Shown here piece by piece: positions 1-64,000 of a stretch of DNA of 64,000 nucleotides. The translations under genes were made by a program, and so were the position numbers. Under the pieces are notes generated by a model. That model saw only the letters and a list, made by a program, of their open reading frames with translations. It ran no database searches and had not been told where the DNA came from. Source of the DNA: Hexactinellida sp. DTS-2022 (lineage: Eukaryota > Porifera > Hexactinellida); assembly GCA_028753945.1 (NCBI GenBank), contig JAPNXP010000009.1:992001-1056000 (forward strand). The letters are read 5' to 3'. Numbering within the stretch: position 1 is the stretch's first letter; each line of letters opens with the position of its first letter.

Positions 1-2855
1 GGGTCGCGAGGGGAGGGGTTCTGCGGGTCGTTGGGCTTGGGCTCAGGTTTGTCGCTAATCTCTGAATTCCATTTGCTGCTTTGCGTATCTGCGGCGGCAG
101 TTCTCTCCGGGGAGGCGAGGGAGGTGCCGAGTGCGAAGGAGATGACCGGCAGGCTGCACTTGGGCTCCAGAGAGGAGCCGAGGGAGGGGCAGGAGGCGGA
201 GGGACTGCTCTTCCACTGGGGCCCCGGGGGCTGCGTCTCCGTGGGGCTCAGGAAGGGAGGGGACTTGCAGGCGTCAGAGGCCGGCTGGGGAACAGCTGTG
301 GGCTCGCTTGTGGGCTTATCGGACGCGGACTTGTGTTTGGCGTCGGGAGGGAGCTTGGGCGGGGCGGGGGGCTTAGCGGGGGAGCTCTGAGGCGGCTTTA
401 CGGGGGGGAGGGAGGCAGGGGAGATCTTGGGCTTGGAGCCGGCAGGTACGTCCTGCAGGGGCCCCTGTTTCCAGGTGGGGGCCGGCTTGCTGGGGGCGCT
501 GGGGCTGGGACTGGAGGCAGAGGCGTAGCCCGAGTAGAAACTGGGCGCGGGCAGCAGGCCCTGGTTCTTGGGGGTGGGCAGCAGGCCCTGTCTGCCGCGG
601 GCGGGCGCGGGGGCGGCAGGAGGCTCGGGGGTCGGTAGCGGGGCGACTGGGAGCGGAGCGGCGAGAGAGGGACCCCGCGTGGCCTCCGTCTTCTTGTAGG
701 AACCCTTAGGGAGAATGTCGGCTATGGTCGCGTGCGCGTCGTTGACCAGAGCAGTGATGTACTTGTTGGCCAGCTTGATGGCGTCAGCTGATCCGCGGAT
801 GGTGATGGTGGCGTTGAGGCCGGGCCTGGCGTTCTTGTCGAGCTCTATGTGCGCTTTGGAAGCCTCGCGGATCGCGTTGATGTTGTAACCCGCGCGGCCG
901 ATAACGCGACTCACGGCATCCGACTGTATAATGATCTTCTTTGACTTCTTGACGACTTCCTTCCAGCCCTCCTCCTTGCGGGAGCGCCGCGGGGAGGCCA
1001 GGGCCGGTCTGTCGGCCGGGCAGTCGGGGGGCGGAGAGGGGTCCGTGGGGGTGGTGGGGCCGGAGCTGCTGGAACTGGCTTTGGACTTTCTCTGCGGTTT
1101 TTCTTGAACATTCGCGGCAGCGGGAGACTCAGACCTGGCCACCAAGCTGTCCGCGCTTGACTTCCGCTCCAAGAGAAGCGCGTGTGTCTTGGCGAGCAGC
1201 GGACTGGAGTTCTCCTCGCTGGAGCTGGACCTGCTCCTGGAGTCCGGCCGCTTGCCCTCCTCCCGCGGCTCCGAGTAGGACCCCGTCAGGGACTCCGCGT
1301 CCCCCTCGCAGGGACCCTCCTCGCTCGAGAGGAAGGAGAGCTTCTTCTTCTCCTTCTGTTTCTTCTTCTTGGCGCGCTTCCTGGCGGCCTGCAGACGCCG
1401 GTTCTCCTCCTGCTGTCGCTCCAGGTCGATCTGCTGCAGCAGGATGGACGCGTGCTTGTTCGCCTCTTCCGTCTGTCGCTCCTTGGCCAGCATCACTATG
1501 TCGTAGCACTCCTTGCACTTGTTGCGGAACTCCGGGTTCTCGGCGAGGGAGAGGAGGTACTTGGAGCAGTCGGAGTCGGACGGGAACTGCGTCACCTGCA
1601 GCACCAGGTACTCCGCCACGTGGATGTGTCCGCACCGGAACGCGATCATCAGACAGGACACTTTCCGGTTGTCCATGCTGTTCACGTCAACCGAGTTGTC
1701 AACCATTATCTTTATGACGTCAATGTGTCCCCCGTGACAGGCCAGCCAGAGAGGGGAGTTTCCCTTTTTGTTCTTCACCTCGATGTCGGCGCCCCTGGAG
1801 ACCAGCAGCTCCACGAACCTGGCGTGTCCCTTGTCGGCCGCGATGGTGAGCGCTGTGTCCTTGGAGGAGGGAACAGGGGGCGCGTTCACGTCCGCGTCAT
1901 GGTCCAGCAGGAGCCGCCCCACCTCGAAGTGCCCCCCGCTGGCTGCCTCCATGAGGGGGGTGAGTCCCGTCTTGGCGCGGTGCTCCAGGTTAGCTTTCCT
2001 GTCGAGCAGGAGCGTGACCACCTCGTGCTTTCCCTGGAAGCAGGCGAGCGTGAGGGCCGTGTTCCTGTTGGTCTCAATCTGCGCATTCACGTCCGAGCCG
2101 CGGTCGAGCAGCGTCTGCACCGCCTGCACGTGTCCGTTCATGGAGGCGAGCATCAGCGGGGAGATCCCCAGCTTGGAGCCCGAGCGCGAGTTTATGTCCG
2201 CTCCATGGTCCAGCAGCAGTCGGATGATAGCCACGTGGCCGGCGGAGGCCGCCAGGCTGAGAGGCGTGTAGTCGGAGAGATTGCGGTGCTCGAGGTTAGC
2301 GTTCCTCGCCACCAGAATCTCCACCACCTCTTGCCGCCCGGCCGAGCACGCTACGGCCAGAGCCGTGTCCTTGGTCCGGTCGGACTGCGCCTCTATGTCC
2401 GCCCCGCTGTCTAGCAGGATGCGGACTGTGGAGGAGTGGCCCTGGTAGGAGGCCAGCAGGAGGGGCGTCTGGCCCTTCTTGTCCTTGTGCTCGATGTCCG
2501 CCTTGCGGTCTATGAGCAGCTGCACCAACTCGTTGTGTCCGCCGGCCGCCGCGATGGTGAGCGCGGTCTCGTTGTTGTCGGAGCCCCGATCCACGTCCAT
2601 GTTGGAGGGGAAGTCCCGCATGATTGCGTCGGCGTCGTAGGAGCCCTGGATGCCGTGCAGAGCCGACTCCTCGATGCTGGCGAGCTGGTCGTGCGGCGGG
2701 ATGTTCGGCGGGAGGGTGAGGGCGGGGGAGGAGGAGGGGAGGCGCGGCTGCGTGAACGGGTTCGAGACGGGGAGAGAAGTGGCGCAGGAACAGGGGGAGT
2801 AGAAGAACTCTTGTTGGAGGAAGTGCGTGTTGCAACACTGGCAGTATTGATCCAT
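1..2855 (-). CDS. MASK/ANKHD1-ANKRD17-like ankyrin repeat and KH domain protein (partial, C-terminus off window)
   Basis: Reads from ATG at 2855 down to the left edge without a stop, at least 951 codons, no intron seen. About ten ankyrin repeats lie at residues ~90-415 (TALTIAA.GGH, TPLLLAS.QGH, TPLMEAASGGH patterns). A charged, Lys-rich stretch (KKKKQKEKKK) follows near 475-500, then a KH domain at ~640-720 with the GxxG loop IGRAGYN, ending DILPK as in ANKHD1/ANKRD17. The rest is Pro/Ser-rich low complexity. Family members are cytoplasmic scaffolds acting in Hippo/Yorkie and receptor tyrosine kinase signalling; that role here is inference. Oddity: animal MASK proteins carry two ankyrin blocks (about 15 plus 10), and only the second block is present, with no coding exon visible between 2856 and 3552. 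The start at 2855 is the first in-frame ATG before the repeats; a more distant upstream exon cannot be excluded. Confidence 0.85.
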   Translation of the reverse strand, partial: MDQYCQCCNTHFLQQEFFYSPCSCATSLPVSNPFTQPRLPSSSPALTLPPNIPPHDQLASIEESALHGIQGSYDADAIMRDFPSNMDVDRGSDNNETALTIAAAGGHNELVQLLIDRKADIEHKDKKGQTPLLLASYQGHSSTVRILLDSGADIEAQSDRTKDTALAVACSAGRQEVVEILVARNANLEHRNLSDYTPLSLAASAGHVAIIRLLLDHGADINSRSGSKLGISPLMLASMNGHVQAVQTLLDRGSDVNAQIETNRNTALTLACFQGKHEVVTLLLDRKANLEHRAKTGLTPLMEAASGGHFEVGRLLLDHDADVNAPPVPSSKDTALTIAADKGHARFVELLVSRGADIEVKNKKGNSPLWLACHGGHIDVIKIMVDNSVDVNSMDNRKVSCLMIAFRCGHIHVAEYLVLQVTQFPSDSDCSKYLLSLAENPEFRNKCKECYDIVMLAKERQTEEANKHASILLQQIDLERQQEENRRLQAARKRAKKKKQKEKKKLSFLSSEEGPCEGDAESLTGSYSEPREEGKRPDSRSRSSSSEENSSPLLAKTHALLLERKSSADSLVARSESPAAANVQEKPQRKSKASSSSSGPTTPTDPSPPPDCPADRPALASPRRSRKEEGWKEVVKKSKKIIIQSDAVSRVIGRAGYNINAIREASKAHIELDKNARPGLNATITIRGSADAIKLANKYITALVNDAHATIADILPKGSYKKTEATRGPSLAAPLPVAPLPTPEPPAAPAPARGRQGLLPTPKNQGLLPAPSFYSGYASASSPSPSAPSKPAPTWKQGPLQDVPAGSKPKISPASLPPVKPPQSSPAKPPAPPKLPPDAKHKSASDKPTSEPTAVPQPASDACKSPPFLSPTETQPPGPQWKSSPSASCPSLGSSLEPKCSLPVISFALGTSLASPERTAAADTQSSKWNSEISDKPEPKPNDPQNPSPRD

Positions 2856-3552
2856 TATTAGTGGTGTTTCACTAGTCTATTACAAGTTAGCTAACTAGCA
2901 GAGAAATATATATACTTTTATGTTTAGACAGAACTGTGTATTCCCGTTCACGTGGGTAATTACCATCTCGCAGATTTAAAATTCCCAGGAATGCTTTTAT
3001 TTATGTTTCTACATTGTATCAATGCTTAGGAATGGGTGTAATTTACATAAATTATAAGTAAGCCATTGTTGAAGTAGATTATTCCATTATTATCATACGT
3101 AAATATAAAATCCATAACCACCCTCCATTTATCTTATAAATATTAATACTACGGAGTAACTGTGATAGCAATCTTCAAGCCACACATTTCTTCTTTACAC
3201 ATTGGAAGTATGGATAAGTATAATGGCTTCTTACACTGTCGCGAAATTTGGAGGTTTTCAACAAAATTTTATTTTTAGAGCGAACTGTTACTAATTTGTA
3301 ATAACATAATTGTACACAGTACAATATCATATGACCTAAGATGTCATTATGGTATCACCCTATCAACATACAGATTATTTACAGATATAATTATCTTTCC
3401 AAATGTAATCAATCACATTTGGCTATTCCAAGAGGCCTATACACAGAGAACTGAAACAAGACCCTTGAATCTAGTCACAATGCTAGAGCTTATGTTATTA
3501 ATGCTGGGGGTTATATAAGAGTGCCACTTTCAAGGTCAGTTGTATTCCTAAT
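2856..3552. other. AT-rich intergenic region between two divergent genes
   Basis: About 700 bp of AT-rich sequence between the divergent MASK-like and RTK genes. I see no credible coding exon. It should hold both promoters; the RTK side has a TATA-like box. Confidence 0.6.
3512..3519 (+). promoter_or_regulatory. TATA-like box of the first RTK gene
   Basis: The octamer TATATAAG ends 33 bp before the ATG at 3553, with GC-rich flanks (CTGGGGGT before it). The position implies a very short 5' leader. Assigned on motif and position only. Confidence 0.45.
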
Positions 3553-5808
3553 ATGCATTGTGTATTTCCTCAATATGCTCTTCATTTTCTGATGATATGT
3601 CTGTGGTTGGGTTCCACCGTAATGACTGTAGAGATTTGTACAGATACTACCTGCTCGGTTGAAGTGACCTATATAAATCCGGAGGGAGAAGATTGGTTCA
3701 ATAAAACCTGTCCCCCTGACCTCTACAGCGGTAGGAATGATACCACGGTAGATGTGACTGTCGGTAATACCTATGAATTCTTCTGCGTATTTTGTAATGG
3801 AGTGTCAGGGGGTATCGCAAGCTGCGATTGCGAATTGTATAGCTTGTCACTGTCAGATGACTTTCACATAAAATATGAGTGCAAGGTACCTACAAATAAT
3901 CCGGTATTCACTCCCAAAGTAATCACAGCCCAAACGTTTGCCGTTTTATCAACTACTACGACTACACCGCAAATATTCATTACTAGTACAAGCACTACTA
4001 GCACTAGTACTACTAGTATTAGTACACGTACTACTAGTGCAAGTACTACTAGTACTAGTACACGTAGTACAAGTACACGTAGTACAAGTACTACTAGTAC
4101 TAGTACACGTAGTACAAGTACTACTAGTACTAGTACACTCCAACCTGTAACCACTAATTCCACAACAAACAGGCAGCCTGCCAGTGGAATGACAAGGGCG
4201 ATCCTGGGCGCGATCATGTCAATAATTGTAATCGCGATATTGGCTTGTATAAGTGTCACGGTATGTGTAATCGTTATAATAACAGTACAGATATATAGAA
4301 AAAGGAGAAAATGTGACATACTTCGACAAAATGTCTATGCCGATATAGACAACTCGCGAGCCAGCATGGCTCTATACATGGAATTGTCAGAGATAGAAAA
4401 TCAAATCGGTTTCTCAGTCCCCCTGGGCCTAGGGTCTCCTAAAGATGAAGAAAATAACGCAGTGTATTCTAACGCCGAAGATGGCATTCAGGAATTCACT
4501 CTGAATAGTACGAGAAATGTGACCGAGGAGATGTACGGCTATATCACAAGGAGAGAGGGAATGGATGAAGTGAGACCAGCTGATCCATGGTATGACAACA
4601 ACAGCCAGTTGCTAAAGTTAGAATCTACACTCAACAACATGGGAAAACTAACTTTTCTTCCGGTACCCTCCTTCACAGCGAGAAATAGCTTTCAAGTGGA
4701 AAGTCCTGGGTTCGAGACTTATGCAAAATGCGTGTCTGATTCTACTGGGGAGATGGATCACTGTTATGAGAACTTCAGTTCTGCAGATACTTACGAAGAC
4801 CCCCCGGGAACCAAGATGGAATTATACAACAGAATGTCACACATGAGGTTAAGAGAAATAAATCCGGACACAATGAGGATTATCGACACGCTGGGGACAG
4901 GGGAGTTTGGGTCTGTTATGAAAGCTGTTTGGGAGAGTCCTCTGGGGGAGACAGATGTAGCGCTTAAGGTGCTCAAGGAGCCTGGAGATGGAGACAGAAT
5001 AAACACCGCGTTTCTCCAGGAGGCCGCTATCCTGGGTCAGTTCTCGCACCCCAACGTCCTCCGACTGGTGGGGGTGGTCACGCTGACTGCGCCTAACATG
5101 ATAGTGACGGAGCTGATGCAGGAAGAGCTGAGACGCTTCCTGCTGACGCTGCAGACTCAGCACAGCCGGGAGCTGGACTACGAGACCCTAGCGCCGCACT
5201 TCCTCTCCTTCAGCAGACAGGTGGCCAGCGGCATGCAGCACCTGGCCGAGAGAGGCTGCATACACAGAGACATCGCGGCCAGGAACATCCTGCTCACGGA
5301 CAGGTGCGTGTGTAAGATCGCAGACTTCGGTATGTCCAGACGGCTGGAGGCGGAGTCGGACTACTACCGCGTGAAAGGAGGCACCAAGGTGCCCGTCAAG
5401 TGGTCTGCTCCCGAGGCTATCTTCTTCAAGCGGTTCTCTCTCAAGAGCGACGTGTGGAGCTACGGCATGCTCCTGTACGAGATCTGGTCGGTGGGCAGGA
5501 AGCCGTGGCCGTACGAGGACAACAAGAGCACCGTGGAGAAGCTGGCTCGCGGGGCGAACCTGCCTCCTCCCGCGGGCTGTGCCCGTTCGGTCTACGAGCT
5601 GATGGTTAGCACCTGGCACCCCAAGCCCGACCAGCGGCCCGACATGAGGGATATCGTGACTAGACTCAGTGAGTCGGAAGAGAGTCTGCTGACTCGTGGG
5701 GACCTGGAGAACGGGGAAGGAAAGGAAATATTTGCTTTGGGAGCAGAACCATCCGTAGCGGACAATTTGTACAGAGATTTACAAGACAAATACCTCTCAA
5801 CAAAATGA
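3553..5808 (+). CDS. Receptor tyrosine kinase with Ser/Thr-rich stalk (RTK-1)
   Basis: Single exon, 751 aa. A signal peptide (hydrophobic residues ~10-25) precedes a small Cys-containing ectodomain with N-glycosylation sequons. A Ser/Thr/Arg repeat stalk follows at ~131-200, then a transmembrane helix at ~216-248 and a basic stop-transfer segment. The juxtamembrane region is Tyr-rich (NVYADI, CYENF, DTYEDP). The kinase domain spans ~443-710: glycine loop GTGEFG, VALK lysine, FLQEAAIL helix-C glutamate, HRDIAARN catalytic loop, DFGMSRR, then KVPVKWSAPEAI. All catalytic residues are present and the PVKW motif indicates Tyr specificity. It probably senses an extracellular ligand, which is unknown. 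The catalytic domain is nearly identical in DNA to the convergent gene at 6118-8151, while the rest of the protein is not. A polyadenylation-like AATAAA follows the stop within 15 bp. Confidence 0.9.
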   Translation: MHCVFPQYALHFLMICLWLGSTVMTVEICTDTTCSVEVTYINPEGEDWFNKTCPPDLYSGRNDTTVDVTVGNTYEFFCVFCNGVSGGIASCDCELYSLSLSDDFHIKYECKVPTNNPVFTPKVITAQTFAVLSTTTTTPQIFITSTSTTSTSTTSISTRTTSASTTSTSTRSTSTRSTSTTSTSTRSTSTTSTSTLQPVTTNSTTNRQPASGMTRAILGAIMSIIVIAILACISVTVCVIVIITVQIYRKRRKCDILRQNVYADIDNSRASMALYMELSEIENQIGFSVPLGLGSPKDEENNAVYSNAEDGIQEFTLNSTRNVTEEMYGYITRREGMDEVRPADPWYDNNSQLLKLESTLNNMGKLTFLPVPSFTARNSFQVESPGFETYAKCVSDSTGEMDHCYENFSSADTYEDPPGTKMELYNRMSHMRLREINPDTMRIIDTLGTGEFGSVMKAVWESPLGETDVALKVLKEPGDGDRINTAFLQEAAILGQFSHPNVLRLVGVVTLTAPNMIVTELMQEELRRFLLTLQTQHSRELDYETLAPHFLSFSRQVASGMQHLAERGCIHRDIAARNILLTDRCVCKIADFGMSRRLEAESDYYRVKGGTKVPVKWSAPEAIFFKRFSLKSDVWSYGMLLYEIWSVGRKPWPYEDNKSTVEKLARGANLPPPAGCARSVYELMVSTWHPKPDQRPDMRDIVTRLSESEESLLTRGDLENGEGKEIFALGAEPSVADNLYRDLQDKYLSTK
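3985..4137 (+). repeat. Degenerate ACT/AGT/ACA repeat encoding the Ser/Thr stalk
   Basis: Short-period repeat built of AGTACTACT, AGTACA and AGTACACGT units inside the RTK-1 coding region. It encodes TSTSTTS/STR repeats, probably an O-glycosylated mucin-like stalk. The repeat also keeps other frames open, which explains spurious overlapping reading frames here. Confidence 0.8.
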
Positions 5809-6117
5809 TGATAGTAATACAATAAACTTGTACGTATATAAGTTAAATATTTATGTATAAATTAGTTCAATTTCTATTTTGTTTATTTGAAATTTTTGTA
5901 AATAAATCCTAAACTCTAAACCTTTTTCAACCGTGGACCCCATATAGTAATTCTGTAGACCCCCTCCCATTGACCGTATTAAGTCTTATGGACCCCAGGT
6001 TGGGAACCACTGCACTGCTCTAATTCGTTAGGAACAACAAGGCTAAAAATCATTGAATTAATAAACCAAACTATAGTATAACTCAAGGAAACATGTACAG
6101 TCTACAACACCACCAAA
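5809..6117. other. Spacer between convergent RTK genes with a hAT-like remnant
   Basis: AT-rich 3' flank shared by two convergent genes. At about 5925-6015 lies a GC-richer segment ending GGTTGGGAACCACTG, which resembles the terminal inverted repeat (CAGTGGTTCCCAACC) of hAT-type non-autonomous elements. A matching left end is weak, so it is a remnant at best. Confidence 0.4.
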
Positions 6118-8151
6118 CTAGTCCACTTTTATATTCAAATACTTGTTTTGTAAATCATAATACAGCTCCTCTGCTGCAATCGGGTCAGCCCCAAGCAAGA
6201 AAGCGGGCGCATTAGATCCCCTCTTGTTCTCCAGCTCCCCACGAGTCAGCAGACTCTCTTCCGACTCACTGAGTCTAGTCACGATATCCCTCATGTCGGG
6301 CCGTTGGTCGGGCTTGGGGTGCCAGGTGCTAACCATCAGCTCGTAGACCGAACGGGCACAGCCCGCGGGAGGAGGCAGGTTCGCCCCGCGAGCCAGCTTC
6401 TCCACGGTGCTCTTGTTGTCCTCGTACGGCCACGGCTTCCTGCCCACCGACCAGATCTCGTACAGGAGCATGCCGTAGCTCCACACGTCGCTCTTGAGAG
6501 AGAACCGCTTGAAGAAGATAGCCTCGGGAGCAGACCACTTGACGGGCACCTTGGTGCCTCCTTTCACGCGGTAGTAGTCCGACTCCGCCTCCAGCCGTCT
6601 GGACATGCCGAAGTCTGCGATCTTACACACGCACCTGTCCGTGAGCAGGATGTTCCTGGCCGCGATGTCTCTGTGTATGCAGCCTCTCTCGGCCAGGTGC
6701 TGCATGCCGCTGGCCACCTGTCTGCTGAAGGAGAGGAAGTGCGGCGCCAGGGTCTCGTAGTCCAGCTCCCGGCTGTGCTGAGTCTGCAGCGTCAGCAGGA
6801 AGCGTCTCAGCTCTTCCTGCATCAGCTCCGTCACTATCATGTTAGGCGCAGTCAGCGTGACCACCCCCACCAGTCGGAGGACGTTGGGGTGCGAGAACTG
6901 ACCCAGGATAGCGGCCTCTTGGAGAAATGCGGTTTTCGACTGTTCGGCGATATCCTGGTTCATCACCTTGAGAGCTACATTAATGTCTCCCACAGGACTG
7001 TCCCACACTCCCCTACTCACCTCACCGAATTCCCCAGACCCGATTTTCTCTAGGACAGTTATCGTGTCCCTGTTGAGTTCGAGAAGTTTCCCTGTGGACA
7101 TCTGATCGTACAAATCGTTTACATTAGCAGAAGGCTCCTTGTATATGGGTTCCTCTGTGATCATGTAATCACCATCACTGGCATAATCAGAGTAATCCGC
7201 ATCCGATTTGAATCTAGTATAATCACCGAATTGATCGTAGTTTCTCTGCTCCTTGGTAGGGACGATGATGTAGCTAACCTTTCCTTTCTGATTCTTGGAA
7301 GAGGAAAACTTGCGAACACTCTTTATTTGGTCATCAAGTGACTCGTATAACGCCTCGCTAGAAACAGGTTTCGCTCGTCGAATTAGTTGATAGAGGTCCT
7401 CAGAATTATTGGTGCACGAGCCAAGAAAGGACAAGTTTGATGTATCTGCATCAATGTAATCATAATCATTAAAGTTAACTTGCCAATACAGAGGCTCCAA
7501 ATTTGATGGTAGATCTGTGTCTAGCGGAGTGCAAGGATTGACGATATGACAATTATAATCGTTTGACCGCACTCTAAGAGACCCTTCAACCGTGTTCGCT
7601 TCTACAGACCTTACATATACCTTACTCTTCCTAGAAACTAGACACCATATAACTATAACGCCAAACAGGATTGCAACTAATGCCACTAGTAGTACAAATA
7701 CTAGAATCACAGGAATTGTTATACCTAATACTGACCTCAATTCCACTGGAACTGTCACTGAAACTGTCTTTGAAACTGGGATAGTTGTTGGAGAGATAGG
7801 AAGCTTATATAAAAATCCATCGCAATCAAATAGCTCATCACCTATTCGTTCAACAGTACTTTTAAGTTGGCAGAAACAAGAGACCACATTGTTAAGTGGA
7901 AACACAGCAAAGGCCAACCCTTCACAGGTCAACAAGTAGTTCGGAGTTGACCCTGTAGTGACATTACTGAAATTGTGAGGAATAATAATGCCAGTTGGCA
8001 CGCTACAAAACGTATTTTGGCCAAGCGGTATAATCCAATCTACTAACCATGGAAAATCAATCTTGACATCACATATAACCTGAGTTACCTGACATACTAT
8101 CTCAACATTGATAAAGCAGAAGAGGGCGAAGAGTTTAAAAATTGTATTCAT
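6118..8151 (-). CDS. Receptor tyrosine kinase (RTK-2), convergent paralog
   Basis: Single exon, 677 aa. An N-terminal signal peptide leads into a small ectodomain with several Cys and N-glycosylation sites (NFSN), without the Ser/Thr repeat stalk of RTK-1. A transmembrane helix sits at ~139-171. The juxtamembrane region holds many Tyr motifs (DYIDAD, EALYESL, DLYDQM). The kinase domain covers ~365-635: GSGEFG loop, VALKVM lysine, HRDIAARN, DFG, PVKWSAPEAI. From the helix-C segment TAFLQEAAIL to the end of the kinase (LTRG) the protein is identical to RTK-1; the glycine-loop region, ectodomain and tail are only similar. The short C-terminal tail matches the pattern LGA.P...LY.DLQ.KYL of RTK-1. 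The pair are local paralogs sharing a homogenised catalytic tract. Confidence 0.9.
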   Translation of the reverse strand: MNTIFKLFALFCFINVEIVCQVTQVICDVKIDFPWLVDWIIPLGQNTFCSVPTGIIIPHNFSNVTTGSTPNYLLTCEGLAFAVFPLNNVVSCFCQLKSTVERIGDELFDCDGFLYKLPISPTTIPVSKTVSVTVPVELRSVLGITIPVILVFVLLVALVAILFGVIVIWCLVSRKSKVYVRSVEANTVEGSLRVRSNDYNCHIVNPCTPLDTDLPSNLEPLYWQVNFNDYDYIDADTSNLSFLGSCTNNSEDLYQLIRRAKPVSSEALYESLDDQIKSVRKFSSSKNQKGKVSYIIVPTKEQRNYDQFGDYTRFKSDADYSDYASDGDYMITEEPIYKEPSANVNDLYDQMSTGKLLELNRDTITVLEKIGSGEFGEVSRGVWDSPVGDINVALKVMNQDIAEQSKTAFLQEAAILGQFSHPNVLRLVGVVTLTAPNMIVTELMQEELRRFLLTLQTQHSRELDYETLAPHFLSFSRQVASGMQHLAERGCIHRDIAARNILLTDRCVCKIADFGMSRRLEAESDYYRVKGGTKVPVKWSAPEAIFFKRFSLKSDVWSYGMLLYEIWSVGRKPWPYEDNKSTVEKLARGANLPPPAGCARSVYELMVSTWHPKPDQRPDMRDIVTRLSESEESLLTRGELENKRGSNAPAFLLGADPIAAEELYYDLQNKYLNIKVD

Positions 8152-8200
8152 TTAGTATCTCCTCAATAAAATCAATTTGTGTCTTATAGATTTTAGAACC

Positions 8201-8208
8201 TATTTATA
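8201..8208 (-). promoter_or_regulatory. TATA-like box of RTK-2
   Basis: On the minus strand TATAAATA lies about 50 bp upstream of the RTK-2 ATG (8151). Motif and position only; the two RTK genes thus both have a candidate TATA element close to the start codon. Confidence 0.4.
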
Positions 8209-8473
8209 ACTGAACCCAATATTATCTTATATCAAATTACGAATTCAGAGGATAATTCAGTTTATTATTTTAGCAATAAGATATTTTGTTTACTTGCACA
8301 ATTTTAAATATTCATCCCTATAGGGGTGATTACCAAAGGTTGTTGCTTTTATTTCATTTCTAATTAATTAATACTAGCAAATTCGCTCTTATAGGATTAA
8401 CCCAATATTATTGAATGCCAATAATAATGATTAGGAATAAGTTGTCGTTGCTTTATGATTTTGAAAGACTATA

Positions 8474-9070
8474 TTAAACCACATGCTCTAGTATTCCCTG
8501 TCTGATCAGATGTTCGCAATGAGCCTTGAGTAGGAAGTGCTGGCTGTTACTGCTTAGCTGGACAACAGTGCCGTCTTCTGTCTCGAACTCCCCGTACTCC
8601 ACCAGACACCGGACCTGTATGTGGAGCCCGGTCGGGGGCTGCATGTGTCTCGTCAGGTCCAGCCCGCTGCCTCCTCCCAGAGAGGACATGTACCTGGCCA
8701 GTGAGCGGCTGTATTTAGTGAACCACTGCACCTCTTGCTCGTGCAGACGAGGCTTAAGCTCTGGGGGCACTGCCCCTCCCATCTCCCATCTCAGCTGACG
8801 TATCCTACCAACCCGATTGTGCAGGTATGCCAGGAGACAGCGCTGGTTCCTCTCCAGCGCAGAGTGGCGCAACTGGATTCCAGAGAGCAGCCCCCTCTCC
8901 CCCTCAGAGGTGGCTCGCACCTCCTCCTGGTTCCGCTGGAAGAGATCTCCCATCTCCTCCAGCACCTGTCGGACCAGCTCGTCGTTGAATACCGGAATGG
9001 CATTAGGCCCCTCTGTGGCCTCGGAGCGACGTATCTCCCTTAGCAACTCCACAGCTCTCCCTCCTAGCAT
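8474..9070 (-). CDS. GINS1: GINS complex subunit 1 (PSF1)
   Basis: Single exon, 198 aa, the length expected for PSF1. Conserved family blocks are visible: LRQVLEEM-like LVRQVLEEM near residue 35, RNQRCLLAYLHNR near 78, the RSLARYMSSLGG block near 123, and the C-terminal VRCLVEYGEFETEDGT followed by SQHFL and LIRQGILEH. PSF1 is one of four subunits of the GINS tetramer, part of the CMG replicative helicase (CDC45-MCM-GINS) in the nucleus. The C-terminal B-domain needed for CDC45 and Pol epsilon contact appears complete. The neighbour PECR is divergent, the two ATGs being 261 bp apart, so the short spacer probably holds a bidirectional promoter. Confidence 0.95.
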   Translation of the reverse strand: MLGGRAVELLREIRRSEATEGPNAIPVFNDELVRQVLEEMGDLFQRNQEEVRATSEGERGLLSGIQLRHSALERNQRCLLAYLHNRVGRIRQLRWEMGGAVPPELKPRLHEQEVQWFTKYSRSLARYMSSLGGGSGLDLTRHMQPPTGLHIQVRCLVEYGEFETEDGTVVQLSSNSQHFLLKAHCEHLIRQGILEHVV

Positions 9071-9331
9071 CAGACGTACTAACTAACTACCGAATCGCCC
9101 GACTGGTTACACGTAATAGCAATTTAAGGAATATGGAATATGGAATGCATATTTTTAACCGAAATTAAAATATAACATGTAGAAACATAACATGTAGTTA
9201 TGTATCGAAAAAATAGAATAAACAAATTAGTAAAATCAGAATTTGTACTGAATTTATTAGTGTGTTAGTCTCGCTACTTTTAGCGTTGAAAACTTTAGCT
9301 ATTACTGTATACAGTAATATCAGTATAACGA

Positions 9332-10243
9332 ATGGCGGCATTCAAACTGAACAGTGTGCTACGGCCTCGATTGTTTGCTGGTTACGTTGCTATAGTAACA
9401 GGTGGGGCAACTGGCATTGGGGGCATGATTACAAATGAACTTGTCACTCTCGGGTGTAAGGTAGTGGTTGCTGCTAGGAATGAAGAGAGACTGAAGGAAT
9501 TTGCAGCGACAGTGAATAAATCAATCGGAAGAGAGCTTGTGTATCCGATCCGATGCAACATTCGCAAGGAAGAAGAGGTGATCTCAATGGTGACTACAAC
9601 CATTAAGCAGTTAGGTAAGATAGACCTCTTGGTTAACAACGGAGGCGGCCAGTTCATGAGCAGGACAGCGGATATCTCTGCCAAGGGCTGGCACGCGGTC
9701 GTGGAGACCAACCTGACCGGCACTTTCTATTGCCTGAAGCATGTCTACACCCAGTATATGAAGGCGCACGGAGGGTCTATTGTTAACATCGTAGTGGACA
9801 ACTATAAGGTAGTAATACGGTGTGTAATATATGTAGATTGTTTACATGTATTGTAGGGGTTCCCTGGCGTGGCTCACACAGGAGCAGCTCGCGCCGGCGT
9901 GGAGAACCTGAGCAAGACCCTGGCGGTGGAGTGGGCAGAGAACGGAGTGCGCATTAACAATGTGGCTCCAGGGGTAATATACTCTGCTACAGCCGAGGCT
10001 AACTACGGTGAGCCTGGAATATTTGAGTCTCAGTTGCATCGCATTCCCGCGTGGAGACTCGGAGACACCAGCGAGGTGTCAAGTGTCGTGTGCTTCCTGC
10101 TGAGTCCAGGCGCCTCTTACGTGTCGGGTAACACTCTGTACATTGACGGGGCACAACACCTCTACAAGTCGCCCTACGTAGTGGAGAAGCACTCCAACTA
10201 CCCTCCCCCTTACTCCCCGACAACTCCAAAATCCAAACTCTGA
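9332..10243 (+). CDS. PECR: Peroxisomal trans-2-enoyl-CoA reductase
   Basis: Two exons, 9332-9808 and 9857-10243, joined in phase 0 across a 48-bp GT-AG intron; 287 aa. It is a short-chain dehydrogenase/reductase: TGGATGIG nucleotide-binding motif near residue 28, NNGG near 105, and an active-site region in which the usual YxxxK Tyr is replaced, as in PECR, by a HTGAARAGVENLSK context. The family-specific block INNVAPGVIYS follows, then SSVVCFLLSPGASYVSG. The protein ends in SKL, a canonical PTS1, supporting peroxisomal location. PECR reduces trans-2-enoyl-CoA with NADPH in chain elongation. Without the splice the first exon would end in a stop after the donor, and the joined product matches the family across the junction. 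Confidence 0.92.
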
Positions 10244-10473
10244 CTCAATCGAATTATGTATTTAAAAAGAGATTCGATACAAATAACTTTTTAGGAAATG
10301 CTAGCAAATAATGTATATTTATATACTTAGAAAATCGTTTGAATAATCCAATTGGGGATTCATTACTAGCAACTAATATCAATGTTTTTTCGCGAACAAA
10401 TAAATATCCCTGCCCTCTCGAGGACACAAGATAGTATCATTGTTGAGTTATTATTATAAGTTGTCTCTTTATA

Positions 10474-10707
10474 CTATTTAGTCTTTAATTCCTCTTCCTT
10501 TGTCCAATCTTCGGGACAGGGTTTCAGTCCTTGTATTCTCCTCCCAGACTTGATTTCATTCATCAGTCGCTTGCATTCCCTGTAAGCCTTGAAGTACTCC
10601 TGGCATCGAACTGGGTTATAGTTTGAATCGGACATGCATTTGTAACTGGCTTTAGCTTCTTCGTTACAAGGGTTACTCCTCGGATCATTAAGTCTGTTTC
10701 CATTCAT
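10474..10707 (-). CDS. CHCHD7: CHCHD7/COX23-like twin CX9C protein
   Basis: Single exon, 77 aa. It begins RLNDPRSNPC, has the Cys pattern C..C(x9)C..C of twin CX9C proteins (NPCNEEAKASYKC and RCQEYFKAYREC) and a basic tail. Length and the DP..NPC start match CHCHD7, the animal counterpart of yeast Cox23. Such proteins are imported into the mitochondrial intermembrane space by MIA40 oxidation and help copper-dependent assembly of cytochrome c oxidase. It lies 166 bp downstream of the SLC35C1-like gene on the same strand. Confidence 0.85.
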   Translation of the reverse strand: MNGNRLNDPRSNPCNEEAKASYKCMSDSNYNPVRCQEYFKAYRECKRLMNEIKSGRRIQGLKPCPEDWTKEEELKTK

Positions 10708-10873
10708 CGAACAAGTGTATTTCCACTAAAGCTATATAGTTTGTAGTTCACATTGTATAATTCCCTACAGCAGATTATACTATAGTCCAGAACTTATCGA
10801 GATAAATGTGATACTTAATAGCAACAGATAAGAAATAAAATTATCGTTAATAATTAATTAGTTGTATGTATAT

Positions 10874-11920
10874 TTAAGACTGGCTTTTCCCGACTGGTTT
10901 GTTCCCCTCCTCGACTGCAGCCGCTTGATCGGCGAGTTTATCCTTCTCGGCTGCCACCTGACTCTTCATCTCACTCATCCGAAAGAAAGTGTAGGCGCCG
11001 GACCCTCCCAGGACGGCTAAATTCCCCAGCCACCAAGTGGCCGTCTTGGTCTGAGCATATATGATGACGGCTAGAACAGTTTGTATGCAGTTCTTTGCGA
11101 CGCCGCTGACATTTGCTGTGAGCGGAGTGGTGAAGGAGATTTGGAGAGAAATCGCAAACGAGAGAGCTACGCCAATAGTTCCACTGAGAGTCATCAACAA
11201 CCAAAAGTAGGGATTGCCTAGTTGTTGGAACGCAAGTACGTGTTTGAACTCGCCGAACAGAATGGATAGGATTGGGTATATCAACAGTCCGTTTAAATTA
11301 TTGTAGAAAGTGAGTAGCCATAGGTTGTTGTTCACGAGGGGGAGCGTCCTCTTCAGCTGAATCTGAGATAAGGGCCCTACGATCGAGGACATTAATCCGT
11401 AGAATATTCCTAATAAGGGCACGTCAGTTAGCTTCTTCTCCTGCTCCACTCCCATCACAAACCCTATTGATATAACGACGCAGATGAATATAATGATCGG
11501 GGAGATCCTCTGCTTGAGAATGCTCCAGGAGAAGAACACGGTGAATATGGTGCCCAGCGCCAGACTCACATTGTAGAACGCTATCTCGATCTCAGTGAGA
11601 GTCAAGTTCTTAAAGGTAATAGCCCCAGCTGTGAATAGGGACAGCAGCAGGCAGGCAGAAGCCATCTTGAGGTCAGGTGTTATCTTAGGAAAGGTCCCCA
11701 AACTTGGGAAGGAGTCGCCGATTACAAAGCCAGCTGTCCAACAGAAGAGTACGCTCACACACGCCTGGTACCAGGTGACAAACAGGGGCGCATTCAAGTT
11801 GAGATCTTTCGAGCTGAAGAGGAACTTGTTCAGGAATATCATGCTTATCGAGTTGGACCAGTAGAACAAGACCGCTCCTGTTATCTTCATATACTCGGAG
11901 GATAGCAACGAGAGCTTCAT
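10874..11920 (-). CDS. SLC35C1: GDP-fucose transporter, SLC35C1-like
   Basis: Single exon, 348 aa, about ten hydrophobic segments typical of nucleotide-sugar transporters of the drug/metabolite transporter superfamily. Family blocks include YWSNSISMIFLNKFLF near residue 20, FKNLTLTEIEIAFYNVSLAL near 105, LTFYNNLNG near 200 and SGVAKNCIQTVLAV near 270, followed by AVLGGSGAYTFFR; these correspond to the SLC35C1 pattern rather than to the UDP-sugar branches. The expected role is GDP-fucose import into the Golgi for fucosylation. Substrate is inferred from family resemblance. A short acidic/basic tail ends the protein. Confidence 0.82.
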   Translation of the reverse strand: MKLSLLSSEYMKITGAVLFYWSNSISMIFLNKFLFSSKDLNLNAPLFVTWYQACVSVLFCWTAGFVIGDSFPSLGTFPKITPDLKMASACLLLSLFTAGAITFKNLTLTEIEIAFYNVSLALGTIFTVFFSWSILKQRISPIIIFICVVISIGFVMGVEQEKKLTDVPLLGIFYGLMSSIVGPLSQIQLKRTLPLVNNNLWLLTFYNNLNGLLIYPILSILFGEFKHVLAFQQLGNPYFWLLMTLSGTIGVALSFAISLQISFTTPLTANVSGVAKNCIQTVLAVIIYAQTKTATWWLGNLAVLGGSGAYTFFRMSEMKSQVAAEKDKLADQAAAVEEGNKPVGKSQS

Positions 11921-11951
11921 GTTGCACTGGTGAGAGATTGGCTATTTATAT

Positions 11952-12108
11952 GCAGTATAACCTCGTTATACGAACACCAAGGGACCGTCAAAATGCATTC
12001 GCCTTATCCGGAATTCGTATTAACCAGTGTCAATTGTATTCAAAAGGCTTTGAAGGGAACTGAAATAGAGTTCGTAATAAAGTGTTCGTATAACGAGGTT
12101 CTACCGTA
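11952..12108. mobile_element. MITE family A, copy 1 (pogo/Tigger-like ends)
   Basis: Terminal inverted repeats begin CAGTATAACCTCGTTATACG and, on the opposite strand at the right end, CGGTAGAACCTCGTTATACG, both continuing into GAACAC. Interior has no coding capacity. TA dinucleotides flank the ends, as for Tc1/mariner-pogo insertions. Similar copies occur at 15851, 29702 and 57853. Confidence 0.7.
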
Positions 12109-12109
12109 T

Positions 12110-12539
12110 ATGTGAATAATTCTACTTGGAATATAATCTATAGTATTATTGAAACTGGATTGTATCAAGGAATTAGGTAAAGAGAACCCGCATTCACATT
12201 GAGTAGAGACTAACTTCCAAATGTTATAATAAGTAAATAAATATGCGACACTAATTTTGCATTAATAAGTTTTTAATACGAATATTTATTGTTGTTGTTG
12301 TTTACAAATTCTAAATTAATCGAGCTCTTTGGAGGGCGCTTCTATACGCATCGCTCAATCGCTAAGCGGTTTCACACATTCTTAATTATCAGAGCAAATA
12401 TGTACTTACTATTTGTTGTTGTTGTTATGTTAATAACTAATTATGGATGAAGTTAGACCGTTGTAGCGGTTGAGTGATTTGTCCGCGAAGCGACTGAATT
12501 CATTGATTAAGTACTGTACTACAACTAGTATTTAATCTG
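12110..12539. other. Intergenic AT-rich stretch
   Basis: AT-rich sequence with short GTTGTTGTT runs at ~12289 and ~12414. No gene seen. It separates the SLC35C1-like gene and the last exon of EFCAB11. Confidence 0.5.
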
Positions 12540-14631
12540 TTACTTTGCAAGTGTATCAGCTGTCTGCTGTAAGAATAACGTAAACTCCCTGTAGCCCAAC
12601 TTGCTGTCGCAGTCGAGATCTATCTTGTTGAAAACCTCTTGAACGAAAGCCCTTCTCGCCTATTAAAATATAAATTAAATAATAAATTTAGTTCCTTCTA
12701 TAAGTAGTAATGTAATACTTACCGTATAACATGTCATGTGGTTATATGATCCCAATCATACGATATATAGTATTAGAGATTTAGTGAAAATTATTTCTCC
12801 TAGACTGCAATGAGAGTACAAAACTCCACAATTACACTATCTATAATTGTGGCGCTCGCGCTACTGTCTGCCACCTCAGTTTCTGCACAAGCGACGTGCG
12901 AGCCAGCAGCAGCCGCCAATAACCGAACAAGCGCGAACAGCACAAACACACACATCATAATCGGAGTGGCACTCACTATAATACCCACACTCTGCTTCGG
13001 CAGCAACTACATTCCAGTGAAGAGCTTCGAGACGGGCGACGGCGTGTTCTTCCAATGGGTGATGTCGGTCGCTATTCTCATAGGCGGATTCGTGACCTAC
13101 TGCGTTCGGCAGTTCCCCACCTTCTACGTGGAGGCGGCGATAGGCGGAGCCGTCTGGTCGCTGGGAAACGTGTGCGTGGTGCCCATCGTTAAGCTGGTCG
13201 GACTCTCGATCGGGTTCCTGATCTGGGCGATGACTAGCATGGTGGTGGGGTGGGCCACCAACACATTCGGACTGTTCGGGGTCGACAGGAAGGTGCTCTG
13301 CTATCCCGTGATTAACTACGTGGGAGTAGCCGCCTGCGTGGTGGGGGGGGTCATGATTGCGTTCGTACAACCGAGTCTGGAGAGGAAGAGCGAGCGGGGG
13401 AAAGACACCGAGAGAGAGCCGCTTATACAGAACAATAGCGATTCTAGAATACTCGATTCATCTTCTCTTAGCTCGTCTTACAAGACCATTAACGCGGAGA
13501 GTAAGAAAGTACAGGTAGTTAGCAACACGGATGACCTGGCCTGGATAGAATCTCTCAATCCGGTTGTAAGGAAGCTGCTGGGGGTTGGGCTGGGGTTCAT
13601 GTCTGGTGTGTTCTACGGATTTATGTTCCTGCCAATAAGCTTAATGACCACACAGGCTCACAACAATACCTACTACAGCCCGGAAAGTATCGACTACGCA
13701 TTTCCTTACACAGTCGGGATATTCCTTATGGGCACTCTAGTGCTGGTTGTGTACTGCTTTGTAAAACTGAACAAACCTAGCATATACCCGCAAGCACTGC
13801 TGCCCGGGCTGTTTTCGGGGGGAATATGGGCGACCGGCGCTCTGGTGTGGATCTACGTAAACGGGATTCTGTCCAGCTCTATCAGCTTCCCAATCGTGTC
13901 CTCTGGCCCACCGATTATATCCTCTATTTGGGGAATTCTCGTGTTCAGGGAAATTCGGGGAAAGAAGAATTTATTTCTGTTCCTACTTTCGTTTGTATTT
14001 ATACTCTGCGGGGTTCTGCTAGTCAGCCTATCCGAGTTCAAACTTTGATGCTTTCAGAAAGATTTCAGAAAGTTCAAGTGAACTATTAATATAATAATTT
14101 AACTTTTAATCGCATTGTATAGCGAATTCTTGTATCTAGACTGTACTTTGATTGTTGTACATTTTCTAATAGCATTAACGTTACACGAGTTGATTAGTGT
14201 TTATTAATTACAGTTATTACCTTGGGATAGTAACTTCTGACTGCCTTCTCAAACTCCTCTAGATTTATAAACCCGGATTGCAGCGGGTCGAGGCAGTCGA
14301 ACAGCAGGCGCTCATAGTTATAGCAGTTGAGGGCAGAGCCACTCCGCCAAATCATAAGATTAGTAAATCTGTCTTTATTCAAGGTAAGCACATCATCTAT
14401 TGCATTGTTTAACTATCAAAATATAATACATGTCTATTAATTACAAATACCTTTACTGTCTCCGCTCTCAGATGAGAACACCTCTCCTATCTCTGATTCA
14501 GTAGGCATTAGTCCGAACAGATAAATAACAGCCGTTTTGTAATCCTCCCTATTGAGGAATCCCTTATGACCCTCGTCGCAGGCATGGAATGTAGATTCTG
14601 CCTCCATGCGGGTTACTTGAAATACAGACAT
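12540..14631 (-). CDS. EFCAB11: EF-hand protein EFCAB11-like, host of a nested gene
   Basis: Three exons on the minus strand: 14631-14451, 14396-14221 and 12659-12540; 158 aa (human form about 163). Phases agree (1, then 0). Exon 1 has the family signature HACDEGHKGFLNREDYKTAV. Exon 2 encodes a second EF-hand-like unit (LDPLQSGFINLEEFEKA) and ends YYPK. Exon 3 supplies the third EF-hand, IDLDCDSKLGYREF, the only loop with a full set of acidic Ca2+ ligands. The last exon lies beyond the TMEM144-like gene, so the 1561-bp second intron contains that whole gene on the opposite strand. The exon 3 assignment rests on homology to the family C-terminus plus a consensus acceptor and matching phase. 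Function in animals is poorly known. Confidence 0.8.
12810..14048 (+). CDS. TMEM144-like multi-pass membrane transporter
   Basis: Single exon, 412 aa. A signal-like N-terminus is followed by about ten transmembrane helices in two halves separated by a hydrophilic loop at ~195-245. TMEM144 family blocks seen: LCFGSNYIPVKSFETGDGVFFQW near residue 65-88, GAVWSLGNVCVVPIVK near 112, GLSIGFLIWAMTSMVVGW, GFMSGVFYGFMFLP near 265, and LFSGGIWATGALVWIY near 335. TMEM144 belongs to the sugar/drug-metabolite transporter superfamily and is annotated as a putative carbohydrate transporter; substrate unknown. The gene sits entirely inside intron 2 of EFCAB11 in antisense orientation. Confidence 0.88.
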   Translation: MRVQNSTITLSIIVALALLSATSVSAQATCEPAAAANNRTSANSTNTHIIIGVALTIIPTLCFGSNYIPVKSFETGDGVFFQWVMSVAILIGGFVTYCVRQFPTFYVEAAIGGAVWSLGNVCVVPIVKLVGLSIGFLIWAMTSMVVGWATNTFGLFGVDRKVLCYPVINYVGVAACVVGGVMIAFVQPSLERKSERGKDTEREPLIQNNSDSRILDSSSLSSSYKTINAESKKVQVVSNTDDLAWIESLNPVVRKLLGVGLGFMSGVFYGFMFLPISLMTTQAHNNTYYSPESIDYAFPYTVGIFLMGTLVLVVYCFVKLNKPSIYPQALLPGLFSGGIWATGALVWIYVNGILSSSISFPIVSSGPPIISSIWGILVFREIRGKKNLFLFLLSFVFILCGVLLVSLSEFKL

Positions 14632-14693
14632 TATACGCTTATATTCCTGTCAACAATAAATAAATATTACTTCACCAGCTCACAATGCAGTGG

Positions 14694-14851
14694 CGGTCCC
14701 AGGGGGGGGCATCCGGGGCAAATGCCCCGGGTTAAAATATTTTGCCCCGGATTCCAGCCCAATTGGTAGTATAATTACACGGAGCATGCCCCGGATTTAT
14801 ACTAAAAGCTGCTCTTTTGCCCCGGGATGGCCAGATCCTGCGACCGCCCCT
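14694..14851. mobile_element. hAT-like MITE with CCCCGG-rich interior
   Basis: Ends are CAGTGGCGGTCCCAGG and, reverse-complemented at the right, CAGGGGCGGTCGCAGG, typical of hAT elements (CAG.GGCGG). The interior repeats TGCCCCGG. Flanks share CTCACA on both sides, suggesting a decayed 8-bp target duplication. It lies just upstream of EFCAB11. Confidence 0.6.
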
Positions 14852-14959
14852 GGCTCACATGTATACTAATTTATATTTTAGTTTTAAATGATCAGTTTAA
14901 CTTTTAACAAAGAAGTTAATGTTTGTAATTCATCACAGGAAATTAAGTAAATATTATTT

Positions 14960-15424
14960 TCAACTCCGTTTGTGTTTTCTGCTTTTACTTGTCAGTCCTT
15001 TTGTATCAATCTTCAATTCCTTTTTGAGTCTTTTCTTTTGCTTCTTTTCCCGTTTGTGTTTTTTCTTCTCTTTCCTTTCCTTCCCGCGGCTACTAACGCC
15101 TAGTATTTCCTTTACCATTTTATCGGAGATGGACACACTCTCCCCCTTCGCCCCCTCGGACTCCTCCTGTCCCATCGCTATCGCCATTCCGCGAGACTCC
15201 ATCTCTTTAACCAGTCTGATTTCCTCATTCAGTCTCTCCTGCTTGTCGCCCTCTCCGTTCCGCAGGTACCAGTTCTGCTCGCGGACTTTATGCACGTGGC
15301 CGATCGGCGCTTTAAGAGAGTGCCCCAGATAGTTTTCGCGGTATTTGTCCCCTTTAACGTCCTCCCAGTCGAACTGGTCCTTACCCCCTCTCACCCCGCC
15401 TCTTGACGGCATGCGAAGAGACAT
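14960..15424 (-). CDS. MMTAG2: MMTAG2 (C1orf35)-like nuclear protein
   Basis: Single exon, 154 aa. The N-terminal signature RGGVRGGKDQFDWEDVK near residue 8, followed by DKYRENYLGHSLKAPIG and a Trp-Tyr pair (QNWYL), is that of multiple myeloma tumour-associated protein 2. The C-terminal third is extremely Lys/Arg-rich (KERKEKKKHKREKKQKK), consistent with nuclear or nucleolar location. Molecular function is not established. It begins 117 bp downstream of the EI24 stop on the same strand, part of a head-to-tail run microprotein-EI24-MMTAG2-EFCAB11. Confidence 0.85.
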   Translation of the reverse strand: MSLRMPSRGGVRGGKDQFDWEDVKGDKYRENYLGHSLKAPIGHVHKVREQNWYLRNGEGDKQERLNEEIRLVKEMESRGMAIAMGQEESEGAKGESVSISDKMVKEILGVSSRGKERKEKKKHKREKKQKKRLKKELKIDTKGLTSKSRKHKRS

Positions 15425-15541
15425 TCTAACGGATCAGGATTACACAAAAAGGAGTGCAACATTAACTATATTCATGCCAAACTCAATACAAATGTGTGTA
15501 AAACGAATTTAATGAACATAGCTACCATTGGAATTACAGTT

Positions 15542-16899
15542 CTAATCAGGGCCTTCTGGAATTGACTGAGCGGGGTCTCTCACAGCTGATTTCCGGTCCG
15601 GACCCGGGCTCCGGGCGGACCGCACGAACAGCTTGTCAGCCGCTAAGCTGGAAAGTGTGAATATCTGCAGCTGCGGGATGGCGTCGTTGGAGAACTTGAT
15701 TTTAGCTGGATAGGCACTCACGATGTAGAAGGGGAACAAGGCCGAGTATATGCAAGCGCTCAGAACGAACGAAGACGGAATGAATGTTGCTACTGTAAGA
15801 ATAGAAGCGTAGCCAATGAAGTAGGGCCAACCTATATGATTCATAGATTACAGCATACTCTCGTTAGTACGAACACGGCTAATAGGAAATCCCGGTTTAA
15901 TACGAACACTATTTCAGTCACCTTCAAGCATTTTCAATACAAATGACATCGGTTAATAAGAATTCCGGATAAGGCAAACACATTTTGACTGTCCCCTGGT
16001 GTTCGTACTAACGAGTTCTACTGTATATAGCTATAGCATATAGATATGTGTTACTAACCGAACTCTATGCATCTGAGCATGGCTTTGGTCTCTATCCCCT
16101 GGTGCATCCATTTGTACTCGAATGCGTACAGCGCATTCAGTATGCACAGGTGCAGTAGGTATACCAGAGAGCCGACCACTGGCAGGAAGGAGATGCAGAG
16201 GGACTGTAGCATAAACAGCAGCTCTATTACCATTCGGAATATGCAGTCCGCGAGCACGCGAGATATGTGAGCTACAGAAACACACGTTATAAAGGGAATA
16301 TATGGTTACAACGTTATGTAACGCTCCAAGGGGGAGGGGTAGCCAATGTGTGACAGAGCATCCTCTTTGTATTACAAACAAGTCAAAACACGTGACATAG
16401 GGGGGAGTTATTTTCAGGAAATTGCGTTACGTAGCGTTACAGATAACTCACTTGTGAGAGACAGTTTGGGTCCATGGTTCGGACTGCGTGTTTGCTTGTT
16501 GGAAGGAAACGAATCTTTGTAAGCGGCAACCGCCGTTTTCTGGAACGTTAGAATGTTGATGATCTTACTTATCCAAAGGAGCGGGAGAACCCAGAGGCCG
16601 TTAACGACGTACCATACCAAAGTAGTTACCATAGTAACCATCTCACTATTTTGCTTGGCAGTGTCCGGAAAGAGAAGCGACGAGAAGAGAGAAAGTAGGA
16701 AGTAGGAGAGCGGAAATATTATGTACTCGATAGTAAGCACGCTGAATCCCAGCACGAATATGTTAATAAATACGGAGTTAAGAAATGATTTTTTAATTTC
16801 ACTATTTTGCTTAATTAATCTTAAGAATAGAGATACCCCTTTGAGCGAGTCAACTAGTCCTGCTACGAAACCTGAAATGAAAGCTGAGGCTGTTTCCAT
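15542..16899 (-). CDS. EI24: EI24 autophagy-associated ER transmembrane protein
   Basis: Three exons, 16899-16452, 16271-16059 and 15831-15542, phases 1 and 1; 316 aa. Several transmembrane helices. Conserved blocks: FISGFVAGLVDSLKGV at the N-terminus, LLHLCILNALYAFEYKWMHQGIE across exon 2, and GWPYFIGYAS continued by a Cys-containing helix CIYSALFPFYIVSA. EI24/PIG8 is an ER protein needed for autophagosome/lysosome steps and linked to p53-dependent apoptosis. Its ATG begins one base after the stop codon of the upstream microprotein ORF, so both are likely on one transcript. Intron 2 carries a family A MITE. Confidence 0.9.
15851..16023. mobile_element. MITE family A, copy 2, inside EI24 intron 2
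   Basis: Left end CAGCATACTCTCGTTAGTAC-GAACAC and right end, reverse-complemented, CAGTAGAACTCGTTAGTAC-GAACACC. Internal CTTCAAGCATTTTCAATACA is shared with the other copies. It occupies most of a 227-bp intron. Confidence 0.7.
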
Positions 16900-16900
16900 T

Positions 16901-17143
16901 TCAATCTTTTTTGGTGATTTTACGTCGCAGCTCCTTCAGGTACTGGCCTACGTCCAGAAATGAGTTTGGAGATTGCTGTTCCAGATATATACCCGTGGCG
17001 GAGCCGATTATAAAGCCGATCAAAAGCGATTTACTCAAATTAGCGAATACAAACCCGGATAGGAATCCTTTAATGAAACTGATTGTGTTTGTAGATGAGA
17101 ATAACTCTACCTTTTCTCTCTTCTCAGAAGTCGGCTTGTCCAT
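16901..17143 (-). CDS. SLC35A4-MP: SLC35A4 upstream-ORF microprotein homolog, upstream cistron of EI24
   Basis: 80 aa from ATG at 17143 to TGA at 16903-16901. The C-terminal half, FIKGFLSGFVFANL..SLLIGFIIG..TGIY, then YLKELRRKI, closely matches the conserved part of the human microprotein made from the SLC35A4 upstream ORF (FLKGFLAGYVVAKL..., GFAVG..TGIY, DYLQLLRK), recalled from family knowledge. One transmembrane helix with GxxxG-like glycines, hydrophilic N-terminus, basic tail. The human protein is reported in the mitochondrial inner membrane. Here the ORF ends one base before the EI24 ATG, in a different frame, with no splice acceptor between. No SLC35A4 gene follows. The reading frame is open a little further upstream, but this is the first ATG. 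Confidence 0.75.
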   Translation of the reverse strand: MDKPTSEKREKVELFSSTNTISFIKGFLSGFVFANLSKSLLIGFIIGSATGIYLEQQSPNSFLDVGQYLKELRRKITKKD

Positions 17144-17345
17144 ACTACTTACAGGGGAGGCACATGCCAAGCTACACGTGCAGGCAACATGTAATAAGAT
17201 ACCACTGTATCCCTATTTGTATTGAATTACCCGATGTAATGAATGGCATATGGTTAGTTAGTATAACTAATTAATTAATTGTAAAGTATTCGAATTTGAG
17301 TTTATGATGTGTGCCAGACTGTATTCATATCATTATCTCAATGTG

Positions 17346-17705
17346 TTAACAGGTGAAGGAGTCTGGAGTTATTTCCTCCCAGGCGTGTCCGGTGCCGGGG
17401 ACAGGGGGCAGCTGTGAGTCCAGTGACGCATCCGTGTCCATAGTCCGGAGCTCACCGCCCCCAGCAGCCAGCAGCCCGAGGCTAGCGGAGGTGCTAATAA
17501 CCGTAGGGGGCCCCACCTCCCTCCTGACGTCACGCGAGTAGTAGTAGTTGTCTGCCAGCTTGTGGGCGGGGCCGGAGGGCAGGTAGGGGGCGGGAACGGA
17601 GCGAGAGGACTGGGACTTAATTTCGCGTTGGTGCGCGTGGGTTTCTAGGTCGCGACCGGATAAGTAACTTCTGAGCCAGCGGATGAATCCGGACTGTCTG
17701 GACAT
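17346..17705 (-). CDS. NDUFA7: NADH dehydrogenase (complex I) subunit A7
   Basis: Single exon, 119 aa. The pattern IRWLRSYLSGRDL near residue 8, QREIKSQSS, then PSGPAHKLADNYYYSRDVRRE near 43-63 and a WEEITPDSF C-terminus match NDUFA7 (B14.5a), whose hallmark is GP.HKL..NYY..RD.RRE. The subunit is a small accessory part of the matrix arm of mitochondrial complex I. The middle region (TSASLGLLAAGG) is low complexity and family-variable. The gene is divergent from nothing close; the neighbour upstream on the same strand is PAPS synthase at 18003. Confidence 0.85.
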   Translation of the reverse strand: MSRQSGFIRWLRSYLSGRDLETHAHQREIKSQSSRSVPAPYLPSGPAHKLADNYYYSRDVRREVGPPTVISTSASLGLLAAGGGELRTMDTDASLDSQLPPVPGTGHAWEEITPDSFTC

Positions 17706-18002
17706 TTCTGTCTGCTACAAATGTTTGTATTATTATTATGTAGTTATAAAGGAGAGACAAACTCTGTATGACTGATTATATATGAATAAATTTTAATATG
17801 AGATACAATTGTCTGAATAATAAATATAAAATGTAATTATGTGAATGTTGAAACATACTATTTTGCTCAGGAATTCATTCATAGAACAAACTTGCATTTC
17901 CTAGTGGAAAAGAGAGAAATGAACAAAATAAAATAAAGCCTAGTTGAGACTATAAATATGTATAAGCTTCCTAACTTGTTAGATGTGTTGTGTTGTGTTG
18001 TG

Positions 18003-20298
18003 TCACTGATCAGGGACGGAATTGTTGGCTATGCTCTTATAGTGATCCACCATTATCTTCCAAGCGGAGGGAGCCATGAATCCGTCTGGCGGCTGCTCGC
18101 CACTTCGCGCCAGGGCCCGCATCTTAGTTCCGGAAATGAATTCGAACTCGTCAGCCCTCTGGGGCTCGTAGAACTCCATGCGTTTGTTAACCTTGTTGTA
18201 GGCCGCTACCTTGAAGGGTACTATCTCCAACTGGGTGAGTCCGGGGGAGAGTTTCAGAACGCGCCGTCCGTGGGTCGGGTCGTACAGGTCCCCCGTCCCG
18301 TCCGGATGCGGCACCCCGGCCGGGTCCCGCCCCACGATGTAGAACTTGGCTCCGGCGGCCACCCTCGCCTTGGCGTGCCACTGCACCTCTGTGGGCCCCG
18401 CGTACATCATGGGGGAGGGGAATATGGCCAGCACGGTCCAAGCCGGATCCAACACGCCCTCTCTCAGAACCGCGAGGTGCTGCTGGATGCGCACAGGCAG
18501 AGGCACGTCATCCGACTTAGTCCATCCGCCTATATACAGTATGACGTCACTAACTGCTGCTGAATAATAGTATTTACTCACCCAGAGGATGCAGGAGTAG
18601 CACCGGCTTCTTGTAGCCCTTCTGCAGCAGCTGTTGCTTCGTGTCGTCTATCAAGCACGCGTGTCCGTTGTGAATAGGGTTCCTGAGCTGGAAAGCGAAC
18701 ACTGTGTCTGCCCTCATCTCTTTGAATGTGGCTTTCAGCTCATTCGGCGTTTTCCTGTACTCGTCGAGACCGTCCCCCCACTTCATGCGCTCAAACACCT
18801 AACAAGATAACAAGATAATAAGATGTTAAGAGAACCACGGATAACATCAGTTTATAACTAACATGCACATCTCCCCCTATCAGCCAGTCGCCTGACTGCT
18901 CTAGCATCTCTATGTACGGATGTCCCACATTGGTGGTCCCAAACTGTCGTGCGTACCTCTCCTCCTTGCGATGAGGGAACACCTCTATATCTGTCAGGTA
19001 GGCCACTAGCCTGTCCAGGTAGTAGAGAGCCACTTGTGTCACGCCCCTCTGCTCCAGGGCCTGCTTAGTCTCGCCGCTTATCGGCAGCACGATGGGCACG
19101 GACTGGGAGTAGAAGCCCTGTCCCAGGAGGTTGTTGAAGTGCAGCGTTTGCAGATACTGGTCCTCCCGCATGAACCCGCTCAGGGGGCTAGCCCACCCCT
19201 CAGACAGCACCTGAGACATAGGATATCATGATACCATAGGAGCACATCGGTTGCGTGGGTATCTTATAGGGGTGCAATGCCCCCTAGAAAAACCACTTGC
19301 ACAAAGAAGTTTTAATTTATGCCCCCTTAAGAATTTACATATCCCAGATTGCCGGGAATTGCCACCCGTGTATACAAATCCTGTATGAAACACTGTTGCA
19401 TGGATATCTCACCTGGAGCCACTGCATGTCCAGCCTGTCGATATCGAGTCGCTGCATCAGAGCGGCAGCGCTCAGCTGATCCTTCTTGCCGTCCGCAGCT
19501 ACGAACAGCTCCTTCACTGTCTCCACCGCCTGAGCGGGTATGACGTCATTCGAGGTGAGAAGGTCGATTATCTTCTCCACGCAATCCGGAACACTCAGGT
19601 TGCTAGTGTCTAGTACCAGTGATGGGTTATCCGGAGGCTCGTACGCAGAATCTATTCCTGTGAACCCTTTGATCAGCCCTTCCCGCGCCTTTTTGTATAA
19701 GCCTTTCACGTCTCTCTTCTCGCAAACCTAGAAAGGAAGGATTTATATAATAACGAATTATTTGTTAATTAAAATATCTATAATCTAACCTCAATTGGCG
19801 TGGACAGATATACTTCAAAGAATTTGAGTCCCGAAGATTCGTGAATTTCTTTCGCTTTCAATCTGTCCTTGCGGTACGGACTGATGAAGCTAGCCAGACA
19901 CACCATGCCGGAGTCGGCGAACAGTTTAGAGACCTATATGCACACAGGAAATATAAGTTACAATTCCTAAGCAGCAGATTATCTACCTCGGATATCCTCC
20001 TTATGTTCTCCTCTCTGTCGGCTGGGGAGAACCCCAGATTCTTGTTCAGCCCGGTTCTGATGTTGTCTCCGTCCAGGCCGTAGGAGGGGAGCCCGCGCGA
20101 ACAGAGCATGTTCTCCACTGCGAAAGAGACAGTCGTCTTTCCGGAGCCGGACAGACCCGTGAACCACACGGTGCAACCCGTAAACTTGCCGCGATGTCCG
20201 AACGTCATGGACCGCATGCCGCGGGTCACGTGACCCTCCTGGAAAATAACGTTTGTGGACCTCACAGTTATGTGATCTTGCGAGCTTTCCTGAGCCAT
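18003..20298 (-). CDS. PAPSS: Bifunctional 3'-phosphoadenosine 5'-phosphosulfate synthase
   Basis: Six exons: 20298-19987, 19933-19790, 19727-19413, 19210-18863, 18798-18582, 18529-18003; 620 aa, all phases consistent (introns 52-202 bp). The N-terminal APS kinase half has the P-loop GLSGSGKTT near residue 48, [10 protein letters not shown] and FISPYRKDR. The C-terminal ATP sulfurylase half has [12 protein letters not shown] (the HNGH nucleotide-binding motif), LLLHPLGGWTK across a phase-1 junction, [18 protein letters not shown] and the IVGRDPAG motif. The enzyme makes the sulfate donor PAPS from ATP and sulfate in two steps, feeding sulfotransferases. The kinase-sulfurylase order is that of animal PAPSS. 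No ATG-proximal targeting signal is obvious. Confidence 0.95.
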
Positions 20299-20339
20299 TG
20301 AGCTACCTATGGTGTGTACTACAAGAGCTGTTAGAAAGA

Positions 20340-20535
20340 CAGTCAGGTCTGCTTATTGTGAACAGTTTTTCGTCTGCTTTATATGAAGACTTATTATTAT
20401 TATGAACAAGCCTTATGGTCTCAAATTTAACAACTACATAGGGTACGTATTAAATTGATATCGCTTATTATGAAGTCTCTCTATTATGAACACAATTTTG
20501 GTCCCTTGAATGTTCATAATAAAATAACCTGACTG
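20340..20535. mobile_element. MITE family C (CAGTCAGGT ends)
   Basis: Left end CAGTCAGGTCTGCTTATTGTG-AACAG and right end, reverse-complemented, CAGTCAGGTTATTTTATTATG-AACAT. The interior repeats TTATTATGAA and contains GGTCCCTTGAATG, similar to the GGTCCC motif of families A and B. Next to the PAPSS promoter. Confidence 0.6.
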
Positions 20536-21983
20536 TATATATTGTATTGGGTTGCAGGCAGAGGCGTTGAAAAACAGATTGGGGGCGAACATAATATGGT
20601 CTCATTAGGATGAAAAGCGTCAGTATGTAATAATAATATAATAATATAATAATCACAAGGTTAATCTAAGTAGACATGGATTTCATAGACGAGGGATCGC
20701 AGCGAGCGAGAAAAAAAATTGGGGGTGAAGAGGATTCTCAAATATCATTGAATATTACTAATAATTTTAAGACTACAATATTTTACTGATTTGGGAGATA
20801 AAAATATGGGGTCCACGAAATATTGGGGGGGGGGGGGGGGGGCGAATACCACCTTTGCCCCCTCCCCAAGGATTGGTTTCAGGCTATTTACCCACAATAG
20901 AGTATTGTGAATAATTAGGGCTATATATAGCATTCTACTGGAATACTTATACGTACGTAGAATGCAGCTTCGTGAATACCTAATTTATAGTTGATATGAC
21001 CAGTGTATAACAAATGATTAGAAGTTAATTCGTTGATGAGGAGGAGGCGATACTGCTCTTCGAACCTCGCAAAACTCGAGCTGTAAAACTGTGTGCACAG
21101 CAAATAGAGAGTCTTAATGCAATCTGTAACCGAGTCTAATAGACAATCTACTTAGTTGTGGATTTGCAAGTCGTAAGTTACTATTACATACAATTGATAC
21201 ATGCATTATATCGTTGATATGGTTTTATTCGTGTATCGAAGGGGTTTGCAAACTTTTCGAAAATAATACCTGACGGACAGTGACGGTCCATATACTGGAA
21301 TTATCTCACTTAACCTTTTGAGCTCAACCCCAAACAGTAATTACTGTCCCATTGCTGTTATAGCAATAATATATAATATGTTGTTGCGGCCCCTAGAGGA
21401 TCACGAACCCCAGTTTGAGAACCACTGAGTGTATTGAAATATCGGAACAGTATTCAGAATAAAGAGAACTATTTGCCAACAAAGAGAAAAACACAAATCA
21501 GTTGCTTTTTAGAATTTTTAACTACTAGGTCCCTAGCATTTGGGAAAGCCTAAGTTGATACAAGTTATAGATACAGACAATAATACATATTTATATTATT
21601 GAATACGTTGATTTCATAATACGGACAAGTAACATATATAATGTAACACCGCATTAACTCATTACAATAAGTAGAAGCTGCGGTAGGTATGAATAAAATC
21701 CATAAAATGGATCTAAGGATGTAACATTTAATCAATCATAAGTTTATACACTAATATTGAGCAAAGATTATTTATTAATTTATTGATACGTTGTAAATCT
21801 GACTCTCGGTCTCCTATTATTAGCACTACGCTCAGTAGAGAGTGAATAGCTACGGCTCTACTTATTAAGAAGCTCAATAATAGGACGAGAGACAAATTTA
21901 TTAATTGGCAGGATATTGTGCTCGTAAGACACCTCTAAATATTGTATATTGCACGCAGGCAAATCCTGAATAACTATATTCAG
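20536..21983. other. Gene-free, repeat-like spacer
   Basis: AT-rich with GC-richer scraps (20560-20720, 20810-20880) and an 18-bp guanine run at 20825-20842. Near 21380-21427 a segment ends CCCAGTTTGAGAACCACTG, resembling a hAT-type terminus. I see no gene of believable length. Confidence 0.5.
20825..20842 (+). repeat. Poly-G run
   Basis: Eighteen consecutive G in an otherwise AT-rich spacer; potential G-quadruplex. Homopolymer length may also be affected by sequencing error. Confidence 0.8.
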
Positions 21984-24900
21984 TCACGAGACACCATGGA
22001 TCATTTTATCCTCTTCTAACTCGATCTTTCGCCGCAGTATTTGTTCGTTTTTAGCGATAATATCTTTGATCTTTAAGTTAAGTTTGTATTCTTCGTCGCT
22101 GTTGCTATGGGAACTTGTACGCCATCGTTTGTAAACGTTCCTATCCTGGAACTCGTGTCCCCTGTCCCCTTTCCAGTATCCAGCCTCGCTCTTCTGATAG
22201 TGCATGTGGGGGAGGGGCCCTAGTCTGTCGGCCAAGCGAGCCGAAACCGTCCGGCTGCTGGAAGGGGACTCCTCTCGGTGTTTCCGCCGATCGTGGTCTT
22301 TTTCCGCCCTACAAGAAATTCGAATTTCATTTCTATTTCGATAATACGCAGTAAACTAAATACAACACTCCTGATAGGAAATATTTGTGTCAAAATTTGC
22401 TGTTTTCTAGCAACCGATTTCAGGTTATTTGTATAATTTAACTATTCCACTATGTCAATTCTCCTATTATAACCAAAATAAGATAGCAGCGATGGCCACA
22501 GCCGATTCAACAGAGGGGATACTCTACGGCAGCGCCCAGGCCCTCAAGCTAGAGCTCGTTGGGACGCTGTCCGGACACGAAGATAGGGTGTGGTGCGTTA
22601 CCTGGAGTCCCAAAGGGAACCTCCTAGCCAGCTGTGGAGCAGACAAGACGATTAGGATTTGGGCAAAGGAAGACGGGAAGATGGTAAAGTTAAACTTATA
22701 AATATATATATTTAATGTTTGACAAATAACTGAAATATATATGAGCTAACATTTTGTTACAAAATCGAATAATACTATAATTGTAATGCAAGTTCTGTAG
22801 TAATATAATAAGAAAACATAACTTGAGACATTGAGATCTTGTAATACTTGTATCCATTTGTGGTTGTGTTTAGGTTTGTAGAAGTATTCTTAGCGGAGAG
22901 CACAACCGCACAATTCGCTCTGTTTCGTTCTCCCCCTGCGGGAACCTTCTGGCGAGCTGCAGCTTCGACGCGACCTGTTGCATCTGGGACCGCAGCAAGA
23001 GCGGGGAATTCGAGCTGATAGCAACTCTAGAGGGACACGAGAACGAAGTGAAGTGGGCTAAGTGGTCTTCCTGTGGAGAGTTTATAGCCACTTGCAGTCG
23101 AGACAAGTCGGTGTGGGTGTGGGAGGTAGGTCGAAGTCCAAATAAATTATCCATAAATGTATAAATTCAAGAAATTATATCAAATCTCTAGAACTGCCTT
23201 CAAAGTTTGAATATCCAACTTAGCTCAGCGAGAGAATTATCAGTCTTCAGAGTTGATATAATTAAAACAATCTTAGTGGCCAAAAATACAAATGAGCAAA
23301 TGCATCACTGAGTGAACCTAAAAAAAACTTGTAAATTCCTATGTACCTATCATTCCTATTTATCGACAGACAAGCGAGGATGGTAGCGAGTACGAGTGCT
23401 GTGGAGTGCTGACAAACCACACCCAGGATGTTAAGCAGGTGCTTTGGCATCCCAGCATGGAGCTGCTGGTGTCGGCGAGCTACGACAACAAAATAAATCT
23501 ATTCACCCAGGATGAGACTGACTGGAGTCTTCAGCAGTCACTGACAGGACACGACTGTACTGTGTGGGCAATATCATTCGACGCTGCAGGTAATTCCTTC
23601 CACTCCCGTATAGTATAATAAATATACTCTCTCTTGTAATGAGTCTACAATACTGCTTGCTACTCATCTGTTCACTCAGTGCTTGTTTGTAGTCTATAAT
23701 AAGCCTGCCTGTAGGGAGACAACTGGTATCGTGTAGCGCTGACAAGACGCTGAGGATATGGGAGCTATCCGGGCCGATGGAGAAGACAGGAGTCTGGAAA
23801 TGCACTATGACTATCTCGGGAGATCATCCGCGGATTATATACAGCGTAGACTGGTGCAGGAATAGTGGGATGATAGCCACAGGGTGTGAAGATGACGTAA
23901 TCCGTGTGTACACCCAGGATACCGAAGGGGGAATAGGAATGAGTCTGAGTGTGGTGAGGGAGCAGGCGCATGAGAAAGACGTGAACTGCGTGAGCTGGAA
24001 CCCAAAGGAAACAGGGGCGTTGGCCTCGTGCTCTGACGACAGGAGTATCAAGCTCTGGCAGGTTGAGACAGCCAATGAAGTCAAATTATTCTAGCCAATT
24101 AATACTGAACTCTTCTAAATTCATATAATATAAACAATTGGAAATAAGTATATTTCGATACATGAATCAGTTCTATGAAATAACGCCATGGAAGTTGGCC
24201 TCCGACACTAAGCGCCTTTGGCCTCTCCTCCACTGACCAATACTCACCATTGATCGTCATCCTTCCTGTAGAATGCGCCGAAACCTGAGTTATCCGTCTT
24301 CTGCGGCTTTCCGGAGTCGCCTTCGTACTTGGAAGGCCGCTTCTGCGGATAGCTCTCCTTCTGGTGGTACTGGTTGGGATATCCGCCGCCGCTGCCTCTG
24401 GAGGGGTAGCTGCTTCTCGGCTGGGAGCTGTAGCTGCCTCGCGGGTGCGGAGAATAGTTGTTGTAGTTCCCTCTCGACTGTGACTGTGAGTAGTTGTAAG
24501 TGCTCTTGTGCTGTGGATAGCTGTTGTAGCTCTTGTGGGGAGACGTGTTGTAGGTGCTGCTGGAGTGGTTGTAGCGACTTCTGCCGCCCTGAGGCGCGAA
24601 GGAGTTGCCCCGGTAGCCGGAGGCCCGCTGACTGGTGTGCTCGTACGAGTACGCGTGTCCGTGAGTGGTGTGTGATTGCTGGGAAAAGCTGGAGCGGGGG
24701 TAGCGCGAGGAGCTGGGCCGCGAGTGCGTGTAGCGGTCCGAATGGGAATGGGGGCGCGAGTAGGACTGGGGGGTGCGCTCCCGCTCTTTAACGACAGGGT
24801 TCCCAAAGTAGCAGAACGCATCTGTGTTACGGACTTCCGGCGGGACTTCTGTAAAGGGGGCATAGTCTGGGTCGAACTCGTCTAAAAGAATAACAATAAT

Positions 24901-27900
24901 AACATAAAACTGAATTGGTATCAGTGAGGTCTCGTTATAAGGAAGTGCTTGGGACCTGTAAATTTTTTCGTTATAAGCGGAATATAATTAATGCATTTTG
25001 TGCTCTGGGGGAAAATCTCCATTTAGTTATAAGCGGTTATTTTCGTTACATCCAATTCCGTAAATTACAAGTTAACTATAAAGAAGGCTAAGCACCTGTT
25101 GATGAATTCTTATATTTCCTGGGCACCGGCGAGTCCGAGGCTACCTTCCCTTTCTTCCGCTTGCTGCTCTGTCTGGGGTTCTGCGTGGGGGTGGGGGAGC
25201 GGGAGACGGAGAGGGACTGCATGGAGGGGGAGCTGGGGGTCTGGCGGGGCCTCCGCCGTCTGGGCTTCCTCTCTCGGGTGGGGGTGGTGGAGGAAGTGGT
25301 GCTGTTGTGGGAACGGGAACGCGACCGAGACCTGCAAACAGTAATCAAGATAAACAATTGCTGGCAAACTAATGTTTGTATGTAGGGGAGGGAACGAGCA
25401 GGAAAACACTCTGTTAGCCTGTCAGTGTCTCCACATATGTAGGAGGATTAGGCGGCTGTAATATCAGTGTAATACACAGCATTGCAACCCTCCAAGGATA
25501 TAAGTCGATAAAAAGTAGTTTTAAGTTTTAAGTTTTAACCAATATTATTTTAAATATAGATTATGTAGAAATTCCAACTAATTAGTTCCCATGGCGTCCC
25601 AAGATTCGGTATGGCTATTCGGCTACGGGTCCCTAATCTGGAAGCCGGACATAGAGTACATGCAGAGAGTGCGGGGGCGGGTGAGGGGGTACGTGCGGAG
25701 GTTCTGGCAAGCGTCCACGGACCACAGGGGGGTCCCCGGGGCCCCGGGACGGGTGGCGACGCTGGTGGAGGCAGAGGGGGAGGAGGTGTGGGGGTTCGCA
25801 TTCGAGATTAGCGGTGAGACGAAGAGAACGGTGTTTGCTGATCTACAGGTGCGGGAGAAGTGCGGATACGAGCTGCTGGGGGTGCGGTTCCTCCCGGAGC
25901 GGGGCGAGGAGACCGCCGCGCTCTGCTACAGGGGGACCAGGGATAACCCGGAGTTCCTGAGACACGAGGAGATGCCACGGACAGCAGAGGTGATAGCCGT
26001 CTCTGTTGGGCCCAGCGGGACTAACCGGGAGTACCTGGAGATGCTGACGCGAGCAGTGGAAGAGTTCTTTCCAGAGGAGAGGGACCAGTACCTGAGGGAG
26101 CTCTCTGATCTGGTGAGAAGCGTGGTAGAGGGACAGAGAGGACAGAAACCAAGCGCTCACTGAATTTTTGTAATAAATATTCACTAGTGTGTATACTATA
26201 GTATAATATGAATGTAATGTGTACTGACCTCTGTGATTGTATTGACTGTGAGCTGGACTTGGTCCAGGAGCCGGAGCGGGAGCCCCTGGAGGCGGTGTAG
26301 GAGGAGGAGCGACTCGGACTGGCTGTGGCCGTGGCCGTTCTGCTGCTGAGAGAGGGACTGGTGTCTCGACAGGAGCTCTTGTCCGGTTCCATCTTGTCCG
26401 ACTCTTCCGGGGTGTCTTCCATGGGCTCCGGGTCGGACTCCGACAGGTCGATGTGTTCGGGCTCCAGCTCTTCTGTCGGCTCTGTTCTAGACATCGAGTC
26501 GGGGGTGGGGACGTCCTTGGGGAAATGCATGAAAGAGCCAGGCTTGACTGTCATAGAGGGGACACTCATAAACCCCGAGTGCGACTTCTCAGAGACCGGC
26601 GATCTCGTGTTGTCAGTGGGAGTCTGTGTCTCTGTTCCGAGACTAGAAGGGGAGGGCTGGACCGGAGTTCTTTGGAGATCGTGTGACACTCGCTGAGTGA
26701 GAGAAATGTCAGGCGACATCAATCCTATGAGCTCCAGAGAAGACATCATTGTCTTAGCAGAGGACATGGGCAGGGTGATGGGAGTGGGAGGGACGGGAGG
26801 GTTGTTCTTAGAGGCGCTCATAGCTTCAGCTCTAAAGGAGTATACAATCTAAAGTAAATTATACGTCTAAATCAAAGTAACTACTTGAATATATTTAGAG
26901 AAACGGTATTGTAATAATGAATAAGAATTATAGAATTATCTATTTGAAGATATTCAATATTTGACTAGTCACCATATATTACGTATATAAGAATATAATA
27001 TGAGATTCCAGCTGTGTAATTGTGTATGAATAATAAGAGCTAATTACAGACAAATATCCAAACCTGCTAATTTGCTGTGAAATATAGGTATTATAAACGA
27101 GTAGAAGTATTATAGAAGCTAAATTAGGTTGATACACAGTATGCAAGCATAGAGTTCATGGTCTATTAATAAGCTGCATTGACTCATAGAGCAAGCTATG
27201 AACTGATTAAATACTAAGCAAGGAAAATCTATACAACAAAACAAGATGAATGAAATGCTCTATTGGATAACTTAGAAGTGTATATCAACGTGACACTCAG
27301 ATTTATTTGTACAGTATACAAAAGTTAATATTATAACGAAGTTACGAAAAAGTACGTAGTACAAAGTAGTAATTGATTTAGGTACTGTAAATGAACAGAA
27401 CTGCAAGCCTTTGAGAATGGTCTAATACTATTATTAGCAAATTTTCTGGTCCCAACTTAATTAAGCCATAGCCATCCTTCTAAAAACACCTTACCAGTTC
27501 TTATAGGGGGGGGGGTTAACTTTCCGAAAGAGCATTTTAATTATCAGAAAATAGTATATTCTATGAATGTAATACGAACAATGCAAGAGACTAGCGAGCA
27601 TTTGATAGTCAGTACATATACTAAGGCTCTGGTATCATAATTTACCTAGGGATAAGCACCTGAATCTCAGTGCAGTGATAAGGCTCGAGTTAAGAGCTGC
27701 GGTTAAACGGGCCCTATGGCAGCCTTATAATATTTAACAACCTTAAATATCGTGTATCGTAGAGGAAACAATGCATAACAATACCCACCTAATTTTCGCT
27801 TGTCTCTCAGCTCTCCGCTTCAACCTGGCCTCCTCTCTTCTCCCAAATATATCATTCATAGACTTGCTAACTTCCTGCGTGCTGCCCGGCCTAACTCCAG

Positions 27901-28678
27901 GCTTCAGACGAGACGCAGTGTTCAGTGTAGTGAAATTCTTCCTTGTTTCCGTTTGAATGTTCTGAGATAGCATTGCATTTCTGGAAACAATTGATTGAGA
28001 GTCTCCCACTGCCACTCTAATTCTTGGCCTATTGTCTCTGATTAAAAGTTGGTTGGCTTGAATTTTAATTTTGGGTCTTGTCTCTCCTGTGTCTACTTTG
28101 ACAGGGACGGAGGGCTCTGTCCTATCCATCACCGGGGCATTCACTGTTCTGACAAGAATCCTTCTCTCCACTGGGTTGCGAACAGGCTTGTTCTCTGTGC
28201 TCTGAGCCACGGAGTTCTCTGCTACACCGAGTTTTGTGGAATCAGCTGACGCATTGGCACCAGTGACACGCGGGTCGGAGGGCTGAGGTGTCAAGTTCTG
28301 TTCTGGGGACTGCCGAGTCTGCGAGGGGCTCTCTTCCTCCAGGTGGGTCGCGTCGGGAGGGACGGGGGTATCTATCTTGGGGGGGCGGAGGAGACACGTG
28401 GTTTGTACCTGCGCTGGGTCTGTGGGCGTAGGCTGTGTGCCAGATAACTCTACTGGGCGGTGTTCCTTGGAATCTGACTCAGGTCCATGCGACTCGCTTC
28501 GAGCCTGTTCCCGACAGTTCAGTTCAATTTGCTGGTTCTCGCTTGCCTCAGCTTGTGTTGCAGAGTTGGTTTCCTTTCCCGCTGTCGGAGAGACTTCGGG
28601 TGTGGAGGGGGCTTGTAACACAACGGCAGGCTGTTGGATAACAATTGGGGCCTTCAAAGCCACACATTTATTTGACAT
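21984..28678 (-). CDS. Unrecognised RS-rich nuclear-type protein, host of two nested genes
   Basis: Five exons: 28678-27789, 26831-26229, 25331-25096, 24881-24248, 22308-21984; 895 aa, with phases 2, 2, 1, 2 all matching across consensus GT-AG junctions. Exon 1 is acidic, Pro/Ser/Thr-rich and ends in a basic helix ([18 protein letters not shown]). Exons 2-3 carry Ser/Arg runs ([25 protein letters not shown]) and a basic [11 protein letters not shown] patch. Exon 4 opens with a well-formed block [18 protein letters not shown] then a Tyr/Ser/Gly/Arg-rich stretch. Exon 5 has a block [19 protein letters not shown] and a charged helix. I do not recognise the family; composition suggests RNA processing or chromatin. 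The exon 4-5 junction forms a Trp codon. Introns 2 and 4 contain ChaC and CIAO1 on the opposite strand. Confidence 0.65.
22492..24094 (+). CDS. CIAO1: Cytosolic iron-sulfur assembly WD40 protein CIAO1
   Basis: Four exons, 22492-22683, 22874-23125, 23370-23589, 23715-24094; 347 aa, phases 0, 0, 1. It forms a seven-bladed WD40 propeller: repeats read [87 protein letters not shown] and [14 protein letters not shown], each followed by IRIW, CIWD or similar. The VK(W)A/VLWHP pattern is characteristic of CIAO1/Cia1. With MMS19 and FAM96B it transfers 4Fe-4S clusters to cytosolic and nuclear targets such as helicases and polymerases. ATG at 22492 starts MATAD; upstream in-frame codons reach back to 22429 but look like leader. 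The gene lies inside intron 4 of the antisense RS-rich gene. Confidence 0.93.
24917..25085. mobile_element. Degenerate MITE in RS-rich gene intron 3
   Basis: Contains GAGGTCTCGTTATAAGGAAG, three further GTTATAAG(C)GG motifs and TGGGACCTG, the same vocabulary as families A-C (CTCGTTATA, GGTCCC). Ends are worn, so family membership is tentative. Confidence 0.4.
25591..26163 (+). CDS. CHAC2: ChaC-type gamma-glutamylcyclotransferase
   Basis: Single exon, 190 aa. The N-terminal [13 protein letters not shown] contains the GYGSL substrate-binding loop of the gamma-glutamylcyclotransferase fold. Further on are [18 protein letters not shown] and PGRVATLV, then [18 protein letters not shown] and a C-terminal helix [14 protein letters not shown], all as in ChaC proteins. 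ChaC enzymes cleave glutathione to 5-oxoproline and Cys-Gly in the cytosol. Length and the simple architecture suit CHAC2, the housekeeping form, better than stress-induced CHAC1; the choice is tentative. The catalytic Glu is expected within the [20 protein letters not shown] region to REEGG-like downstream part and I could not assign it with certainty. It lies inside intron 2 of the antisense RS-rich gene. Confidence 0.9.
   Translation: MASQDSVWLFGYGSLIWKPDIEYMQRVRGRVRGYVRRFWQASTDHRGVPGAPGRVATLVEAEGEEVWGFAFEISGETKRTVFADLQVREKCGYELLGVRFLPERGEETAALCYRGTRDNPEFLRHEEMPRTAEVIAVSVGPSGTNREYLEMLTRAVEEFFPEERDQYLRELSDLVRSVVEGQRGQKPSAH
26832..27788. other. Intron 1 of the RS-rich gene
   Basis: 957 bp, AT-rich, including a G10 run near 27507. 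No coding exon or clear transposon ends seen. Confidence 0.5.
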
Positions 28679-29489
28679 ACTTCACTAACCAATAGCTAAT
28701 CACTAATAAACCATTATCAGTAGTTAGTGAATCAGAATAGACAATATGGGTTATTGTTATGAGATTTAATTGTAGCAGCAAAGTCGTTAGTGGCGCATAT
28801 AGAAATAGATGCAATTTGTACAATAATAAACCTAATAAATCCTAGGGGTATACACCTACAAAATGCAATTTATGGTTACAACTTTAGGTATTTTTGGTGG
28901 AGCTGGGCTTGTGGTTTAATCATAGCTTTTCTGGTCACAAGATTGCGTATAAAGGGTTGAACAAAAGCCAACTTGAACGCGGATAACATATACATTGTTC
29001 GACCCCCTTAAAAGCATTTTTAAATTGACACCTGGTATGTGATATATGTTTTGGATTAGCCGAATAAATGTTGACGGTCCCGTTGCACTAACGAGAACTG
29101 ACTGTATATTGTCAACCTTCAAATTATTTGGAATAAAAGTAGTCAATACCCATTCAAAAATCAAACTCAGATGAATGGAAGAAGCTGTAAAGTTTGATAT
29201 TTTTAAACCTTAAGAAAGTTAATTAAATATATAAATTCCGCTATGTAGGAGTGCCAATACAATAAGGTATATTTAGACTAGTGTGGGAAGTTCTAATACG
29301 ATGTAGCGAATAGAGCAGAGGGAGGCAATTACCTGTAGTTATATTTAGTCTGCAAAGTATATTTAGATGGGCCATTGTTTGAGTTAACAATCGTTAACTA
29401 CGCAATATGGAAAGATTTTGAATAAAAAGGAGTTCGGTTGTTATCCCGAATAAGTTCAGGCATTGAGAAGTAAGAATTGAAGAAATAGA
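28679..29489. other. Divergent intergenic region with a degraded family A MITE
   Basis: Lies between divergent starts of the RS-rich gene and the BTB gene. At ~28970-29107 a worn element ends GACGGTCCCGTTGCACTAACGAG followed by AACTGACTGTA and has the internal TTAAAAGCATTTTTAAATTGAC of family A. Nothing else recognised. Confidence 0.45.
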
Positions 29490-31078
29490 ATGAGTCTAGC
29501 GATCCGAACTATAGATGGGTCGAAACAAACTCCGTACGCGCAACATGTGAAACCCACAAATTTACAAAAACTATTAGCGGCAGTTAATCATCTGGTGTCC
29601 TTCCAGAAGTCAGTTGAGGGCTGTAACTCGGCTTTCTTAGTTAAAGTAAACGGAGTGGAAGTAACCGCGAGTAAACAGGTTAGAACAAGTACTAATGAGT
29701 CTACAATAAAACCTCTCTAGTAGGAACACGATTAATATGAATTCGGTTAATACGAATACTATTTCAATCTACCTTCAAAGCCTTTTCAATACAAATGATA
29801 GTGGTTGATTCAAATCTAGATAAATCGAACGTATTTGACGGTCCCCTGGTGTTCGTACTAACGAGGTTCTATTGTACTTCTCGCTTAATTGTGAGAATTT
29901 CTAGGAACAAACGTGCCCCAATTAAATAGTTAAATACACTACTTGAGTTCCTTTGCTTATTCAGGAGCTGCAAGGCGTAGAGATTAGTCTGGAAGGCGGA
30001 AAGATAGAAATAAAGTTGTCAGGAGACAGAGTGCTGCGGGACAAACTGGAGGACGGGAGGAATGCCCTGAGTTACGTAGACAATCCAATGTTCACCGATT
30101 GTACTATTCGTCTGGGAGAGAACAGCGACAGTTTCTTAAGTCATAAGCAGTATCTGAAGAGATGCAGCAAATACTTTGAAGCCACACTCTCTAACTTCGT
30201 GGAGAACGACGGGAAATATATAAATATCAAGGTTATGTACCCTAAGGCATTCATGGTAAGTCAGAATAAGTGTTTCCAGAACCCAAAGTATATATCTTTT
30301 GATCTATCTTATAATATTTAAAATATATATACCTTATTGTTTCATAAATAATCTCATTTGTAGACAGTACTACTGGAGTTGATCTACAGCGGAACCTTGA
30401 GTGAGGGTTTGAGAAAGGAATGGAATGAAAATAACGATCTGTTTTTCTGGTTGATGTGGAGTGCGGTTTATCTGCAAATTAAAGATTTAAGATACTTTCT
30501 GCTCAAGAACTTCGCTCCCTCTTTTAGGAATTCTACTCTCTTCGATTATCAACATTTCACAGTCGCAACACTAGACTTATGGATTGGAAAATACTGTGAA
30601 ATCTCAAGGAAAATACGGTCTGTATCTACAACTCAAGGTAAATTAATATTTCAAATACGAATAAATAATATACGTATCTCATTTCTACTAAAAACATATT
30701 TTGAACTTGATTGTTATAACAATTCCAATAAATAATCGATAAATTAAAATGTTATCATTTATACATTCCTAAGCCCAAAGCAGATGGCAGGAGCATCAGC
30801 TGGCAGTCTACAGCGACCTGGAGATTCTAGAACTCTGCTTTGTGTGGACAGCTGCCAACAGACAAGAACAAGCAGAGTTAGCAGACGGAATTTCTCGCCT
30901 CATAAACAAGCACCATCTCCTCAGAGCTTCCTCTATTCATGTGATTAAGCGTTTCATTAACAAAAGATGTCCCGGTCTACAGAAGAGCCTGGATCCCCTG
31001 GGGGCTAATACACTTCGTTGGAGATCAGTACCCGAACTACAACTACTTCCATGCTTCGCAACCACTGATCATAAGTAA
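29490..31078 (+). CDS. BTB/POZ domain protein
   Basis: Four exons, 29490-29678, 29965-30255, 30364-30637, 30774-31078; 352 aa, phases 0, 0, 1. The BTB domain spans roughly residues 90-190: DNPMFTDCTIRLGENSDSF with SHKQYLKRCSKYFEATL and then VLLELIYSG, the standard D..L..L..S.YF..LL and Y(T)G landmarks. The remainder resembles a BACK-like helical region (FVWTAANRQEQAELADG). No Kelch, zinc finger or other C-terminal domain follows. Such proteins are often CUL3 adaptors; the target here is unknown. The exon 4 acceptor (30773/30774) is the one of several nearby AGs that keeps frame, so it is the least certain join. Intron 1 contains a family A MITE. Confidence 0.75.
29702..29875. mobile_element. 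MITE family A, copy 3, inside BTB gene intron 1
   Basis: Left end CAATAAAACCTCTCTAGTAG-GAACAC, right end reverse-complemented CAATAGAACCTCGTTAGTAC-GAACACC. Internal CCTTCAAAGCCTTTTCAATA matches copies 2 and 4. Confidence 0.65.
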
Positions 31079-31377
31079 CGCGACTTTGCACTGATCTTCC
31101 TACAGGAGTATACCAAGATAAATACAATAAAGCTTTATCATATTATAATCATTTCTATAAACTCTTTCTTTCCTCCTGTTTGTATCATTTATCAGTTGCC
31201 ATTATTATACTCATTCATATTATAATATAGAAATGGGACAAATGTAACGCAGCTATTAGCAGGCCATAAGTTCAAAAACTATAAGATAAAATTCATTAGC
31301 AAATTCTAAAAGAAGCTTACCGTTTAGTAGAGAGGGAATTTACTAATAATGGGATACTATCAATAAATACTATACGA

Positions 31378-32730
31378 TTATGGTTTAGAATTCTTCTCTG
31401 CTGATATCGAGGCTAAATTAGTTTGCATTACAGTAATTACAGCTACAGCTTGCTCAATTGTTTCTACTTTTGTGTTTGCACGTTCGTGTGTATGGAAGCA
31501 GCACACATCCCCCAAGTCTTGTAAGGCCCGATTAATTTCGCGCAACCTTTTACGTTCTCGCTCGCTATTTCGTTTTCTCTGCTCCTTCCTCTTCTGACTC
31601 CCGGAGCCTCTCTGAGGGTCGGCGGGTTCAGAATAGAGGTCAGGGAATTCTCTGGAGAGACAATCGAATTGGGATTGTGTAGCCGGAGTCTGTTGGGAGG
31701 AAGCGGTAGAAGGTATGGAATCTTGTGTGGCAGTAGTCTGAGACGGGTAGAGTGAGTCATCTAGATAGTCGCTGCTTGTTTCTTGAGTGGACACTTCTCT
31801 TTGCGATGGAATCTGTACAAAGGAGCCGCATTCCCTGCTGTCTACGTAGGTATTCTCGAAGCCACAGGTCACACATAATGGGGGACAAGGGGCAGAGTGT
31901 AGTGAATGGGAGAGATTGCTAGGAGGGGCGGTCATGATGTAAGTATTTTTCGTTGAAGTAGGCACAAGTAAGAGGCTGGAATTGGGGGTACTAGTGTTAA
32001 ATTGATCAGATTTTGACGATCTGGGGCAGTAGAGTTGACTGTGGTCATTTATTGGCATTGAAACTGGTCGAGATAAACCTCTCCTAGTTGCCACAGGGGA
32101 GTAAGGGCATTCGCCAGACTCGAAATGGGTTTGCGAGCAACTAGCCGAGTAGGCGGCAGTGTTACCCCCACACGTACAAGTGTGAGAGCACACATCATGC
32201 GCACTATGGGTGCCCTCATAGCCAGTATAGCAGGTATAGCGTCTCTGCTCCAGGGAAGAACGGTTTATATACTCCGGTTGATGCTCGACACAACACGGCC
32301 CATAGACAGGATTCTGATGGACAGGCGAGCATAAACTAGGCACTCTAATGCGTGTAGAGGAATATGGAGTCGCAGACTGTTCATCGCAAGGGCCAGTGTC
32401 CAGTATAGAGTGGGTGTAGGTGTTGATTTGGGGAAGTGGTTTAACAGGAGGGTAGTAGGGCTTGGTAGGTGGGTTTGGGGCTCGAGAGAGCGGAGGCGAA
32501 TCAGGACTGAGAGTGAATATTTCTTCATTTCGTGGGTGAACTGGAGGGGAATCGATGATCTTCCCAAACATCTGGTCACAGATCGTGTCGTCATTAAATA
32601 AATATTGGTTTAAATCTACCACATTTGATTCTTCCAAATCAGATGATTTAGGCAGAGATATGACGAGTTGTCTTTCTGTGCTATTATGCACAGACACAGG
32701 TTGTAGATCTTCAGAAATAGACTTCTTCAT
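31378..32730 (-). CDS. E-protein-like bHLH transcription factor
   Basis: Single exon, 450 aa. A basic helix-loop-helix domain lies near the C-terminus (~residues 380-435): basic region RNSERERKRLREIN, helix 1 RALQDLG, an HTHERANTKVET loop and helix 2 EQAVAVITVMQ. The RERxRxRxIN basic region and the V/I-H-x-K..T(K)xET..QAV spacing with a Cys-rich end of helix 1 (DVCCFH) are those of group A E proteins (TCF3/4/12, Daughterless), which have GRMCQLH at that place. The long N-terminus is Ser/Thr/Pro-rich and poorly structured, with many Cys (SAPCPPLCVTCGFE). E proteins dimerise with tissue-specific bHLH factors to bind E-boxes. It is shorter than vertebrate E proteins (~650-700 aa). Confidence 0.8.
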   Translation of the reverse strand: MKKSISEDLQPVSVHNSTERQLVISLPKSSDLEESNVVDLNQYLFNDDTICDQMFGKIIDSPPVHPRNEEIFTLSPDSPPLSRAPNPPTKPYYPPVKPLPQINTYTHSILDTGPCDEQSATPYSSTRIRVPSLCSPVHQNPVYGPCCVEHQPEYINRSSLEQRRYTCYTGYEGTHSAHDVCSHTCTCGGNTAAYSASCSQTHFESGECPYSPVATRRGLSRPVSMPINDHSQLYCPRSSKSDQFNTSTPNSSLLLVPTSTKNTYIMTAPPSNLSHSLHSAPCPPLCVTCGFENTYVDSRECGSFVQIPSQREVSTQETSSDYLDDSLYPSQTTATQDSIPSTASSQQTPATQSQFDCLSREFPDLYSEPADPQRGSGSQKRKEQRKRNSERERKRLREINRALQDLGDVCCFHTHERANTKVETIEQAVAVITVMQTNLASISAEKNSKP

Positions 32731-33169
32731 TTGATGAGTAAATAAGACAATTAAGAAATTAAATAATCATTTGTATTTAAACTACTTAGCAGAAACTGGA
32801 AGTAAGCAAATAGGAAGTAATGAGGTAAACAGATTCCCAATAATTCGTGATGAAACTAAGTCATTTTAATTTTTTTTAAGGTCATTTTTTCAAGGTAGGA
32901 ATGCGCTCAAAACTAATTCAAATCTCTTTTGAAAACAAATCAAAGTCGGATAGCTAAAATTTACTATGAAACTATGGAAGTTAATTAAATGGCGAAAAGG
33001 AATGTCAAGTTCTAGATATTGAAAGGTTAATTAATGAATAAAAGACATGCCATTGATTCACATTATTGTTGAGAAGTACAACAATTAAAATATTATAGTG
33101 GTAGGAATATACTCCAATAGATTATATTACCTATTATTACATGCTACAAAGCTTAAATTAGCAACCACA
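32731..33169. other. Divergent intergenic region, bHLH and UBA5
   Basis: AT-rich promoter-length spacer with T/A runs. No further feature supported. Confidence 0.5.
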
Positions 33170-34495
33170 ATGGACACACCAGCCGACAGCCTCGAGGAAC
33201 AGCTTTCTGTTTGTAAAGAAAAACTTGAAGCTCTCAAGCGTGAGAATGAACAATTGCGTACCAAAAGCCATATGGTCGAAGAAGGAAATAATGAACCTAG
33301 CATCGCTCTATCGCCAAAGGAATGCGTTAGAATGATGTCAGAGGAGGTGAGTAGTGAGAATCGCTACAGTCGATTGATGGCGCTGCAGAAGATGGGGGTC
33401 GTATCAGAATACACTAAAATAATGCAATGTTCCGTGGTAATCATTGGCATAGGTAAGAACAAAATGCTTGTAGGATGAGTACAGTAACATAGCTTACACT
33501 TATATTAGATAAATATAATAATATGTTATCTGTTAGGAGGCATTGGTATCGTGGCAGCAGAAATGCTATGCAGGTGCGGCATTGGAGAGCTGATGCTGGT
33601 AGACAACGATAGCGTAGAGCTGGCTAACATGAACAGGATGTTCTACAGACCGGACCAGTGTGGAATGACTAAAGTCGAAGCTGCAAAACAGACTTTGACA
33701 GTCATAAACCCAGAAGTTAAGGTTATTAATTAAATCTCTTATATTTAAATTTATATGCTAAGAGCATCTATTCTAATTACTATACAGATAAGAGGATATA
33801 ACATGGACGTCACTCACCTCTCCAACTATGACTCTCTGCTCTCCCTGATCAAGTCAGATCCCATTCTGAGACAGAACCTGGTGCTCTGCTGCGTGGATAA
33901 CTTCTCAGCTCGCATGTCTGTCAATCAGCTGTGTCTAGAGGCGCGCGTCCCCTGGCTGGAGTCGGGTCTGAGTGAGAACGCGGTGTCTGGCCACATCCAG
34001 TTCGTAGCGCCGGGGGTGACTGCTTGTTTCGCCTGCGCCCCCCCTCTGGTGGTGGCCACAGGGCTGGAGGCGAGCTTGAAGAAGGAGGGGGTATGTGTGG
34101 CCTCTCTGCCGACCACATCTGCCATAATCGCAGGGCTGTTGGTACAAAACGCACTCAAGTACCTGTTAAAGTTCGGAAAGTGTTCAGAAGTGTTGGCATA
34201 CAACTCGATTCAAGATTATTTCTCTTCTTACTCCCTCAAGCCTAACCCCAACTGCAGCTCAAAGCTGTGTGTACAGAGGCAAGGCGAGATGCCGCCAGAC
34301 ACGGAGTTGCATGAGATATTCTGTCTTAGAGAAGACGAGACTCTAAACAAACGAGAAATCAATAAAGAAAATGAATGGAACATTCAGGTCATTGACGATT
34401 TGGTAGATGAGTTAAATGAGAAAACTATTGAGGACGCGAGTGGACTGGACAAATTCACCAACAAACAGCTCAATAACATGCTTAAAGATTTGTAA
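33170..34495 (+). CDS. UBA5: UFM1-activating enzyme E1 (UBA5)
   Basis: Three exons, 33170-33452, 33537-33721, 33788-34495; 391 aa (human 404), phases 1 and 0. It has an adenylation domain with the nucleotide-binding [13 protein letters not shown] across the first junction, then [22 protein letters not shown] Zn-binding Cys pair (TACFACAPP) follows and the catalytic Cys sits in [10 protein letters not shown]. The C-terminal part carries [13 protein letters not shown], fitting the UFM1-interacting (UIS/LIR) motif. A coiled-coil start ([21 protein letters not shown]) is typical of UBA5. The enzyme activates UFM1 and passes it to UFC1. ATG at 33170 was chosen over an in-frame upstream start because family similarity begins there. 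Confidence 0.93.
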
Positions 34496-35924
34496 ATTAA
34501 CTATTTTATATAATATAAATTGTATTTAAACGAACCTTCGGATTCTGTCACTGTGATGTAACAAAAAGAAGCTAGAATTAGCGATCTACGATAAATTATT
34601 CAACAACATAATCTCTAGAAAATGTTAATTTTTCTTAGATTCAGTAGAGCCACCGGTTAATAGATTTCACCGCTTAATCGGGTCAAAGCTACCTGGTCCC
34701 GAGGTTACTCTATTAAGCGGAATCGACTGTATTTACATCATATAGGTAGAAATTCCCTACCATCTTGTTAATTATTTTAATATATTAAAAGCGAAAACGG
34801 GATAATCAAATAACTAAATAAATCAACAGTCCTATGCTCAATAATAAATATAGTAATAATAAATATAGTAATAATAAAATAGATTGAAAATAGGTGTAGT
34901 AGAGATTCTCACACATCATCCTTCAAAACACCACAAGCTAGAATACCCATTCTCTGTCTCATAAACGGGTCTAATGATTATGTGTAGAAAACATAACTCG
35001 CATCCGCCCAGTATCTGAGGAGTTCTATACCCATATTCTGTGTTGTGTCTCTTCAGCTCTTCTTATCCATAGTCTCTTCGAATACAGAAGTAGCCTTGTA
35101 ACTAGCGAGCCTTGGTAGAGACCGAATAATCCACTCAATTAATCGCTAATAGCAGAAACCATAACAACTGAAGCCAGGACAAGAGAAATGGCAGAAATTA
35201 CAAGTGACGGACGGAATCACCTGGCATGGCATGTTGCAACTGAACTCACAAGGCAAAATCTAAAATAGATTAATACCTTATACGGTATATACAGTACTAT
35301 TTAGATAAATGACAAAGAAATAATAACAATTTTGAGCGGTTGGTTCCAATTAGTTAGAAGACACTTGGTTAGGAAAGATACATCTCCCTCTGCTGCACGA
35401 AGAGAGAGCGATTATAGTAACTCCCATGGAGCTTCTGGTATGTTCAGGCTAGGTCTAAGCAATCGTACGAAAGGTGTGTTGCTCTACTCGTAACAGAACG
35501 AAGAAACTGGTCCCTGCTATAGGCATGGTATTTATAGCATCGAGATGAGTACACCAATCAGGGCGGTACGTTAGGGACAGTTGTGTGTTTAAGCTGACTC
35601 CAGATAACCATAGCTGTTGGGGAGAGGAGGTGGATAATAAGCAGATATGTAGTGTTAGCTCGAATGATAAGTTTGTGGGAAATGATACCTGAAAGTGGAG
35701 AGAAGGCCATGGCTAGTTCAGATGGTGTGAGTCCCGTTTGTACCAAACGTAGAGATAAACAGAGAAGGGAGGGAGGCTATATCGGATGCTCTGACTGTAA
35801 ATAAATGATAAAATAACAATTAATAACATAAATAACTACGAAATAGTAAATAAGGAATCCAAACCTATGCTCAAAATCTTGGAAAAAAAATCGAATTATA
35901 ATTTCTTGTTGTAAGACAAACTTC
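34496..35924. other. Intergenic region without recognised genes
   Basis: About 1.4 kb between the convergent UBA5 and TRAF-like genes. It holds a family B MITE (34641-34731), a TAATAATAAATATAG tandem (34848-34885) and a more GC-balanced stretch at 34900-35800 with no credible open frame. A non-coding transcript cannot be excluded. Confidence 0.45.
34641..34731. mobile_element. MITE family B, copy 1
   Basis: Reading on the minus strand from the right end: CAGTCGATTCCGCTTAATAG, then GGGACCAGGTAGCTTTGACC, CGATTAAGCGG and ACCGGTGGCTCT. The same order occurs at 48734-48826. Pogo/Tigger-like CAGTCGA.TCCGCTTAAT terminus. Confidence 0.65.
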
Positions 35925-36908
35925 TCACACCAGCCTGGCTATGTGAGAATCCGGAGTGAGTGCGCATTTGATGAGTAAGCAGTCGCTCTCTACGTACTTC
36001 TTGTCTGGCTCACTTCGGAGCAGTTCTCTCCATGAGATGAATTTCGGATACCCGACACCTTTCCCAGTCCCGTCAAACACGGTTGTTCCGCTCTGTGTGT
36101 AATGGTGCTCATCCTTGGCAAAGTTGAGAAGAGAAATGGAGAAATCGCAATTGACAGGCCAAGGTAGAATATCGTTGTTAGTGCCTAGCTGTAGTTGGAG
36201 GTAGAGGGAGATGTGTGAATCTCTCCCGATAGAATTCCCTCCCATATAAATGTGCAAACATGCTTGGTAGCCACACTTACCAGTCATGAATGAAGGGCTG
36301 AACAACTCAGACTTGCCATGAATTGCTTTTGACACGTGGTGGATCTTCCAATAGAACGCAGGTTTACCGATACCCTTGATCTCATTTTCTAGTTTCTGTA
36401 CACTTTTGAGTAGCTGTGTATTTTCGATAGCGAGCTTGTTCAGCTGAGAAGCGAGACCCTGTACTATTTCCCAGGTAGGCTCTGGCTGAAAGCAAGATTC
36501 CATGTGAGAGCTGACCTCATCGCATGAACCCAACCAGGTACAACCTTTTGATTCAAATGGACAACACAGTATTTGTTTCTTGATGAGCTTTGACAATATA
36601 TTCCCTGCCTTCAATTCACTAACGGCCGGCAACTCTGTATCACAACCAGAGATCGGGCAGGTAACTACTCCAGACCTTTGAAGAAAGTAGGTCTCAATAC
36701 AGCTGCTACAAAATGCATGGCCACAAGTGGTTTCGCGCGGTTCGTTTAGCATTCCATCGCAGAGCTGACAGATGAGCTCTGACTCAATATTGTCTCTCAG
36801 GAGCTCTTGTTTGTACCCTGCGATGCAGCCATGGAACATAACATGTACGAGAATGTCAGAGGTGCTACACTGGGAGTGCGAATTGTTTGTTGGTTCAATC
36901 GTTGCCAT
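35925..36908 (-). CDS. TRAF-like RING and MATH domain protein
   Basis: Single exon, 327 aa. The RING finger at ~45-85 reads CQLCDGMLNEPRETTCGHAFCSSC, then CPISGC. A TRAF-type zinc finger follows (CPFESKGCTWLGSCDEVSSHMESC, shown here as its Cys/His spacing C-x6-C-x11-H-x3-C). A short coiled coil (LASQLNKLAIENTQLL) precedes a TRAF-C/MATH domain at ~180-320: FYWKI, SPSFMTGKCGYQACLHIYMGG and the GYPKFISWREL landmark. TRAF proteins link TNF-receptor/TLR-type receptors to NF-kB and JNK signalling and act as E3 ligases. Only one zinc-finger unit is evident, against five in most TRAFs, so it is a minimal TRAF. Confidence 0.88.
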   Translation of the reverse strand: MATIEPTNNSHSQCSTSDILVHVMFHGCIAGYKQELLRDNIESELICQLCDGMLNEPRETTCGHAFCSSCIETYFLQRSGVVTCPISGCDTELPAVSELKAGNILSKLIKKQILCCPFESKGCTWLGSCDEVSSHMESCFQPEPTWEIVQGLASQLNKLAIENTQLLKSVQKLENEIKGIGKPAFYWKIHHVSKAIHGKSELFSPSFMTGKCGYQACLHIYMGGNSIGRDSHISLYLQLQLGTNNDILPWPVNCDFSISLLNFAKDEHHYTQSGTTVFDGTGKGVGYPKFISWRELLRSEPDKKYVESDCLLIKCALTPDSHIARLV

Positions 36909-36974
36909 AATAACAGTAACAATGAATTATTTTGGGTCAAGTTGTAATTAGTTATCTAACTCCAATTCAATAGC

Positions 36975-37066
36975 AGGGCTTTTCACGAGTAATCGAGTGA
37001 CTCAAGTCAGCAAATTTTGTCATTCGGTAACTCGAGTTTCAAAGATCGTAATTCATGAAAAGCCCT
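36975..37066. mobile_element. Small MITE with AGGGCTTTTCA ends
   Basis: 92 bp with inverted ends AGGGCTTTTCACGAGTAATC and, reverse-complemented at the right, AGGGCTTTTCATGAATTACG; CGAGT motifs inside. No coding capacity. Its right end abuts the next element. Confidence 0.65.
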
Positions 37067-37070
37067 AAGG

Positions 37071-37622
37071 TAGTGCTGCCAACCCTCCCGCTTTCGGCGG
37101 GAGGGTCCCGATTTTTGATGTTTCCACCCGCTCTCCCGCCTCCCCTCTCAAACCTCCCGCTTTTTGGATGATTGTATATGTAAATATTATAATCTGAATT
37201 TTAGAATTACAAGCAATATATTTAGAAGTCTTCACTTACTAAGTTACTCTAACCAGAAAAACAAATTTGTATCTTTTAAAATACCATAATTCTGTATATT
37301 ATCTTGTATTTCCAATTTTCCATTCTGATACATCATTTAGGAAAATTTTATGTCACATGATTTAGGAAATTTTTATTTATTTATATATTTTATTAATTTA
37401 TATATTTTATTATTATGCTCACTGCTACCTTATAATTCAATATGAGAGGGTAGAAACTAATTTATGGGTAGAGAAATGTTTTATAATGCCTTTTATTCAG
37501 GTATTCTTGCTAATTTAACTAAAATACTGACCTCCCGCTTTTTCTCCCGCTTTTAGAGTATCAACCTCCCGCTTTTAGATGAAACTCCCGCCACAGGTCC
37601 ATATCTTAGGTTGGCAGCACTG
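37071..37622. mobile_element. Non-autonomous DNA transposon with CCTCCCGCTTTT subterminal repeats
   Basis: 552 bp, ends TAGTGCTGCCAACC and, reverse-complemented at the right, CAGTGCTGCCAACC. Flanked by the direct repeat CCTAAGG (37064-37070 and 37623-37629), a target-site duplication of at least 7 bp. Subterminal copies of CCTCCCGCTTTT lie near both ends and face inward from each side. No ORF. The TSD length suggests a hAT-like or related superfamily. Confidence 0.75.
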
Positions 37623-37726
37623 CCTAAGGACAATATTCAATTTGAGTAATCCAATGTGTAACCAATCTGTCTCTTACAACAATTTGTAGTGAAAAATCAA
37701 GAACTTACAAGTTTGCAAGGATTTTA

Positions 37727-37832
37727 ACATGTTATTTTTTAACATGTTAAAATCCTGGCATGTTAAATGTTAAAATTATAACATGTTAAAAAAATAACAT
37801 GTTAGAATTTAACATGTTATTTTTTTAACATT
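37727..37832. repeat. AACATGTT palindrome cluster
   Basis: At least six copies of the 8-bp palindrome AACATGTT separated by short A/T spacers (TTTTT, AAAATCC, AAATT). The same palindrome recurs at 38354-38382 and, as AAACATGTTT, in the satellite at 47444-48176. Confidence 0.85.
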
Positions 37833-37889
37833 GTCTTGAAGCTTCGGGACCTTGCTGTATCAAGCTGCCACCATTGACAGCGTTACAAC

Positions 37890-38076
37890 CAGGCCCAGCC
37901 TTAGGGCAAGGCGACCTAGGCAGGGGCCTTGGGCCCCGCGGTAGTGTGGCCCCGCACTTCACTGTCATTTCATTGATATGGGATCAAGCACTCTAGGGTA
38001 CTCTAGGATAAAGGGCCCCGCAAACTGTCTAGCTGGCCTTGTGCCTAGGGTCTCGCAAACTGTAAGGCCGGCCCTG
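37890..38076. mobile_element. hAT-like MITE with perfect 8-bp target duplication
   Basis: 187 bp beginning CAGGCCCAGCCTTAGGGC and ending, reverse-complemented, CAGGGCCGGCCTTACAGT. Both sides carry GTTACAAC (37882-37889 and 38077-38084), the 8-bp duplication expected of hAT elements. GC-rich interior, no ORF. Confidence 0.85.
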
Positions 38077-38084
38077 GTTACAAC

Positions 38085-38340
38085 AGTCCGAGTGGTGTCG
38101 CCACCACTCTAGGGTTTCGGCCCTCCATAGGCCTCATCAGGAGGACGGTCCAGTCCTCTACCCTGTCGCAGTACGTAACCTGCGACCGTTGTGGTCAGCC
38201 CTACTAAGACAACTAGCTGCCACACCTAGGTCTGCTCTCTCTCGCTGTCTACACAGCTCCAGCAGCACCCAGGCCTCCAGGGAGTGAGTGACCTCCGTCA
38301 AGTAGTGCACCTATCATATGCCAGCCACTACGTCACAACA
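38085..38340. other. GC-rich orphan segment interrupted by the hAT-like MITE
   Basis: Together with ~37845-37889 this forms a GC-richer block that the MITE at 37890 splits. It is flanked on both sides by AACATGTT palindromes. No open reading frame or tRNA-like box is evident. It may be the remains of a larger repeat; identity unknown. Confidence 0.35.
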
Positions 38341-38456
38341 TATTAAAATTATAACATGTTATTTTTCTAACATGTTATGATTTAATTAATCACGACAGCT
38401 TATTACATTACTATACTAGTCTATTAATGTGCTAACTCTCTGAATAAATTCTTAGA

Positions 38457-38885
38457 ATGTTTATTGCGTCCAGGCTCTCAACTTATGTTAACAAGTTGTC
38501 AAAAAATTTCTCATCTTTGATTCAAACATTATCGGTAAAGTCTAATAATGTTATTTATGAAGAACATCAGAATTCTCGTTCTGGCAGTGAGGACTGTTCT
38601 ATTTCTCCGCTGCTAGTCAGTGGCGCTGTGATAGCAGCTTTGTACTTGAAGCGGAATGAAATCAGAGAAGTTATACTTGGAAGAGGGAGATTGTTACCAG
38701 TTGCTTCTTGTCTCGAAAAGGAAATGGAAACTAAGCAAGTGGATGAGAATTCCGAGATTACAAAAAGACCAGGGATATTCACTCCCAGGAAGAAAGCAAA
38801 ACTATCTCAAGAGTTGAGTAATGCTCTGAAACGATGTGACCAGAAACTTCTGGTGTTCAAAGAAAAATACGGTTGGTTTTCATAA
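38457..38885 (+). CDS. Small orphan protein, 142 aa
   Basis: Single exon from ATG at 38457. The N-terminus is basic/hydroxylated and could act as a mitochondrial presequence (MFIASRLSTYVNKLSKNFSS). A short hydrophobic segment, ISPLLVSGAVIAALYLKR, lies near residue 48-65, followed by a charged C-terminal half (ITKRPGIFTPRKKAKLSQEL) ending in KYGWFS. I do not recognise it. It ends only 68 bp before the HAP2 ATG on the same strand, so the two could share a transcript. Coding status rests on length, a good ATG and non-repetitive composition. Confidence 0.5.
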   Translation: MFIASRLSTYVNKLSKNFSSLIQTLSVKSNNVIYEEHQNSRSGSEDCSISPLLVSGAVIAALYLKRNEIREVILGRGRLLPVASCLEKEMETKQVDENSEITKRPGIFTPRKKAKLSQELSNALKRCDQKLLVFKEKYGWFS

Positions 38886-38953
38886 GCTAATATACTTTTC
38901 AATTCATAATTACATAATCTATACAATATAACAACTATCCATAAAGCGCGAAT

Positions 38954-41137
38954 ATGACTCCTTACACGTACTTATTGCTCCTTGCGTTGGTTACCTATCT
39001 GGGCCCCAGCTATGGCTCTGTCGTGTCCAGCAGTCAGGTCCAGCTGTGCAACAGACGCACCTCCTCAATGACCGTCTCGACTGACAACTGTAAGTCGACC
39101 TTTATAATTGTCCTGTCTGTCAAGTCTGACAATGGGAAGGGCTCCCACTTGATGGTGCACATCAGGGACTCGAAGGATGAGAGCGGAGAGTCCATACGAC
39201 TGTTGGACCCCTACAGGGTAGTTGTGAGCAAGTCAGCTGTGCACTACGACTACCCCCTGGAGTACACCGGGAACAATGTTAACAATCAGCTGAGAGAGTC
39301 CCAGCCTGTTTTGATTCAGAAGAACCTGTTCCGGGGGTGCACGGTGGATTTGTGTCCGGGCGAGAAGGACCGCTGGGGAGGGCTGATACCGGACAGCAAA
39401 GGTTTCTGTTGCGACCCCACCGGCGCCGAGAGGTGGGGCGGACAGAGGATCTTCAGACGCGGCTTTTCGCGGCAGCTCTCCACGAATGAGATCTGGCTGC
39501 GCAGCATCGCGTATTGCCCCAAGTACGACCCGCTCTGGTACGGGGTGTACCGGCCCGGGCAGCCCACGCTCCGCTTCGACATCAGGGTGGAGATACAGCG
39601 GAGATCCGCCAGCCCCCTACTGGGTCTCTTCCGGCGGACCGGGGGCTGGGAGACAGTGGACTCCGCCACTCTATCGAGCGCCATCGGGGCGTCCAGACTG
39701 GTGCAGTCTACAGCCGACATAAAGGTGCAGACAGTGGGGAGTTTCTTCCTCACAGACACCCTCCCCGACCTCTCCTCTAAGCTCGCCTTGGTTCCCAGCG
39801 ACAAAGAGTCGCACGAGCAGACGCGCGCCGGGGCGAGGGAGTGGCTGCTCGTGGACGCAGCCAGGTACGAGAAGAATAGCTTCGTGTGCAACAAACTTGG
39901 GTCGGAATTCAAGGCGTTTGTGTCTCAGCCCAGAAAGTGCTACCGACACCGGGGGTCTTGTTTCCAGTACTCGCCTCGCGGCATTTGGCAGCGCGACAAG
40001 TGGGCGGTGGGCAACAAGACCGCCCCTGCCCACTTCCCCTCCGCGTACGGCAGTTTCAGGGCCACAGCCGCTGAGAACAGAGACCTTCTTAGCGCCTTTC
40101 TCGGTCGGGGACAGGAGAGGAGCTCTCCCACATACCTGCGCTACCTGCTGCAGCAGACGCACACCACGGAGGTGCGACTCGAGTTCAGAGCCTCCAACGT
40201 GAGCTACGTCACGAATGTGGCCGCGGGGCGCATAGCCAGCGCAACAGCTGACGACTTCCGCGCGCTGGGCGGCGGCGGCCGGATTAAGGTTACGGTTGTA
40301 AACAGCGGTCACCTGACCAGCAGCTTCCTGCTCTCGCTTGAGGACTGCGATGACGCGGTTCTTCCGGTGGGAGATCGGTCTTTCGAGCTGAACCCGTCCG
40401 CCACTCGCACCGTAGAGTTCACAGTGTCTGTGACTATCGACAGCTCTGCTAACTACTCGTGTCTCGCTGTGCTGAGGGACAGCGGGGGGCTGCTCACTGA
40501 CAGCAAACAGGTCACGTTTGCGGCCAGAATGAGTTGTTACTGCCCTGTAACGTGTGGGTGCATATGCACTCCTCAAACAGACGGGAATAGTAACGTGAAT
40601 ACTACTGAGGAATCTGTTAATTCTACAGCTAGCAGCATGCTGGACATGAGTATGCTACAGTCCGAGTGTTTCTCCACAGAGAGTTTATTCTCTCTCAACA
40701 TTACTTACACCAGGCCGCCCTGTTATAGCTGCTACATCGTTAGGCAGATGCTGGACCCAGTTAAGATTGCTGTTGTGATAATAACGTTGCTACTCACGCT
40801 TGGAATGCTCAAGATGTTGATTGAAGATTGCCTGTGTCGAGATAAGGAGCGGAGGCGGCGCCGGTTCGTAGACAGCTTTCTCGGCAGCAAAAGCAAGTCC
40901 CACAAGAGACACCAAGTTAGCGAGAGCACTGTGGACTGGTTTCTGGGTGCCTGTTTCTTCCTATATCTCCCTTGTTTGGTTTGTATTGCTCCTTTGTGTC
41001 GCGTGGGGAATAAGAAGAAGCGAGAACAAAGAGAACGGCTTAGAGAAACCCTGAGTACGTATAGGATCGAAGCTAAGAAACAGAGGTACAGGAAAATCGC
41101 AAAAGATTCAGTGGAGTTGAAACGAGCCATTAGTTAA
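38954..41137 (+). CDS. HAP2: HAP2/GCS1 gamete membrane fusion protein
   Basis: Single exon, 727 aa. A signal peptide (YLLLLALVTYLGPSYG) is followed by the HAP2 ectodomain: many Cys, QVQLCNRRTSSM and TDNCKSTFIIVLSV near the start, the conserved GFCCDPTG near residue 150, then LRSIAYCPKYDPLWYGVY and FDIRVEIQ. A Cys-rich block (SCYCPVTCGCICTP) near 525-545 precedes a transmembrane helix at ~603-623 (KIAVVIITLLLTLGMLKML). The cytoplasmic tail has Arg runs and, unusually, a second hydrophobic Cys-rich segment (WFLGACFFLYLPCLVCIAPL) near 661-682. HAP2 is a class II fusogen that merges gamete membranes, usually expressed in sperm. Its presence without introns is notable. Confidence 0.92.
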   Translation: MTPYTYLLLLALVTYLGPSYGSVVSSSQVQLCNRRTSSMTVSTDNCKSTFIIVLSVKSDNGKGSHLMVHIRDSKDESGESIRLLDPYRVVVSKSAVHYDYPLEYTGNNVNNQLRESQPVLIQKNLFRGCTVDLCPGEKDRWGGLIPDSKGFCCDPTGAERWGGQRIFRRGFSRQLSTNEIWLRSIAYCPKYDPLWYGVYRPGQPTLRFDIRVEIQRRSASPLLGLFRRTGGWETVDSATLSSAIGASRLVQSTADIKVQTVGSFFLTDTLPDLSSKLALVPSDKESHEQTRAGAREWLLVDAARYEKNSFVCNKLGSEFKAFVSQPRKCYRHRGSCFQYSPRGIWQRDKWAVGNKTAPAHFPSAYGSFRATAAENRDLLSAFLGRGQERSSPTYLRYLLQQTHTTEVRLEFRASNVSYVTNVAAGRIASATADDFRALGGGGRIKVTVVNSGHLTSSFLLSLEDCDDAVLPVGDRSFELNPSATRTVEFTVSVTIDSSANYSCLAVLRDSGGLLTDSKQVTFAARMSCYCPVTCGCICTPQTDGNSNVNTTEESVNSTASSMLDMSMLQSECFSTESLFSLNITYTRPPCYSCYIVRQMLDPVKIAVVIITLLLTLGMLKMLIEDCLCRDKERRRRRFVDSFLGSKSKSHKRHQVSESTVDWFLGACFFLYLPCLVCIAPLCRVGNKKKREQRERLRETLSTYRIEAKKQRYRKIAKDSVELKRAIS

Positions 41138-42179
41138 TTGTTAATTAATTAAATATAGCGTATTGCTTCGAATAAGCTCCCCGGCGCTTAATGTTTTCGT
41201 GGGCCAAAATTATCCTGAATTTTTTGAAAAATCCAGAAGATAATATTTAGGACCGTTCTATTGGTTCTCACCGACAATGCATACGCCAAAATCAATGGAA
41301 TTACACTCCAGTTATCAACAAATGTGTTTGGATGCTATCATACCAATGTATTTTTATCGACCCGGCGCTTATTCGGGGAAATACGGTACCCACGAATAGG
41401 TGGTTGTTAATTTACCCGCTTCGTTTCTTATCTAATTGCACAAGGCCTCATGACGCACAGACTAACATCTTTTGTAGTGTCTGGGATATTTATGCCCATG
41501 TCTTGATTAATAAGTTTAAATAAGCTTCTAATTTTATCCTTAATATGAGTAAGTACTTTATTAGGTCATCTGTATTTGTAATTTCCCAACTTAATATTAG
41601 ACAAAATATATCTATTTTTAACGATTTGGAAATTACAGGTTTTCTGAATATCTATAAATGCCCATTGTAATTAAATCTGATTACAAAACTTTGTTATATT
41701 CGCTGATAATACTCCTGATTCTTGAAAGGACCAATTTGTTCCCGCGGTAAATAATGCTAATTATACTCCTCACTTAACCTCGAATCAGCATTTCTTTTCT
41801 TAATTAATTAAACATAAATCGACGTCCAACTTTAAACCCTAGAAGCCTAGATTAAACCCTAGATCATCATGAAAAATTACGAGTTATGCTCGCCCTTTAG
41901 CCATACCTAGATATCGAAGTAAAGTCCGTTAGATAACTTTTGAAATAACCTCAGTAGCTATAGAAATTTGATGCCCGCTCAATAAGGAGATATTTTAAAT
42001 TTTAAATTTTAGTTTATACTACTGTGTATTCTGGTATATTAAGTAAGGATTCTCATCCCATTATGCACTCATTTGCTGTGTATTTATATGTTCAAATTTT
42101 AATTGTAATAATTCGTACTTGTATTTCATATTAGTCCGCATTTCACATAGAATATATGTTTCCTTTATTTGTATAATGT
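41138..42179. other. Spacer between HAP2 and LACTB
   Basis: AT-rich; contains the MITE at 41153-41395. No upstream LACTB exon could be recognised here although one might be expected. Confidence 0.45.
41153..41395. mobile_element. MITE with GAATAAGC.CC ends
   Basis: Left end AGCGTATTGCTTCGAATAAG and right end, reverse-complemented, ACCGTATTTCCCCGAATAAG; both continue into C.CCCGG or CGCCGGG. About 24-bp inverted ends with a few mismatches, no ORF. Confidence 0.6.
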
Positions 42180-43392
42180 ATGATAATTGTATTAGGTATC
42201 CCCGGAATAAGCGCCGCGGTCTCTGTCGATGGGAGAACAGTCTGGAGCGAGGGCTACGGCTACTCTGACGTAGAGAATCTGGTGCCCTGCACCCCCAGCT
42301 CTGTTATGCGGATTGCCAGCATCAGCAAGCCTCTCACGGCCTCTGCCCTAGCTCTCCTCTGGCAGAGAGGAAAAGTAGATTTAGATCTCCCCATACAAAC
42401 TTATGTACCAGAGTTCCCTGTTAAGAATTTCGAAGGGAAAGCAGTAACAATAACAACACGACAAGTTATGTCGCACATGTCTGGCATTAGAAACTATCTA
42501 CAGGCTGACCAAGTAGACAAAAAGAACTCAAAATCACAGGTTATAATAATGGTCTCGGTAATGAGTGAATAACAATTTAAATTTCTCAATTTATTCCCAG
42601 GTTTCTAAGATTATTGAAGAAGAGTGGCACAACAAATCCAATTTCTCCGATCTTAGCTCTTCTCTGAATCTATTCAAAGACGACCCTCTCATACACGCTC
42701 CCGGCACCCGCTATCACTACTCCACACACGCATGGACTCTAATAAGCGCCGTCATCGAGGCAGCAGGGAATCAGCCCTTACTACCCTTCATGCACAGCCA
42801 CGTGATTGCTCCCTACAAGCTTAGCAACACGCAGGCGGATAGGAATGCTCCTATCCTCCCACACAGAAGCAGGTGCTACCAGAGGAAACACAACTGGCTC
42901 CGGAACACGCCGTATGTTGACAACTCCTATAAGTGGGCGGGGGGCGGCTTCCTATCGAGTGTGCTAGACATTTCCAGGTTTGGTAACACTATGCTAGGGT
43001 TCTATCAGGGCGTGTACACTGATTATTCTGAACAGACAGATAGCCACGTGTTGTCTAGAGAGACAGTTAAGCAAATGTGGAAATGCCAAACGCCGCTAAA
43101 TGAAAAGGGATATTGCGTCGGTCTAGGTTGGTTTGTAAATCCGCAGGTGGATCCTCTGCAGGCCCGGGAAGCAGGGCGGTTTGAGAGGTTTTCTGTGTTC
43201 CACTCTGGGGGAGCTGTGGGGGCGTCTAGCCACCTCCTCGTTCTGCCCAGGGGAGAGGAGGGCGTGAGTTTTCGCGGGAAAATGAGGCAAAATGGAGTTG
43301 TTGTTGCTATAATTGGTAATCTAGAAGGTATTTCTTTTCATAATTTAATAACTGAAATCGGAGACGATATCTACTCTGCGGCTTATAACTAA
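42180..43392 (+). CDS. LACTB: Serine beta-lactamase-like protein LACTB
   Basis: Two exons, 42180-42539 and 42601-43392, phase 0 across a 61-bp intron; 383 aa. It is a class C beta-lactamase/penicillin-binding fold: GIPGISAAVSVDG start, VMRIASISKPLT containing the catalytic SxxK (SISK), a YSTH in place of YxN, and HSGGAVGASSHLL for the KTG-like HTGG. These match LACTB, a mitochondrial intermembrane-space protein that forms filaments and affects lipid metabolism. The ATG used lies directly before the homologous region, with an AG at 42194-42195, so an upstream exon carrying the targeting sequence may be missing; none was found. As written the protein lacks a mitochondrial presequence. Confidence 0.85.
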
Positions 43393-43728
43393 TAGTACGA
43401 ACTCGCGTTATGCGGTTGAGTTTATATTGTGTCTGTAAATATTGATGATTGCGTTCGAATTACTGTCTATTTCTGACTCGGTTAATATTTGGAAAATATG
43501 TTGCAGTTTGTGGGTACAACTGTTCTATATTTATTATAAATTTGCATATTTAGAATACAAATAACCGTTAGTCCGTTAGTTCAAATACCCTATATTTCGT
43601 TACTATAATTACTATTAATTTATACTATATTACAAAAATATATTAGCTTTGATTGGATTACATAATCCTAACACACAACTGAATTCTATTCTTCAAATAC
43701 TGTACTTGTATCTCCTCAAGTCTTCGAA
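43393..43728. other. AT-rich spacer and Argonaute promoter region
   Basis: 336 bp, no gene or repeat recognised. Confidence 0.45.
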
Positions 43729-46700
43729 ATGTCTGATCGCGGAAGAGGTAACAAAGGCCGCGGGGGGCGGGGTCGGGGCAGGGGCAGGGGTGCAGGCAGG
43801 GGTCAAAGGAATGTTTCTGAGTCGCTGGGCGCTATGAGGCTCGACGAGAGACCGACCACTGCTCCGTCTAGGCCCCACCAGCCCAGCCCCCCGGACTCCT
43901 CTCCTGAGAAGCGGTCTCGAACCCCAGAGCGAGAGGCTCCTCCCTTCCCCGGGCTACAGACCACGCCCTCTCCGCCCTCCTCCTGTCTACAGACCACGCC
44001 CTCTCCGCCCTCCTCCGGTCTACAAACCACGCCCTCCCCGCCCTCCTCCAGTAGCGGGGGGTCCCCCGGCGCCACCTACTCTCCAGAGGTAGTCTCACTT
44101 CCTCCCGTGAGCCACGATTCTGTGGGAAACGGAGATTTCCATTTTGGCTCCAGCATAGGAGGGAACTCCCAGCAGTCCCGCGCGCTGTTCCCTCCCCCCA
44201 GACCCGCCACCGGGTACGGGACGCTCGGCAGGAAGATCGCTCTGAAGCTCAACTTCTTCGAGATGAAGCTCCCGAGCCAGAGCATAATCAATCAGTACCG
44301 AGTTGACATCACGCAGGACCGGGACCACGGCGAGGAGAGGGTCGTGATTCAGAAGCACGTCTGTCTGAGTGTGTGGCAGGCGCTGCTGAAGAAGTACGCA
44401 GAAGAGCTGAAGGGGAAGTTCCCTGTGTACGACGGTCGGTCTACTCTCTACGCGAAGGAGATCCTGTGGGGCGGCGCCAGGACATTCAAGATAGACTGGG
44501 AGGACTCGGAGGACGGAGACAGGAAGCGGACGCACAGCGTGCACATCTCCCGCACCGGCAGTGTGGACCTGTCTCTGCTGCAGGAATTCATAAATCGGAA
44601 GAAGCCCTACGAGACCGCCACCACCCGACAGGATGAGTTCGACTCTGGCCGCTCTGCTATCCAGGCTATAGAGGTCATACTCAGCCAGCTGCCCAAGTCC
44701 CTCTACAACACGATCGGCCGGAGCCACTACTTCGACCCTGGCAGGAACCAGGTGAGTCTCGGACAGGGCTGCGACATTTGGGAGGGCTACTACCAGTCCA
44801 TCCGCCCGGGCCAATGGAAGCCCTTCGTTAACCTCGACGTCACATTCACGGCGATAATGCAGGACATCAACCTGGTGGATTTCATCTGCGAGCTGTCAGG
44901 GTGCCAGTACCCCGGGGACGCTCTGAGGGGGCGGAACCTGGGCGAGGTCAAGAGCCAGCTCTGCGGTCTGAAGGTCTCCACCAACCACATGGGGTACAAG
45001 CGAGTGTACAAACTGAACAACGACAAGCGGAAGGTCCTGGGGAAGTCGGCCCGAGATTTCCAATTCCAGCTGGGCGACGGCGTGATCACCAGTGTGGAGA
45101 GGTACTACCAGGAGAAGTACAAGATAAGACTCGAGTGCCCGGGTCTGAATATGGTTGTCGTGGGCAGTAGGGGCACCACGCAGCTGCCCATGGAGCTCTG
45201 CACTATCGTGAGGGGACAGCACCGGAAGGGAAAGCTAACAGCTGACCAGACCTCGGAGATGATCCGGTCAGCTGCTAAGCCAGCCCACGAGCGGATGCAC
45301 AGGATAGAGGAGATAGCGAAGAAGGAACTCTTTTCTACTCCGCTAATGAAGTATTACGGGATAGACGTGGATAATAGGATGTACGAGACATCGGCTAGGG
45401 TTCTAGAGCCGCCTAGAATAACCTACTCCAACAAGGAGCTGACCCCCAGAGATGGGTGCTGGAATCTGCAGGGAGTTCAGTTCTATTCAGGAATGAAGCT
45501 GGATAACTGGGTCATCATTGACTTCGTGGGAGTGCGAGAAGACAACCTGTACAAGTTCTTGGATGAGCTGCGAAGCGTGGGACGCAACAGTGGGATTTTG
45601 ATATCTGATCCCTGTGACGTAGTCTCCCCCAGGATCAACACTAGGGACGATGAGTTCAGGAAGATCGGTGCTATTAGACAAGAATTCGAGAGCCTGCACA
45701 AGAAGTACAATCCGGCCATGTTCATGGTGTTTCTAAACGAGAAGAAGCCGTTCCCACTCCCTAATAAGGACATGTATAAACACGTCAAGTCTATATGCGA
45801 CTACGAACTCGGAGTTCTCTCCCAGTGCATAAAGGACAAAAACGTATTCAAATCCAACACAAGTACAATCGCTAACATTTGTCTCAAGATCAACGCCAAG
45901 CTGGGGGGAATTAACCACATAATCGACAAATCGACAACTTCGTTCGCGCACCTCTTCAAGAAACCGATAATGTTCATCGGAGCAGACGTGAACCACCCTC
46001 ACGTCGGGATGGACGAGGTGATGCCCTCCATAGCCGCGGCCGTCGGGTCCATTGACTCTAAGCTGGCCAAGTACGTGAGCAGCGTGCGCTTCCAGAAGCA
46101 CAGTCGCACCGTGGAGAAGAAGGAGCAGGAGCCCGGACTGCCGAAAAGAAAGGAGCGACTCGAGATGATAGACAAGTTCGACGACATGTGCTACGAGCTT
46201 ATTTCTGCGTTCCGGGAGAACTGCAAGGGGAACCTGCCCGAGCGGATCATATACTACCGCGACGGGGTCTCGGAGGGGCAGTTCCGCGAGGTGCTCAACA
46301 GGGAACTGACGTCAATGAGGAGAGCCTGTGGGCGCTTCTCCGCCGACTACCAGCCCGCTATTACGATTGTGTGCGTGCAGAAGCGACACCACCTGAGGAT
46401 GTTCTGCAAGGACAGGAGAGACGCGGTCGGAAAGGGAAACAATGTGCCTCCGGGCTGTGTACTGGACAGTGACGTGACTCACCCCGTGGAGTTCGACTTC
46501 TATCTCTGCAGCCACTTCGGTCTGCAGGGGACCAGTCGCCCCACGCACTACCACGTGCTCTGGGACGAAAACGACTTCAACTCTAACTCTCTCCAGGCCC
46601 TCACCTACCACCTCTGCCATCTCTACGCGAGGTGCACCAAGGCCGTCTCCATCCCGGCCCCGGTGTACTACGCACACTGGGTGGCCTTCAGAGCTATGAT

Positions 46701-46830
46701 GTCTACAAACTTTGAGGACGACACCTCTTCTGTCAGGAGCAGCGGAAGCGGCGGCAGCGGGGAAGCGGTCAACTGGGACGAGAAAAGGAAGCCATTGCTT
46801 ATTCGGAATGGACTCATGTACTGGGCCTAA
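43729..46830 (+). CDS. AGO: Argonaute (AGO clade) protein
   Basis: Single exon, 1033 aa. The N-terminus (1-30) is Arg/Gly-rich (GRGNKGRGGRGRGRGRG), then a Pro/Ser region with three 11-residue repeats LQTTPSPPSS. After the N domain (GYGTLGRKIALKLNFFEMKL) come PAZ (residues ~370-490), MID and PIWI. PIWI shows GADVNHP (first Asp), YYRDGVSEGQF (second Asp), TSRPTHYHVLWDEN and YYAHWVAFRA, giving a DxDxH-type catalytic set with the His kept, so it should be slicer-competent. The QGTSRP.HYHVLWD and CTKAVSIPAPVYYAH strings place it in the AGO rather than PIWI clade. It binds miRNA/siRNA in the cytoplasm. Absence of any intron in a gene this long is unusual for an animal Argonaute. Confidence 0.93.
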   Translation: MSDRGRGNKGRGGRGRGRGRGAGRGQRNVSESLGAMRLDERPTTAPSRPHQPSPPDSSPEKRSRTPEREAPPFPGLQTTPSPPSSCLQTTPSPPSSGLQTTPSPPSSSSGGSPGATYSPEVVSLPPVSHDSVGNGDFHFGSSIGGNSQQSRALFPPPRPATGYGTLGRKIALKLNFFEMKLPSQSIINQYRVDITQDRDHGEERVVIQKHVCLSVWQALLKKYAEELKGKFPVYDGRSTLYAKEILWGGARTFKIDWEDSEDGDRKRTHSVHISRTGSVDLSLLQEFINRKKPYETATTRQDEFDSGRSAIQAIEVILSQLPKSLYNTIGRSHYFDPGRNQVSLGQGCDIWEGYYQSIRPGQWKPFVNLDVTFTAIMQDINLVDFICELSGCQYPGDALRGRNLGEVKSQLCGLKVSTNHMGYKRVYKLNNDKRKVLGKSARDFQFQLGDGVITSVERYYQEKYKIRLECPGLNMVVVGSRGTTQLPMELCTIVRGQHRKGKLTADQTSEMIRSAAKPAHERMHRIEEIAKKELFSTPLMKYYGIDVDNRMYETSARVLEPPRITYSNKELTPRDGCWNLQGVQFYSGMKLDNWVIIDFVGVREDNLYKFLDELRSVGRNSGILISDPCDVVSPRINTRDDEFRKIGAIRQEFESLHKKYNPAMFMVFLNEKKPFPLPNKDMYKHVKSICDYELGVLSQCIKDKNVFKSNTSTIANICLKINAKLGGINHIIDKSTTSFAHLFKKPIMFIGADVNHPHVGMDEVMPSIAAAVGSIDSKLAKYVSSVRFQKHSRTVEKKEQEPGLPKRKERLEMIDKFDDMCYELISAFRENCKGNLPERIIYYRDGVSEGQFREVLNRELTSMRRACGRFSADYQPAITIVCVQKRHHLRMFCKDRRDAVGKGNNVPPGCVLDSDVTHPVEFDFYLCSHFGLQGTSRPTHYHVLWDENDFNSNSLQALTYHLCHLYARCTKAVSIPAPVYYAHWVAFRAMMSTNFEDDTSSVRSSGSGGSGEAVNWDEKRKPLLIRNGLMYWA
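43954..44052 (+). repeat. Three 33-bp tandem repeats in the Argonaute N-terminus
   Basis: Three nearly identical in-frame units starting CTACAGACCACGCCCTCTCC, 33 bp each, encoding LQTTPSPPSS plus one variable residue (C, G, S). Recent intragenic expansion; length probably polymorphic. Confidence 0.9.
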
Positions 46831-47443
46831 CCCTCTTCCTATCAGCTCGTATTATACTGCGTTGCGTTAATTAGTTTGCTTGTTCTGTGTTGTGTCTTAC
46901 ATTATTTTTGTTAGAGATTGGCAGTAGCATACCCCCTATAGTTCAGAACTAGTGCAGTTCCTTAGGTGCTTGTAATGTTTGTCTGCTTGGTACCTTTTGA
47001 AGGATATGCTAATAAATATTTATTTCTTGCTCTTGCAGTGGGAGAGATGTAGCGTCTTGGTGTTAACAACACCAGACAATTTACATTGGAGTTCAAAATA
47101 TATATACGGTATGCCTACACTTGGCAGCGACTAACGAGCAATTGGGCAAATGCTTACACGGCTTAGATTCCCTCTAATTGTGACCAAAGCGAATTACAAA
47201 CTAACTTGAATTATGAACTAGATCTAAAACAATGCATGGTTTTGTAATTTATCCTCTAGTAAATGCAAATTATTAATTAAATTGAAATAAATTCTAATTT
47301 TAGAGAATTGTAATGAGGCCATATAAAATATAAATAAATACGTACCTTGTTTATCATCCCCGTCCGTCCCAATTTTACACTCCGTTCGGATATATTTTAT
47401 TATCATCTTATGAACACGAGCCCTTCGTTCTCGGTCGTTTATA
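46831..47443. other. Argonaute 3' flank
   Basis: AT-rich with an AATAAATA near 47010. No gene recognised. Confidence 0.45.
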
Positions 47444-48176
47444 TTTTAACATGTTTAAAAAAATTAAGCATGTTTTTTTTTAAACATGTTTTTTTTTTAA
47501 ACATGTTTTAATTAAAACATGTTTTAATTAAAACATGTTTTTTTTAAACATGTTTTTTTTTAAACATGTTTTTTTTTAAACATGTTTTTTTTTAAACATG
47601 TTTTTTTTTAAACATGTTTTTTTTTAAACATGTTTTTTTTTAAACATGTTTTTTTTTAAACATGTTTTTTTTTAAACATGTTTTTTTTTAAACATGTTTT
47701 TTTTTAAACATTTTTTTTTTAAAACGTTTTTTTTAAACATGTTTTTTTTTAAATATGTTTTTTTTTAAACATGTTTTTTTTAAAACATGTTTTTTTTTAA
47801 ACATGTTTTTTTTAAAACATGTTTTAATTAAAACATGTTTTTTTTAAAACATGTTTTAATTAAAACATGTTTTTTTTTAAACATGTTTTTTTTTAAACAT
47901 GTTTTTTTTTAAACATGTTTTTTTTTAAACATGTTTTTTTAAACATGTTTTTTTTTAAACATGTTTTTTTTTAAACATGTTTTTTTTAAAACATGTTTTT
48001 TTTAAAACATGTTTTTTTTTAAACATGTTTTTTTTAAAACATGTTTTTTTTAAAACATGTTTTTTTTTAAACATGTTTTTTTTTAAACATGTTTTTTTTT
48101 AAACATGTTTTTTTTTAAACATGTTTTTTTTTAAACATGTTTTTTTTAAAACATGTTTTAATTTTAACATATTTAA
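47444..48176. repeat. AAACATGTTT palindromic satellite array
   Basis: About 45 copies of a 15-17 bp unit, AAACATGTTTTTTTTT, over ~730 bp. The core AAACATGTTT is a perfect palindrome; the T/A spacer varies in length (T5-T9) and is sometimes TTAATTAA. Base composition is almost pure A/T with a single CATG per unit. Open frames across it are artefacts of the repeat. Confidence 0.95.
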
Positions 48177-48187
48177 ATTAGGGAATC

Positions 48188-48352
48188 CTTATATAGAGCT
48201 GAGCTTTGTAGAGTTCAGATTTTTTCCCATACTAAAAGCCCAGGCTTACTTTCTAAAGGTCAATTTCAAACTCTGGAAAAAACTGACCTTTCTCAGTGCC
48301 TAAATACACATAGTGAAAAACTGAACTCGACTAGAGCTGAGCTCTATATAAG
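48188..48352. mobile_element. MITE with CTTATATAGAGCT ends
   Basis: 165 bp; left end CTTATATAGAGCTGAGCT and right end, reverse-complemented, CTTATATAGAGCTCAGCT, continuing into GAGTTCAG on both sides (about 38-bp inverted ends). Internal AAAAGCCCA is shared with the element in XRN1 intron 2. Confidence 0.8.
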
Positions 48353-48733
48353 TAATCTCTTTGAATAAAACATGTTTGCATGTTTAAATTAAAACATGTT
48401 TGCGACGCTTAGTTTATACTTAGTTTAAGTTTTATGTTTAAGTTTAAGTAGTTTAGTGAATAAGGCCCCTGGGCTTTAAGCACTAGCGATATGGGGACAG
48501 GGGGCCTAAAACGCTGCGGTACCCAAAACGCGCTTACACCGGTGTCAGAGGAGATCCTGTTCCCCCGAACTATTTTTCCTAGGAAATATTGTTCCCCTCT
48601 GCCTAATAGAAAATATTGTACAGTATTCGCTAGGGAATACTGTATCCCCTTTTAGTACAGTAGTAATATTAACATCCGTACAGTGTTATATTTGATATGA
48701 CACAATCGAAAGTGAATTCGAGAAAATCCAATT

Positions 48734-48826
48734 ACAGTCGACTCCGTTTAATAGGGCCACCTTGGGACCAGGTTGTTTTGACCCGATTAAGCGGAGAAAC
48801 CGATTAACCGATGGCTCTATTAAATC
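48734..48826. mobile_element. MITE family B, copy 2, nested
   Basis: Begins CAGTCGACTCCGTTTAATAG, contains GGGACCAGGTTGTTTTGACC and CGATTAAGCGG, ends CGATGGCTCTATTAA. Same order as copy 1 at 34641-34731 in opposite orientation. Inserted in the larger CCGGTGTCA element. Confidence 0.65.
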
Positions 48827-49173
48827 GTAAGTTATAATTATTGCCCAATTTAATATCGAAAAACTGATGAAGAATCATTTTGCTATTTAAAACTAGTTTA
48901 TTAAGCATTAAAACTACAGTAGTTTGTTGCATTGTCTATTAACAACATTAGTTTCCATCAATTTTACATGGCAACGAACGGTAAACGCCCGCCGGTAGGG
49001 CTGAAACGAATATTGGAAATGTAACGAACGAACCTTTTTCTAAAAAGCATTTTCCAACAAAATAAATACAACAATACAAGAAATAGTTATTTATTCTAAA
49101 ACTGATATGCATATTTCAAAAAAGTTGACTACTCGGGGTCACGTGACTCTCCCGCCTCACCCGACATTTTATT

Positions 49174-49236
49174 ATGAGCATGCTCACTGGACCCTATGAG
49201 CATGCTCACTCGACCCAGTGAGCATGCTCACTCGAC
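49174..49236. repeat. Three tandem units with the palindrome GAGCATGCTC
   Basis: Units TGAGCATGCTCACTGGACCC, TGAGCATGCTCACTCGACCC and TGAGCATGCTCACTCGAC at a ~22-bp period. Each carries a 10-bp perfect palindrome. Confidence 0.85.
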
Positions 49237-49511
49237 TTTTCATTATATGAATAATAGGTAATTCACAACTTTTCTACATATTCTAGTAACCTTAGTTCCA
49301 TTTTGTATTGAAGGGAAGATAATTTTCTAGTGAATCTGCACTGTTCGGGGGAACAATATTTACTAGTGAATACTGTTCGGGGGAACAAAATTAACCAGGG
49401 GGAAACACTCGGGGGGTACATTATTTCCTAGGAAATCCTGTTCGGGGGAACAGGATTTACTATGACACCGGCATCTATAGATCTACTGTACATTGTAATA
49501 TTAAATCTCAA

Positions 49512-50786
49512 ATGGGAAAGAAAAAGAAGCCTTGGATCGATAAGAAGACCGCGACCAGCTACAAGTTGGTTTACAGGGGACAGGACGATCCCCTCTGTCA
49601 GGAGGCTGGCGCTCCTCAGATGGTCCTAGCGCCTCTCACAGCGGCGAGCAGAGACTCGGATTCGTCAGAAGATTCGGACGAACTCGGCGACCAGTTCGAG
49701 TTGCAAAAGAAGTTCGGTATTTACTTCAGCGACGAGTACGACTATCTACAGCATTTCAAGTCCTCTTCCGCGGCGAGAGAGACAGCGCTACTCAAACAGG
49801 CGCCTCCGCTTGGGCTCCCAGCGGACGTGTTTCCTTCCAAATCCCTCTTGGTGCCCCTAGCGCCCCCCGACCCATTCTCCGAGCCGGAGCAGGGGCCCGT
49901 GGACCGGGAGATAGAGGCCGCTCTTAACGGAGAGTTCGACTTCTCGGACCCAGAGGAACAGCTGGAAGATGATTTCGTGTTCCAAGCGAATCAGGTGCCA
50001 GAGGGGGAGCAGTTCTGCGGCGAGTACGGACATCCGCCGGACCAGTGGTCAGAGTTGATGGGAGATTATAATCCATGGTCCAAACAGGAAAACGAAACAA
50101 ATCGTTTCCGCGATGAAGACAAGGAGTCTAAGTTCACTGAGTGTTCAATGACGTCATCGGCAGTGGCCAGGACTGAGGGCATGCGACTGTTGGACGCTCA
50201 GTTCGAGCGGCTGATCGAGGAGTACGAGGGGGCACCCAGCGGGGCGCGGGACCAGGACGTGGTTGCTGTTGATGACGTCACCTGTAGCCGTGATCAGCTG
50301 CTCGAACATGTGATCAGGGAGTTTAAGCAAACTGGCCTTGAGGATACAGACTACTCTGTTGGCACGGGAGATGTCGCGATGTGTGGTGTAGACAGTTCTT
50401 CTGACAGCGATATCGACAGCAAACTGGAAGCGGTGTACTTCCGGCCTCGCGAGGGGGAGCAGTGGGACTGCGAATCCATCCTAAGCACCCTGTCGACCCT
50501 GTACAACCATCCCAAGCTGATCTCCCTCCCGCCCGTCAGCCGCAAGCAGAGGTGCGAGCAGAGAGAGGAGACAGCCTCTGATGACGTCAGCGTGAGTAGC
50601 TGCGGGAGGGCGCACCAGAGGAACAAGGGGGAGAGCGGGGAGGAGAGGAGAGAGAGAAAGCAAGCTGTGAGACAGGAGAGGAGGGAAGCCAGGGGGAGAA
50701 AGAAGGAAACCAAAGAGATCTATAAAGTTGAGAGAAGTAGCGTTATAAATAGAACAAGTCGCATATCCATTGTTCCTGTTGTTTGA
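49512..50786 (+). CDS. LTV1: Ribosome biogenesis factor LTV1
   Basis: Single exon, 424 aa. The N-terminal signature MGKKKKPWIDKKTATSYKLV and RGQDDPL, followed by an acidic region (DSDSSEDSDELG) and YFSDEYDYLQHF, is diagnostic of LTV1. A second conserved stretch, FDSQFE-like LLDAQFERLIEEY, lies near residue 220, and the tail is Lys/Arg-rich (RERKQAVRQERREARGRKKE). LTV1 binds the pre-40S head near uS3/uS10, is phosphorylated by CK1, and must leave for 40S maturation and export. It lies 502 bp upstream of XRN1 on the same strand. Confidence 0.93.
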   Translation: MGKKKKPWIDKKTATSYKLVYRGQDDPLCQEAGAPQMVLAPLTAASRDSDSSEDSDELGDQFELQKKFGIYFSDEYDYLQHFKSSSAARETALLKQAPPLGLPADVFPSKSLLVPLAPPDPFSEPEQGPVDREIEAALNGEFDFSDPEEQLEDDFVFQANQVPEGEQFCGEYGHPPDQWSELMGDYNPWSKQENETNRFRDEDKESKFTECSMTSSAVARTEGMRLLDAQFERLIEEYEGAPSGARDQDVVAVDDVTCSRDQLLEHVIREFKQTGLEDTDYSVGTGDVAMCGVDSSSDSDIDSKLEAVYFRPREGEQWDCESILSTLSTLYNHPKLISLPPVSRKQRCEQREETASDDVSVSSCGRAHQRNKGESGEERRERKQAVRQERREARGRKKETKEIYKVERSSVINRTSRISIVPVV

Positions 50787-51288
50787 TACAAATGTTTGCT
50801 GTGTGACACAGGTAACTGGTTAAAATTGTTGTAGTATGAGACATAATTCTTGTCTTATTTCCGATGATATATTTCAATACGTAATTATTTGAAAATATTG
50901 CTTCAAGTCTAGAAGAGGTTAGAAGGAAGTATATGTAACTAAAGTATTTCAGTTAACTTATTAATTAATTATTAGTCTCACGTAAGATAAGTTCAATATT
51001 GGAATCTCTTGAATAGATAACTTTGACAGCAGTTCCTAAAGCCAATATTACTGACTGTCAAGCTATAATACCTCCTTTTAGAGACAAACAAATTTATCGT
51101 TGCTGTAGTCATGGTTTCAAATGGGTTGCAGTCAATCCTAATATAACAAAGAGGAATAGTTATGACTTATGAGATATTAACTCATTTTGTTTATAAAATC
51201 TCATTTATATCACTGCTGGTTTACTTTGTCTCAAGTACTCATATGAGTCATATTCCTATGCTCCTTAGAATTTGGTAACTAATTAGAA
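50787..51288. other. Spacer between LTV1 and XRN1
   Basis: AT-rich, no gene or repeat recognised; should include the XRN1 promoter. Confidence 0.45.
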
Positions 51289-54200
51289 ATGGGAGTCCCA
51301 AAGTTTTTCGCGTGGCTAAGCCAGAGATACCCGTGTCTGCTGCAGGCTGTGGTTGACTATCAAATTCCGGAATTCGATAACTTTTACCTCGACATGAACG
51401 GGATCATCCACCAGTGCTCCCACCCCGACGACTCGGACCCCAACCCGGTCATCGAGGAGAACGAGATATTCCACCGCATCGGCCACTACATAGAGCACCT
51501 CTTTAAGATAATAAAGCCGCGGAAGCTCTTCTTCCTGGCCGTGGACGGAGTGGCGCCCCGAGCTAAGATGAACCAGCAGAGGGGCAGGAGGTAATAAGGT
51601 TCTGTTCCCATATGGCACTGTTATAAGTATACTCTTGTTAGGTTCCGAGCTGCTAGGGAGGCCATGGAGCGCTACAAGGAGCTGGAGAGTAAGGGCGAGA
51701 ATCTACCGGTGGGACCCAGGTTCGATTCCAACTGCATTACCCCCGGCACTGGGTTCATGGACCGACTGCAGACCTATCTGCGGTACTTCCTGCAGAAGAA
51801 GCTCTCCACGGACGCGCTCTGGTCCCGCGTGGAGGTGGTGCTGACGGGACACAATGTGGCCGGGGAGGGCGAGCACAAGATAATGGACTACATCCGCTGG
51901 TGCCGCTCTCAGCCGGGCCACGCGCCTAACACGCGCCACTGCGTGCACGGACTGGACGCAGACCTGATAATGCTGGGACTCATAACGCACGAGCCCCACT
52001 TCTCCATTCTCAGAGAGGAGATAAAGTTAGTTGTCTGACACACATTATGTTAATGAGCATCCTTATATGTAGACGGTCTATAAAAGCCCATACAAACTAG
52101 GCTATAAATTTTGTAGACCAAAAGCTCCTGCCGTCTATGGTAATATTATTGTATATGTAAGAAAACCTGGTCTAGAAATAGACGGTCTACATATAAGTAA
52201 TTCTATATTATTGCTTATTAAAATTATATTTCAGGTATGGTCACGGCAAGAAGAGCAAGCTGCTAGAAGACCAGTCATTCCACCTGTTACACCTAGCCAT
52301 TGTGCGCAGGTATCTGGAGTTCGACTTTATTGACCTGAAGGATCAAATCAGCTTTGAGTTTGACATTGACAGGATTATAGACGACTGGGTGCTAATGGGG
52401 TTCCTGGCCGGAAACGACTTTGTGCCTCACCTCCCCGCGCTGCACATAAAGCAGGAGGGCCTCCAGTACCTGCACAAGAAGTACGTCGCTCTTCTGCCCA
52501 AACTGGACGGATACATTTCCGACGCGGGGAAAATAAACCTGCCCCGCTTCCAGAAGTTTGTTTCTACGCTGGCGGAGTTTGACCTGCAGGAGTTCCAGGA
52601 GCATTACGCCAGCATGTCGTTCATAAAGCGAAAGCGCTCCGAGAAGAGAGCCAAGAAAACAGCTGAGTCGGAGGAGCGGAAGAGAGAAGAGCAGCCGACA
52701 GTCCTGTCTGACGACGAAGAGGGCCTCGAGCCGTTCACAGACTTTATGGGGATGGACCCTACCTTTGTGCTGTCGCCTGGTGACAAGCCAGAAGACATAA
52801 ACAAGGAGCTCTCCTCCCTGGGCATCTCCCGGATCCCAGAAGAGCTCCTCGAAGATCCGGAGGATACGGACGATTCTTTCTTAGACATCAGAGCACTAAG
52901 CGACAAATCCCTGGTGCCAATGGAGCTGGGTGATGAGGCTTTCACAGATGTTAACTTCAGTGTGGATTTCAAGAAGTACAAGCGACGGTACTACGAGAAC
53001 AAGTTCAAGCTGAGCCCGCCAGGAGCTGACCTCGCCTTCATACAGAATCTGTCCTACCAGTACATGCTGGGTCTGCAGTGGGTGCTGCTGTACTACTACC
53101 AGGGAGTCCGGTCCTGGAATTGGTTCTACCCTTTCCACTTCGCTCCCTTTGTCTCTGACATTAACGACATAAACATTATGAGCCTGGAGTTCGATCTGTC
53201 GCAGCCGTTCGAGCCGTACCAGCAGCTGATGTCCGTCCTTCCCACCCTGAGCAGCGACATCGTCCCTCCGGCGTTCCGGAAGTTAATGGTGGACAACAAC
53301 TCGCCCATAATAGATTTCTATCCGTCTACGTTTGAGACAGATCTGAATGGAAAGACGCACGAATGGGAGTCAGTGGTGCTGCTGCCCTTTATAGAAGTGG
53401 ACAGACTGGTGCTGGCCATGCAGGAGTTGTACCAGAAGCTAAGCGAGGAGGAAGTCGCTAGGAACAAGCCAGGGATGCTGTATAGCTATTCGTATAGTAA
53501 GACTGTCAAACAGAAACCGGTGCAAGCTCCCTTCCCTGACTTACCGGATATTTCTCCTTGCTTCTCAGTGGAAGAAGAGCTCGCCAGGAACCACTTCCCG
53601 TACGAAATAGATTCTCTCCCGAAGGGACTGCTCCCAGGCGCTAATCTGGACGATTACATCCCTGGTTATCCCACTTTCAACTTCGTACCTCACTCCAAGA
53701 AGAAGGAAGTGAGACAGTCCTATATGAATAACGTCATCGTGGACAAACAGAGAATCCAGCTTAATGTGAGAGCCCCCGACGAAGCATTGACTCTTGAGTG
53801 CGTTGCCAACAAGTTGGTAGGGAAGGAATGTCTGGTAAACTGGCCGTTTTTGGTGCGTGCTTTCGTGGAAGCGGTCTCAGACCGCAACCAGGTGTACGAG
53901 CTGGATCCGGAGAGCAAGGAGCGGGGAATGCGAGTGATAGAGATGGACGAGAGGGAGAGAGACAAGTGGGAGAAGAACGCGATTAACATAGACCACGTCT
54001 ACAGCTCTAAGAACGGAGTTAACCTGGGGTATGCTGGCTTTATGGTACACGCCAATGTAGTGGTAGGGAAGCGTGTACAGTTCTGTAGAAAGAAAGATGA
54101 CCACCCAATCCGCGTGGACCCAGAGTGGGACACGAATGGGAACTTGTACCTCCTCCAAACAGTCCTAACTTTCGATGAGGTACAAACATTCGACCCCTCC

Positions 54201-56783
54201 CCTTCCCTCTCCGCGCTGACGCTCTCAGACATCTTCTTCAAAGGAAGGGAGTGCTACATAATGCGGAAGGACCTGTACGGCTCCCCGGCTATAGTGGATA
54301 AGGTTGATGAGGTCAGTCGACAGGTGCAGCTCAAGATGTACAGCATCAACAACCAGACCTACACAAACGATATGCGCGCTATTAACTCCCACTACCTTAA
54401 GACTCTGCCCCGATACCGCAGGTACCTGCCCGGCTATATAATAGCCTCCAAGGCGGACGTGGACAAGATAGTTCTCTCCCGCATCACTTCGGGACTCTTC
54501 ATATACACGGGAGACGCGCGGAGGAAGTCCTTCTCCTCGAAGCTGATGATCAGTCTGAACGTTAAGAACTCTAAGAAGAACCTGTGTATGTCTGAGTACG
54601 CAATTCGCGAGGACAGGGGCTGGCTGTACAACCCGCGCATCATAGACTACCTGCGCGAGTACAAACAGAGGTTCCCGGAGGTGTTCGCTCTGCTGGAGGC
54701 TAACCCGACCTGTGACGACTACTACAGCTGCGACATGTTTGATGACGAGACCGCAGAAGCGCGACTCGCCGAGCTGAAGGCCTGGCTCGTGTCTCTGCCG
54801 TGCTACGAGCAGTCGCTAGTCACCTGCGGGAGCGAGCTGCTGAACACGGAGTGCATAAAGATGGTGGAAGGAATTACAAACGATTCCAACAAGGACATCG
54901 CAACTAAGCTGAAGAGCAATCGCAAGATAGTCAAATGCAAGCCGAAAGAGCTCTTCTGTCCCATGTTTGAATTCAGCGAGTTCGCCCCTGACAGAGAGGC
55001 TGTGTACTACATTTTAGACCGAGTGCTCTCGATCTCATCAGAGGTCCCGTTCGGGTATGTGGGCACTATAATAGGCTACTACCCCCTCTCGGGGAAGGAG
55101 CACCTGTGCGAGGTTCTGTTCGACCTAGAGTTCCCAGGCTCGGTCTCTATACGAGGCTCCGCTAAGCGCGCATACACGCTAAAGTCCTCTCTCCTCATCG
55201 ACCTCACCCACGGACAGCAGGCCAACGAGAGCCAGGAGAGCGTATACCAGGAGGGCGTGTTTGGGTGTGACGACATTGAGAATATGGAGAATCGAGAGCA
55301 AGAGAGCAATCTTACTCCGAGAGACCAAAATTCTCAAAACCGCAAAGAAACCTCGAAAGAGGAATCTGGGACGCCAGCTGTGCTCCCGACTGTTCCTTTC
55401 ATTTCCCACATCCACAAGCCCAGGGGGCCTAGGGGGTTCGGTAACAGGTACGACACGAGTCAAACGGACCCCTACGGTACCTCCCCCAACACACACGACG
55501 CACTGGACCCACTTGACTCAGACAGCGCTGACACCATGGACAACTCGCACTTTATGGAACTCGAGAACTCTGGCTCCATGCAAGGGAAGAGCATTAACAT
55601 ATACCCTTCTTCCTTCGATAACTCAATAGTCGGGGACCTCAGTTGGCTTGAGGACAGTCATCCTCAATTCCTACCCCCTAGAGACTTCAGGAAGTCTAAG
55701 CAGCAGAGACAGCCTCACAACATCCCTTCCTACATGCCACCGAACCGCCCTCTGTACATGCCGCCGAACCACGGGCCTCCTGATATGCGCTACGACCCCA
55801 GAGCCAACCTCAGGATGCCTCTCCTCCCTGGCTACCCCCCACAGAATATATTCCAACAGCTGATTGGACCGCCATCCCACTACCCTAACATATCTCCGCG
55901 ATTTAACAACTTTAACAACACTGAGCAGATGCGATTGCCCCCTCACTTGAGTCCCCATTTCATGCCCCCTCCCATTCCTCCCCATCACCAATTCGGCCCC
56001 CAGAGACAGTCCTACCCTCCGCCCGGCCTTCTCTTCCCTCCCAACCAAAATGCTAATTTCCCTCCGAACCAAAATGCCAACTTCCCTCTCCCTTTCAACT
56101 CTCATCCGCTACCCACAGACCCAGACCTGAAGGAGAACATTACACATCCGATTCCCAATGTGGAGACAACCTACGTCACGAACTTTTCCCCTCGCCTGGC
56201 TCCGCCACTCATCCCCGGAACTCAGTTCCACTCTCCTCCCCACCACCTCGCCCCGCACATTCCATTTCCCCCGAACCCTCACCCCGCGCCGCCCGTTATC
56301 CGTCTCCCGCAGAACTTCAGTTCCTTCCGAGATGTCCTGGAGCAGCACTGCTTAGCGCTGGGACTTGGGTTCCCAGATTACCATTACATGACTCATAAAG
56401 AGTGTAACGTAGACAGCTTTATAGGCATGGTCAAGATAAACGTGGACGGGACTCTCCAAACCTTCATGGGAGCTCCCTCGATAACTGTGGAAGATTCATA
56501 CGAGAGTGCTGCCTGCAAAACACTATATGAATTCCAATCCGGCCCTCTTGTTGAGAGGGGGCTGAAGTCGCCCTCCCCTCCCGTTCTACCCCCCCACCCT
56601 CTGTTCGCCATGACTCGCCCTCCTCGCGCCTGTGGGTTTATCCCCTCTGCGGTGATGAAGAATCTAGCTCACCAGAAGGTGATCAAGAATAGAATTGTCG
56701 AGAAGGAGGGAGGCCAGACTCTGCTAACCGCTCAACAGGCAACTCTATTCGCCAACAAACCTGAGTCTGACGAGACGGCGTGA
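51289..56783 (+). CDS. XRN1: 5'-3' exoribonuclease 1
   Basis: Three exons, 51289-51590, 51642-52025, 52235-56783; 1744 aa (human 1706), phases 2 and 2. The N-terminus MGVPKFFAWLSQRYPCLL and DMNGIIHQCSHP, FLAVDGVAPRAKMNQQR, then EGEHKIMDYIR, HCVHGLDADLIMLGL and DDWVLMGFLAGNDFVPHLP carry the acidic metal ligands of the XRN nuclease. Downstream lie the XRN1-specific D1-D3/SH3-like parts (QLNVRAPDEALT, LKTLPRYRRYLPG) and a long Pro/His/Asn-rich C-terminal tail (~1080-1380). Near the end is a dsRNA-binding-like block (FRDVLEQHCLALG). XRN1 degrades decapped mRNA in cytoplasm/P-bodies. Intron 2 contains a small MITE. Confidence 0.95.
52062..52197. mobile_element. Small MITE inside XRN1 intron 2
   Basis: 136 bp with 20-bp inverted ends: CTTATATGTAGACGGTCTAT on the left and, reverse-complemented at the right, CTTATATGTAGACCGTCTAT (one mismatch). 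Further internal GTAGACC/GGTCTA inversions. Shares AAAAGCCCA and the CTTATAT terminus with the element at 48188-48352. Confidence 0.8.
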
Positions 56784-58201
56784 CGCCTTCTTACAAGCAA
56801 GTTCTGAGTATTTAGTTTTATTATATTGTAACTAGTTTAATGAACAGTGAACCCACTACCTTCGCAAAAAGCACACGAAAGAAGAGCTCACGGGATGTCA
56901 TGTTGGTGCTTGGGTATTATCCTAATCGGTTGTATATTTTGCAACTATGTATACGTCTCATATCCTTATTTGCTTGTTATGTGCTGTTAGATATTTATAG
57001 ACTAAGTTAAGTAATCATTTGCAACCCTTTTATTGAAAAGTGGTCTAACTGAGCTCGTTACAACATACTAAATTAATACATCAAGATAACTGCTGCAACT
57101 GAAATATATGTTTCTTACAAGAATAAAGCACAAATTTTTTTTGTTTTCCTTTATTTCGGGCCATGTAGTCTAAATGTATTATTTGTAGTCAGTAATTTTA
57201 TGAAATCACTTATAGCAAAATACAATTTGGAAATGTTGTAAGAAGTTTATGAAAGTGAAATTTCCTGTTTCTTTGTATGTCTAGTAATCTATTAATAATG
57301 TTAAATTTATTTGTTTGGAATAATTCGAATTTCAAAGTGATAAAATTTTTCAATGAAACTTGAATTCAATTTCTTATTATGGACAAATAACGGCACGGAT
57401 ATCTAAGTTCTACTTTCAATTATGTTACTAATTCTTTCTTACTTTATTTGCGTCTGTGAATGTTTCATATCCACATTAATATTTCAATTTATACATCCAA
57501 TCATCTGTTTTATTTTACGAAGAAAAATAGACTTGCGCAAATCATTCCTTATTTCATTGTTTCAATAGTAATATCTCCACCGTCTGAATTATGGTTTACA
57601 ACTTATCCGTGATGGCATTACTATTGCTCGCGCTCGCTGTGTACTCAGTAATAATATTCATTTTATTTATTAAATTCACAGCTGCGTGTGACTACCATGC
57701 AGTCGGAATGTTAATTGATATTTTATATGTATTATGTAGTCGTATTCAGACCACTAAGGAAATTGTTATGTTTATGGGAAATAGTTCAATGTGGTTTAGA
57801 ACGTATGGACCTCAAGTATTATCCTTTATTGAAATTAATGAATAAATACATATTAGAACCTCGACAGTACGATACGAACACTAGTTCGACTTATCCGGAA
57901 TTCGTGTTAAGTACTATTATTAACCAATGTCAATCTTGAAGGCGACTGGAATAGTGTTTCGTATTAACCAGAATTTTGCATCAATCGTGTTCTTACTGTA
58001 CTTACAAGGTTCTACGGTATCTAAGATCTAATTATGCAACTTAGCATATTATTAAATGTTAACAATTTTAACTCTCGTACAATTACATAAATTTAGTAAT
58101 TTAATAACTTTAGACAAAACTCAGAAAATACAGGGACAAACTGGGTATATACATTATTAGTTGTCGGCCTTAAAGTGACCTGTGTTAAGTTGTTTCAGGT
58201 G
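56784..58201. other. Spacer between XRN1 and the PH-domain gene
   Basis: AT-rich 1.4 kb. It contains an 84-codon open frame (57591-57845) with a hydrophobic N-terminus that I do not regard as a supported gene, and a family A MITE (57853-58019). Confidence 0.45.
57853..58019. mobile_element. MITE family A, copy 4
   Basis: Left end TTAGAACCTCGACAGTACGA then ACGAACAC; right end, reverse-complemented, CCGTAGAACCTTGTAAGTAC then AGTAAGAACACG. Internal TCTTGAAGGCGACTGGAATA corresponds to the family interior. Confidence 0.6.
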
Positions 58202-59011
58202 CTACATCATCGGTTCTCTCCACAGACTCCGTATGGAGTCCCTCCAGCTCTTGGCCTCGTCCGCGTGGTGGATGTACATGGTGCAGTTAGAGGTGGTCTT
58301 GAGAGAAGTTTGCACTCTGAAAGCTATGCATTTTGGGCTGGGAATGTGGGAGGGGGGATTTTGGCTACCTTTCACTTGGCTCGGGTACCCGTATTCTAGC
58401 ACATGTGTGAGGTAAAATTCCTCCTTGAATTTCCCTTTAGTGCTTTGAAATATTATGACACCTTTTTCAAGTATTACTTTCCTATCTTCCCAAACCTTCT
58501 TTGAACTGATATACACTCGGGCAATGGTTTCCTTGTGTATGCTTCCCGCTTCCCCGCTCTCCTCCAGCGAGTCGCTGAACTGAGTCATCTCTTCCAGGGT
58601 TCCACTCCTGAACTTGGAAATATAATTCCTGAGATAGTTCACCCATTTCTTGCACTCTTCCACACTCCCCGCGTAAGCAATTAGCTTCTTGGTATTATCG
58701 TCAAGTCTGTCCACGTATTGAATCCCGAATGTTGCTGGATAGTTGGACTTGTTTGCCAGGTCGTAAGACTCCTCCCCATACCTGAGACTGACAGGATATT
58801 GGATGGACTCTATCTCCCTTAGCTGCACCGCTTGTTCTATCACATCCTCTCGACTCTTCCTGTTCACTACCTGAATGTTCTTATCAGTCAGGATAAACAG
58901 CCTGGCCCTCCACTCCCCTTTAGCCGTACGAGTTGTTAGGATTCCTTGCTTAAATGTCGTCTCCAAGCTTGCTATTGCCTTTGAATCGTCTTCGAATTGC
59001 GTGTAATACAT
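58202..59011 (-). CDS. Protein with two PH-like domains
   Basis: Single exon, 269 aa. The first PH-like domain (~15-120) reads FKQGILTTRTAKGEWRARLF, LTDKNIQVVNRKS, and ends in the invariant-Trp helix ECKKWVNYLRNYI. The second (~165-265) has SSKKVWEDRKVILEKGVIIF, FYLTHVLEYGYPS and a Trp helix EAKSWRDSIRSLW. No kinase, SH2, GAP or GEF domain follows before the stop. It may be a lipid-binding adaptor; PH similarity is structural, so exact family is not identified. The upstream region lacks other recognised exons, but additional ones cannot be excluded. Confidence 0.7.
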   Translation of the reverse strand: MYYTQFEDDSKAIASLETTFKQGILTTRTAKGEWRARLFILTDKNIQVVNRKSREDVIEQAVQLREIESIQYPVSLRYGEESYDLANKSNYPATFGIQYVDRLDDNTKKLIAYAGSVEECKKWVNYLRNYISKFRSGTLEEMTQFSDSLEESGEAGSIHKETIARVYISSKKVWEDRKVILEKGVIIFQSTKGKFKEEFYLTHVLEYGYPSQVKGSQNPPSHIPSPKCIAFRVQTSLKTTSNCTMYIHHADEAKSWRDSIRSLWREPMM

Positions 59012-59841
59012 TGTGTGTGGAAATAGATTAGTTGGTGCTATTGAAAGTATATTGTATTCCTGAGTTGGTTTATAGCTAGTGCCTTCTATTTCCTATTTAT
59101 ACTCGTCAGTCAACTCGCAGGCGATATTAAAAGTGCGGACGCCACATATTATATTCTGTATAAAGGATATACAATTCCGAAACGAAATACAGATCAGTAT
59201 TTCTGGAATTATGGAGATTTTCAATATTAATTAACGTAACAAACATAACACTAACTTTTTTGCTTTAGACTGAAATTATAGTATACTAGTTAAATTATCT
59301 CGCGTGTTCATTTATTGATTGAATCATCTTTCTAAACACTTGCATTATTCCAGCTTATTGTTATTCTGTTAAAAGTTCTTATCTAATATCCCCCCTTTGT
59401 TTACACATTTATTTACATTCAAAAAGGCGTTCTAATACAAATAATTTCCTGATTATCCGCCTACGTGGCTGATTGTTAATTAATATCTGTTACAGCGAAC
59501 TCTTGCATAATACCTACTTGAGAGTAAGTGTAATTATATTACCTATAACCTTCTACCCTATTATAAATTTTTATAAATCCCACATAATTGCAAGATATAA
59601 AACAAGATTATTTTGATGTTCTTATTATCAACTTCCACTCCATCATAATTTCTCTAAATATGTTATAACAAAAACCGGAGATTAACTGAGGGTTTGTCCA
59701 TAATTGTTTATTTCGCAAAGTCTAGTTACTTCTGTATTCAGGTTATTAATTCATATTAATTAATTAATTTTAATTCTCCCACGCACTTGTACGTAGAATT
59801 CTAGAATTCATATTACTTAATTATTCAACCGCTAATTTGAG
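59012..59841. other. Divergent intergenic region
   Basis: AT-rich 830 bp between divergent PH-domain and KptA-LRR genes. No gene or clear repeat seen. Confidence 0.45.
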
Positions 59842-61381
59842 ATGAATCCAGATGATAGAAAGAAGAAACAAGTAAAATTGGGACGAAAGTTGGCTTATCT
59901 CCTCCGGTATGGTGCTGAGGTTAGTCAGACTTTTAGTCTTACTTACTTACTATAAATTTTCATATTTAATTAACAGCTGTTATGAGATGACTTCAAGCAT
60001 GTTACAGTACACTAACTCGTGGCTCATTGGCAATAATTTATATTCCATTTTGTATATTATAATTGAGTTACTTCCGTGTAAACACTTATGGCGTAGATAG
60101 TATTGGATAAATCATCTTGTGTCGTGTCAGGTAATTTATAGTGGGAGATAAACTTACTAATCATTAGGTTGCGCAGGCTGTTGTTTTTATTATCATGCAA
60201 TGATTGTTTCATAATAGTTCATAGCTGAAAGTTTCACGTGATATGGCTTGTAATTTATGTAATTATACATTTGCTAACATGCGTTATTTGCGGACTTTGT
60301 CCTTTCGTTTATATTTAATTATGTAAATATGCACTATACAGAGCTTAGCATAAACGAATGGAGTTATTTCTCTTACGACTATTCTTGAGTTTGCCTATCT
60401 GTCCCTAGGTAGAAGGGTTGGCTGTTGAGGAGGGGGGCTGGGTCAGCCTGGGCCACCTGTGCCAGCACCCTCTCCTCGCGAAGGTACAACTCGACTTTGT
60501 TATAAAGGAAATAACAGAGTCCACTTCTGCGCGAGGAGAGAAGAGGTTTGAGATCAGAGATGAGTCCGAGAAGAAGTTAGTCCGGGCCTGCTACAGTAGG
60601 AAGTTTGACAGGAGCCCCAGGCATGAGGGATCAAAGGTACATATTTGTTTTGATTGATAAATTAGTCTAGTTGACCTTCTTAATTTCTGATTTGTCTGCT
60701 ACGTACTTACTGCTCTATTATCCTATTGAATTCTAATTAATTAATTAATTATGTTACAAGGTTCTAAGGCTGATGGAAATATGTTTGAGGTTCGTCTGTG
60801 ATAACATCAAGAACTTTGATCTTCTTGACTTCCAAGACGAGTATCTTATGCGGTTAATGATGAAGCGGTTACAGAGCCAACGCAAGCTCAACAACTCCAT
60901 TTTGAAATGTGTTCTTGGAAAGACTCTGACCAGACTGAGCCTGGAGTTCTTCTTCGTGACGGAGTCTACTCTGCTGCTCCTGAGCAGGCGATGTCCCAAC
61001 CTGGAGTGCCTCACGCTCAAGGACTGCTCGTACATAATCACAGACCAGAAGCTGGCCACGCTCTTCCACAAGCTCACCAACATACAGTTCCTCGACCTCA
61101 GCTTCTGCAAGCACTTGACAGACCGCACGCTTCTCAATATGCACAAAATGTGTCCCAACCTCAAATGTTTAAACATAATGGGGCTCCCCAAGATCAGTGG
61201 GGAGGCTATAGTCGAGATGGTCAGGACCTGCAGTAAATTGAAAAAAGTTGATATCAGAGACAACGCGAGTTTCCAGACAGAAATGGCGGTTTCAATGAAG
61301 AGCGCCAGAGAGGCGCTAATTGATGAGGAGGAAACTTCTCTGACTGTTATTTATGGAAAGTATCGGAAAGATATGTATTGA
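59842..61381 (+). CDS. KptA/TRPT1-like N-lobe fused to leucine-rich repeats (candidate fusion)
   Basis: Three exons, 59842-59919, 60409-60636, 60761-61381, each junction phase 0; 308 aa. Residues 1-102 resemble the N-terminal lobe of tRNA 2'-phosphotransferase: LGRKLAYLLRYGAE, EGGWVSLGHLCQHPLL, LVRACYSRKFD (compare LSK.LSYLLRH and L(I)RANQGHS). The active-site His after Arg is Tyr here (LLRY) and the QGHS motif is lost. The C-terminal NAD-binding lobe is absent; instead the frame continues into AMN1/FBXL-type leucine-rich repeats (CPNLECLTLKDCSYIITDQ, LQFLDLSFCKHLTD-like and CPNLKCLNIMGLPKISG). Catalysis is unlikely. Alternatively, the first two exons are a remnant of a separate TRPT1 gene (reading through gives a stop at 60657) and the LRR part starts at ATG 60773. 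Confidence 0.55.
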
Positions 61382-61539
61382 CCAAACTTATCATACAATT
61401 GTGTTGCGTGCTGCATACCACACTCATTTATACATCTTTATAATAATATCTTTATATTAATAAGCAAACACGTTAGTGCACACTGGTCTCCTATAATTTC
61501 TGATTAACTAATACTACATTCCTCCTGCATTAGAATAGC

Positions 61540-63878
61540 ATGGAGCTCTCCCTGAAGAGAGTGGACTTCCTGCAGGTGGGCGTGACCAGTCGGGGCTGCA
61601 TGCGGCTTTTGCCGCCGCCCAAGCGCACCGCCTCCAGCTCTCCCGTCACTCAGAAGATTGTGGTCGGAGACCACGAGGGCGTGGTAACTTGCTTCGGGAT
61701 GCGAAACATGACCGTTAATCTGGCTTTCAAGTCTCTCCCCGGTCCCCAGGTGACCTCCCTCTGTCTCTCCATTGGAGATAAGGGCATCAACGAGAATATA
61801 TTCATTTCTGCCGGGCCTGAGATCCGGGGTTACAGCAAGAAGGGAAAGTTGTTTCTTGTGTTCGACACCAATCTCACCGACTGTATCAAGTCGCTCTTTG
61901 CTACGGAATCTGATTTGCTAGTCGGGTGTAATTATATATTCAATCACTATGTGGAGTGTAAGGACGCCAACTACTTTCTGTCGCCGGACAAAATAAACGC
62001 GCTCCTGCGTCTCCCCATCCCTGGTTCTTCCCACGTCTACACAGTGCTGGCCTGCCAGGACCGGGTCCTGCGCCTGATGGAGAACTCTGAGATGTTTTAC
62101 GAGGTGGAGGTGCCGGGCCCGCCCTCCTGTCTGCTGCTCTACGGCCTGACCGGCGGGGACTGCCACGACGAGGTGCTCTACGGCACTTCCGACGGCAGGG
62201 TCGGGCTGGTTAAGCTGGGCATAGAGGCGCCGGTGCACAGGTGGGACCTGAGCAACGACAAGCGGCTGGGGGGCATCTCAGACCTCGACATGTTCGACAT
62301 GACTCGAGACGGAAAGCTGGAAATACTAGTCGCCAGGGACGACGGAGAAATAGAAGTGTACTCCCTGGACGAGGTGGCAGAGCCGCAGCTGATCTTCTCC
62401 CGCTCCCTCTCCGAGGGGATCACCAGCATTCAGGGCGGCATGGTGTCGCAGGCGCACCACCCCGAGGCGGTGGTGAGCACCTACTCCGGGAAGATTCTCG
62501 CCATGAGCAGCGCGCCGCAGACGCGCGGCGTGCAGCTGGGCAGCGCCAGCGCGGAGTCAGTCGACCCGGAGCTGCAGGTACATATGAATACGCACGTTGG
62601 TATCAGCTGATTACTGTGTATAGGCGCGCATCGACGGGCTGAGGCGGGAGATCGAAGAGCTGGAGGCTAACGTGCAGAGAGGCAGGGACTGCTATGAGCA
62701 GTCAGCGCAGTCGGTCTCTGCCGTGTCTGCTCTGCCCAAGTTCGCAGTGAGCACAAAGTTCACTCTGATGCCGGAGGACGCCTCCTACACACTCTCGGTG
62801 GAGCTGCACGTGCCCATAGAGAGCGTGGTGCTGCAGAGCAATGTGCCCATCGACCTGCTCGACTCCGACAAGAACACAGCGGTCGTCAGCCACTGCCCCT
62901 GCGACCCCGAGCACGGGAACTACCTGCTGGCCACCTACAGGTGTCAGAGCAGCACCACTCGCATGGAGCTGAAGCTGCGCTCCATAGAGGGGCAGCACGG
63001 GGTCCTGCAGGTACCCAACTACCAACTGGGCTGTTAGTTATGTGCTATCTGACACAGCTGTTCGGTAGGTCTACATTACTCCCCGCATGCATCCGAAGTC
63101 CTGTCGCCGGAAAGAGTTCCTCATAAAGCCCCTCTCTCTGCACCTGCGGACGCACCTGTTCGACGCCTCTCGCCCCCTGAGCCAGCTGACACTGGGGGGC
63201 CCCTTCAGTCTGAGCGAGGTGCACTCCTGGGTGCACTTCTGTCTGCCGGAGGTCCCGGAGAGACCCCCCTCCGAGGACTCCGCCTCTCTGCACTTCAAGT
63301 CCACTTTCCTGGAAACTCAGCTGGACGCGTTCTACCAGGCGGGAGAGGCTGTGTTCCGCTCCGACAACGTATCTACCATTTCCATCCTCAAGGCTAGTTA
63401 GTACTATCCATATGCTATCAATACTATATACTTATTATAATCCCGATAGGACGTGTTGACCCGCGAAGCTACCAAGAGCAGCATACAACTGGAGATCAGC
63501 TGTTCCATTAACGACCAGTCAGTTCCCTACACGCTACAGCTGATCCATCCCAAGCTGGACTACCAGCTGCTGCTGGCCAAGCGGATCCACATAATCGAGG
63601 CTCTCCAGGAGCTCAAGTCCCAGGAGCCGGACATCTCCTTCCTGGCCACTGACTACCTCTACATCCTGGAGAACGCGCAGCAGCTGAGAGAGGAGTTCTC
63701 GCAGCAACCCTGTCACCTGGAGCGGCTCTACGGGATGATAACAGACCTGTTCATAGACAAGTTTAAGTTCAAAGGAGTTAACGTGAAGAGTCGGGTTAAC
63801 ATGCTACTGGATCTGCTGGAGAATAACTACGAACTGGATAGACTGCTCTCCTTCTTCGAGGGAGAGCAGTTCGAGTGA
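61540..63878 (+). CDS. BBS7: Bardet-Biedl syndrome 7 protein (BBSome subunit)
   Basis: Four exons, 61540-62577, 62624-63010, 63069-63392, 63450-63878; 725 aa (human 715), all phase 0. The N-terminal beta-propeller starts MELSLKRVDFLQVGVTS and KIVVGDHEGVVTCFG. A coiled coil (IDGLRREIEELEANVQRG) follows, then the GAE/platform domain (KEFLIKPLSLHLRTHLFD, LSEVHSWVHFCLPEVPERP) and the C-terminal block LIHPKLDYQLLLAKRI and HLERLYGMITDLFIDKFKFK. BBS7 with BBS2 and BBS9 forms part of the BBSome, which moves membrane cargo in cilia. Exon 3 ends AAG with GCTAGT, so the last intron is GC-AG; the resulting junction ILK-DVLTREATK matches the family exactly. Implies a ciliated organism. Confidence 0.95.
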
Positions 63879-64000
63879 CGTCACCGGAGATATAGTTGAT
63901 GCTATGAGGGGCAGATGTGGATATAATCATACGTAGTTTGCCAATCTCATATTAGTATACAATATACTGTTGAGATACACCAAGGATCTCATATCTCTTA

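Follow-up and report, generated by a model that had tools for sequence, protein, structure and literature searches.

A STREMI-type microprotein ORF one base upstream of EI24 in a hexactinellid sponge genome: a candidate two-cistron locus

Introduction

In vertebrates, the microprotein STREMI (SLC35A4-MP) is encoded by an ORF upstream of SLC35A4. The two ORFs share a bicistronic mRNA, from which the microprotein ORF is translated, and it is reported to control the downstream ORF under stress (PMC13303939, PMC4383229). Guo et al. 2026 describe STREMI homologues as exclusive to vertebrates, place the linkage to SLC35A4 in jawed vertebrates, and explain the bicistronic gene through retroposition of SLC35A4 (PMC13303939). 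For ORFs lying as near to each other as those described here, the closest worked model is a set of green-algal bicistronic loci, in which a weakened first start led to more of the second product (PMC11892635). Among the papers listed in literature searches and considered by title and abstract, none reports STREMI in a non-vertebrate or a pairing of the microprotein with EI24.

Here we analyze a 64,000-nucleotide stretch of DNA from a hexactinellid sponge (the window), within a searched genome of 112.4 Mb in 18 contigs. In this window, an ORF that resembles STREMI ends one base before the start codon of EI24.

Results

The minus strand of the window carries, in 5′ to 3′ order, a PAPS-synthetase-type gene (a name assigned by eye), NDUFA7, the microprotein ORF, EI24, and an MMTAG2-type gene (Table 1). 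The intergenic gaps along this row measure 297, 202, 1, and 117 bases, the 1-base gap being the exception. The initial annotation had placed an 80-codon ORF directly upstream of EI24 in a different frame, and these coordinates are exact in the sequence; its further statement that no acceptor AG lies between stop and start also holds, since a single intervening base leaves no room for one. What it had called a TGAAATG-like overlap is instead a one-base gap, as the junction reads TGA-A-ATG. A six-codon ORF upstream of the microprotein shows the same stop-N-start spacing as the microprotein and EI24, which matters only if the mRNA begins farther upstream.

Table 1. Features at the microprotein/EI24 locus, in window coordinates
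Feature	Position	Strand	Remarks
STREMI-type (SLC35A4-MP-like) microprotein ORF	16901..17143	-	80 codons plus TGA
Microprotein start and stop codons	ATG 17143-17141; TGA 16903-16901	-	Sequence
Lone base (A) separating TGA from the EI24 ATG	16900..16900	-	Sequence
EI24 ATG	16899-16897	-	Frame offset +1 relative to the microprotein
First part of hydrophobic region, residues 22-38, with GFLSG (GxxxG) motif	17030..17080	-	STREMI alignment; no counterpart in STMP1
Second part of hydrophobic region, residues 39-55, with GxxxGxxxGxY motif	16979..17029	-	Motif common to STREMI and STMP1
EI24 exon 1	16452..16899	-	Donor GTGAGT at 16451
EI24 exon 2	16059..16271	-	PF07264 31.7 bits for the exon alone, slightly below cut-off 32
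EI24 exon 3 and stop	15542..15831	-	Spliced product 316 aa, PF07264 43.2 bits
ATTAAA, candidate poly(A) signal 3′ of EI24	15508..15513	-	Motif only
Acceptor-like AG within the microprotein ORF	16948..16949	-	Top 5.4% of 11,292 genomic AGs, rough generic score
Donor-like GT (GTAAGT) 5′ of the microprotein ATG	17151..17152	-	Top 1.3% of 11,002 genomic GTs, same rough score
Six-codon upstream ORF (ATG to TAG)	17145..17165	-	Stop one base 5′ of the microprotein ATG
NDUFA7 (CI-B14.5a), upstream neighbor	17346..17705	-	Pfam CI-B14_5a 77 bits; 202 bases 5′ of the microprotein
MMTAG2-type gene, downstream neighbor	14960..15424	-	Pfam MMtag 88.9 bits; 117 bases 3′ of EI24

The downstream ORF opens a gene whose three exons are separated by introns of 180 and 227 bases, both with GT-AG borders. 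Its identification as EI24 is borne out by the spliced 316-residue product, which scores 43.2 bits with Pfam model PF07264 against a cut-off of 32, while single exons fall below the cut-off. A six-frame search of the genome with this model gave one match, exon 2 of the present gene, at 27.6 bits (below the cut-off). With its introns, this EI24 is no retrocopy. EI24 has been reported to promote contacts between the ER and mitochondria (PMC6063967).

We compared the microprotein ORF with human STREMI and human STMP1. The STREMI query, 103 residues long with glycines at positions 54, 71, and 75, agrees in these features with the published description (PMC13303939). When human STREMI was searched against the 112-Mb genome, the strongest match was this ORF (E 2.4e-6, 44% over residues 44-100, a span of 57 residues), and the next and only other match listed had an E value of 4.39. 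Local alignment of the ORF with human STREMI gave a score of 109 (shuffled mean 23.9, z 19.7), which none of 2000 shuffles reached. The similarity to the SLC35A4 microprotein that the initial annotation had seen in the C-terminal half is therefore above chance, but its restriction to that half was too modest, because the first hydrophobic part also matches human STREMI (9 of 14 residues identical, score 50, none of 5000 shuffles as good). The remainder of the ORF scored 61 against a shuffled mean of 17.9, again unequalled in 5000 shuffles.

The alignments agree in finer detail. Residues G43, G47, G51, Y53, Q56, and P59 of the ORF are invariant in an alignment of four sequences. GxxxG motifs (GFLSG in the first hydrophobic part, GFIIG and GSATG in the second) lie in register with human STREMI; in the ORF, G30, G47, and G51 correspond to the human glycines 54, 71, and 75. 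The C-terminus is also in register, the microprotein ending at about the point where human STREMI ends. Hydropathy windows are high and nearly unbroken from about residue 20 to residue 55, a length suited to two membrane passes, without two separate peaks.

With the Pfam model DUF4535, the ORF scored 11 bits, below the cut-off of 28.3, and we therefore do not place it under DUF4535; the human STREMI and STMP1 sequences scored 37.1 and 38.0 bits, both above the cut-off. This shortfall of the ORF is a point against the relationship. Judged by sequence similarity, the ORF is a relative of the microprotein encoded upstream of SLC35A4, and by homology its product is probably mitochondrial. A gene of the DUF543 family, known as MIC10, is present in this genome; MIC10 is reported to be a partner of STREMI.

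A genome search with the DUF4535 model found one place above the cut-off, a 71-residue ORF on contig C1 (L008 4748-4963) that scores 40.6 bits as a protein and has one hydrophobic segment, as in STMP1. About 450 bases 3′ of this STMP1-type gene, in the same orientation, is a WD40-repeat ORF. Alignment of the microprotein ORF with human STMP1 scored 51, which none of 2000 shuffles equalled, and alignment with the genome's own STMP1-type protein scored 32, which 92 of 2000 shuffles reached. On these comparisons, the STREMI-type and STMP1-type genes are separate and coexist in this genome.

Human STMP1 as a query found no match in the genome, although the DUF4535 profile finds the STMP1-type gene. 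The sequence search thus misses a gene that the Pfam model detects, and its empty answers are weak. Such answers include the search with the ORF itself, whose sole match at E 10 was to itself, and the search with reversed human STREMI, which had no match at E 10 and is a weak control on its own. Pattern scans of viral, bacterial, and archaeal contigs yielded 41 and 215 matches, of which none was kept as a confirmed relative, and searches with the microprotein in PDB sequences (best E 2), NCBIfam, and PHROGs were without relevant matches. The SLC35A-family model PF04142 identified two transporter loci, on contigs C3 and C4, and genome searches with the ORF and with human STREMI detected no copy of the microprotein beside either. 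At the nucleotide-sugar transporter locus on C3, a weak NDUFB8-like ORF (L009 4631-5008, E 0.016, below the cut-off) stands head to head with the transporter.

Two further observations concern signaling genes. TGF-beta ligands are an animal trait, and their domains occur at four places in the genome, whereas Wnt and Wntless searches gave no match in it; neither search matched any control genome, so this absence is weak. The combination fits a glass sponge: Oopsacas minuta is described as lacking Wnt and Wntless and keeping TGF-beta (PMC10280926). Within the window, two ORFs that converge on each other and encode tyrosine-kinase domains (3502-5808 on the plus strand and 6118-8151 on the minus strand, measured stop to stop) contain in their kinase parts a 711-base inverted stretch that is 99% identical (5002-5712 and 6226-6936), with no other common stretch of at least 100 bases. 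This stretch reflects either gene conversion or a recent duplication.

Because the microprotein stop lies one base 5′ of the EI24 start in the same exon, an mRNA that holds the complete microprotein must enter EI24, unless it is cleaved inside EI24. A motif scan covering the microprotein ORF together with exon 1 and intron 1 of EI24 turned up no AATAAA; weaker poly(A) motifs do occur there (ATTAAA twice, AGTAAA, and AATACA). We consider it fairly probable that the locus is a two-cistron gene giving both proteins from one mRNA, and we infer that mRNA, its start, and its dual translation from the DNA. Transcription would start within the 202-base gap that separates the microprotein from NDUFA7. 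The 5′ cistron would yield the STREMI-type microprotein, predicted by homology to form a hairpin in the inner mitochondrial membrane, and the 3′ cistron would yield EI24, an ER membrane protein. Scanning ribosomes would initiate at the microprotein ATG, some would bypass it and start at the next one, and some may reinitiate across TGA-A-ATG.

The next ATG after that of the microprotein, in any frame, is the EI24 start, so that leaky scanning is permitted. We rejected this absence of intervening ATGs as evidence of selection, since its chance probability given the protein is 0.55-0.67: it recurs in 55% of synonymous resamplings and 67% of permutations of the ORF's own codons. It is also found in 22 of 266 (8.3%) 80-codon chunks of long ORFs, and among three neighbors examined over the first 244 bases after the start, NDUFA7 and EI24 exon 1 have no ATG and MMTAG2 has four. 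Around the microprotein ATG, positions -3 and +4 hold A and G, a context that is not weak and so disfavors leaky scanning; the EI24 start has G at both positions. A is the commonest -3 base, in 15 of 35 sampled ORF starts. Eighty codons is long for reinitiation. We thus favor neither leaky scanning nor reinitiation over the other.

Codon usage was rejected as support for coding of the microprotein because it is uninformative: among 235 ORFs in the 60-120 codon range, 38% reach the score of the microprotein ORF, NDUFA7 and MMTAG2 score far above it, and EI24 exon 1 scores below it. RNA folding at the junction was likewise set aside (z 0.93, with 162 of 200 shuffles folding at least as well). 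The TGAAATG at the stop and start can pair with a CATTTCA a short way downstream in EI24 (window 16903-16873), in a 201-base region that folds no better than shuffles.

We also counted close ORF pairs, defined as a downstream ORF of at least 120 codons preceded by an upstream ORF of at least 60 codons that ends 0-15 bases before it. In 294 kb (the window and 23 further stretches), 3 of 100 qualified, one of them the microprotein/EI24 pair, where a naive estimate predicts 1.18; the upstream ORFs of the other two had no Pfam match at E 0.1. Sponge genomes are compact, with a median intergenic distance of 0.59 kb given for Amphimedon (PMC4773876), so that neighboring genes lying near each other are nothing unusual. 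By the pair counts, tight spacing of ORFs is unremarkable on its own, and the conservation of both members is what is remarkable here.

The locus could instead consist of two overlapping single-product genes, EI24 having its own 5′ end and the microprotein being made from a longer read-through mRNA, an arrangement that we regard as possible but rather unlikely. The separate 5′ end would come from a promoter inside the microprotein ORF, from cis-splicing that joins a donor at about 17152 to 16947 and so deletes the start of the microprotein, or from trans-splicing of a leader to 16947. The initial annotation had named a splice or promoter site within 16901-16960 as the sign of independent 5′ ends, and that interval does contain a candidate, the acceptor-like AG at 16949-16948, which on a rough score reaches 2.0 compared with 1.0 and 0.4 for the EI24 acceptors (top 5.4% of AGs). 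Moreover, a GTAAGT that begins 9 bases 5′ of the microprotein ATG scores 3.1 (top 1.3% of GTs), compared with 5.0 and 0.1 for EI24's own donors; a second donor-like site at 17230 is in the top 1.6% of GTs, and the implied intron of 205 bases resembles the EI24 introns of 180 and 227 bases. In the glass sponge Aphrocallistes vastus, predicted trans-spliced leaders were found on 4% of long reads (PMC10282587). However, the splice score is a generic one, untrained on this genome, with about 1 in 18 genomic AGs scoring as high; the donor-like site has T rather than G before its GT; and the microprotein mRNA would still need EI24 sequence.

Two other explanations concern the products rather than the transcript. 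The ORF could be a chance frame, or a regulatory upstream ORF whose product is immaterial, as its score below the DUF4535 cut-off and its uninformative codon usage would allow. We consider this very unlikely, given the genome-wide E value of 2.4e-6 and the register of both hydrophobic halves and of the C-terminus with human STREMI. That same C-terminal agreement also argues against programmed +1 frameshifting into a microprotein-EI24 fusion. A +1 shift immediately 5′ of the TGA would indeed enter the EI24 frame, but each protein is expected to sit in a different membrane, and no known +1 shift motif was recognized by eye, which makes a fusion most improbable.

Discussion

Whatever the structure of the transcript, it is very likely that a STREMI-type gene exists outside vertebrates, and this is the firmer of the new points. 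The gene argues against the vertebrate-only distribution given by Guo et al. and does not contradict their dating of the SLC35A4 linkage to jawed vertebrates (PMC13303939). The proposal in the initial annotation that the microprotein is coupled to a partner other than SLC35A4 is upheld at the level of DNA by its adjacency to EI24, whereas the idea that the architecture is older than SLC35A4 goes beyond what a single genome can show. With the SLC35A4 linkage dated to jawed vertebrates, two separate couplings are the simpler reading (PMC13303939). A retroposition route of the SLC35A4 kind does not fit here, because EI24 retains its introns.

More tentatively, STREMI may be an ancient animal microprotein that split from STMP1 before the divergence of sponges and vertebrates and was joined at least twice independently, as a 5′ cistron, to a gene for a membrane protein of the secretory pathway (EI24 here, SLC35A4 in jawed vertebrates), because its ORF would serve as a translation switch, responsive to stress, between mitochondria and the ER and Golgi; we hold this broader scenario to be doubtful at present. 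If a sponge has both a STREMI-type gene and a distinct STMP1-type gene, the split between the two moves far back. A second, intron-bearing partner would amount to a natural repeat, from which one can ask whether the microprotein ORF is a favored upstream regulator regardless of the gene downstream. The reported role of EI24 in ER-mitochondria contacts makes an mRNA common to it and a mitochondrial cristae protein a testable idea (PMC6063967).

Among known systems, STMP1/mitolamban (DUF4535) has the GxxxGxxxGxY...Q..P core also found in the microprotein, but it lacks the first hydrophobic part, and the sponge has its own STMP1-type gene elsewhere, on contig C1. The green-algal leaky-scanning loci resemble the present one in their short gap between ORFs and the lack of an ATG between the two starts; they differ in having weak ORF 1 starts and ATG depletion as a trend across many loci (PMC11892635), whereas the microprotein start in the sponge is not weak and its lack of intervening ATGs is within chance. 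Vertebrate SLC35A4-MP/STREMI is alike in its homologous microprotein, its GxxxG motifs at matching places, and its position as a 5′ ORF before a longer ORF for a membrane protein (PMC13303939, PMC4383229). The N-terminal region of the sponge microprotein is about 24 residues shorter than that of vertebrate STREMI. Unlike the vertebrate partner SLC35A4, which is reported to be intronless, EI24 has introns and follows the microprotein after a one-base gap in a non-vertebrate host, and where the vertebrate gene is described from a bicistronic mRNA, the sponge locus is known from adjacency in DNA.
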